A program made the translations under genes and the position numbers. Source: Parabacteroides sp. (GTDB taxonomy: Bacteria; Bacteroidota; Bacteroidia; Bacteroidales; Tannerellaceae). From it: DNA of 35,307 nt. Below the pieces are notes generated by a model. It had not been told where the DNA came from. It made no database searches and saw only the letters and a list, made by a program, of their open reading frames with translations. The number at the start of each line of letters is the position of its first letter. Position 1 is the stretch's first letter. The DNA is taken from the NCBI GenBank assembly GCA_022775005.1, contig JALFJR010000005.1, positions 1-35,307 of the forward strand, given 5' to 3'. This document shows, piece after piece, positions 1-35,307 of the stretch.

Positions 1-155
1 GTAAGATGTGCATCCATCTCACCCTCCAGAGCTGCATTCAGGATACTTTCCAATAAAGGGGCAAAAGCACCGTCTTTACCTAACAAGGGCTTACCTGCTT
101 TCAGCTGTTCAATAGCCTTGTTCTTGATACTCTCGAAATCAAACTCTTCTTTCAT
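1..155 (-). CDS. IS256-family (mutator-type) transposase, N-terminal fragment cut by the window edge
   Basis: The minus strand from ATG at 155 reads 51 codons to the window edge and begins MKEEFDFESIKNKAIEQLKA, continuing with a G-K-P-L-L-G-K-D-G-A segment and A-L-E-G-E-M-D-A-H-L. From memory this matches the start of IS256/mutator-type transposases of Bacteroidales, where the E-G-E-M-D-A-H-L stretch is well conserved. Such enzymes carry out DDE cut-and-paste transposition; the catalytic residues lie beyond the window. The upstream side (156-206) holds an inverted repeat that probably belongs to the element end. Whether the gene is intact cannot be judged from here. Confidence 0.75.
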   Translation of the reverse strand, partial: MKEEFDFESIKNKAIEQLKAGKPLLGKDGAFAPLLESILNAALEGEMDAHL

Positions 156-159
156 AAAA

Positions 160-206
160 AAACTGTGTTAGCAAAGTTAATATTTTATTCTTTGATGACA
201 CAGTTT
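160..206. repeat. Inverted repeat at the outer end of the IS256-type element
   Basis: AAACTGTGT at 160-168 is the exact reverse complement of ACACAGTTT at 198-206, with 29 bp between. It sits directly upstream of the transposase start. This fits the terminal or subterminal inverted repeat of the element, so the element boundary is probably near 198-206. The far end is outside the window, so the true terminal repeat cannot be confirmed. Confidence 0.5.
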
Positions 207-218
207 AATTTACATCCT

Positions 219-302
219 CGACAGAAAGGTGTCAACTGGCAGTTTACGACTGACGATGCAAGGATAAAACTCAAGCATCTATATCCTGTGGTAACCTTTT
301 AG
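219..302 (+). pseudogene. C-terminal remnant of a transposase, perhaps IS630-like
   Basis: A plus-strand frame from 219 to a TAG at 300-302 reads R-Q-K-G-V-N-W-Q-F-T-T-D-D-A-R-I-K-L-K-H-L-Y-P followed by VVTF. The V-N-W-Q-F-T-T-x-D-A-R-I-K-L-K-x-L-Y-P pattern resembles what I remember of the extreme C-terminus of IS630-type transposases in Bacteroidetes. Nothing upstream in this frame continues the protein: the sequence runs straight into the inverted repeat of the IS256-type element. This looks like an older element interrupted or replaced by a newer one. The family call is from memory and tentative. Confidence 0.4.
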
Positions 303-342
303 GCTTTACAAACTACTAGTAAAAATAAAACATCCATACACT

Positions 343-1587
343 CTAAAACTCTGAAATGGGTACTACATCTATCTTATAACCATCTTTTTCAATCGTACGC
401 TTATCATTATTAGTGACAATAACAAGGTTGGTGCATTTTAATTCTCCAGCACATTCTACTATACTATCCACTTCACGCTTCTCTGTTTTTGGATTGCTCA
501 TATCATAGCAGACTTGTACTAGGCGTTCTATATGCGCTCCTTTGCGAAGAACGAAATCAACTTCCTTATCGTTTCGTGAACGATAATAGAACATTGTTCT
601 TTCTACATCGTATCCTCGACGTACAAGTTCGATGAACACCTGATTTTCAAGCAAACGCCCTAAATTATCACTCAAAGAAAATGCCTTAGATGCTACAAAT
701 CCATTGTCAACCACATACACTTTTCTTGATGCTTTCTTCATCAACTTGAGTTTATTGTTGTAGCGTGATAAATAATAGAAAAGGTATGGCTCATGCAAGT
801 AATCCATATACTTCTTGGTCGTATTGACACTGGAGAACCCAAGTTCCGTAGTCAAATCATTTGCACTAACCGGATTGCAGAAGTTAGACACAAGATACAT
901 GGCCAAATTATTCAAATCAGTCACATTGCGGACATTATGACGTTTGGCCACATCTTTCCATATAATAGAATCAAACAAGGTGTCAAGATAACTACGAGTC
1001 AATTGACGTGAAGCTACTACTTCAGGGTAACCTCCATTCCTAAGATAATCATCTGTCAATACGAATGAATTCGTTATATCTTCTGGCTTCAGCATGTGAA
1101 GGTCCAGTTTATTCCAGTCGAAAAACTCCTCAAGACTAAATGGCAACATTTCCACTTGAAGATATTTTCCAGTTAGAACTGTAGCCATTTCACTGCTTAG
1201 CATTCTAGCATTACTACCAGTTATTACAAGATTCTTTCCCAATCTATAGAGTTCACTAACCCATAGGTCCCACCCATTCAGATTCTGTACTTCATCTAAC
1301 AAAATATATTCATAACCAAGATAGACATCATCCAGCATTCGCATAACGAGGTTGGCATCCCATGCCTCCAACAACGAGTAATTATCAAAATTCAAGTAGG
1401 CAAAATTCTTGTCTCTAAGCATCAATAATGCTTGAGTAGATTTACCAACTCGTCTAGGACCTGTTATTAGCTTTATCAGACTACTGTTCAACAAGAAGTC
1501 TGTATCTTGGTTGCTTCTACGTATTAAATAAGGGCGTGACATCAGTTCATCACGTTCTTTACGCTGATTTAGAATGATTGTTTTCAT
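343..1587 (-). CDS. ATP-binding protein, AAA_14 plus DUF4143 architecture
   Basis: This 414-residue protein has a Walker A motif GPRRVGKST at residues 43-51, a Walker B strand YILLDEVQ at 94-101, and a sensor-like ITGSNA at 122-127. That is the usual order of the AAA_14 ATPase domain. The C-terminal half (about 200-400) contains an F-V-L-R-K-G segment preceded by the E-V-D of DUF4143, whose fold resembles PD-(D/E)XK nucleases. Length is typical for the family. The molecular role of these widespread proteins is poorly known, and they are often found in mobile or variable regions. The gene stands alone on the minus strand between IS debris and an AT-rich stretch. Its upstream region carries long inverted repeats (1608-1697). 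No partner gene is adjacent, so a toxin-antitoxin role is not supported. Confidence 0.85.
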   Translation of the reverse strand: MKTIILNQRKERDELMSRPYLIRRSNQDTDFLLNSSLIKLITGPRRVGKSTQALLMLRDKNFAYLNFDNYSLLEAWDANLVMRMLDDVYLGYEYILLDEVQNLNGWDLWVSELYRLGKNLVITGSNARMLSSEMATVLTGKYLQVEMLPFSLEEFFDWNKLDLHMLKPEDITNSFVLTDDYLRNGGYPEVVASRQLTRSYLDTLFDSIIWKDVAKRHNVRNVTDLNNLAMYLVSNFCNPVSANDLTTELGFSSVNTTKKYMDYLHEPYLFYYLSRYNNKLKLMKKASRKVYVVDNGFVASKAFSLSDNLGRLLENQVFIELVRRGYDVERTMFYYRSRNDKEVDFVLRKGAHIERLVQVCYDMSNPKTEKREVDSIVECAGELKCTNLVIVTNNDKRTIEKDGYKIDVVPISEF

Positions 1588-1607
1588 CTTATATCTTGTT
1601 ATTCATG

Positions 1608-1697
1608 TGCAATATTACTAGTTTTTCTTCAATTTACAAAGCGTATTGCACAAAAAACATACCATTTTATGCAATACAAAGCAATTATTGCATAAAA
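1608..1697. promoter_or_regulatory. Overlapping inverted repeats with TGCAATA boxes upstream of the ATPase gene
   Basis: TTTTATGCAAT (1665-1675) is the exact reverse complement of ATTGCATAAAA (1687-1697), an 11-bp arm with an 11-bp spacer. GTATTGCA (1643-1650) also pairs exactly with TGCAATAC (1670-1677), and another TGCAATA lies at 1608-1614. The repeats therefore share one half-site in two alternative pairings. They sit 20 to 110 bp upstream of the minus-strand ATPase start, where a promoter and operator are expected. A binding protein is not identified; AT-richness raises the chance of accidental repeats, but 11 exact bases is long. Confidence 0.45.
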
Positions 1698-2533
1698 ACT
1701 AACTCTATAATATGAGAATTTACTTTTTTTAGAATAATAAAACACCAATAACTACCCCCCAAAAAATCTATATGAATTAAACATCAATAAAAATTAATTC
1801 GGGTAAAAAGAAAACAAGTGTACCAGTCCAGTCTTTATGTTATACATCCAAACTACACTAAACCGATAAAATTGTGCTTCAAAGGTTAGATTAAATAGAA
1901 ATTATAAAAAACTTATAGCTTCGTATTTGATTAGAAAATAGCATTTACGGAAACAAACAAAAACACACAAAATGAAGAAAACATGTTTACCAAAAATTCA
2001 AAATTCAAGTTGTTTCAGATTGTTTTCGTGGCACACGATAGTATTTGTGCTTGTTTCTTTTTTAACAAAAAAGCATATGTTATTGATTTATAAGGATATA
2101 GAAGTGTATTATAAGCAAAATCAAAATGATGGCACACATTTTGGCACACATCATGTTTCTCTTTTGTCTCACGTGTGCCAAGATAAGGCACAACATACTG
2201 ATTTTCAAGATGGTTGAAAATTCTCAAAAATAGATTTGAAAAGTTGACATCATACTGTGTAGGAAAATAAATAAACGACATGTGACAAGAGGTGTAAGAC
2301 AGGTCTTTTTGTTGCCGCATATTCTGGCACACGTGTGCCAAAAATCACGAAATGTGTGCCAAACTCAGATTATATGTAGCTGATATATAGAATTTTGCGA
2401 AATTCTACTTTTCAATATTAATATTTTTTCGTAGTATTGCATCGGGCAAGTAAAGATGAGGAAGACACTTTTCAAAATAATGAGACAACGAGATTCCAAC
2501 CTATATTTCTCAACAACTCGCAAGGCATAAGCA
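1698..2533. other. AT-rich region of about 0.8 kb without a convincing gene
   Basis: No frame here gives a protein I recognise. Two frames are open for 81 residues (1972-2217, plus) and 108 residues (2015-2341, minus), but they overlap on opposite strands and neither shows a domain. The notable content is the octamer cluster at 2029-2361, which makes both frames read repeated W-H-T, G-T-H or H-V-C-Q. A small inverted repeat, AGAATTT (2389-2395) with AAATTCT (2400-2406), lies between the octamers and the DUF6078 gene. Composition is clearly more AT-rich than the backbone after 10,091. Confidence 0.5.
2029..2361. repeat. Cluster of seven TGGCACAC / GTGTGCCA octamers
   Basis: TGGCACAC occurs on the plus strand at 2029-2036, 2130-2137, 2142-2149 and 2325-2332. 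Its reverse complement GTGTGCCA occurs at 2173-2180, 2333-2340 and 2354-2361. The copies at 2325-2340 abut to form a perfect 16-bp palindrome. Seven exact octamers in 333 bp is far above chance. Two copies sit 12 bp apart (about one helical turn), and the palindrome's GTGTGCCA and the next copy are 21 bp apart (about two turns), as expected for sites bound on one face of DNA. This looks like a multi-site protein-binding region such as iterons, an operator array, or a recombinase or transposase end. No binding protein is encoded next to it. Confidence 0.6.
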
Positions 2534-2851
2534 ATGAAGAAGACAATGAAGATATACAAGGACATACCGTCAGGCTATCCGCTCTGCCTCCACAGCGATT
2601 GCCCAATGGCTGACAGCTGCCTGCGGCAGTTGGCTTATCGCCGGTATGAGGAGTTGGGTACGTTCCTGAAACTCATCAATCCCTCGAAGTGCAGCAAACA
2701 GGCAGACTGTCCACACTATGTGAATAACCAGCCTGTAAGGTTTGCCAAGGGCTTCGTGAACTTCAAGAAGCGGATGTACCCCGACCAGTATGACACGTTC
2801 ATGACACTGCTCATCTGCCACTTTCCTCTAAAACCTATTTGCAAACTTTAG
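2534..2851 (+). pseudogene. DUF6078-family protein, truncated by the IS110-type insertion
   Basis: The frame from 2534 reads a Cys-containing N-terminal half: G-Y-P-L-C-L-H-S-D-C-P-M-A-D-S-C-L-R near residues 14-31, N-P-S-K-C near 49-53, then C-P-H-Y and R-F-A-K-G-F near 60-74. This agrees with my memory of the Bacteroidales family DUF6078, which usually runs to about 140-150 residues and ends with a conserved Tyr-rich, Trp-containing tail. Here homology stops near position 2820, in the segment ending T-L-L-I-C-H-F. The last few residues before the stop at 2851 come from the inserted element. Function of the family is unknown; the spaced Cys residues could bind metal. A second start at 2546 is possible. 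Confidence 0.65.
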
Positions 2852-2999
2852 TCGGAAAAAGGGTAAAAAGGAAGGAATCGAGTATCAAATTCGTGGGTTA
2901 AGTGCATATCAAGTCGATCCACCACCCCTCAGTGATGGACAGATATAAGGTTGCTACTTTCCTCTACAAGCTTGGTTAGCTTATGCCGGTGTCCAACTC

Positions 3000-3095
3000 C
3001 TTCCCGTGTATCTGCAAATTTGCAAACCGGGCTGTCATGCGCCACAAAGATAGTTACATTGCACGGGAAGATATATCGAATGGCTAATTGGCCAT
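3000..3095 (-). ncRNA. Candidate guide (bridge/seek) RNA region in the 3' flank of the IS110-type element
   Basis: The non-coding stretch just downstream of the transposase stop can fold. CTTCCCGTG (3000-3008) is the exact reverse complement of CACGGGAAG (3062-3070), enclosing 53 nt. Inside is a 12-bp palindrome TGCAAATTTGCA (3013-3024). Next to it ATGGC (3080-3084) pairs with GCCAT (3091-3095). IS110-family recombinases are known to use an RNA encoded in the non-coding end of the element to pair with donor and target DNA; in the IS1111 branch that RNA is reported on the transposase 3' side. Position and folding fit, but the guide loops have not been matched to flanking DNA here. Confidence 0.4.
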
Positions 3096-3107
3096 AAACG
3101 ATTCAAG

Positions 3108-4285
3108 TTATCCGTTATTCTCCCCCTTCGCTCTTTGTTCCTCAAGCCTTTTAAGGTAAACGTCAATGAAGTCCTCCTCTTTGGAGAGCATGTGCCATAC
3201 GGCCACAAGTATCCTGCGGGCGATGGCCACCTGGATTTTCATCTTGCTTTTTTCTTGACAGTTGTCTGGATGTAGCTGAAGTTGGAGAAGAAACAGTTCC
3301 GGGTTCTTGATGCGGCCCATGCGATTTCTATCAATATTTGTCTGAGATACCTGTTTCCGTGTGTCACTTTTCTGCTTTTGTAGTGTCCGTTGCTGACATC
3401 GTTTCGGGGTTTCAAACCACACCATCCCACTAAGCAGGCTGCCGTGGCGAACATTTTCATGTCTATCCCTGTTTCCGCAATGATAGCCGTGGCTGCGCGT
3501 CCCTTTACTCCGGGGATAGTCTGGAGGCGTTCGTACTGTTTGGGAAAGTGCTCCTTGCAAAGTGCCGTCAGCTCTTTCTGGCATTCTTTTATCTGACGCC
3601 CAACGAGGTCAATCGTTTCTTTTAACTGTCTGAATACGGTCAGGTCAGTCTTGGAGAAGGATGCCGTGACAGCCGCTTTTACGTTCTCCCGCCCGTGCTT
3701 GTTGAGCGTGCGCCCATGGACGAGCTTGACAAGCTCCTCGGGGCATGTCTGCCCCTCGATGATGGCCTTCAGTACAGACTGGTAGCTTTTGCTCTTGGTG
3801 GAGGAGACATAGTTGCTCAGTCTGAACCCGCACCGCTGCAAGGCGGCATCGAGCTTGTTGCAGTTGTAGGTCATGTCCTCATTCAGGTCCATGATACGCC
3901 GGTTGAGCTTGCGCATGTCCTGGGCAATAGGTTCGGGCACGAAACTCCCTTTGATCAGATTCTTCAGGACGCATTCCGCTATCCATTGCGCGTCCTTGAC
4001 ATCGCTCTTCTTGACAGGCAGCTGCTTGATGAAATAAGGATTTACCAGTTTGAGATCCATTGAACCGCAAAGCTCGTTCCACACGGGAACCCAATATACG
4101 GCGGTGCTCTCCATCGCACATTCCGTAACTCCGCGACAAAGCATGTCATCACGCATCTGACGAAGTTCAGGGGTCAGTACCCCGTAGGTTTTCTGAAAAA
4201 TAACGCTCTCGTTATACCCCATGATACAAAGATAAATGCTATCTTTGTGAACATCAAGGTCGGCGACTGTTCGATTCCTGTTCAT
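3108..4285 (-). pseudogene. IS110-family transposase (DEDD recombinase), frameshifted near the C-terminus
   Basis: From ATG at 4285 the frame gives 348 residues to a stop at 3239. The N-terminal DEDD (RuvC-like) domain is visible: D11 and D15 in A-D-L-D-V-H-K-D, E59 in M-E-S-T-A-V-Y-W, and D95/D98 in K-K-S-D-V-K-D-A-Q-W. The C-terminal Transposase_20 domain starts at I-P-G-V-K-G and includes the Ser-bearing S-N-G-H-Y-K-S-R-K and G-N-R-Y-L-R-Q segments. The expected C-terminal tail, reading R-R-I-L-V-A-V-W-H-M-L and Y-L-K-R-L-E-E-Q, is present but in another frame, ending at 3108. The switch falls in a run of six adenines (minus strand, near 3246-3252) and would need a -1 shift. The heptamer there is not in the canonical slippery phase, and the family normally has one open frame, so a disabling mutation or a base-calling error is likelier than programmed frameshifting. 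Confidence 0.8.
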
Positions 4286-4581
4286 ATATAAACATTTTAA
4301 AATTCGACCTCCAATTTAGTAATTTTGTGACAGTGAGCACGTAGGAGGGGACAGGAAACAAGGCGCCTGCCTTGTTTTTTATTCTGCCGGTGTAGAATCT
4401 CATGGATTTTATCTACATTTGCTTCCAACAAAGTCAGCGGAAGATTTTCATTGAAAGGAAACAAAACAAGGACTTTGAATACATTGAAAGTAGGAAAAGC
4501 AGCGAATAACAGCGTTCCAAGAAACCGGGTCAAGGCTCACACGACCAGTTTGCTTGAACCATCGAAGTGCAGCAATATTGA
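4286..4581. other. Intergenic stretch between the IS110-type transposase and the FKBP gene
   Basis: This stretch holds the transposase 5' flank, a strong terminator-like hairpin (4356-4380), and about 200 bp without a recognisable gene. Its last plus-strand frame ends L-L-E-P-S-K-C-S-N-I-E before a stop, which weakly recalls the N-P-S-K-C segment of the DUF6078 fragment at 2534. It may be debris of a second copy of that family. An open minus-strand frame (4297-4533, 78 residues) shows no domain and is treated as chance. Confidence 0.35.
4356..4380 (+). terminator. Rho-independent terminator hairpin
   Basis: AAACAAGGC (4356-4364) pairs perfectly with GCCTTGTTT (4369-4377) around the tetraloop GCCT, and a run of T follows to 4380. 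The stem is 9 bp. It would end plus-strand transcription before the FKBP gene. The identity of the transcript it once served is unclear, because the upstream plus-strand gene (DUF6078) has been interrupted by the IS. Confidence 0.65.
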
Positions 4582-4986
4582 ATGAACATGAATAAAAGAG
4601 AATACACACAAGCCAACAAGGATTGGCTCACAGCTAAAGCACAGGAAGAGGGCGTAAAACCACTTCCTAAAGGTATATATTATAAGGTATTGGCAGAGGG
4701 CAAAGCAGACGGAAAGCATCCCACGCCCAGAAGCATCGTTACGGCCCATTACACGGGTCGTACCATCAACGGCAAGCCGTTTGACAGCAGCCTTGGCGGT
4801 GTTCCGTTGGCTATCCGCCTCTGTGACCTCATCGAGGGTTGGATCATTGCCATGCAGCAGATGTGTGTGGGCGACAAATGGGAGGTCTATATCCCTGCCG
4901 AGATGGGCTATGGCAAGTTCTCACAGCCAGGCATCCCCGGAGGCTCCACACTCATCTTCGAGATAGAGCTGCTTGGCATTGCGTAA
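4582..4986 (+). CDS. FKBP-type peptidyl-prolyl cis-trans isomerase
   Basis: The 134-residue protein is a single FKBP domain without a signal peptide, so it should be cytoplasmic. It catalyses cis-trans isomerisation of X-Pro bonds in protein folding. Recognisable segments are V-T-A-H-Y-T-G-R-T-I-N-G-K-P-F-D-S-S (about 53-70), I-E-G-W-I-I-A-M-Q-Q-M-C-V-G-D-K-W-E (about 84-101), I-P-A-E-M-G-Y-G (104-111), and the closing L-I-F-E-I-E-L-L. These contain the Tyr, Phe-Asp, Trp and Tyr positions that line the family's active-site pocket. There is a Cys in place of the small residue often seen before G-D-K-W. A second start two codons later (4588) is equally possible. The gene opens a plus-strand run of small genes reaching to 9977. 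Confidence 0.92.
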   Translation: MNMNKREYTQANKDWLTAKAQEEGVKPLPKGIYYKVLAEGKADGKHPTPRSIVTAHYTGRTINGKPFDSSLGGVPLAIRLCDLIEGWIIAMQQMCVGDKWEVYIPAEMGYGKFSQPGIPGGSTLIFEIELLGIA

Positions 4987-5160
4987 ATTACAGATAGACC
5001 TACCGAAAGACTAATGGTTGGAAAAGGAGGAGTTTCACCATTCAAAGAATCGCTGGAAAACATGGAGGCTACTGGCCAAATGTATACATGCACTTCACTA
5101 TTACAAAATGTATATGCTAAACAATGAAATACAACGATAGGCCGCATCGGCAAATAACTT

Positions 5161-5757
5161 ATGAAGAAAAAGATACTTTTCCTACACGGCGTCTTTGCCA
5201 CAGGTAGCTGTCCGATGGCCTTGGCGCTGAAAGAGGCTTTCGAAGGACAAGCCATAGTGCTGACTCCCGACCTACCTCTGCATCCCAAGGTGGCATTGAA
5301 GAACATACATGCCATCATTGACCAAGAGAAGCCCAACCTGCTCCTTGGCAACAGCTGTGGAGCCTTCCTTGCCCAGATGCTCTCCCCCATTGTTGGCATT
5401 CCTGCCCTGCTCGGCAATCCACATTTCAAGATGACGGATTTCCTGAAGGAGCGCATTGGCGAGCATACGTACAAGTATCCAAGGATGGACGGCAACCAGC
5501 GATTGGTCATCGACGAGCCACTCATCCAAGAGTTTACAGCACTTGAAGCCCACCAGTTTGACGGCTGTAGCCCCCGCCATAAGGAATGTGTTTGGGGGCT
5601 CTTCGGCGAGCGAGACTCCTTGGCTCACTTCGAGCCACTGTTTCTGGAGCACTACAACAAGGCCTACCACTTTCCTGGAGGACATACACCCACCGAACAG
5701 GAAGTCAAGACTTGGTACGCACCTTTGGCGCAAAAGATGCTCCTGATGACACATTAA
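5161..5757 (+). CDS. YqiA/YcfP-family alpha/beta-hydrolase (esterase)
   Basis: The 198-residue protein opens with K-I-L-F-L-H-G, the oxyanion-hole region of alpha/beta-hydrolases. The nucleophile elbow is G-N-S-C-G with Ser65, the acid is probably Asp152 in G-L-F-G-E-R-D, and the base is His175 in F-P-G-G-H-T-P. All three residues of the triad are present, so the enzyme should be active on small esters; the natural substrate of this family is not established. There is no signal peptide. A partial second copy of residues about 44-104 lies 2 kb downstream (7484-7675). The gap before this gene (4987-5160) holds nothing I can identify. A DUF1294 gene follows after 35 bp in the same direction. Confidence 0.85.
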   Translation: MKKKILFLHGVFATGSCPMALALKEAFEGQAIVLTPDLPLHPKVALKNIHAIIDQEKPNLLLGNSCGAFLAQMLSPIVGIPALLGNPHFKMTDFLKERIGEHTYKYPRMDGNQRLVIDEPLIQEFTALEAHQFDGCSPRHKECVWGLFGERDSLAHFEPLFLEHYNKAYHFPGGHTPTEQEVKTWYAPLAQKMLLMTH

Positions 5758-5792
5758 GCAAAGTTATATATCTAAAAACAGTCCTTAGGAAT

Positions 5793-6062
5793 ATGCATCA
5801 ATACTCACTCTATTACCTGCTTGCCGCCAATGTCGTGACATTCATCCTCTATGGTATGGACAAATACAAGGCGAAGAAAGCCAAATGGCGCATATCCGAA
5901 ACCACCCTCCTCACCCTGGCAGCCATCGGAGGTAGCATAGGAGCTTGGGCGGGTATGCGGATTTGGCATCACAAGACGTTGCACAAGAAGTTCAAGTATG
6001 GCATCCCCGCCATCATCATCTTGCAGATTGCCTTGGCGGCCTATCTGCATACAATCATATAG
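5793..6062 (+). CDS. DUF1294 small membrane protein
   Basis: The 89-residue protein has three hydrophobic segments: residues about 5-19 (Y-Y-L-L-A-A-N-V-V-T-F), 37-55 (L-L-T-L-A-A-I-G-G-S-I-G-A-W-A-G-M), and 71-86. It carries the family signature Y-G-x-D-K-Y-K-A (about 21-28) followed by R-I-S-E-T-T-L-L and H-K-T-L-H-K-K-F. That is the full DUF1294 pattern at normal length. Function is unknown; it is expected in the inner membrane. The start at 5793 is chosen because the conserved N-terminus begins there, although the frame stays open farther upstream into the esterase gene. The ogt gene begins 7 bp after its stop, which suggests shared transcription. Confidence 0.85.
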   Translation: MHQYSLYYLLAANVVTFILYGMDKYKAKKAKWRISETTLLTLAAIGGSIGAWAGMRIWHHKTLHKKFKYGIPAIIILQIALAAYLHTII

Positions 6063-6069
6063 TGTGAAC

Positions 6070-6606
6070 ATGAACGAAAGAAATAATGCCGCTCAAGTGA
6101 TTTGCATACAATACTACAGCTCGCCATGTGGGGAACTCATCTTGGCATCGATGGGTAACGAACTGTGTCTATGCGACTGGAATGGTATGCCATGTGCCGA
6201 GCGAAACAAACGTAGGATCGGGCGATACGTGAATGCAGATTTCAGAATAGAGACTTCCTCTGTCCTTGAAGAGGCAAAGAGGCAACTTGATGACTATTTT
6301 GCAGGCAATCGCAAGGTGTTCAACATTCCACTGCACCCTGTCGGAACAGATTTTCAGCTCCGGGTCTGGAGGGCATTACTCGACATCCCCTACGGAGAAA
6401 CAAGGAGCTATCTGGAGATAGCACAACATATCGGCAATCCAAAGGGTGTAAGAGCCGTGGCACAAGCCATTGGTGCCAATGGCATCGACCTTCTGATCCC
6501 CTGCCATCGTGTTATTGGCAGCAATCGCTCCCTGACAGGCTTCACAGGAGGATTGGATAAAAAAAAGTTATTGCTGGAACTTGAGAGAACAAACTCCATG
6601 AAATAA
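6070..6606 (+). CDS. ogt: Methylated-DNA-[protein]-cysteine S-methyltransferase (Ogt-type)
   Basis: The 178-residue protein transfers the alkyl group from O6-alkylguanine (and O4-alkylthymine) in DNA to its own cysteine in a single-turnover repair reaction. The active-site motif I-P-C-H-R-V-I-G places the acceptor at Cys145. The DNA-binding helix segment F-Q-L-R-V-W-R-A-L-L-x-I-P-Y-G-E-T-R-S-Y (about 95-114) and the N-terminal ribonuclease-H-like domain (1-85) are both present, so the protein looks complete. The start at 6070 is preferred over an in-frame ATG at 5998, which would read through the end of the DUF1294 gene and add 24 unrelated residues. A downstream reductase gene starts 12 bp later. 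The full-length Ada architecture (AraC domain) is absent. Confidence 0.93.
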   Translation: MNERNNAAQVICIQYYSSPCGELILASMGNELCLCDWNGMPCAERNKRRIGRYVNADFRIETSSVLEEAKRQLDDYFAGNRKVFNIPLHPVGTDFQLRVWRALLDIPYGETRSYLEIAQHIGNPKGVRAVAQAIGANGIDLLIPCHRVIGSNRSLTGFTGGLDKKKLLLELERTNSMK

Positions 6607-6618
6607 GACGAATCACTC

Positions 6619-7485
6619 ATGAAGAAAAAGATATTGATCACGGGGAGCAGCGGATTTCTGGGCAGTCGGCTGGCTCACTACTACAAAGAGAAGTATGACC
6701 TGTTGTTGCCCACGCACAGAGAACTGAACATCAGCCGTGAGGAAGCTGTCAAGACCTATCTGGAGGAACACCGTCCGGATGTGGTCATCCACTGTGCTGC
6801 ACTCAGCAACACGTGGTATTGCGAGCAACATCCCGATGAGTCACATCGGGTGAACGTGCAAGGCTCGGTGAGGATTGCCAAGGCCTGCAAACTGACGGGA
6901 GCCAAACTCCTGTTCATGTCGAGTGACCAAGTGTATAATGGAACACCGCAACTCGGGCCTCTGAAAGAGGGAGTCTCACTTCTTCCGGTGAACATCTACG
7001 GTCAGCACAAGCTGGAAGCTGAGCAAAGAGTCCAGTGGAATCTGCCCGAATCCGTTGGACTACGACTGACGTGGATGTATGATCTGCCCGACAGTCCAAT
7101 GAAATTGAACAGTAACCTGCTGGTCAACCTGCGAAAAGCCAATAATGAAGGTATTACTATTCACGTGGCCACCCATGAATATCGGGGAGTGACCTATGTC
7201 TGGGAAGTAGTCAAACAGATGGAGAAAACCCTCTCGCTGCCCAGAGGCATCTACAACTTCGGCAGCGGCAACACACTGAATAGCCATGCGCTCCACCTGA
7301 AGGCAGCCCAACTGATGGGCTTGAAGGAACCCTCGGAGTGGATTCTGCCAGACAACAATAGATTCAGCGAACAAACCAGGAATCTGACGATGGATTGCGC
7401 ACTCATTGAAAAGCAGGGCATTCATTTCCAAGATAGCGTGGAAGGAATCAAAGAGGCTATGCAGAGGCCCTTCCGCACAGTGTAA
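6619..7485 (+). CDS. RmlD-like SDR-family NAD(P)-dependent reductase
   Basis: The 288-residue protein has the nucleotide-binding T-G-S-S-G-F-L-G (8-15) and the catalytic pair Tyr127/Lys131 in I-Y-G-Q-H-K. The S-S-D-Q-V-Y-N-G segment at 101-108 resembles the serine-containing strand of dTDP-4-dehydrorhamnose reductases, as does the V-I-H-C-A-A region at 56-61. The overall pattern matches extended SDR proteins of the RmlD/sugar-nucleotide type. A real dTDP-rhamnose role is doubtful because no rmlA, rmlB or rmlC gene is nearby. It may instead reduce another sugar nucleotide or small carbonyl compound. It is cytoplasmic and follows ogt in the same direction. Its stop codon overlaps the start of an esterase gene fragment. 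Confidence 0.82.
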   Translation: MKKKILITGSSGFLGSRLAHYYKEKYDLLLPTHRELNISREEAVKTYLEEHRPDVVIHCAALSNTWYCEQHPDESHRVNVQGSVRIAKACKLTGAKLLFMSSDQVYNGTPQLGPLKEGVSLLPVNIYGQHKLEAEQRVQWNLPESVGLRLTWMYDLPDSPMKLNSNLLVNLRKANNEGITIHVATHEYRGVTYVWEVVKQMEKTLSLPRGIYNFGSGNTLNSHALHLKAAQLMGLKEPSEWILPDNNRFSEQTRNLTMDCALIEKQGIHFQDSVEGIKEAMQRPFRTV

Positions 7486-7675
7486 GATTCAAGCATTGCA
7501 GTACATACGCACGCACATTGACCAAGAGAAGCCCGACCTGCTCATAGGCAACAGTTGTGGTGCTTTCCTTGCACAAATGCTTTCCCCAGTCGTGGGCATC
7601 CCAGCCTTGCTCAGTAATCCGCACTTCAAGATGACGGACTTCCTGAAAGAACGCATTGGCGAGCATACATACAAG
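7484..7675 (+). pseudogene. Internal fragment of a second YqiA-like esterase gene
   Basis: The plus-strand frame reads K-I-Q-A-L-Q-Y-I-R-T-H-I-D-Q-E-K-P-D-L-L and continues through the G-N-S-C-G elbow to G-E-H-T-Y-K. It matches residues about 44-104 of the complete esterase at 5161-5757 almost residue for residue, with mostly silent nucleotide differences (roughly one base in five or six by eye). Both ends of the gene are missing, including the start, the acid and the histidine. It begins right at the stop of the reductase gene and ends where unrelated repeat-rich sequence starts (7676). The divergence shows this is not a fresh duplication but a piece of a related gene brought in or left by recombination. 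Confidence 0.8.
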
Positions 7676-7710
7676 GCAAGACCCATTCAGGGTCGAAAGA
7701 TCCGAAACGC

Positions 7711-7819
7711 CCTAACTGGGCAGAAGTATTTCTCCAGTTAGGAAAAAATATTTGGCTAACTGGAGATAGAAATAGACTCTATAAGCCGTAAGCTTGTCAC
7801 TGTTGAAGCCGTAGGCTTG
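7711..7819. repeat. Short inverted and direct repeats between the esterase fragment and the HD-MsrA gene
   Basis: CCTAACTGG (7711-7719) pairs exactly with CCAGTTAGG (7734-7742), and a third related copy CTAACTGGAG lies at 7756-7765. Farther on, AAGCCGTAAGCTTG (7783-7796) and AAGCCGTAGGCTTG (7806-7819) are direct repeats differing at one base. The first pair is followed by a run of A, so it could act as a terminator on the minus strand. The whole stretch has no gene and looks like recombination debris. Confidence 0.5.
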
Positions 7820-7882
7820 CGGCTACCTATAGCCATAAGCTACGCAAAGCAATAATCCAACAAGTTTGCTTTGTATTTTTAC

Positions 7883-7890
7883 TATATTTG
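7883..7890 (+). promoter_or_regulatory. Bacteroidetes-type -7 element for the HD-MsrA gene
   Basis: TATATTTG matches the -7 consensus TAnnTTTG exactly and lies 34 bp upstream of the ATG at 7925. A TTTG at 7865-7868 is only 14 bp away, shorter than the usual 19 bp or so, so the -33 box is not clear. Confidence 0.5.
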
Positions 7891-7924
7891 CAGCGTCAAT
7901 TTAAAAGAGCACAGTGACAAAAAG

Positions 7925-8857
7925 ATGAACAAGATAGACCTTGCCTTACAGATTGCCACCAAGGCGCATGAGGGCCAGGTGGACCGGGATGGCAATCCTG
8001 TGATACTGCATGCGCTCACTGTGGGTCTCATGGGACACACAGATGAGGAACGGGCAGCAGGTTTCCTGCATGACGTGGTGGAAGATACGTCGTACACCTT
8101 CGACGACCTCCTGCATGAAGGTGTCCCCGTGAGCCTTGTCAATGCCCTTCGTCTTTTGACACACGAAAAGGGAGTGTCATACGACGAGTACATTACTCGA
8201 ATCATCGAAAGCAAGAATCCCATTGCCTTACAGGTGAAATACAACGACCTGCAGCACAACTACGCACGAGGAAAGGCTTACCCCGACCTTCAAAAGAAAC
8301 ATGGCAAGGCACTGGAGCGAGTGAAAGCAGCCATCGAGCAATGTTCAGAGATCGCACTCTACAAACCTCTGTCAGGACAATCGTTCGCAGTCTTCGCAGG
8401 AGGTTGCTTCTGGGGTGTACAGCATCAGATGGAGCGGCTAAAAGGCGTAAAGCGAACCTTAGTGGGCTATACAGGTGGCGAAGAGGAATTCCCCCAATAT
8501 GCAGACGTGCGTGATCATCACACGCATCATGTGGAGGCTGTTCTTGTGGAATATGATGCCCATGAAACCACTTACACCGACCTCTGCAAGCTATTTTTTG
8601 AGATACACGACCCCGCTCAGACAGACGGTGTTGGGCCAGACATCGGGCAACAATACCGGAGTTGTATCTTCTATGCAAACAGCCAGCAAAAGCAAGAAGC
8701 AGAAGCGGTGATCGACATCCTGCGCCATAAGGGCTATGAGGTGAACACCTTACTGCTTCCCCTGGGCAACTTCTGGATTGGTGAGGAATATCACCAACGC
8801 TATTACGAAAAAACAGGTGGCGAGCCCTATTGCCATGTACGAACAAAGAAATTTTAA
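7925..8857 (+). CDS. msrA: Fusion of a SpoT/MESH1-like HD hydrolase domain with peptide-methionine (S)-S-oxide reductase MsrA
   Basis: The 310-residue protein has two domains. Residues 1-145 are an HD domain of the (p)ppGpp hydrolase type: A-H-E-G-Q near 14-18, H29, F-L-H-D-V-V-E-D-T at 47-55 (H49, D50, E53, D54), and K-Y-N-D-L-Q-H-N at 105-112 (D108). These match the metal and substrate residues of MESH1/SpoT. Residues 150-310 are MsrA with G-C-F-W-G at 159-163 (Cys160), followed by V-G-Y-T-G-G, E-I-H-D-P and Q-Y-R-S. MsrA repairs methionine-S-sulfoxide using thioredoxin. The G-G to H-H-V-E-A section is shorter than in E. coli MsrA but all core motifs remain. The start at 7925 is chosen over 7871, which precedes the likely promoter. 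No synthetase domain is present, so the HD part could only degrade a nucleotide. Confidence 0.9.
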   Translation: MNKIDLALQIATKAHEGQVDRDGNPVILHALTVGLMGHTDEERAAGFLHDVVEDTSYTFDDLLHEGVPVSLVNALRLLTHEKGVSYDEYITRIIESKNPIALQVKYNDLQHNYARGKAYPDLQKKHGKALERVKAAIEQCSEIALYKPLSGQSFAVFAGGCFWGVQHQMERLKGVKRTLVGYTGGEEEFPQYADVRDHHTHHVEAVLVEYDAHETTYTDLCKLFFEIHDPAQTDGVGPDIGQQYRSCIFYANSQQKQEAEAVIDILRHKGYEVNTLLLPLGNFWIGEEYHQRYYEKTGGEPYCHVRTKKF

Positions 8858-8878
8858 TATTACATTTAGGTTATTCTT

Positions 8879-9256
8879 ATGGTAAGACAATGTTTTATTC
8901 TATTCGGTTGCCTCGCTCTTGGTGAACTCATCGTCAGGGCCACAGGCGTAAAATTACCAGCGAGTATCATAGGCATGCTGATTCTCACGCTATTATTAAA
9001 ACTAAATGTCATCAAGCTGGAATGGGTACGTGGTTTGACTGATTTTCTCATAGCCAATCTTGGCTTTTTCTTCGTGCCGCCTGGCGTGGCGCTCATGCTC
9101 TATTTCGACTTAATCAAAGCAGAGATCGTGCCCATAGCCTTGGCCACACTCTTGAGCACCATCATCGTGCTCCTCGTCACAGGCCACACCCATCAAGTCG
9201 TGAGCAAGGGAGAGAACAAGGTGCGTGAAAAAATACACGCAAAGAAACAAGAATAA
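8879..9256 (+). CDS. lrgA: CidA/LrgA-family membrane protein
   Basis: The 125-residue protein has four hydrophobic segments, starting with I-L-F-G-C-L-A-L-G-E. It carries the family pattern L-P-A-S-I-I-G-M-L-I-L (about 26-36) and L-G-F-F-F-V-P-P-G-V-A-L-M (about 61-73). CidA/LrgA proteins are small integral membrane proteins linked to murein hydrolase control and, in some bacteria, to export or uptake of by-products such as pyruvate. The tail is rich in Lys and should be cytoplasmic. lrgB follows after 22 bp in the same direction, the standard pairing. It begins 21 bp after the HD-MsrA stop, so all three may share a transcript. Confidence 0.88.
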   Translation: MVRQCFILFGCLALGELIVRATGVKLPASIIGMLILTLLLKLNVIKLEWVRGLTDFLIANLGFFFVPPGVALMLYFDLIKAEIVPIALATLLSTIIVLLVTGHTHQVVSKGENKVREKIHAKKQE

Positions 9257-9278
9257 TGAACCTCTATAAACTGGGAAT

Positions 9279-9977
9279 ATGAAGACAATCCTCTGCAACG
9301 AATATTTCATGCTCGCCCTCACATTCGGCGTGTTCTATGCCGCCAAGACCATCCAACGTCGTTTGGGTTGGGTGCTTTTCAATCCCATATTAGTGGCCAT
9401 CGCACTCATCATCGTCTTTCTCCTGGCCATGGACATTCCCTACGAGACCTACCATGAGGGAGCCAAGATGATCGAGTTCTGGCTAAAGCCTGCAGTCGTG
9501 GCCCTTGGTGTACCGCTTTATCTTCAGCTCTCTTCCATCAAACGTCAGTTCGTGCCTATTTTGGCCTCGCAGATGGTAGGTTGTATAGCCGGTATTGTGA
9601 GTGTAGCAGTCATCGCCAAGATGTTGGGAGCATCCGACACAGTAGTCATGTCGCTCGCAAGCAAGTCTGTAACCACTCCGATCGCTATGGAAGTGACGCA
9701 GGTGTTAGGCGGAATCCCATCGCTCACGGCTGCGATCGTGGTGATCACAGGCCTCATCGGTGCGATCATCGGATTCAAAACACTCTCTGTTGGACACGTC
9801 AACAATCCTATGGCGCTCGGACTTTCTTTAGGAGCTGCATCGCATGCCATCGGCACCTCCGCAGCCATGGACCGTGACCAGTTTGTCGGAGCATACGCCA
9901 GCCTTGGACTCACGCTCAATGGCATTCTCACGGCTCTGCTTACTCCCACAGTCATTGACTTGATCCAATGCTTTTGA
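9279..9977 (+). CDS. lrgB: LrgB-family membrane protein
   Basis: The 232-residue protein is almost wholly hydrophobic, with about six or seven membrane spans. It contains the conserved segments V-A-L-G-V-P-L-Y (about 73-80), S-L-A-S-K-S-V-T-T-P-I-A-M-E (about 125-138), and S-H-A-I-G-T-S-A-A (about 187-195) typical of LrgB/CidB. These proteins act with LrgA in the inner membrane. Length is normal for the family. The gene ends the plus-strand run; after its stop there is only a short open frame before the strand switches to minus and the composition becomes that of the backbone. No LytS/LytR-type regulator lies nearby. Confidence 0.9.
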   Translation: MKTILCNEYFMLALTFGVFYAAKTIQRRLGWVLFNPILVAIALIIVFLLAMDIPYETYHEGAKMIEFWLKPAVVALGVPLYLQLSSIKRQFVPILASQMVGCIAGIVSVAVIAKMLGASDTVVMSLASKSVTTPIAMEVTQVLGGIPSLTAAIVVITGLIGAIIGFKTLSVGHVNNPMALGLSLGAASHAIGTSAAMDRDQFVGAYASLGLTLNGILTALLTPTVIDLIQCF

Positions 9978-9978
9978 G

Positions 9979-10113
9979 ATGGAAATAAAGAACGTACAAA
10001 TCGGGCAGACCCAAGCCATCATTCTTCGTCCTGAAAAGGACAACATTCATTTCTCTTTTTTGGAGACACGAAGATACGAAAAATCCCTCGTTAATCTTGT
10101 TCCTCGCCAGTAG
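9979..10113 (+). pseudogene. Short frame after lrgB, possibly a truncated gene start
   Basis: A 44-codon frame starts two bases after the lrgB stop with M-E-I-K-N-V-Q-I-G-Q-T-Q-A-I-I-L-R-P and runs into the 3' end of the convergent ribbon-helix-helix gene. The first 30 residues read like a natural protein start, the rest like read-through. I do not recognise the family. It may be the 5' remnant of a gene that was cut when the accessory block joined the backbone near 10,060-10,090. It could also be chance. Confidence 0.25.
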
Positions 10114-10288
10114 CAGGCTCGACTGCTTTCTTCGACTTCTTGGGCATACGCTTGGCTTTCTTCAACGCCTCGGCGATGATCCACTGCAACTGCCCGTTGG
10201 TCGAGCGAAATTCATCCGCCGCCCAAGTCTCGATCGCATCCATCATCTCCGTGTCGATGCGCAAGATGAAACTTTTTGTTTTTGCCAT
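10091..10288 (-). CDS. Small ribbon-helix-helix (Arc-like) DNA-binding protein
   Basis: The 65-residue protein starts M-A-K-T-K-S-F-I-L-R-I-D and continues M-M-D-A-I-E-T-W-A-A-D-E-F-R-S-T-N-G-Q-L-Q-W-I-I-A-E-A-L-K. A beta strand followed by two helices with S-x-N-x-Q-L is the pattern of Arc/MetJ-like ribbon-helix-helix repressors, whose strands pair in a dimer to read the major groove. The last 20 residues are Lys-rich then acidic and should be disordered. It lies 22 bp downstream of the SPFH gene on the same strand and is probably co-transcribed. It has no toxin-like neighbour. The inverted repeat in the SPFH promoter (11312-11349) is a reasonable target. Confidence 0.75.
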   Translation of the reverse strand: MAKTKSFILRIDTEMMDAIETWAADEFRSTNGQLQWIIAEALKKAKRMPKKSKKAVEPATGEEQD

Positions 10289-10310
10289 ATGCGTATGCCC
10301 TCCTGAAGAA

Positions 10311-11255
10311 TTAATGATTCAACGTGCCTGTGTTCACAACCGGTTGCGCAGAGTCCTCTCCACAGAGCACCACCATCAAGTTACTCACCATGGCTGCCTT
10401 CTTGTCGTCGTCCAGCTCCACAACCTGTTCCTCGGCCAGTCGATCCAGCGCCATCTTCACCATGGAGACCGCACCCTCTACGATCTTCTCCCGAGCCGTG
10501 ATCACCGCCGAAGCCTGCTGGCGACGAAGCATAACTGCAGCAATCTCAGGGGCGTAAGCCAAATAGTTGATGCGGGCCTCCACAACCTCGATACCAGCGA
10601 TCGCCAACCGTTCGTTCAGCTTCTGCTCTAACTGCTGGTTGATCTCCTCGCCTCCCCCGCGCAAGGTCAGCTCGCTCGTTTTGCCATCCACATCATCATA
10701 AGCATATTGTCCGGCCACTTGTCGCAACGCCGCATCGCTCTGTGTTTTAACAAATTGCTCCAAGGCGTTCATGATGCTCTTCACGTCCGTACCGACGCCA
10801 TCCTGCGTCTTCGCCATCGTCTGCGCATCAATCTCAAACATCGCCTTATAGGTATCGCACAATTTCCAAACCAGCACCAAACCGATCATTACCGGATTAC
10901 CCACTTGATCATTCACCTTAATCGGCTCCGCATCAAGGTTACGCGCACGCAACGACAGCTTCTTCGTCGTGATGAAGGGATTGACCCAATAAAAACCGGT
11001 CTTCGAGAAGGTACCTCGATAGGCACCGAAAAACATCATCAGTCGTGCCTCTCCCGGCTCCAGCATCACAAAACCGGCACTCATCACAATGCTCAGTATA
11101 AAAAGCAAAGCGCCTCCTAAGCCCAAAGGCACACTTCCGTCCTCCACGCCAATAATGAACGTTCCCACACTAAGCGCAAACAGCGCAATAATCACAAACA
11201 ACATTAGGAACCCATTCAGGGTAACACCACCAAAAGAAACCTCTTTCTTCTCCAT
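10311..11255 (-). CDS. SPFH-domain (stomatin/prohibitin/flotillin-like) membrane protein
   Basis: The 314-residue protein has two N-terminal membrane segments (about 13-35 and 44-65) and then an SPFH domain beginning M-L-E-P-G-E-A-R-L-M-M-F-F-G-A-Y-R-G-T. It includes G-F-Y-W-V-N-P-F and R-A-R-N-L-D-A-E-P-I-K-V-N-D, typical for the family. A helical region with A-Y-A-P-E-I-A-A-V-M-L-R-R-Q-Q-A-S-A-V follows (about 230-250). SPFH proteins oligomerise at the membrane and organise lipid microdomains or control proteases; the partner here is not shown. A ribbon-helix-helix gene follows 22 bp later. A promoter overlapping an inverted repeat is visible upstream. Confidence 0.88.
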   Translation of the reverse strand: MEKKEVSFGGVTLNGFLMLFVIIALFALSVGTFIIGVEDGSVPLGLGGALLFILSIVMSAGFVMLEPGEARLMMFFGAYRGTFSKTGFYWVNPFITTKKLSLRARNLDAEPIKVNDQVGNPVMIGLVLVWKLCDTYKAMFEIDAQTMAKTQDGVGTDVKSIMNALEQFVKTQSDAALRQVAGQYAYDDVDGKTSELTLRGGGEEINQQLEQKLNERLAIAGIEVVEARINYLAYAPEIAAVMLRRQQASAVITAREKIVEGAVSMVKMALDRLAEEQVVELDDDKKAAMVSNLMVVLCGEDSAQPVVNTGTLNH

Positions 11256-11308
11256 AACACATTATTTTTTAGTTGTTCTCAATTGGACACCTCTATTCGT
11301 GCGCACCT

Positions 11309-11349
11309 CAATATATGATATCATTTTGATATCGCGAATGTATCATATA
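11309..11349 (-). promoter_or_regulatory. SPFH promoter embedded in an inverted repeat (candidate operator)
   Basis: On the minus strand TTCG (11335-11338) and TATATTG (11309-11315) are 19 bp apart, fitting the Bacteroidetes -33 and -7 boxes with one or two mismatches. The region is an inverted repeat: TATATGATA (11312-11320) pairs exactly with TATCATATA (11341-11349). One arm covers the -7 box and the other lies just beyond the -33 box. A dimeric repressor bound here would block transcription; the co-transcribed ribbon-helix-helix protein is the obvious candidate, by inference only. Confidence 0.45.
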
Positions 11350-11384
11350 ATTTCAAACCCACAAAGCATTTTCAAGAAAAAAAC

Positions 11385-11672
11385 GAGGGTGTGTCAAAAA
11401 GCACTCCTTCTTTTTTTACGCACAAAGCCCCGACTCTCACTAGCTGGGGCTTAGTTATTACCTAAAGATTTCGTATCTTTAGGCATAAAAATGACTAAAG
11501 AAGGCATGGATTGGCTGATAAGACTGTTTTATGAGCTCACAACCGCTGTTTTTAGGTGCTGGGAGCACATAAATCAAAGAAATCTTCAAAAGATCGCAGC
11601 TTTGAGAAAATGAACCGATGTGTGTAGTGATGAACAAAAAAGAAGGTGCATCGCACATTATGACACACCTCC
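11385..11672. mobile_element. MITE-like element or deleted IS with GAGGGTGTGTCA-type ends
   Basis: The left end GAGGGTGTGTCA (11385-11396) faces the right end TGACACACCTCC (11661-11672), sharing the core GGTGTGTCA in inverted orientation. The 288-bp interior has no transposase frame. It has two perfect hairpins: AAGCCCC/GGGGCTT (11425-11431, 11446-11452) and CCTAAAGAT/ATCTTTAGG (11461-11469, 11475-11483). Similar G-G-G-T-G-T-G-T-C ends are, from memory, found on IS1182-type elements in Bacteroidetes. This fits a non-autonomous derivative. No clear target duplication is visible. It fills most of the gap between the SPFH gene and the small membrane protein genes. Confidence 0.55.
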
Positions 11673-11695
11673 TTTAAATGAATGGATTTTTAGAA

Positions 11696-11884
11696 TTACT
11701 TTTGAATTTCTTGCTTTGGTGCGACTACATAACGAAAGACACCGGAGAGGATTGCCACAAGCACTAATCCACCCATTATCATATATTTGGTCATCTCGTT
11801 ATTGAAATGTGTAGTGCCGACCAACACCAAGGTGATGCCGGCGAGCATCATCAGCGATTCCATCAAATCTTTATTGACTTTCAT
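11696..11884 (-). CDS. Small two-span membrane protein
   Basis: The 62-residue protein has two hydrophobic segments, about residues 8-24 (M-E-S-L-M-M-L-A-G-I-T-L-V-L-V-G) and 35-53 (M-I-M-G-G-L-V-L-V-A-I-L-S-G-V-F). Lys or Arg residues occur at both ends, suggesting N- and C-termini in the cytoplasm. I do not recognise the family. It begins 22 bp after the stop of another small membrane protein on the same strand (11907-12110), and the two share a K-x-x-V-V-V-x-x-L or M-x-x-G-L-x-L-V flavour in their second span, so they may be related. Function is unknown. The MITE-like element lies just downstream. Confidence 0.6.
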   Translation of the reverse strand: MKVNKDLMESLMMLAGITLVLVGTTHFNNEMTKYMIMGGLVLVAILSGVFRYVVAPKQEIQK

Positions 11885-11906
11885 ACGATCTGTCTATTTT
11901 AAAGGT

Positions 11907-12110
11907 TTATACTTGCTCCTCAGCCGTCTCTGTGGGGTGGCTAAGTCCTTTCATGATGCCATAGAGGCCAAAACCGAGTGTCCCCATGACGACTACCAGC
12001 TTGAGGTAATCGTTGGGGATAATGTTGCTGCATGCCAACACACAGCCAATAATCGTAAGCAAGACATACAGATAGATGCCATATTTATGTGAATTCTTTT
12101 TCGTTGTCAT
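11907..12110 (-). CDS. Small two-span membrane protein
   Basis: From ATG at 12110 the protein has 67 residues, starting M-T-T-K-K-N-S-H-K-Y-G. Hydrophobic segments lie at about 11-28 (I-Y-L-Y-V-L-L-T-I-I-G-C-V-L-A-C) and 36-52 (L-V-V-V-M-G-T-L-G-F-G-L-Y-G-I-M). The frame is open upstream to 12161 but the added residues are not protein-like. The upstream extension would also cross the stem of the structured intergenic element, so the shorter start is preferred. Its family is unknown to me. It is probably co-transcribed with the next small membrane protein gene on the minus strand (11696-11884). Confidence 0.6.
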   Translation of the reverse strand: MTTKKNSHKYGIYLYVLLTIIGCVLACSNIIPNDYLKLVVVMGTLGFGLYGIMKGLSHPTETAEEQV

Positions 12111-12119
12111 AATTCGTAT

Positions 12120-12309
12120 TTTCTTTTTTAGCGGTTGATAATTAGTCATTGTGGGCAACAACCCACAATCTCATACTGCGCTGTGAAGCCATACAGGATG
12201 AGAAGCCGGATCAAGCCCAGCAGGACATGCGTACACATACCTTTGCCGAACGTCTGTGTTCGGCAGGAGATGTTGGGACAGATATTGAAAGTAACCGCTA
12301 AAGAAGGAG
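12120..12309 (+). ncRNA. Multibranched structured RNA candidate (family not recognised)
   Basis: CTTTTTTAGCGGTT (12123-12136) pairs along all 14 positions with AACCGCTAAAGAAG (12293-12306), one pair being U-G. Inside are three further helices: ATTGTGGG/CCCACAAT (12148-12155, 12162-12169), CTCAT/ATGAG (12170-12174, 12198-12202), and TGCCGAAC/GTTCGGCA (12244-12251, 12258-12265). CCCAGCA (12216-12222) pairs with TGTTGGG (12271-12277) around the last hairpin. The wobble pairs are U-G or G-U only when the plus strand is read; on the minus strand they would be A-C mismatches, so plus-strand RNA is favoured. A weak promoter-like TATTTTCT lies just upstream at 12117-12124. The 3' arm overlaps the last codons of the convergent gene at 12298. 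Confidence 0.5.
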
Positions 12310-12699
12310 CTTCCGGAGGGCGAACAAGTGTTGCCCCTCACGGCAAGCCAAACTGGAGAGGTGATTAATATAAGTAAGGTTTCTATGTTGGGAAAGGCGG
12401 TGGAGCTGATTGGCCTGCTGTAAAGCTGTCTCATGCAGGACCTTCTCGACCGTCTTTAGGTGGCGCAAGGTGAGGTTGTGCCCGTTGGCTTGGAAATTAC
12501 GCCGGGCGAGCAACCCTTGGCTGTGTTGCAATGCCTCACTCAATACCTCGATCTTATGCTCCAGATCGGAAGTGGCTGTCTCTTGCATACCCGTCTCTTG
12601 GAAGGCAATCTGCTGATCGCCTTGCTCTTGGTGGTTTTCCTCGGGAGCGAAGAAGAACATACCAAGCAGTAGTCCTATGAGATAGAATATGCGTTTCAT
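12298..12699 (-). CDS. Small exported or membrane-anchored helical protein of unknown function
   Basis: From ATG at 12699 the 133-residue protein begins M-K-R-I-F-Y-L-I-G-L-L-L-G-M-F-F-F-A, a signal or anchor segment. It is then Gln/Glu-rich and mostly helical, with L-E-H-K-I-E-V-L-S-E-A-L-Q-H and a V-E-K-V-L-H-E-T-A-L-Q-Q-A segment that could form coiled coil. No lipobox cysteine follows the hydrophobic stretch. I do not recognise the family. The start at 12699 is preferred to the one 16 codons earlier because it puts the basic residues directly before the hydrophobic segment. The stop lies inside the 3' arm of the structured element at 12120-12309. The gene is divergent from menA. Confidence 0.55.
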   Translation of the reverse strand: MKRIFYLIGLLLGMFFFAPEENHQEQGDQQIAFQETGMQETATSDLEHKIEVLSEALQHSQGLLARRNFQANGHNLTLRHLKTVEKVLHETALQQANQLHRLSQHRNLTYINHLSSLACREGQHLFALRKLLL

Positions 12700-12755
12700 G
12701 CGGCAAATGTATGCTTTTCTGTGGGATAAACAGCCAGGGTGTGCCATTTGTTTGT

Positions 12756-12763
12756 TACTTTTG
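12756..12763 (+). promoter_or_regulatory. Bacteroidetes-type -7 element for menA
   Basis: TACTTTTG matches TAnnTTTG exactly and lies 35 bp upstream of the menA ATG. No good -33 box is seen about 19 bp upstream. Confidence 0.5.
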
Positions 12764-12798
12764 CGAAAATTTTTGAGAAAAGTTAGGAGAGAAGAGCG

Positions 12799-13683
12799 AT
12801 GCAGAATGAAAAATCGTTGGGAAAAGCGTGGTTGGAGGCGGCTCGTCCGCGCACATTGCCGGCTTCGTTAAGTCCGGTGCTGTTGGGCTGTGCCTTGGCT
12901 TATCGGGATGGGGTGTTTCAATGGATTCCCGCCCTGCTTTGTGTAGGCGTAGCCCTATTGGCGCAGATCGCCAGCAATTTTGCGAATGATTATTTTGATT
13001 TCAAAAAGGGAGCGGATGGTGCCGATCGATTAGGGCCTGAACGAGCAGTGGCCCAAGGTTGGATCACGCCTAAGGCAATGTTGATCGGGACATTCGTCAC
13101 GTTGGGGTTCTCTTGCTTGATGGGTTGTGGACTCTTGTTTTATGGTGGTTGGTGGCTGATTGGAGTAGGATTGGCGATTGCTCTTTGTGTGTTAGTCTAT
13201 TCGGCAGGGCCTTTCCCGTTGGCTTATAATGGGTTGGGGGATGTCTGCGTGGTGCTGTTTTATGGCGTGGTACCAGTCTGCTTCACCTACTATGTGCAAG
13301 CGCTCTCCTTCTCATTGTTGGCCTTCCTGCTCTCGTTAGCAGTCGGATTTCTTTCGGCCAATATCTTGATTGTGAATAATTACCGGGATTATGCGCAGGA
13401 TAGGGCAGCAGATAAGCGCACGAGCATTGTGCTGTTTGGTCGCCGTTTCGGGCGGGTTGCCTATTTGGTGAATGGCCTGATCGCTTTGCTGTTGGTCTTT
13501 CCGTTATTATTGGCTGCTCCCCTTTGGTTGACGGCGCTCTTCGGTCTCTTTTTTGTGTTGTTTGTGGCCACTTGGCAAGAGATGCGGAAGCGAGAGGGAC
13601 GATCCTTGAATGCCACCTTGGGGCATACGGCTCGCAACGTATTCCTCTTCTCCCTGTTAGTAAGCCTACTGCTCTGCCTCTGA
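12799..13683 (+). CDS. menA: 1,4-dihydroxy-2-naphthoate polyprenyltransferase
   Basis: The 294-residue protein is an integral membrane prenyltransferase of the UbiA superfamily. It joins a polyprenyl chain to 1,4-dihydroxy-2-naphthoate to form demethylmenaquinone. The first Asp-rich motif reads N-D-Y-F-D-F-K-K-G-A-D at 63-73 and the second N-N-Y-R-D-Y-A-Q-D near 195-203; both bind the diphosphate through magnesium. The N-terminal W-L-E-A-A-R-P-R-T-L-P-A-S is the usual MenA start. About eight or nine hydrophobic spans are visible, and length is normal. The gene stands alone on the plus strand with other men genes outside the window. It implies respiration through menaquinone, as in anaerobic Bacteroidales with fumarate reductase. 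Confidence 0.95.
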   Translation: MQNEKSLGKAWLEAARPRTLPASLSPVLLGCALAYRDGVFQWIPALLCVGVALLAQIASNFANDYFDFKKGADGADRLGPERAVAQGWITPKAMLIGTFVTLGFSCLMGCGLLFYGGWWLIGVGLAIALCVLVYSAGPFPLAYNGLGDVCVVLFYGVVPVCFTYYVQALSFSLLAFLLSLAVGFLSANILIVNNYRDYAQDRAADKRTSIVLFGRRFGRVAYLVNGLIALLLVFPLLLAAPLWLTALFGLFFVLFVATWQEMRKREGRSLNATLGHTARNVFLFSLLVSLLLCL

Positions 13684-13766
13684 GCCAACAAGTGCCTGTT
13701 TCATTCCCTCCTGCGACTTCACAAGACCTACACACGCCCTTTGGTAGCTATCCTCTTCTTGCACAC

Positions 13767-13802
13767 AAAAAAAATCCCGATTTCGCTTGGAAATCAGGAT
13801 TT
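13767..13802 (-). terminator. Rho-independent terminator after tRNA-Phe
   Basis: On the minus strand a stem formed by GATTTC (13779-13784) and GAAATC (13790-13795), extended through one mismatch by further pairs out to 13772 and 13802, encloses a 5-nt loop. It is followed by a run of eight T (complement of A at 13767-13774). It lies 25 bp past the tRNA 3' end. The convergent menA gene ends at 13683, so it could also stop read-through in that direction, but the T run favours the minus strand. Confidence 0.75.
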
Positions 13803-13826
13803 CATTGCCTTTTATTCTTTTCAAAG

Positions 13827-13899
13827 TGGTGCCACCAGGAATCGAACCGGGGACACAAGGATTTTCAGTCCTTTGCTCTACCAACTGAGCTATGGCACC
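13827..13899 (-). tRNA. tRNA-Phe (anticodon GAA)
   Basis: The minus strand folds into a complete 73-nt cloverleaf. The acceptor stem is GGTGCCA/TGGCACC with A as discriminator. The D arm contains AGCTCAGTTGGTAGAGC. The anticodon stem-loop GGACTGAAAATCC has GAA as the anticodon, and the T arm contains GGTTCGATTCC. CCA is not encoded. A matching promoter lies upstream and a terminator downstream, so it is an independent single-tRNA transcript. Confidence 0.96.
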
Positions 13900-13930
13900 A
13901 GCAGTGCGCAATCATTTTTGATTACGGCTG

Positions 13931-13960
13931 CAAAGGTAGGCATTTATTTTAAACCTGCAA
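13931..13960 (-). promoter_or_regulatory. Promoter of tRNA-Phe
   Basis: On the minus strand TTG (13958-13960) and TACCTTTG (13931-13938) are separated by exactly 19 bp, matching the Bacteroidetes housekeeping promoter with a perfect -7 box. The tRNA begins 31 bp after the -7 box. Confidence 0.8.
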
Positions 13961-13978
13961 CACTTTTATCTACTTTTT

Positions 13979-15007
13979 TCACGACAAAGAGTTCCAACCC
14001 TGCGCACGGAGGGCTACCTCACCGCCATCACGCCCCTGCAAGTAGCAACCTAACTCCGGTTTCGTTATGTGGCCAATGACATGAACCCCTTCCATCGCCT
14101 CAACTTTCTCGTGGTCGGTCAATGGAACCGTGAAGAGCAATTCGTAGTCCTCGCCACCATTAAGGGCAGCCGTCACCAAATTCATGTTGAATTGTTCGGC
14201 CATTGCAGCTGTCTGATAATCAATCGGAATACGATCCTCATACACCCGGCATCCCACATGGCTCTCCTGCGCAATGTGTAGCAACTCTGAAGAGAGGCCA
14301 TCCGACACATCCATCATGGAGGTAGGTAGCACATTTGCTTCCGCTAACATACGAATGATATCCTTGCGTGCTTCTGGCTTCAACTGACGCTCCAAGAGAT
14401 ACTCCTTGCCGGAGAAATCCGGTGCGAAATCTTTCTCTCCCTTAAATACGCTCTTCTCTCGCTCCAAAAGTTGCAAACCCATATAGGCTGCACCCAAATC
14501 TCCGGAAACACAAATCAAGTCGGTCTCTTTTGCCCCCGAACGATAAACCACCTTACCCGGCTCTCCCTCACCGATACAAGTAATGCTGATGGTTAAACCC
14601 GTACGAGAGGCGGAGGTGTCACCTCCTACCAAATCAACGCCATAGATGTCGCATGCCAAGCGGACACCGGCATAAAACTCCTCCAAATCCTCGATACAGA
14701 AGCGTTGCGAGATACCTAATGAAAGAGTGATCTGTTTCGGTTGACCATTCATCGCATAGATATCAGAAAAATTCACAACCGCCGATTTATACCCTAAATG
14801 CTTCAAAGGAACATACATCAAATCGAAATGAATCCCCTCCAACAACAGGTCTGTCGTGACCAACGTCAGCTTGTCACCATAAGCCATCACGGCGGCATCA
14901 TCACCCACCCCTTTCAATGTACTAGGGTTTTTCAGTTCTATATGCTCCGTCAGGTGCTTGATCAAACCAAACTCACCTAACGTCGCTATTTCTGTTCTAT
15001 TACTCAT
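13979..15007 (-). CDS. thiL: Thiamine-monophosphate kinase
   Basis: The 342-residue protein phosphorylates thiamine monophosphate with ATP to thiamine diphosphate, the last step of the pathway. The N-terminal L-G-E-F-G-L-I (10-16), G-V-G-D-D-A-A-V (33-40) and T-T-D-L-L-L-E-G-I-H-F (51-61) are the family's magnesium and substrate segments. V-G-G-D-T-S near residue 125 and M-M-D-V-S-D-G-L near residue 230 complete the AIR-synthase-like fold. Length is normal. It is the last gene of a six-gene minus-strand operon; its start is 4 bp after the lpxK stop. No other thiamine gene is nearby, so its place in this operon is a matter of linkage rather than pathway. Confidence 0.95.
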   Translation of the reverse strand: MSNRTEIATLGEFGLIKHLTEHIELKNPSTLKGVGDDAAVMAYGDKLTLVTTDLLLEGIHFDLMYVPLKHLGYKSAVVNFSDIYAMNGQPKQITLSLGISQRFCIEDLEEFYAGVRLACDIYGVDLVGGDTSASRTGLTISITCIGEGEPGKVVYRSGAKETDLICVSGDLGAAYMGLQLLEREKSVFKGEKDFAPDFSGKEYLLERQLKPEARKDIIRMLAEANVLPTSMMDVSDGLSSELLHIAQESHVGCRVYEDRIPIDYQTAAMAEQFNMNLVTAALNGGEDYELLFTVPLTDHEKVEAMEGVHVIGHITKPELGCYLQGRDGGEVALRAQGWNSLS

Positions 15008-15011
15008 CTTT

Positions 15012-16115
15012 TTATTCTGCTTTACGTTCGTTACTAAATAATGTTACATGTTGTTCTACCAACTGGTTGAATCGCTGTTCATCCGCCGTCGAGAAACCAA
15101 CCGTTATCGGCAAATAATAGAGGGAAGCCTTCCATGCGGGAGGCAGGAGTGAGCAAGTGCACAAACGAGCCGCATCCTTCTCCGTAACAATCATCAGCTT
15201 CGCCGAAGTGGAAAGTTGCTGATAAGCGGTATCAATCCGTCGCATATCCGCCTCCGTAAAGGCATGATGATCCGAAAAAGCCATTGCGGTAAGCCGCTTC
15301 GCCTGTTGCTGCAACAACCGCTCCAAAGGCTCTGGATGCGCTATACCTGTCCACAATAAGACCTCTTCTTCTGCCAATGAAGCCAACGTACGAGGTTGCG
15401 CCTCTTTCGGAAACAGGGGACACAAATCGCCATAGCGTATCTCCGAGAAACAGAGTGCTTGCCCCTCTCGAAGCGCCAACTCTTTGCAGATAGTCTCTCG
15501 ATCCGCCTCCGTCGGTAACGGCTCACATTTGGTGACAATCACCACATCCGCTCGCTTCGCCCCTGCTGCCGACTCCCGCAAACGACCCACCGGCAAAAGC
15601 GCATCCCGTGTATATAAGCGATGGCTATCAGTCAACAAGATCGAGAACGAAGGCGTTACATACCGATGTTGATAGGCATCGTCTAACAGCAAGAGTTCCG
15701 GACGTTGCCCCTCTGGCAACGCCATTAACTGCCGTATGCCCACTCTCCGATCTTCCGACACCGCCACACAGAGCCACGTAAACTTCGTTTTCAACTGAAA
15801 CGGTTCATCGCCGATTGTCTCACTGGTATCATGAACGTCTGCCAACCGAAATCCTTTTGTACGCCGTTTATATCCCCGGCTCAACACGGCCACCCGATAC
15901 CGTTGGCTCAACAACCGAATCAGGTATTCCACATGTGGCGTTTTACCCGTGCCTCCTACCGCCAGATTACCGATGCAGATCACTGGCAGTAGGAAATGCT
16001 CAGAAGGCAAAACGCCCCAATCGAAAAGGCGATTGCGTAAAGCGATCACCCCACCATAGAGCCACGCAAAAGGAGTCAACACCCGGTACAGAGGAAAGTC
16101 AGCACTCATCGACAC
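15012..16115 (-). CDS. lpxK: Tetraacyldisaccharide 4'-kinase
   Basis: The 367-residue protein phosphorylates the 4' position of the lipid A disaccharide precursor at the inner membrane. The N-terminal hydrophobic segment (about 10-30, L-T-P-F-A-W-L-Y-G-G-V-I-A-L) anchors it. The Walker A motif is unusual in position and reads G-G-T-G-K-T at 54-59, after V-I-C-I-G-N-L-A-V, as is typical for LpxK. Later segments include S-R-G-Y-K-R and L-L-L-D-D-A-Y-Q-H-R, where the family carries its metal and substrate residues. Its stop is 4 bp from the thiL start and its start 6 bp from the sppA stop, so translation is likely coupled. It confirms a Gram-negative envelope with lipid A. Confidence 0.95.
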   Translation of the reverse strand: MSMSADFPLYRVLTPFAWLYGGVIALRNRLFDWGVLPSEHFLLPVICIGNLAVGGTGKTPHVEYLIRLLSQRYRVAVLSRGYKRRTKGFRLADVHDTSETIGDEPFQLKTKFTWLCVAVSEDRRVGIRQLMALPEGQRPELLLLDDAYQHRYVTPSFSILLTDSHRLYTRDALLPVGRLRESAAGAKRADVVIVTKCEPLPTEADRETICKELALREGQALCFSEIRYGDLCPLFPKEAQPRTLASLAEEEVLLWTGIAHPEPLERLLQQQAKRLTAMAFSDHHAFTEADMRRIDTAYQQLSTSAKLMIVTEKDAARLCTCSLLPPAWKASLYYLPITVGFSTADEQRFNQLVEQHVTLFSNERKAE

Positions 16116-16121
16116 AAACCG

Positions 16122-17891
16122 TTATTGCACATTCCAATCAAATGGTAAGCGTGCCCAGACTCCTTGCGTGTCACGCACTTGACGCAAAAGCTGGATTTGG
16201 GCATAATCATCACCCAGCAACCATTGCATCAACGAGATTCGCATACCGCCTAATTGTTCATCCAAAAGTTTATCCCACCAATTCTTCGAGGAAGATACCG
16301 TTTGAATGCTGTATTCCGAAAGATCTGCCAAATCGGCCGCCACCTGAATAGCCGTATCCAAATCTCCTAAGCGATCAACTAAACCATTGGCCAACGCCTG
16401 CTCACCCGTCCAGACACGTCCCTGTCCGATCGCATCAATGGCCTCCACACTCATATTGCGTCCATCCGCACAACGAGACAAGAAGGTACGGTAATTCCGC
16501 TCAACAGTCCCCTGCACCAACGCCTTCTCCTCGACGGTCATCGGGCGAGCTATATTACCCAAATCAGTAAACGTATGGGTTTTTACTACGTCAGAAGTCA
16601 CATCCAACTTCTCAAACAGGCCGGTCATGTTGGGGAACATGCCAAAGACCCCAATCGAACCGGTCAACGTATTGGGTTCAGCCACGATCTGGTTGGCCGC
16701 ACACGAGATGTAATAACCACCCGATGCCGCCACGTTACCCATAGAAACTACCACGGGTTTCTCTGCTTTCAAAGCCTTCACCTGTTTCCAAATTTGATCA
16801 GATACATAGGCACTACCACCCGGCGAGTTAACACGGATCACGACGGCCTTCACCTCCTCATCCTCCTTCAGTCTGATCAACTCTTTGGCCATCTTCTCCG
16901 TAATGAACGAGGTCATGCTGTAGGTCTGATCCGCTGCCTCCGGCACGATCTCTCCCTCCGCATACATCACCGCAATGCGCTGCTTGGAGCTGTTTTGAGC
17001 CGGTTTCAAAGAGGCAATTTGCTGGCAATTCGCAAAGTGAAGTTTCTCGTCAGGCGCACCTACCTTTTCCTTCAAATAAGTCTCCACCTCAGAAGCATAA
17101 CGCAACTCATCCACGAGCCCCAGCTTAACGGCTTCTTCAGGATCCGCAAAACTCAATCCTTCGTTGGCGAAGCGATCGATCACCGCTGGTTGCAGGTTGC
17201 GAGATTCCGCCATGCCCGCACGCAGCACATTCCAGGTCGAGGAGAGATAAGCAGTCATTTGCTCTCGGTTAGCCTCGCTCAAATGATCCAGCATATAAGG
17301 TTCAACCGCCCCTTTATAGGTTCCCACTTTAAAGATCTGCATCTCCACACCAGCCTTCTTCAGAATGCCTTTATAGAAAGTGGTCTCTAACGCCAACCCC
17401 TGTATGCCTAATGCACCTTGCGGGTTTAAGAATACCTTATCCGCTGTCGCACAGACAAAATAGGTTCCTTGCGTATAGTTATCCGCATAAGCCACGATAA
17501 ACTTACCACTTTGTTTGAAGTCAATCAACGCCTTACGTATTTCCAAAAGGCTGGCACCTCCCGCTGAAAGATATCCTGCCTTCAGATAGATTCCGGCCAC
17601 ATTAGGATTCTCCTTAGCCACCTGAATAGCAGTCAATACCTCTGAAAGCGAAAAGACTTTGAGGTCATCGCCCATAACAGAAGCCCAAGGACTCTCCGTC
17701 GCATGGTCTTTCAACGCCCCGCTCAACGACAGATTTAGAATAGTCTGTTTTTGTGGCACATAAGAAGAGGAGGATGTGGTCATCATGGCTAACATACCTG
17801 CTCCCACAATCACACCCACTACCACCAATAGGGTCACGCCTACGATCACCCCCAATACAGAGGCAAATAGCATTTTAAAAAACTGCTTCAT
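16122..17891 (-). CDS. sppA: Signal peptide peptidase SppA, long (67K) form
   Basis: The 589-residue protein is a membrane-bound serine protease that degrades signal peptides left after export. An N-terminal membrane segment covers about 9-36. Two tandem S49 repeats follow. The first supplies the catalytic lysine, probably Lys152 in A-T-A-D-K-V-F-L. The second supplies the nucleophile Ser390 in N-V-A-A-S-G-G-Y-Y, followed by N-T-L-T-G-S-I-G-V-F-G. Both catalytic residues are present, so the enzyme should be active. Length agrees with the E. coli-type enzyme rather than the short Bacillus type. It sits between a DUF4922 gene and lpxK with spacings of 12 and 6 bp. Confidence 0.95.
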   Translation of the reverse strand: MKQFFKMLFASVLGVIVGVTLLVVVGVIVGAGMLAMMTTSSSSYVPQKQTILNLSLSGALKDHATESPWASVMGDDLKVFSLSEVLTAIQVAKENPNVAGIYLKAGYLSAGGASLLEIRKALIDFKQSGKFIVAYADNYTQGTYFVCATADKVFLNPQGALGIQGLALETTFYKGILKKAGVEMQIFKVGTYKGAVEPYMLDHLSEANREQMTAYLSSTWNVLRAGMAESRNLQPAVIDRFANEGLSFADPEEAVKLGLVDELRYASEVETYLKEKVGAPDEKLHFANCQQIASLKPAQNSSKQRIAVMYAEGEIVPEAADQTYSMTSFITEKMAKELIRLKEDEEVKAVVIRVNSPGGSAYVSDQIWKQVKALKAEKPVVVSMGNVAASGGYYISCAANQIVAEPNTLTGSIGVFGMFPNMTGLFEKLDVTSDVVKTHTFTDLGNIARPMTVEEKALVQGTVERNYRTFLSRCADGRNMSVEAIDAIGQGRVWTGEQALANGLVDRLGDLDTAIQVAADLADLSEYSIQTVSSSKNWWDKLLDEQLGGMRISLMQWLLGDDYAQIQLLRQVRDTQGVWARLPFDWNVQ

Positions 17892-17903
17892 TGGATACTG
17901 TTT

Positions 17904-18863
17904 TTATTGATTCGACAAATGTAGAAATATTTCCATCACCTCCTGATCACTCCAACACACTTGTTCATACACATCTTGCAGGAGTGCTGGATTGATCTTC
18001 TCAAAATCCTCCGCTAAAGGAGTAATGAAAAGGCCACCAATATCTGCCGCACCAGGGCTGGAAAGCAGATGATCAGCTCCCTCCGCCTCATACTGCCAAG
18101 GCCGATGACGCTTGCGAGGGATCAACGCCAAGATCCACTCCTCCTCACGATACCAACCGAACAGGTTCATCATCGGTTCTACCTCCCCCTCCGGCACGGG
18201 TAGCAGATCATAAACACGTAGGAAAAGCGTCTTCATCTCCTCCTTGGTTTTTGCTTTCAAAATAAAACCATTGCGCAGATAATGATGCAGCAAGATCGCT
18301 GTGCCCTCCGCAGAAACGTAGCGAGGGGCGGACAGCTCCTGCTCCTTGGCCATCACCTCCTCATCCAACGGCATCAAACCCCAAGTGACCGCCTGGAAAT
18401 GGGCATGATCCGGTGCGGAAGCCCCACAACGAGGCCCGTTATAGAATAGCGTGAACTGATCCAAGCTACGCACCACCTCCAAGAAATCATCCAACTGAGG
18501 CACGATCAACTGAGGGGTATGCGCTAACGAGGGAATCGTGAAATGCTCCGGGAAAATCGGGAAGGGATTGCAGAGCACTTGATAACGCTCCCCGAAAGGC
18601 AAACGCAACTGTTCCTCCGGCAGGTGGTTCGGACAAAGGAAACATTTGCGTGCCTTGATCGAACGAGCATCTACCTTCGCACCTGATGAGACAATGCGAG
18701 CGGGATTGAACTGTACCTTCACTTTCAACCCGTTCCACTCGAACTGCTTCAAATGCACCGCTTCCAATGCCTTGAAATTTTGCGCCACCAACGGCCATAC
18801 ACCTAACTGCTGACGCAACAACGCACTCGCCTCCGCAGAAGTGACTTTATGCTTCTCCTCCAT
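17904..18863 (-). CDS. DUF4922 protein, HIT-like nucleotidyl-transferase/hydrolase superfamily
   Basis: The 319-residue protein carries C-G-A-S-A-P-D-H-A-H-F-Q at 146-157, which is the H-x-H-x-Q signature of the HIT and GalT superfamily, with the histidines at 153 and 155. A C-F-L-C-P-x-H segment at 74-80 could bind zinc. The arrangement is like that of GDP-L-galactose phosphorylase and Ap4A phosphorylase relatives. The true substrate is unknown. It follows a glycosyltransferase gene with a 17-bp overlap and precedes sppA by 12 bp, so it is part of the same transcript. A role in sugar-nucleotide turnover linked to that glycosyltransferase is plausible but only inferred. Confidence 0.8.
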   Translation of the reverse strand: MEEKHKVTSAEASALLRQQLGVWPLVAQNFKALEAVHLKQFEWNGLKVKVQFNPARIVSSGAKVDARSIKARKCFLCPNHLPEEQLRLPFGERYQVLCNPFPIFPEHFTIPSLAHTPQLIVPQLDDFLEVVRSLDQFTLFYNGPRCGASAPDHAHFQAVTWGLMPLDEEVMAKEQELSAPRYVSAEGTAILLHHYLRNGFILKAKTKEEMKTLFLRVYDLLPVPEGEVEPMMNLFGWYREEEWILALIPRKRHRPWQYEAEGADHLLSSPGAADIGGLFITPLAEDFEKINPALLQDVYEQVCWSDQEVMEIFLHLSNQ

Positions 18864-20322
18864 GCTGCTTATTTATGTTAATGCGGGCTTCCAATTCCCA
18901 CGTACGAATCTTATCTTTATACAGATTGTGCTGATTCATCTTGACGACATCTAAGGAGGCATCCGAATTATCCTCCCAACGACGACAGAGATAAAGCACA
19001 TCATAGATACGCCCAATCTGGTAGTGACGGCTCATGCGCAATCCCAAGGCATAATCCTCCCCATAGCTGGTGTTCGGCAGGTTCACTTGTCGCAACAACG
19101 GTGTATAGAAGGCTCTGGGAGCGCCCAAGCCATTGATGCGAAGGGCATTGTTCCGGCCATTCTCGGGTGTCCATTCCTTATGATCGATGATACCCGGCTG
19201 AATCATCTCCATCTGGAAATTGGTCATCATGTAGGTACCCACCACCATCGCACATTGTTGCTCATAGAAGGCCTCCACCACCTTTCGCAACGTATCGGCA
19301 TCGCTATACACATCGTCGCTATCCAACTGCACCACAAAACGGCCACAAGCCGAATGATGCACACCCAAGTTCCAACAACCACCGATACCCAAATCATCCC
19401 GCTCAGGAATCAAATGAATGATCCGTTTATCCTCCTGCGCCAACGCAGCGACCCGCTCCGTCGTGCCATCAGTGGAATGGTTGTCAATCACAATGATATT
19501 GAAGGGGAAGGCGCACTGCTGCTTCAACACAGAGCGAATGGCATCCTCAATGGTTCGCACCCGATTGCGCACCGGGATAATCACACTGGCCTCTACCTCG
19601 AAAGCCTCCTCTGAGAAAGCGATCGGTTGGAATATCGGAGCCAAATAGGCACCGATACGCTTCAAATGATCTGTGCAAGCGGCCTCCATCTCCACCTGAA
19701 CCGCCCGATTGCGGGGATCCACATAGTCGAACTGCTTCTCGCCCGATTTGCGCAGGTCGTGCTCCACCTCCGTATAGAGAAACTCACTCACATGCGTCAA
19801 CGCCCCCATGCAAGAGACACGCAAACGCAGGTCATAAAGCGCCGCATAATGATACTCCTCCGTCATCTCCTCTACCGCCTGCTGCAACAGATCCGAACGA
19901 TACAGCAGCAACGAACCGAAATCGAAATCATCCCGCAAGCTACCCTTTTGGTAGTCAATGACTGGATGAGGCGTACGCTCTCCCGCCTTCAACGCATAAT
20001 AGTCGGCATACAACATACCCGATTGCGTATCATCTGCCAACGTGATCAAACGCTCCAAAGCGAACAAGCCCAAGGATAACGCATCCGTCTTCGTATATAA
20101 TAAGGTATAATCACTTTCCGCTCTTTGGGCGATCGCTTTCAAGGCAGAGGTGCAATTCATACGATCCGCCCAAATGATCTCCGCTCCCGGCAACTCCTCC
20201 ACCTCCGGATCACGGGTAATCACATATATCGCTCCCACCAGTGGAGAAGCGGAAAGCTGCTGAATGGTTTGGCGAACCGCATCCACCGCTCCATAGGGAA
20301 TAAAACAATTAATTCTTTTCAT
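18847..20322 (-). CDS. Family 2 glycosyltransferase with an extra N-terminal GT-like domain
   Basis: The 491-residue protein has a C-terminal GT2 domain starting at about residue 243 with E-A-S-V-I-I-P-V-R-N-R, continuing I-I-V-I-D-N-H-S-T-D-G-T and the metal-binding D-S-D-D at 334-337. E-D at about 428 may serve as catalytic base. Residues 1-230 look like a second, degenerate GT-A fold: it has I-Y-V-I-T-R-D, a Y-T-L-L-Y-T-K-T-D strand near 72-80 and M-L-Y-A-D-Y-Y near 103-109. There is no membrane segment, so it acts in the cytoplasm or at the inner face of the membrane. The gene overlaps the DUF4922 gene by 17 bp and lies 31 bp after the amidase-like gene. Acceptor and donor are not known. 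Confidence 0.85.
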   Translation of the reverse strand: MKRINCFIPYGAVDAVRQTIQQLSASPLVGAIYVITRDPEVEELPGAEIIWADRMNCTSALKAIAQRAESDYTLLYTKTDALSLGLFALERLITLADDTQSGMLYADYYALKAGERTPHPVIDYQKGSLRDDFDFGSLLLYRSDLLQQAVEEMTEEYHYAALYDLRLRVSCMGALTHVSEFLYTEVEHDLRKSGEKQFDYVDPRNRAVQVEMEAACTDHLKRIGAYLAPIFQPIAFSEEAFEVEASVIIPVRNRVRTIEDAIRSVLKQQCAFPFNIIVIDNHSTDGTTERVAALAQEDKRIIHLIPERDDLGIGGCWNLGVHHSACGRFVVQLDSDDVYSDADTLRKVVEAFYEQQCAMVVGTYMMTNFQMEMIQPGIIDHKEWTPENGRNNALRINGLGAPRAFYTPLLRQVNLPNTSYGEDYALGLRMSRHYQIGRIYDVLYLCRRWEDNSDASLDVVKMNQHNLYKDKIRTWELEARININKQHGGEA

Positions 20323-20353
20323 TTATCATCAATAATTTAGGATTCATGGTTGT

Positions 20354-23251
20354 TTATGGAAGGATAGCCTGCAAGATGGCTTGCGTCAGCCGGTAGCGCT
20401 CCTCCGCCGTCTGCAAGGTTTCTAACGGAAAACCTAACGCACAGGTATGCGCTGATCGCACACCGGCCGCAATCCGATTCTCCGTGTAGCGTAAGAAAGG
20501 GGTTGCCTCTTCACCCGTAGGCAGCAAGCCATCCACCGCCTCCACCGCATAGCAATCGGCATTGGGTTGCATCCGGAAGTTCAATTCCCCTAACGATGCC
20601 TGCCCTCGCAAAGGATAGGCACTGACACGTCCCGTACGGGCGGCTTGCGCAGTGGCCAACTTCACCGGCAATAGCTTCCGAACGAGGGAACGCAGCGACT
20701 CCGAACGCTCAACATCCGAAAGCCAACGGGATCCGGAAACCAACAAGGCCTTCTCCCCCTGTGCGAAGGAGGCCACCGCCTTCCATAGTGTCGTATCGGC
20801 ATCCGCCAACCGCTGCTTCCCGAAAAGCAGATCCATCATCGCATAATCCTCCGTCTGGACACGACCGTTCAATAAGGCTTGCGCTCCACAAGAGGCATAA
20901 GAATAACCGGCTTGTGCCAATGCTTGTCCATGCACATAGGGATAATCGAACCGATTTCCGGCAATCACTTTCCCCGCATAGTCGTTGAATGAATCGCCAT
21001 GTCCATTGCGATCATTGGAGATCCATTCCGCCGAACGTCGAAACTCATTTTGTGCCCCGATAAAGGCAAAATCATTCAGGTAAGGCACACCGCCATCCTG
21101 GGTATAGAGGAAGCCCGCCAAACTATCTGAGGCTTGCGTCATCACCATCGGGCCATCCACCCGATCGAAAGCGTTCACGATCAGTATCGGTTGCTTGGAT
21201 CGCTCCCGCTCCGCACGATAGGCACTCAACACCTCCGAAGGGAAACTAATGCCACCCTCATTCCATGCGGCCACCTTATACCGATAGATCACCCCACGCT
21301 CGATGGGCAAAGTCACTTGCTCTCCCTGCACAAGGCGACCGTTATCGAAATCGCCAGTTCCTTTCGCCGTATAGAGCACATAGGCCTTCGGCTTAGCGGT
21401 TGGCTCTAACGGATCAGGTGTTGGCTGCCAAGCCAAACGTACCTGGTTCTCTCCCTCGAAGGTCACGGAAAAGGCCTGTGGAGGCAACGGTTGCACCACC
21501 GCCTCCTGCCGGTTTTGTGCGGCGATATGGCGCAACATACCTTTATATATAGCACGACTCACCACAAAGCGGAACTTAGGATCCAATCCGTAACACATAT
21601 CCGCAAAATTCTGGTGAGAGAGCAATTCCAACAGCATCGTGGGAACCTCAGCCACTCTCGCCTCGATATAGGATTGATTCCACATGCCTCGGCGACTCCA
21701 TGCCGGATTAAATGTCGCCTGAATATCCGACACGATCTGGGATTGGATGCGATCGGTCAAATCTCGTGCCACCCAACGGCTCTGTCCATTGGCGTAACGA
21801 GCCCCATTCGCTTGCGTATAATAAATGCCTAACGTGCCCACAATAGAATCATCCGGTGTGATGCCCGCATCGGTATGGAAAGCGAAACTCAAATCAACCG
21901 GGATATGTGCCGCCTCTCGCAACCAGTTCACCCAGCGAGGACGTGCGAAAATGTCATCTCGATAGTCATCGGTAAAGGCAGTGGAAGAATACACCGAATC
22001 CGGCATTCCCGCCCATTGCAGCCAATAACGAGCCGCCTCCGTGAAGCGGGGGAATCCACTGGCTTCCGCCTCCACGGTCGAGCCCTCCAACGGTGCCCGT
22101 GCGATCGATCCATAGCCGCCCCCAAAGCGAACGGCATCCGCCGTGATCAGCTTACCCGCCTTCTCCGAGCGGTTGGTCAGGCATACGCCCTCCTCCGCAT
22201 CGCCTCGAAAATAATAATGGCCTAAATAGATCCATGTGCCCCCTCCCATTGTCTGGTTGACCGCTATCGAGGTGGTTTCTCCGGCATGATAAATGGTATA
22301 GTGCGCCTGCTCCGTACTGTTGGGCAAAGAACGATAAGCCACATAAACGGCATAACGGCCCGGTTGCTTGATCTGAGGCATCCAACGAGCCACACTCTCC
22401 TGCTCCCCCTTAATGGTCACGGTTTGTCGGAAACCGCCCTGCGTGAAGGGATTCTCCCCGTCTCTCAACGCCTGCTGCGGAAGCGCATAACCGGCACTGC
22501 CGCCATCTCGCCAAGGCTTCTCTCCCTGCTGCTCCTCATAGCGTCCCTCACCCGAGGCACCCTCTCGATCGACGATCACCTCCTCCGTTTGCGTGTCTCG
22601 CTCACGGGGCAAGAACACCTGCGCACCGGCATTCTCCAACATCGGCATCAAAAAGGGAACCACATAACTATGGGTATAAAGATCCTCCACCGTGCCAAAC
22701 ATACGTGCGCGCTGCCATTCCCAACGCTGTCCCTTTTGGGTATAATACAAACCATGGCTCGACCAAACCGTAATGTAACGATCCTGCAAACCCTTTTCTA
22801 TGGTATAAGGGCGAGAAAGTGGCGTGATCAAACCGGGACGCACCACCTTCTGCGCAAAACGGCGTTTTTTATCCACATTCTTCTGCTTGGCATACGCAGG
22901 GATCAACTCCTCGACGGGGGTTCCACGGGTCACTAAGGTAAGGCGACGGGCATCAGGGAACAGGGGCCGTAACGTGTCATACAAGGCTTCCACCATTTGT
23001 GGGCGAAACGGGATGTCTTCCAATGCCTCATTCACCTCGATGCGCACCGTACGCTTCGCCTCCGTCAGCGAAACCACCCGTATGGATCGTATCTGCGCAT
23101 AAGGCTTTGCAAATTGTTGAATACGAGAAGCTATTTCTGCTTTCAAGTTCTCTTTCTCCACCCCAAAGGCCGTTCCTGTCACACACAAGAACATCAAACC
23201 CAGCAACCACTGTTTCCAAAATCTGATACTACTACTTTTCATGCTATGCAA
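20354..23251 (-). CDS. Large exported multidomain protein with split N-acetylmuramoyl-L-alanine amidase (Amidase_3) domain
   Basis: The 965-residue protein has a signal peptide (about 1-30). The amidase fold appears in two pieces. The first has W-S-S-H-G-L-Y-Y with H166 and V-E-D with E189; the second has F-A-F-H-T-D-A-G with H459 and M-L-L-E-L-L-S-H with E542. These agree with the three zinc ligands and the catalytic glutamate of Amidase_3. Between them, about 265-380, lies an inserted beta-rich domain like the golvesin or xanthan-lyase C-terminal domain. A fibronectin type III domain follows at about 590-680, then a C-terminal Rossmann-like region beginning I-L-I-V-N-A-F-D-R-V. Such proteins are often labelled xanthan lyase, which the amidase residues do not support. 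It heads the six-gene operon. An in-frame ATG at 23242 is an alternative start. Confidence 0.8.
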   Translation of the reverse strand: MHSMKSSSIRFWKQWLLGLMFLCVTGTAFGVEKENLKAEIASRIQQFAKPYAQIRSIRVVSLTEAKRTVRIEVNEALEDIPFRPQMVEALYDTLRPLFPDARRLTLVTRGTPVEELIPAYAKQKNVDKKRRFAQKVVRPGLITPLSRPYTIEKGLQDRYITVWSSHGLYYTQKGQRWEWQRARMFGTVEDLYTHSYVVPFLMPMLENAGAQVFLPRERDTQTEEVIVDREGASGEGRYEEQQGEKPWRDGGSAGYALPQQALRDGENPFTQGGFRQTVTIKGEQESVARWMPQIKQPGRYAVYVAYRSLPNSTEQAHYTIYHAGETTSIAVNQTMGGGTWIYLGHYYFRGDAEEGVCLTNRSEKAGKLITADAVRFGGGYGSIARAPLEGSTVEAEASGFPRFTEAARYWLQWAGMPDSVYSSTAFTDDYRDDIFARPRWVNWLREAAHIPVDLSFAFHTDAGITPDDSIVGTLGIYYTQANGARYANGQSRWVARDLTDRIQSQIVSDIQATFNPAWSRRGMWNQSYIEARVAEVPTMLLELLSHQNFADMCYGLDPKFRFVVSRAIYKGMLRHIAAQNRQEAVVQPLPPQAFSVTFEGENQVRLAWQPTPDPLEPTAKPKAYVLYTAKGTGDFDNGRLVQGEQVTLPIERGVIYRYKVAAWNEGGISFPSEVLSAYRAERERSKQPILIVNAFDRVDGPMVMTQASDSLAGFLYTQDGGVPYLNDFAFIGAQNEFRRSAEWISNDRNGHGDSFNDYAGKVIAGNRFDYPYVHGQALAQAGYSYASCGAQALLNGRVQTEDYAMMDLLFGKQRLADADTTLWKAVASFAQGEKALLVSGSRWLSDVERSESLRSLVRKLLPVKLATAQAARTGRVSAYPLRGQASLGELNFRMQPNADCYAVEAVDGLLPTGEEATPFLRYTENRIAAGVRSAHTCALGFPLETLQTAEERYRLTQAILQAILP

Positions 23252-23293
23252 CCCTGTGAATCGTTTTATCGGTATCCCGCGTTACCGACCCTG

Positions 23294-23324
23294 CAAAAGT
23301 AGCTATTATCTACTTCACAGCAAA
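23294..23324 (-). promoter_or_regulatory. Promoter of the amidase-to-thiL operon
   Basis: On the minus strand TTTG (23321-23324) and TACTTTTG (23294-23301) are separated by exactly 19 bp, a perfect fit to the Bacteroidetes housekeeping promoter. The -33 box lies within the final codons of the sigma-factor gene (stop at 23310-23312). The operon is therefore read independently of the sigma gene, with a leader of about 35-40 nt. Confidence 0.8.
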
Positions 23325-23891
23325 GAGGAAAAGAAAGAGAGGCAGGTAATCTTTCAGTTCCGTATGGAGCAGGGCAAGCGCCTTATCCCGGTAACGCTCC
23401 ACCGTGCGTGTTGAGACACCCATCTGTTGAGCCACCTCGTCCAAGCTCTTCCCCTCCATGCGGTTCAGTTCGAAGGCCAACCGATACTCCGGCGGCATCA
23501 AGGCAAGCGTCTGCGCCAACAGCTCCTCCAACTCCCGGAGTTGAATCAGTCGATCACCCTCCTCGTCCTCCGGTTGATCGAACAACGATTTCTCAAAAGA
23601 CTGTTGAGTCTCCTGCCGGCGCAAGTAATTGAGGCAAAGATTGCGCACGCTGGTCAGCAGGTAATTTTGGGCGGAGCTCATCACGGTAATCTGTTTGCGT
23701 TTATCCCACAAACGGAAGAACACCTCTTGCACGATGTCTTCCCGGGTCTCCCGGTCATCAATGAAACGTTTAGCGAAGAGGCAAAGAGACGGATAGTAAT
23801 GCTCGAAGAGGTAACGAAAAGCCACCTCATCGTCATGCAGCGTAATGCTCCGCAGCATAAAATCAATCTGTTCAGATTCCGTGTTCTTCAT
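23310..23891 (-). CDS. ECF-type RNA polymerase sigma factor
   Basis: The 193-residue protein has sigma region 2 at about 20-85, with F-R-Y-L-F-E-H-Y-Y-P-S-L-C-L-F-A and D-I-V-Q-E-V-F-F-R-L-W-D-K-R. Region 4 is at about 130-180, with L-P-type sequence M-P-P-E-Y-R-L-A-F-E-L-N-R-M-E-G-K-S-L-D-E-V-A-Q-Q-M-G-V-S-T-R-T-V-E-R-Y split by a short acidic linker. This is the Bacteroidetes family of sigma factors linked to polysaccharide loci. It is divergent from the FecR-like anti-sigma gene with 169 bp between, and it should activate the SusC/SusD genes. Its own 3' end carries the -33 box of the next operon. The C-terminus ends in a hydrophobic L-F-L-F-L-F-A-V-K, which is unusual but short. Confidence 0.92.
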   Translation of the reverse strand: MKNTESEQIDFMLRSITLHDDEVAFRYLFEHYYPSLCLFAKRFIDDRETREDIVQEVFFRLWDKRKQITVMSSAQNYLLTSVRNLCLNYLRRQETQQSFEKSLFDQPEDEEGDRLIQLRELEELLAQTLALMPPEYRLAFELNRMEGKSLDEVAQQMGVSTRTVERYRDKALALLHTELKDYLPLFLFLFAVK

Positions 23892-24060
23892 TTTGCATTA
23901 ATCATTTTTATGTGTTTGGATGACCATTCACCCTCGCAAAGGAACAATTTATCCCTTAAAAATCCAATATTTTCAGAAAAATCGTTTTTTGGGCAAAAAA
24001 AGTAGGAAATAGCTGTCGTGTTTTGTTGCTTTGTGTGTCTATAGCTAAAACGGACATAAA

Positions 24061-24990
24061 ATGACAACGCAAACAGACGACATAAAGAGACTGTGGAACC
24101 GAGCCAAGGCACTCGATGAGGCCATCCAAGAGTACCGCTCGATCGACACCGAGCGGGCTTGGCAACAAACCTGGCAACGTTGCCAACGCAGCCAGCGGAG
24201 AGGATTCACCTTCTACCTCCTGCGCATCGCTGCCATCCTGATCCTTCCATTATTGATCTCCACCCTCACATTGGGCTACCTATATATAAACGACCATCGG
24301 CAGTCACAAGCCATCGCCTACTTAGAGGCCACCTCCGCTCCCGGCATCGTCACACAGATCACCCTGCCCGACAGCTCGAAGGTTTGGCTCAACAGCGGAA
24401 GCCATTTGCGCTATCCCTCCCGTTTCGTAGGCATGGAGCGCAACGTCACCCTCCAAGGCGAAGGTTATTTTGAGGTACAATCCGACCGACAGCACCCCTT
24501 CTATGTCGCCACCTCCGATGGATTCCGCGTGATGGCACACGGCACGAAGTTCAACGTCAATGCTTATGCCGACGACGAGCTCATTGAGGCCACCTTGGAG
24601 CAGGGAGCCGTGGACATCCTGATCGGTCATCAGCGTGAGACCTTATCCCCCGGCGAACAGGCCATCTTCAATAAAGAGGCCTTAACCATGGAGATCCAAC
24701 AGGTACAAGTGGATGTCACAACAGCTTGGCGAGAGGGTAAGCTGATCTTCCGCAACGCCACGATGAAGGAGATCACGAAGCAACTCGCCCGTCGCTACAA
24801 TGTAGATATCAACCTGCATGACGAAAGCCGGACGCCGCAACGCTTCCGAGCCACCTTCACCAACGAGAGCCTCCCGCAGATCTTGGATTACCTGCGGATG
24901 AGTGCCCCCATCCGTTGGTCGTCCACCACGGTTAAACAGCAAACCGATGACACGTTCAGTCGTCAGCAATATGATATATGGGTAAAATAA
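24061..24990 (+). CDS. FecR-family anti-sigma factor
   Basis: The 309-residue protein has a cytoplasmic N-terminus (1-55) that would hold the sigma factor. One membrane segment lies at about 58-80 (L-L-R-I-A-A-I-L-I-L-P-L-L-I-S-T-L-T-L-G-Y-L). The periplasmic FecR domain at about 95-200 has V-W-L-N-S-G-S-H-L-R-Y-P and G-E-G-Y-F-E-V. A DUF4974-type C-terminal domain follows (about 220-305), which contacts the STN domain of SusC. All parts of the signalling chain are present: sigma, FecR, and a SusC with STN. The gene lies 201 bp upstream of susC on the same strand. Length is normal. Confidence 0.93.
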   Translation: MTTQTDDIKRLWNRAKALDEAIQEYRSIDTERAWQQTWQRCQRSQRRGFTFYLLRIAAILILPLLISTLTLGYLYINDHRQSQAIAYLEATSAPGIVTQITLPDSSKVWLNSGSHLRYPSRFVGMERNVTLQGEGYFEVQSDRQHPFYVATSDGFRVMAHGTKFNVNAYADDELIEATLEQGAVDILIGHQRETLSPGEQAIFNKEALTMEIQQVQVDVTTAWREGKLIFRNATMKEITKQLARRYNVDINLHDESRTPQRFRATFTNESLPQILDYLRMSAPIRWSSTTVKQQTDDTFSRQQYDIWVK

Positions 24991-25086
24991 AAATGAGTAT
25001 AACAACAAACATGTTTCACTTAAATCAGAGAAAGGAGAACACAGCCTATGCAACAGAGAAGCTAAGATCGTATCCATGAAAAAAAT

Positions 25087-25156
25087 GAGGCAAGCGTAAG
25101 CCCCCCTTACACCTGCCTCTCCAAATCAGACAACATTCGTTTTGGGAAAACCCAAA
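25087..25156 (+). promoter_or_regulatory. Hairpins in the leader between fecR and susC
   Basis: GAGGCA (25087-25092) pairs with TGCCTC (25114-25119) and inside it GTAAG (25096-25100) pairs with CTTAC (25106-25110) around a C-rich loop. A second hairpin is TTTGGG/CCCAAA at 25141-25146 and 25151-25156. The first lacks a following T run, so it is not a classic terminator; it may be a weak attenuator or an mRNA-processing or stability element separating the low-level fecR message from the strongly expressed susC message. Confidence 0.45.
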
Positions 25157-25191
25157 CAATTAGTATCTAATTTCAAAATCATTGCAAAGTT

Positions 25192-28100
25192 ATGCATTTC
25201 AAACAATCAAGAGGGATGCAAACAACACATAATTCATCCCTTTGGCCGAAAATGATGCGAACGGGCCTTTGCGCCTTCATGCTGACGGTCATTCAACCGC
25301 AATTGAGCGACCTGTACGCTCAAAACGTAACCGTAACACTCTCCATGCGCAACGCAACCGTGGAGCAAGTGTTGGATCAGATCGAGAAAAAGACCGATTA
25401 CACCTTTGTAGCCTCCGATCGTACCGTCGATCTCAACCGTAAGGTATCACTCAATGTCCAATCCTTGAGCCTCGAAGAGACCTTGCAAAAGCTTTTCGCT
25501 GGCACAAACGTCAGCTACAAGATTGTCAACAACCAGATCATCTTGTCCAAAGCGCAAGCCTCACAGCAGAGCAAGCGAGTAAAGGGTACCGTAGTCGATA
25601 AGAACGGAGAGCCTATCATCGGTGCCAATGTCGTAGTGAAGGGAACGACCAACGGAACCATCACGGACATAGATGGTAACTTCTCGTTAGAGGCACCAGG
25701 CAACGCACAACTCTCCATCTCCTTCATTGGTTACGAGGCACAAGAGGTCGCCATCAACAACCGCAGTCAATTATCCATCACGTTGGGTGAGGATTCCCAA
25801 GCCTTGGACGAGGTCTTAGTGGTTGCCTACGGTACGCAAAAGGTGCGTTCAGTGACGGGCGCAATGGGTAAGTTGGATGCAGAAGAGATGGCCGATATCC
25901 CAGTGCCCAATATCGCCAATAAGATGCAGGGTAAATTTGCCGGAGTCTCCATCACACAGGCGAATGGAGAGCCGAATGCGGGTATGGCCATTCGTATCCG
26001 TGGTGCAGCTTCTATCAATGGCGGTAATGCCCCGCTTATCGTGGTCGATGGTTTCCCTATCACGACAAACAATGGCACCGGCTTGGAGCAGATCAGTCCG
26101 GAGGAGATTGAGAATATCACCATTTTGAAAGATGCGGCATCTGCTTCTTTGTATGGATCAAGAGCCGCGAATGGCGTTATCTTGGTGACCACCAAAACAG
26201 GAAAAACCGGGAAAACCAGTGTTGATTTCAGCGCCTATCTGGGTGCGGCTCAGGTTTCCAAGCGTGGCCGTCCAGATGTCATGAACGCACAAGAGTTCGC
26301 CCAGTTCAAGAAGGAGTATTATGAGGACGCTGCCAAATATGAGGGCTACACCGGTGGTGTACCGGAGTGTTACCAGAATCCTTCCGCTGTGCAGGATGGA
26401 ACGGATTGGTATGATGTCTTGCTGCAAACCGCGTTGACACAGAACTATAATTTAAGTTTGACAGGTGGAACCGACAAGATTCAAAGTGCCGTCAATTTAA
26501 ACTATAACAACCAAGAGGGAACTATTATCAATACCTATTCACAACGGTATGCTGTGCGTGCCAACAATACCTTCCAGGCATCCGAACGTGTGAAATTTGG
26601 TTTGAATCTTTCTGGTTCTTACACGAAAGGCCGTGTGACTGGCGGTTTAGGTGGTGGCCGAAACATCATCGGTTCCTCTTTCTTGATGGATCCACAGCTG
26701 AAATATCAAAACGATGATGGCACTTATCCCGTTTCTTTCTCTCAACCGGGCATGTTTGCGAATGCCAATTACTATTTGGTACTTCGTGACCGCAATGATA
26801 ACACCAGCACCATGCGTGGTATTGTCAATGCTTTCAGCGAGGTAGGAATCATCGACAACTTGAAGTATAAGATCAGCTTGAACGCCGATCTTTCAAGCGA
26901 CAAGAATGACTCATGGGTTCCTTCAGAGGCAAATGGTGGTATGTTTAGTGCGCCACCTAATCCCGCATGGGGCAACTACCATAACAGCAACAACACAAAC
27001 TGGTTGATTGAGAATATCTTGACATGGAACAAGACCATTGCCAATGACCATAATGTAGATGTGCTGTTAGGTTATACCACCCAGAAATCCACATCGGAAT
27101 GGAGCCATATCAATGCCAGTGATTATCCCGACGATGAGGTCTATTGGTTCAATGCGGCAACGACAAAGGTCGGCCTAGGCGACAGAGGACAGTGGGCGAT
27201 GATCTCCTATTTGGGTCGCTTGAACTATGACTTCAAAGAAAAGTATCTCTTGTCTGTCTCTTTCCGTCGGGATGGTTGCTCTCGCTTTGGTTCGGAAGCG
27301 AAATTCGCGAACTTCCCCTCTGTATCAGCAGGCTGGATTGCTTCGGATGAGGCATTTCTGCAGAAATATGATTGGTTGAGCTATTTGAAGGTGAGAGCCA
27401 GCTGGGGTAAAGTAGGTAACTACAACATTGGTAACTACAACCATCTATCTACCATCGGTACGTCTAATTTTGTATTCAATGGAGGTATCGCTCCTGGACG
27501 TGCGCAGGGAGGTATCGGCAACTCCAATCTGACCTGGGAAACGACTGAGTCCTACGACGGTGGAATTGATTTGGGATTGTTCAATGATCGTTTGTTCATC
27601 GTCTATGATTACTACCGTAAGACAACCGATGGATTGCTGTATCAGATTGAAATCCCCTACTCTTCCGGTTTCGGCAACATCCAATCCAACATTGGCGAAT
27701 TCCGTTTCTGGGGTCATGAGTTGAATATCGAGACCAAGAACATGGTCGGTGCGTTCAAGTGGAATACCAGCGTAAACCTCTCTTTCAACAAGAACAAGGC
27801 GATCAAGTTGGGAACAAACAATGTGCATATTGGTGGAAACCTAAACCAAATGGATTATAACCGTACAGCGGTCGGTATGCCTTTGGGTATGTTCTATGGC
27901 TATGTCTATGACGGTGTCTTCATGACGCAGGCGGAATATGAGGCAGGCCCGAAGCACGCCTCCTCTGCGGTAGGAACTGTACGTATGAAGGATCTGAATG
28001 GGGATGGTATTATTGATTTCAGCGACCGTACCTATATCGGTAATCCCAACCCGAAATGCATCTATGGTATCACGAACACCTTCTCTTGGAAGAATTTTGA

Positions 28101-28548
28101 TGCCAGTGTCGTATTAACGGGTTCGCTCGGTGGTGATATCATCGATGGTACTTACGAGTGGACAGAGAACATCGACGGTGTGTTCAACGTGCGCAAGTGC
28201 GTGGCGGATCGTTGGCGTTCGGAGGAGAATCCGGGTAATGGCGAGATACCGAGAACCATGGCGGGTACAACGGAGTTGTTCCGTTTCAATAACACGCGTT
28301 GGGTCTTCAAGAACAATTACATGACCTTGAAGAATTTGACAATCGGTTATACGGTTCCTGTTCCCTCTAATAAATATGTGAAAGGTTTGCGTATCTACGC
28401 CAGTGGCCAGAATCTCTTCACCGTGGGTTCCTATCCGGGTATGAATCCGGAGGTGAATAACAACACCAGTGGTTTGTTCCAAGGTGTAGATGCCACAAGC
28501 TATCCTGTGTCTCGTATTTATACAGTTGGTTTGAATGTTAATTTTTAA
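25192..28548 (+). CDS. SusC/RagA-family TonB-dependent outer-membrane transporter with STN signalling domain
   Basis: The 1118-residue protein imports glycan fragments across the outer membrane with SusD. The export signal ends near A-Q (43-44). The STN (secretin/TonB short N-terminal) domain at about 45-118 reads V-T-L-S-M-R-N-A-T-V-E-Q-V-L-D-Q-I and marks a transducer that signals through FecR. A carboxypeptidase-regulatory-like domain follows at about 128-212 with G-T-V-V-D-K-N-G-E-P-I-I-G-A-N-V. Next is the TonB box and plug with V-V-A-Y-G-T-Q and S-L-Y-G-S-R-A-A-N-G-V-I-L-V-T-T-K. The barrel fills the rest and ends G-L-N-V-N-F with the terminal Phe needed for assembly. The stop is 13 bp from susD. 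The start at 25192 is uncertain; 25216 is also in frame. Confidence 0.96.
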   Translation: MHFKQSRGMQTTHNSSLWPKMMRTGLCAFMLTVIQPQLSDLYAQNVTVTLSMRNATVEQVLDQIEKKTDYTFVASDRTVDLNRKVSLNVQSLSLEETLQKLFAGTNVSYKIVNNQIILSKAQASQQSKRVKGTVVDKNGEPIIGANVVVKGTTNGTITDIDGNFSLEAPGNAQLSISFIGYEAQEVAINNRSQLSITLGEDSQALDEVLVVAYGTQKVRSVTGAMGKLDAEEMADIPVPNIANKMQGKFAGVSITQANGEPNAGMAIRIRGAASINGGNAPLIVVDGFPITTNNGTGLEQISPEEIENITILKDAASASLYGSRAANGVILVTTKTGKTGKTSVDFSAYLGAAQVSKRGRPDVMNAQEFAQFKKEYYEDAAKYEGYTGGVPECYQNPSAVQDGTDWYDVLLQTALTQNYNLSLTGGTDKIQSAVNLNYNNQEGTIINTYSQRYAVRANNTFQASERVKFGLNLSGSYTKGRVTGGLGGGRNIIGSSFLMDPQLKYQNDDGTYPVSFSQPGMFANANYYLVLRDRNDNTSTMRGIVNAFSEVGIIDNLKYKISLNADLSSDKNDSWVPSEANGGMFSAPPNPAWGNYHNSNNTNWLIENILTWNKTIANDHNVDVLLGYTTQKSTSEWSHINASDYPDDEVYWFNAATTKVGLGDRGQWAMISYLGRLNYDFKEKYLLSVSFRRDGCSRFGSEAKFANFPSVSAGWIASDEAFLQKYDWLSYLKVRASWGKVGNYNIGNYNHLSTIGTSNFVFNGGIAPGRAQGGIGNSNLTWETTESYDGGIDLGLFNDRLFIVYDYYRKTTDGLLYQIEIPYSSGFGNIQSNIGEFRFWGHELNIETKNMVGAFKWNTSVNLSFNKNKAIKLGTNNVHIGGNLNQMDYNRTAVGMPLGMFYGYVYDGVFMTQAEYEAGPKHASSAVGTVRMKDLNGDGIIDFSDRTYIGNPNPKCIYGITNTFSWKNFDASVVLTGSLGGDIIDGTYEWTENIDGVFNVRKCVADRWRSEENPGNGEIPRTMAGTTELFRFNNTRWVFKNNYMTLKNLTIGYTVPVPSNKYVKGLRIYASGQNLFTVGSYPGMNPEVNNNTSGLFQGVDATSYPVSRIYTVGLNVNF

Positions 28549-28561
28549 ATCGTAAAGAAAC

Positions 28562-30118
28562 ATGAAGAAGTTATTCAATATAGTCATCGCAAGCGCAGCG
28601 ATGTTACCTTTGGTTTCTTGCGGAGATTCGTTCTTGGAATTGACACCGGATACGGCCATTACCGCAGAAACGTTCTATAAAACCGCTACGCATTTTGAGC
28701 AGGCGATTACCGCAGCTTACGTACCGACACGCAACATCGCCTTAGACGGCATGTTTATGGATGAGATGCGTTCTGACAATACCTTTTATACCCTGTATGC
28801 GGGTGATAGAGGCCCATACAGCACTACGGAAGTACTCGCGCTTTTCTTGGATGACGAACTGGTGAGCTGGATGCCTGATCGGTACAACAGTGTGTATGTC
28901 GGTATCTCACGCGCCAATACCATTCTTGACCGTATGGAGGAATCGGAGATGAACGAAGCGGAAAAGACGGCTTACAAGGCAGAGGCACTTTTCCTGAGAG
29001 CTTACTATTACTTTGACTTGGTGCAGCACTGGGGTGGCGTACCCCTCATGTTGCATGAGGTGAAGAATGAGACGGATGCGTTTGCCGCCAAGTCGAGCAA
29101 GGAGGAGGTCTATGCCCAGATCATCGCGGATGTATCGGAGGCGATCAATTTAGGGTTGCCGATGGCTACCAAGTTCCCGCAGAGCGGTAGAGCGACGATG
29201 GGCGCCGCAAAGATGTTGCGTGCATACGCTTACATGTCACAGCCTAATAAAGACTACAAGGCAGCCGAGCTGGATCTGTTAGATATTACGAAAATGGGCT
29301 ATAAGCTCTTAGATGATTATGCGGATGTGTTTGATCCAGCCAACAAGAACTCGCAAGAGTCCATCTTTGAGGTTCAGTTTTTGGAGGATGGAAGCTCTGA
29401 TCAGTACAACACCATTCCCTGGCGTATGATCCCGAAGTGCAGCAACAATGATTTCTTGATGGGCATTGCCGGATCCAACTATGCCGGTACCAGTGGTGGA
29501 TGGTGTGTGCCCACGGAAGAGATGATCGCTTCCTATGAGCCAGGAGACAAGCGTTTGGATGCCTCCGTAGCGGTCGCTGTGGGCACGGAGGATGCCAGTC
29601 AGAACTTCACCTGTACTGAGGTGAAGACGGTTTCAGACTATCAACCGGTTGATGGGGAGACCGCTCATTTCTTCGTGCGGAAGTATTATCATCCGCCTTA
29701 TCAATTTAGCTTACGGGCTGGCGACAATTTCCCCGTCTATCGGTATGCGGGCGCCTTGTTGCTGCTTGCGGAGAACTTGGTGGCTCAGAACCGGGCTTCT
29801 GAGGCTCTTCCCTATGTGAACCAGGTGCGTCAACGCGCAGGTTTGCCTGCTCTCGCCAGTGTGAACGAGAAGGCCGTGGCTGACGAGATGCGTCATGAGT
29901 TGGCTTTCGAGAACCACCGCTGGACAGACCTGATCCGCACAGGCAAGGCTATCGAGACCATGAATGCTTTCGGAGAGACGATGAAAGCCAAATATCCGTG
30001 GATTCTCCCGGGTGCTTTCAATGTGAATGAGAACAGATTGGTGTATGCGTTCCCGATGCGCGAGATGCAGATCAACTATCTGTTGGAGCAGAATCCCGGC
30101 TACAGTGCGGGTAGATAA
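28562..30118 (+). CDS. SusD/RagB-family glycan-binding outer-membrane lipoprotein
   Basis: The 518-residue protein has a lipoprotein signal M-K-K-L-F-N-I-V-I-A-S-A-A-M-L-P-L-V-S-C with Cys20 as the lipidation site, followed by G-D-S-F-L-E-L. The N-terminal SusD-like domain has the repeated helices seen as A-L-F-L-R-A-Y-Y-Y-F-D-L-V-Q-H-W-G-G-V-P-L (about 142-163), a strong family signature. The C-terminal RagB/SusD domain has R-H-E-L-A-F-E-N-H-R-W-T-D-L-I-R-T-G-K-A (about 438-457). It sits on the cell surface as the lid of the SusC barrel and binds the glycan. It is co-transcribed with susC. A strong terminator follows. Confidence 0.96.
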   Translation: MKKLFNIVIASAAMLPLVSCGDSFLELTPDTAITAETFYKTATHFEQAITAAYVPTRNIALDGMFMDEMRSDNTFYTLYAGDRGPYSTTEVLALFLDDELVSWMPDRYNSVYVGISRANTILDRMEESEMNEAEKTAYKAEALFLRAYYYFDLVQHWGGVPLMLHEVKNETDAFAAKSSKEEVYAQIIADVSEAINLGLPMATKFPQSGRATMGAAKMLRAYAYMSQPNKDYKAAELDLLDITKMGYKLLDDYADVFDPANKNSQESIFEVQFLEDGSSDQYNTIPWRMIPKCSNNDFLMGIAGSNYAGTSGGWCVPTEEMIASYEPGDKRLDASVAVAVGTEDASQNFTCTEVKTVSDYQPVDGETAHFFVRKYYHPPYQFSLRAGDNFPVYRYAGALLLLAENLVAQNRASEALPYVNQVRQRAGLPALASVNEKAVADEMRHELAFENHRWTDLIRTGKAIETMNAFGETMKAKYPWILPGAFNVNENRLVYAFPMREMQINYLLEQNPGYSAGR

Positions 30119-30131
30119 AAGGTGAGTTCGA

Positions 30132-30187
30132 AAGAACCAAGCGGAGGTTTCTTTGCCTGAGTACGTTCCGCTTGGTTCTTTTTTTAT
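30132..30187 (+). terminator. Rho-independent terminator of the susCD transcript
   Basis: AAGAACCAAGCGGA (30132-30145) pairs perfectly over 14 bp with TCCGCTTGGTTCTT (30167-30180), followed by a T run to 30185. It lies 14 bp past the susD stop. It separates the pair from the downstream glycoside hydrolase, which has its own promoter-like box. Confidence 0.88.
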
Positions 30188-30192
30188 CTTTG
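30185..30192 (+). promoter_or_regulatory. Bacteroidetes-type -7 element for the GH106-like gene
   Basis: TATCTTTG is an exact match to TAnnTTTG and overlaps the end of the terminator T run. The start codon is 49 bp downstream. No convincing -33 box lies about 19 bp upstream, so strength or sigma dependence is unclear. Confidence 0.4.
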
Positions 30193-30241
30193 AGCGTAAA
30201 TACGTAGAGTCTATTCAAATAATCATAAAACAATAAGAACG

Positions 30242-33200
30242 ATGCGAGTACACAAGATAATACGAAATCTGTCCGGTTTAGCCCTCATTGGATGGTTATC
30301 CGTGGCCTGCGCGGACAAGCGCCCGGCAGATAGCTTTGCCACGTTGGCTGATGGTTTTGCCGATCCGGCATCCACCTATCGCACGGCTCCTTTTAACGTA
30401 TGGAACGGCGAGGTGACTCCTGAGGAGGTAGAACGGACATTGACGGAATTAAAGGAGGCAGGAAGCGGGGGCGCCTTCATCCATCCCCGTCCGGGCTTAA
30501 TCACGGAATATTTGGGAGAGGAATGGTTCGCTGGCTTCCAAACAGCCTTGGATTGGGGCAGACAAAACGATCTGGATATTTGGATCTATGATGAGAACTC
30601 TTATCCAAGTGGGTTCGCGGGGGGTCATGTGAACGCCCAGATGCCCGAGTCATACAACCAAGGACAGGGGTTGAAGCTGGAGAAATGCGAGCAGCTACCT
30701 GCGGATGTAACGGATTATTACCTGATCCTGCAGCAGCAAGGAGATCAGTTTGTTGACATTACACCGAACGCAGCCGATTACAAAGGGAAAGCGGGCAGCT
30801 ACTATCTCTATAAAAAGACCTATTATGGTAAATCGGATTGGTATGGTGGCTTTTCCTACGTGGATCTTTTATATCCGGGTGTGACTGAGAAGTTCATCGA
30901 GGTGACCATGGAGGGCTATGAGAAGCGATTTAAAGCGGAATTTGGCAAACAGATCAAAGGCATCTTCTCCGATGAGCCCAATATCCAGACATCGGGTGGC
31001 TTACGTTGGACGCCCGATCTGTTCGACGTGTTCCAGCAAAAATGGGGGTATGATTTGAAGGAGAAGCTACCCCTGCTGCAAGAGGAGATCGGAGATTGGA
31101 AACATGTCAGACATAACTACTTCGAGACTTTATTGCAGTTGTTCATTGATCGTTGGTCAAAACCTTTTCATGATTATTGCGAAGCGAATAACTTGCAATG
31201 GACCGGGCATTACTGGGAACATGGCTGGCCCTATTTGAATGATGGCCCGGACAACATGGCGATGTACGCATGGCATCAACTGCCGGCTATCGACATGCTG
31301 TTCAACCAGTTCAACGAGGAGAGCCCAGTAGCTCAATTTGGCAACGTGCGCGCCGTGAAAGAGTTGCGCAGCGTGGCCAATCAAATGGGACGCACCCGTA
31401 CGCTCAGCGAGACCTATGGCGGTGGCGGATGGGAAGATACCTTCAAGGATTTCAAACGCTTAGGCGACTGGGAGTATGTGCTGGGCGTAAACTACATGAA
31501 CCAACACTTGGCTCTCCAGACGCTGACAGGGGCGCGCAAATATGATTACCCGCCAGTCTTTACCTATCATTCACCGTGGTGGCAAGACTATAAGCTGTTG
31601 AACGACTATTATGGCCGTCTCTCTTTCGCACTTAGCAAGGGTGAACAGCAGAATGACATCTTGGTGTTGGAGCCGACTTCTACCTTGTGGTGCTATTACT
31701 CCCACGATCAGAGCGCGGAGCAGCTCTCCAGGATCGGCCAAAGTTTTCAAACCTTCGTGACCCAGTTGGAGCAGGCGCAGGTAGAGTATGACCTGGGATC
31801 GGAGAATATCATCAAAGATCATGGTCGGGTAGCCAATGGGCAATTTATCGTGGGGCAATCTTCATACAAAACCGTCGTGTTGCCTCCCCTTTTAGAGGTG
31901 CTCAACCGTCCAACAGCTGAATTGTTGAAACAATTTGTAGCGGAAGGGGGAAAGGTGATCGATTTTTCTCAGTTCTCGCTGATCGATGGCCAACCCGATG
32001 CATTAGTAGCGGAAATCAGCCAGGCAGCCTCGGTGGTCAAGGAGAAGGAGTTGACCGCACAGGTCATGGATCAATATCTGCGTGAGGGACAGCCTCGGTT
32101 CGAGTTTAGTGGCGGTGACCTCTATCACCAACGCCGGCAGTTCAAGGATGGGCAATTGCTTTTCTTGGTCAACTCCTCCATGGATGAATCAGTGGAAGGC
32201 ACGGTATCGCTTGCCGGTAAGAGCGTCGTACAATTGGATGCCATAGACGGACAGATCTATAGCTACCCGTTCGAGGCCAAAGAGGGAATCCATCTATCCT
32301 TTGATTTGGAACCCGCGGGCAGTTTATTGCTGTTTGTGTCGGAGAAAGCGTTGGACACGTATCCGGCTCCTGCCTCTGCTGCTTGCCAGAACAAGCTGGC
32401 CGCTCAATCAACCGTCCAAGTCACCCGTTTGCGTGAGAACGCCTTGAATATCGACTTCTGCGATTTAGAGATTGATGGGGTGACCACCCGTGATTTACAT
32501 TGTTCGCAAGCGGCAGACCAAGCCTTTAAAGCATTTGGCTTCGCTAATGGCAATCCTTGGAACACGTCTGTCCAGTATAAGCGGAACATTCTGAATCGTG
32601 ATACGTTCCAAAGCGGTGGCTTTAAAGCGACTTACCGCTTCCAGGTGAACGAGGCGTTCGACTATGGCTCCATGCGCTTGGTGACAGAGCGTCCGCAATT
32701 GTTCAAGGTCAAGATTAACGGCACGGAGGTGAAACCGATCCCAGGCGAGTGGTGGTTAGATCGTAGCTTTGGTGTCTATGACATCGCCCAGTGGGTGCGG
32801 AATGGCATGAATGAGGTGGAGCTTTCCGTCTCTCCCATGAGCATTTTTGCGGAGATCGAACCAGTTTATGTGATCGGTGACTTCGCGGTGATGCCTGAGA
32901 AGTTAGGCTGGAGCATCTCCGCCCCTGTGCCATCCCTGACGTTAGGCAGCTGGAAAGAACAACACCAACCCTTCTATCCATGGGGTGTAGCCTATACGAG
33001 GAACTATGTGATCGAGGATCTTTCCCGACCCGTAGCTGTTCGACTGAATGAGTGGAACGGCACGGTGGCCGAGGTTTATGTGAATGATCAAAAAGCCGGT
33101 GTGATCGGTTGGGATCCGTATCAGTTGGACATCACTTCCGCCCTGAAGAAGGGCACGAACAAGGTTGAGGTGCGCGTGATTGGCAGCCACAAGAACCTGT

Positions 33201-33334
33201 TAGGCCCGCATTATCATCAAGAAAAGGGATTGGCCTCACCTTGGCATTGGAAGAATATTAAATCACGCATTCCGGCTGCTAATTACCAGATGCTGGATTA
33301 CGGATTGATGGAAGATTTCGATCTGATACAATAG
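30242..33334 (+). CDS. GH106-like glycoside hydrolase lipoprotein (alpha-L-rhamnosidase-related)
   Basis: The 1030-residue protein has a lipoprotein signal ending L-S-V-A-C with Cys23. The catalytic barrel begins with W-N-G-E-V-T-P-E-E-V at 54-63 and includes G-G-A-F-I-H-P-R-P-G-L (76-86), W-I-Y-D-E-N-S-Y-P-S-G-F-A-G-G (114-128), G-I-F-S-D-E-P-N (240-247), and S-E-T-Y-G-G-G-G-W-E (388-397). This pattern is that of the GH106 rhamnosidase-like superfamily; E245 and E389 are the likely catalytic pair. The C-terminal third holds beta-sandwich domains with two galactose-binding-like segments (about 780-870 and 910-1000). Many proteins of this type have not been shown to act on rhamnose, so the exact sugar is open. 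It belongs with the SusC/SusD pair and should act at the cell surface or in the periplasm. Confidence 0.85.
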   Translation: MRVHKIIRNLSGLALIGWLSVACADKRPADSFATLADGFADPASTYRTAPFNVWNGEVTPEEVERTLTELKEAGSGGAFIHPRPGLITEYLGEEWFAGFQTALDWGRQNDLDIWIYDENSYPSGFAGGHVNAQMPESYNQGQGLKLEKCEQLPADVTDYYLILQQQGDQFVDITPNAADYKGKAGSYYLYKKTYYGKSDWYGGFSYVDLLYPGVTEKFIEVTMEGYEKRFKAEFGKQIKGIFSDEPNIQTSGGLRWTPDLFDVFQQKWGYDLKEKLPLLQEEIGDWKHVRHNYFETLLQLFIDRWSKPFHDYCEANNLQWTGHYWEHGWPYLNDGPDNMAMYAWHQLPAIDMLFNQFNEESPVAQFGNVRAVKELRSVANQMGRTRTLSETYGGGGWEDTFKDFKRLGDWEYVLGVNYMNQHLALQTLTGARKYDYPPVFTYHSPWWQDYKLLNDYYGRLSFALSKGEQQNDILVLEPTSTLWCYYSHDQSAEQLSRIGQSFQTFVTQLEQAQVEYDLGSENIIKDHGRVANGQFIVGQSSYKTVVLPPLLEVLNRPTAELLKQFVAEGGKVIDFSQFSLIDGQPDALVAEISQAASVVKEKELTAQVMDQYLREGQPRFEFSGGDLYHQRRQFKDGQLLFLVNSSMDESVEGTVSLAGKSVVQLDAIDGQIYSYPFEAKEGIHLSFDLEPAGSLLLFVSEKALDTYPAPASAACQNKLAAQSTVQVTRLRENALNIDFCDLEIDGVTTRDLHCSQAADQAFKAFGFANGNPWNTSVQYKRNILNRDTFQSGGFKATYRFQVNEAFDYGSMRLVTERPQLFKVKINGTEVKPIPGEWWLDRSFGVYDIAQWVRNGMNEVELSVSPMSIFAEIEPVYVIGDFAVMPEKLGWSISAPVPSLTLGSWKEQHQPFYPWGVAYTRNYVIEDLSRPVAVRLNEWNGTVAEVYVNDQKAGVIGWDPYQLDITSALKKGTNKVEVRVIGSHKNLLGPHYHQEKGLASPWHWKNIKSRIPAANYQMLDYGLMEDFDLIQ

Positions 33335-33486
33335 TTTTCCAGTGATGGATCAGGATAGAAAGAACATTTTCATCATCTTACATAATAGGTTTTTAAAGTT
33401 AGTTTAGGTCAACATGTGGGGAGCTCTTATCGAGGGTTTTGATGGTCCCAAGGCGGGGCTCCCCTTTGTTTTTCTAAATGTAAAGG
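33335..33486. other. Spacer after the GH106-like gene
   Basis: It contains the terminator (33418-33473) and no open frame worth reporting; the hairpin array begins at its right edge. Confidence 0.5.
33418..33473 (+). terminator. Rho-independent terminator after the GH106-like gene
   Basis: GGGGAGC (33418-33424) pairs with GCTCCCC (33458-33464) around a 33-nt loop and is followed by a T-rich run to 33473. It lies 84 bp past the stop codon. Confidence 0.65.
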
Positions 33487-33793
33487 TTTCCGAGGGCTCG
33501 GAAGGTATTTTGCGGAGGGCGTGAAAGTTTCAAACGCCTTTGAAGGTATTTTGCGGAGTGCGTGAAGGTTTCAAACGCCTTTGAAAGCATTTCGCAGAGC
33601 GCGCAGAAGTTTCAAACGCCTTTGAAAGCATTTCGCGGAGCGCGCAGAAGTTTCAAACGCCTTTGAAGGCATTTCGCGGAGCGCGCAAAGGTTTCAAACG
33701 CCTTTGAAGGCATTTCGCGGAGTGCGTGAAGGTTTCAATCGATTTTGAAAGCATTTTGCAATATGTGCGGATGTTTAATGATTTTGGATTAAA
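33487..33793 (+). repeat. Array of 41-bp tandem units, each with a conserved hairpin of changing sequence
   Basis: Hairpins recur every 41 bp at 33487, 33528, 33569, 33610, 33651, 33692, 33733 and 33774. In the five inner units the stem is TTTCAAA/TTTGAAA with loop CGCC. In the first unit it becomes TTTCCGA/TCGGAAG, in the seventh TTTCAA/TTGAAA, in the last TTTAAT/ATTAAA, always in register and still paired. A second small hairpin lies between: CGCG-GAG-CGCG, or TGCG-GAG-TGCG with U-G and G-U pairs on the plus strand. Because 41 is not a multiple of three, the repeat is not coding. Paired changes in both arms mean the structure, not the letters, is kept. Confidence 0.85.
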
Positions 33794-33798
33794 ATGCG

Positions 33799-33806
33799 TA
33801 TCTTCG
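33799..33806 (+). promoter_or_regulatory. Probable -7 element for the DUF6261 gene
   Basis: TATCTTCG differs from TAnnTTTG at one base and lies 65 bp upstream of the ATG. If it is used, the hairpin array ends just upstream of the start of transcription and would act mainly at DNA level or as part of a longer transcript from upstream. Confidence 0.4.
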
Positions 33807-33871
33807 TGCATCCAAGTCATTTGACCTGGTTTAGTATCACTTAATGTTTAATTTAAAAAACAGTAATCCGT

Positions 33872-34702
33872 ATGAAGAAAGTGCTTGAAAGAAAGTATTT
33901 GGGGTTGGCTCGTAATGGCGAGCATTACCACCTGTTTTTGTCGTTGCTGCAATGCGTGACACGCGCGACGGCAGAGGAGTTGAAAATCTTGGCGGTTTGG
34001 TCGGTATTCTCTGACACGCTCGAAAAGGAGAACGAGGCCTACCTCAACAGCCAGAAGTATGAGAACACGGTGCCATTAGGGGAGGCGAACAAGGCGTGCG
34101 ACCAGCGCTTCAGCGCATTCAGTATGAACGTGAAAGCGAAGGCAAAGAGCTACGTGGCAGAGGTGGCCGCGGCGGCCGACCGGATAGCTACGGCGATGGA
34201 GCCTTATAAAGGCGCGGCCCGGAAGGCACATGCCGAGAATATCGCGATGGTGCTGGATATGACGGAGAAGTTGCAGTCGGATAAGTATGCGGCTGACATC
34301 ACGACCTTGGGTTTGACGGCCGATCTGGAAGATCTTCGCCAGTCGGCTATTGTGTTTGACGCCGCGCTCTCGGCGAAAGCGAACGAGCGTTTGGCCCGGG
34401 TGAGCGCCGCGAATATGTTGGAGATCCGCCCCGTGGTGGAGGCGGCATTCTCGGATGTGGCCGATTTGCTGACGGCGATCTACCTCGTGGCAACCTATGT
34501 GGATCAAGACGCAGCGAAGGCGGCGAAGGTGGAGGCGATCATCGACAAGATGAATGCGGAGATCCTCCGCTTGATCGAGACGTTGAACCGCCGAGGCGCG
34601 GGTGCGAAACCGGAGGTTCCTCCTACGGATCCCACCACGCCCGTTGAGCCGGAACCGGAACCAGAACCGGAACCAGAGCCCGAAAATCCGGATGTGGTTT
34701 GA
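33872..34702 (+). CDS. DUF6261 family protein with Pro-Glu repeat tail
   Basis: The 276-residue protein is nearly all helical with no signal peptide. It has E-H-Y-H-L-F near 17-22, K-A-K-A-K-S-Y-V-A-E-V-A near 88-99, and A-L-S-A-K-A-N-E-R near 164-172, in line with the Bacteroidales family DUF6261. The last 30 residues are P-P-T-D-P-T-T-P-V-E-P-E-P-E-P-E-P, a rigid acidic Pro-Glu repeat. The function of the family is unknown. Members are commonly present in several copies per genome from memory, and this one sits beside a hairpin array, which is worth comparing between copies. Base composition is GC-rich like the backbone. Confidence 0.75.
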   Translation: MKKVLERKYLGLARNGEHYHLFLSLLQCVTRATAEELKILAVWSVFSDTLEKENEAYLNSQKYENTVPLGEANKACDQRFSAFSMNVKAKAKSYVAEVAAAADRIATAMEPYKGAARKAHAENIAMVLDMTEKLQSDKYAADITTLGLTADLEDLRQSAIVFDAALSAKANERLARVSAANMLEIRPVVEAAFSDVADLLTAIYLVATYVDQDAAKAAKVEAIIDKMNAEILRLIETLNRRGAGAKPEVPPTDPTTPVEPEPEPEPEPEPENPDVV

Positions 34703-34750
34703 TGGGTCATGAAGCATCGAGCCGGAATGACCGGTTTTGTATAACAGAAA

Positions 34751-34792
34751 AGCCCCCGAAGATTGGATCATGTCCTCTTCGGGGGCTCTTTT
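34751..34792 (+). terminator. Rho-independent terminator after the DUF6261 gene
   Basis: AGCCCCCGAAGA (34751-34762) pairs over 12 bp with TCTTCGGGGGCT (34776-34787), followed by CTTTTT. The A run on the left side (GAAAA) also allows some action on the opposite strand, for the convergent pullulanase gene. The rest of the 235-bp gap to 34938 shows no gene. Confidence 0.85.
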
Positions 34793-34937
34793 TAGGTATA
34801 TGCTCGGCTATAGCTTGGCAATCTCCTCTGGGGAGAGGCCGCTTAAAGATCAAAATCATTCTCACATGCTTCCACCTCTTTCTTGAAGAGGATGATCTCC
34901 GCATTCTCTGTCTATCGTTTGATTTCTAATCCAAACC

Positions 34938-35307
34938 TCATCTATACAGAATTGTGGCAGAACGGGGAGCCACCGTGACACTGCTACCCGAGATTCCTCC
35001 CAGTCCGTTCAGGTCAATACGTCCATCATGCGCCACCTTCTCATAGTGGCCCTCGGGGATAGACACACTGACCTCAACATCCTTGGCGTTGAGCACCACG
35101 ATGATGTCTTGCCACGTATCTCCTCCGGCATGATCAGCCAAACGAAAAGCCACCACATTGGAGGGTGCCTCAAGGAACGAGAGGTGACGACGCACGAGGT
35201 CCGCATCATTCAGCCGGAAAGCCGGATGCTCATTGCGCAAGCGGATGAGTCGGCGATAATAGTCGAACACCTCCGGATGCGTATCCTTCCGGCTCCAATC
35301 AATGGCA
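34938..35307 (-). CDS. pulA: Type I pullulanase, C-terminal part cut by the window edge
   Basis: The minus-strand frame is open from the window edge and reads A-I-D-W-S-R-K-D-T-H-P-E followed by V-F-D-Y-Y-R-R-L-I-R-L-R-N-E-H-P-A-F-R-L, which is the end of the catalytic barrel of GH13 pullulanases of type I. The remaining 90 residues form the C-terminal beta domain with V-V-A-F-R-L and I-I-V-V-L-N-A-K, ending S-A-T-I-L-Y-R. The enzyme cuts alpha-1,6 links in pullulan and branched starch or glycogen. The gene is not a fresh start at 35270: the frame continues upstream. Catalytic residues are outside the window. The call of pullulanase rather than another GH13 enzyme rests on this C-terminal match. 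Confidence 0.75.
   Translation of the reverse strand, partial: AIDWSRKDTHPEVFDYYRRLIRLRNEHPAFRLNDADLVRRHLSFLEAPSNVVAFRLADHAGGDTWQDIIVVLNAKDVEVSVSIPEGHYEKVAHDGRIDLNGLGGISGSSVTVAPRSATILYR

Follow-up and report, generated by a model that had tools for sequence, protein, structure and literature searches.

Genes of the DUF6261 family are as a rule preceded by tandem arrays of palindromic DNA, in which the sequence of the unit differs in front of almost every gene while its spacing is held. The array described here, from a 35,307-nucleotide stretch of Parabacteroides sp. DNA (hereafter the window), is one case of this family-wide pattern. The explanation favored here, to which we give about an even chance, is that these arrays are helically phased DNA operator tracks, each private to one gene and presumably bound by the product of that gene or by an HU-like partner. 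The association with a gene family, as well as a matching class of 21-23-bp arrays at HU-like genes, lay beyond the sight of an earlier note made from the letters of the window.

Read in steps of 41 from position 33487, the window array comprises seven clear 41-bp units on the plus strand (33487..33773), with a palindrome A in columns 1-18 and a palindrome B in columns 22-38, as obtained from TRF, the unit list and pair counts. TRF reports a period of 41 with 6.2 copies, 89% matches, no indels and a score of 337 over 33501-33756. Eight hairpins at an exact 41-bp spacing had been described in the earlier note; seven of these keep the spacing strictly, whereas the eighth (33774..33793, plus strand; TTTAAT/ATTAAA with an 8-base loop) is degenerate, carries the same letters in the sister species G043 and runs into the promoter region. 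The placement given there, between a terminator and a DUF6261 gene, is borne out. A terminator-like hairpin, GGGGAGC...GGCTCCCC followed by a T-rich run, was recognized by eye at 33416..33475, 3' of a GH106 gene, and forms the left border of the array; a stretch resembling it is also found 5' of a second array in the window's genome (G000:C27). In Bacteroidetes the -7 promoter box is TAnnTTTG, and a promoter-like TATCTTCG with one mismatch to it, accompanied by a weak -33 element, occurs just 3' of the eighth unit (33799..33806, plus strand). This box, placed 3' of the array, is weak, scoring 11.2 on a home-made scale and hence under the cut of 12 used in the promoter survey. A DNA search of 31 genomes with the letters of the array found only its own genome, including the one relative at G000:C27, which precedes a gene resembling by eye a GH97 enzyme. 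A search of 33300-34000 against the Rfam covariance models returned nothing with E up to 1, in agreement with the earlier statement that the array fits no known class of element. Elsewhere in the window, an open reading frame on the minus strand (3239-4285) resembles by eye an IS110-type transposase.

The letters of hairpin 1 change from CCGA/TCGG in unit 1 to CAA(A)/(T)TTG in units 2-7, and it had been claimed that pairing is always kept through such changes. Pairing was scored in 20 units (seven from the window, nine from its ortholog in G043 and four from the second array of G000), the units of one array being copies of each other and not independent witnesses. Of all cells in the two stems, 95.4% are paired, compared with a mean of 92.6% after reshuffling of the 3' letters (reached in 0/500) and only 23-60% once the partner was slid. 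Palindromy is thus largely kept, but not always, with the innermost pair of stem 1 broken in 7/20 units. Cells altered on both sides number eight, a count reached by none of 500 shuffles; stem pairs with a two-sided change amount to 3/13, a proportion reached by 203/500 shuffles, and the covariation signal within the window array is therefore modest.

The gene that follows the array (33872..34702, plus strand) encodes a protein of 276 amino acids with an acidic, proline-rich tail, which matches DUF6261 (Pfam PF19775) at E = 3.5e-21 and 76.2 bits, over the curated cut-off of 27. Its AlphaFold2 model is all-helical, with a mean pLDDT of 92.5; no recognisable DNA-binding domain was seen in it, and its structural matches are generic helical bundles, with no informative relatives. 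The family was found in 22 of 41 genomes searched; G000 has ten copies of it, and as many as 52 were counted in one related genome, of 3.3 Mb.

In G000, the DUF6261 copies are preceded by tandem arrays that are alike in period but unrelated in sequence, and nine such arrays compared with each other gave no match at E 1e-6. The upstream survey started from 80 distinct DUF6261 proteins, of which five were excluded because their upstream DNA was shorter than 300 bp; an array was called when its score at lags 36-47 lay above the 99th percentile of dinucleotide shuffles. A tandem array was detected upstream of 70 of the remaining 75 genes, with a best lag, within that range, of 41 (32 arrays), 42 (31), 40 (4) or 43 (3), that is, 40-43 in 70/70. 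When intergenic gaps were considered, 37 of 39 gaps upstream of DUF6261 genes had an array, all 37 choosing 40-43 even with lags 12-74 open, compared with 11 of 160 among other gaps. The set contained 50 genes but yielded 39 gaps, short gaps and genes missed by the choice of open reading frames having been dropped. Among the gaps located solely downstream of DUF6261 genes, 0/28 had such an array, one of them having a 21-bp array. A later phylum-wide draw of 392 genomes, G000 included, contained DUF6261 in 12. Outside G000, arrays (score >20) were found at 14 of 18 distinct genes, all with a lag of 41-42 out of 12-74, and at 11/15 once three genes from the window's genus were removed; of these 14 arrays, the A+T-rich one at L256 is not above its own shuffles, those at L263 and L264 lie at least 400 bp from the ATG, and those at L260 and L265, from one genome, are nearly identical. 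Genes with no detectable array amounted to 5/75 in the first survey and 4/18 in the phylum-wide one.

Over 61 arrays, the arms of the best palindrome measure about 7 bp and span roughly offsets 2-7 on either side of the axis; its profile reaches 0.69-0.81 at offsets 2-6, compared with about 0.5 in column-permuted arrays, while the center is at null level. A second palindrome lies 20-21 bp away in 23/61 arrays versus 36/305 permuted ones, and on this basis a unit often holds two dissimilar palindromes, separated by about two turns of the helix, and repeats every four turns. A second palindrome about 10 bp away, present in 11/61 arrays versus 25/305 permuted ones, is not explained by this picture. 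Promoter boxes scoring at least 12 occur 25-65 bp 3' of the array in 14/69 genes (reversed control, 2) and 0-45 bp 5' of it in 9/69 (reversed control, 1), with one gene having a box in both zones; 22/69 genes therefore have a strong box in either zone and 47/69 in neither. The features of a tandem operator array, namely palindromic sites, helical spacing and a position beside a promoter, are all found, the last of them as strong boxes at 22/69 genes.

The fixed spacing with free sequence, the helical phasing, the palindromy, the promoter position and the private families together point to cooperative binding of dimers and, probably, to autoregulation. Dimeric proteins seated on palindromes about 21 bp apart would all face the same side of the helix next to the promoter. 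In this scheme, every DUF6261 gene would have its own track, private and fast-changing in sequence but constant in spacing and palindromy, to which its own product, or an HU-like partner with the same peptide tag, would bind cooperatively. Such binding would set the expression of that gene and perhaps that of the small number of other loci whose arrays belong to the same family. Either of the two proteins may read the array, the all-helical model of DUF6261 having no informative relatives. Telling against this reading are the lack of a recognisable DNA-binding domain in DUF6261, the genes at which no array was detected and the 47/69 genes without a strong promoter box in either zone. Of the three readings offered in the earlier note (a structured RNA, binding sites for a dimer and a replication-slippage array), that of dimer binding sites is the best fit.

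The first of those readings holds that the array is transcribed and that its hairpins act as RNA, for example as a 5' leader or as a decoy for a protein. The window array by itself is in line with this: the plus-strand U-G pairs reported for the second hairpin are present in the pair counts, albeit in units that are copies, the non-Watson-Crick stem cells are mostly sense-strand G-U, and folding reaches -89.4 kcal/mol in the sense strand versus -65.1 kcal/mol in the antisense strand. In addition, the nine genes with a strong box 5' of the array would transcribe it. Other arrays, however, prefer antisense folding by amounts similar to the sense preference of the window, and within each array such an asymmetry is multiplied because the units are copies of one early asymmetry. 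Over 69 arrays, the sense strand folds better in 40 and the antisense in 29 (p = 0.37), G-U pairs number 465 versus 461 between the strands, and the sense-antisense difference has a standard deviation of 11.9, near the 10.9 of column-permuted arrays. Both strands fold better than permuted arrays (-0.26 versus -0.20 kcal/mol per base). A cruder count of stem mismatches over all arrays leans slightly towards the sense strand, with G-T at 43, 38 and 28 versus A-C at 34, 25 and 21 under three settings. Strand-specific conservation is therefore seen in the window array and absent from folding across the 69, with a slight G-T lean in the mismatch count. The promoters placed 3' of the array in 14/69 genes, and by the weaker box in the window, also speak against an RNA, as does the lack of an Rfam match. 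On balance, this fits palindromes that are kept as DNA, and an RNA is unlikely, since the strands fold equally over 69 arrays and the arrays flank promoters on either side; a structured RNA is unsupported for the family as a whole, and we consider it quite improbable.

A related proposal is a module similar to type III toxin-antitoxin systems, in which tandem repeats stand directly before a protein gene; here the array would code for an RNA antitoxin of the protein that follows. The resemblance is a general one, consisting of tandem repeats of similar length directly 5' of one protein gene and private to each protein. The DUF6261 fold is nonetheless a different one, all-helical in the model, and the protein of the window gave no match to PADLOC models. 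No title resembling ToxN appeared among the 50 structural matches listed, which by itself rules nothing out. Given also the 14/69 genes whose promoter lies 3' of the array, and arrays that display neither a sense-strand folding bias nor any other family-wide RNA signal, this proposal is very hard to sustain.

Comparison between species has revealed how the arrays change. Eight pairs of orthologs with more than 70% identity were aligned and changes in their palindromes judged by eye. The DUF6261 protein of the window is present in G043 at 98% identity, and its array there has 9+1 units, as opposed to 7+1, a difference of whole units; the palindrome is that of the window except at its center. 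In the four pairs with 98-99% protein identity, the palindromes are retained. In L041 (95.5%) and L011 (86.6%) one palindrome has been swapped throughout the array, and in L037 (87.7%) in all units but the first; the new one is again palindromic in all three, and the period stays at 41-42 despite the swap. In L040 (92%) the palindrome is slightly altered. Where arrays have changed, the orthologs have diverged more in general as well, so co-evolution of protein and array is not separated here from plain divergence. At L035, the sister species differ by one exact unit. The L036 gene and its array are absent from G043, where half a unit remains, which reads as a deletion. On contig C84 of G000 (L212:148-346), the final codons of a DUF6261 gene stand after an array, which is a relic left by the loss of that gene. 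The missing L036 and the remnant at C84 show that the family of genes and arrays undergoes birth and death.

These observations bear on the strongest rival explanation, a minisatellite inherited with the gene, in which slippage homogenises the units and hairpin-guided template switching, known as quasi-palindrome correction, keeps the palindromes, with no binder and little selection. The whole-unit differences between sister species at the window and L035, the changes made in concert across units and the array at C84 that outlives its gene are all as this explanation would have them. Slippage, as already offered in the earlier note, has clearly altered unit number, yet alone it leaves a fixed 40-43 bp with free sequence unexplained; unit length should then drift, whereas the period is 40-43 in 70/70 arrays and 41-42 in 14/14 despite their diverse sequences. 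The separate 21-23-bp class at HU-like genes and the 0/28 downstream gaps of the same genes also argue against it, and we regard a minisatellite as unlikely, although worth weighing.

Related arrays are also dispersed in G000. A scan of 631 kb (20% of the genome, enriched by choice for DUF6261 loci; lags 16-63, score >28) found 14 non-coding arrays at 41-43, 12 at 21-24 and five at other lags, along with five more flagged as coding. Two of the five at other lags (L221 and L222, on C12 and C15) are short low-complexity contigs, wholly repetitive at lag 16 and possibly assembly artefacts. The 41-43 class comprises 15 arrays, counting one flagged as coding through an overlapping reading frame, nine of which precede DUF6261 genes. 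Five of the other six are related to DUF6261-linked arrays, one of them weakly and indirectly, and that at L058:1828 is unrelated. In the 21-24 class, 6/12 arrays are related, directly or via each other, to the six HU-gene arrays compared; the 22-bp arrays L060:7726, L054:8502, L217:2989, L226:10434 and L227:601 are related in this manner to that of L125. Some dispersed arrays, such as the one on C55 between convergent genes, are in non-regulatory positions. The dispersed relatives may be targets, or leftovers as at C84. At L241 (G000:C47), palindrome A matches the L039 family and the other half resembles by eye palindrome B of the window; halves may be exchanged as modules. Dispersal, together with an expansion to 52 copies per genome, would also suit a mobile element or MITE made up of array and gene. 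The one resolved site of presence and absence, in G043, keeps half a unit and reads as a deletion, and mobility of this kind seems a faint prospect.

HU-superfamily genes provide a second class of arrays. Upstream arrays were found at 32 of 61 such DNA-binding genes, 27 of them at 21-23 bp, compared with 36 of 505 control reading frames; 15 of these 36 are at 41-42, the control probably including neighbors that share DUF6261 upstream regions. Examples with 21-23-bp arrays, some of them palindromic, are L120, L125, L140, L153 and L180. The two families are also joined by a peptide tag, ENPDVV, which in the window protein is C-terminal (34682..34699, plus strand). In G000 the pattern has 17 hits, eight in DUF6261 and nine in HU-superfamily genes (eight assigned by Pfam, the ninth by position) and none in any other gene, with a reversed control of 0. 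In three of the eight tagged DUF6261 proteins it lies in an N-terminal insert and not at the C-terminus, and many HU-like genes, mostly of the longer type, are without it. Judged by eye, DUF6261 and HU-like tails are alike in seven of eight species compared: SESPDEI is identical in G017, the tails of G009 end in PVVQ, the likeness is looser in G001 and G010, and DDRPVIE of G031 is shared by one of six HU-like genes read. In the eighth species, G032, the tails are unlike; its DUF6261 proteins (e.g., L095-L100) extend further at the C-terminus, with an ending like YPETITLV, and do not carry the shared tag.

A broader and more tentative possibility is a diversifying two-arm nucleoprotein system in Bacteroidota, in which DUF6261 proteins (41-42-bp arrays) and HU-like proteins (21-23-bp arrays), joined by a species-specific tag, would read private arrays both beside their own gene and in dispersed satellites, with track and specificity diverging together and fast, somewhat in the manner of a recognition system that reads arrays by codes specific to each paralog. 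A large unstudied family, with up to 52 copies in 3.3 Mb, is here paired with an orphan DNA element of fixed spacing and free sequence. The two size classes, which correspond to roughly two and four turns of the helix, make the idea directly testable. Should the neighboring proteins prove to read these arrays, one genome would offer many naturally occurring protein-DNA specificities side by side. This would be the first function for DUF6261 and would tie it, through the shared tag, to the HU-like expansion.

Burroughs, Aravind and co-workers reportedly described in 2017 an HU-HIG expansion of lineage-specific HU-superfamily DNA-binding proteins in Bacteroidetes; proteins of this superfamily share a tag with DUF6261 in G000, and to our knowledge the arrays, DUF6261 and the tag do not figure in that work. 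The iterons of plasmid Rep proteins and partition sites are tandem sites, either palindromic or direct, that recur with helical spacing next to the gene for their presumed binder, and the DUF6261 arrays resemble such iteron and operator arrays in having repeated, helically spaced sites beside such a gene. They differ from iterons in that DUF6261 has no known DNA-binding fold and forms dozens of paralogs per genome, with differing array sequences and one period. The BrickBuilt minisatellite or MITE of Porphyromonas gingivalis consists of intergenic 23-bp tandem repeats with a strain-variable number of units and promoter elements, in one repeat family with a leader, a tail and inverted ends, and neighboring genes for DNA- or RNA-binding proteins are mentioned (PMC4596501). 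In that source, so far as consulted, neither DUF6261 nor arrays private to single genes come up (PMC4596501). The window array does not share the BrickBuilt unit length, its unit being 41 bp by TRF and not 23 bp. The 23-bp unit described for BrickBuilt (PMC4596501), from a related genus, lies within the 21-23-bp class found at HU-like genes.
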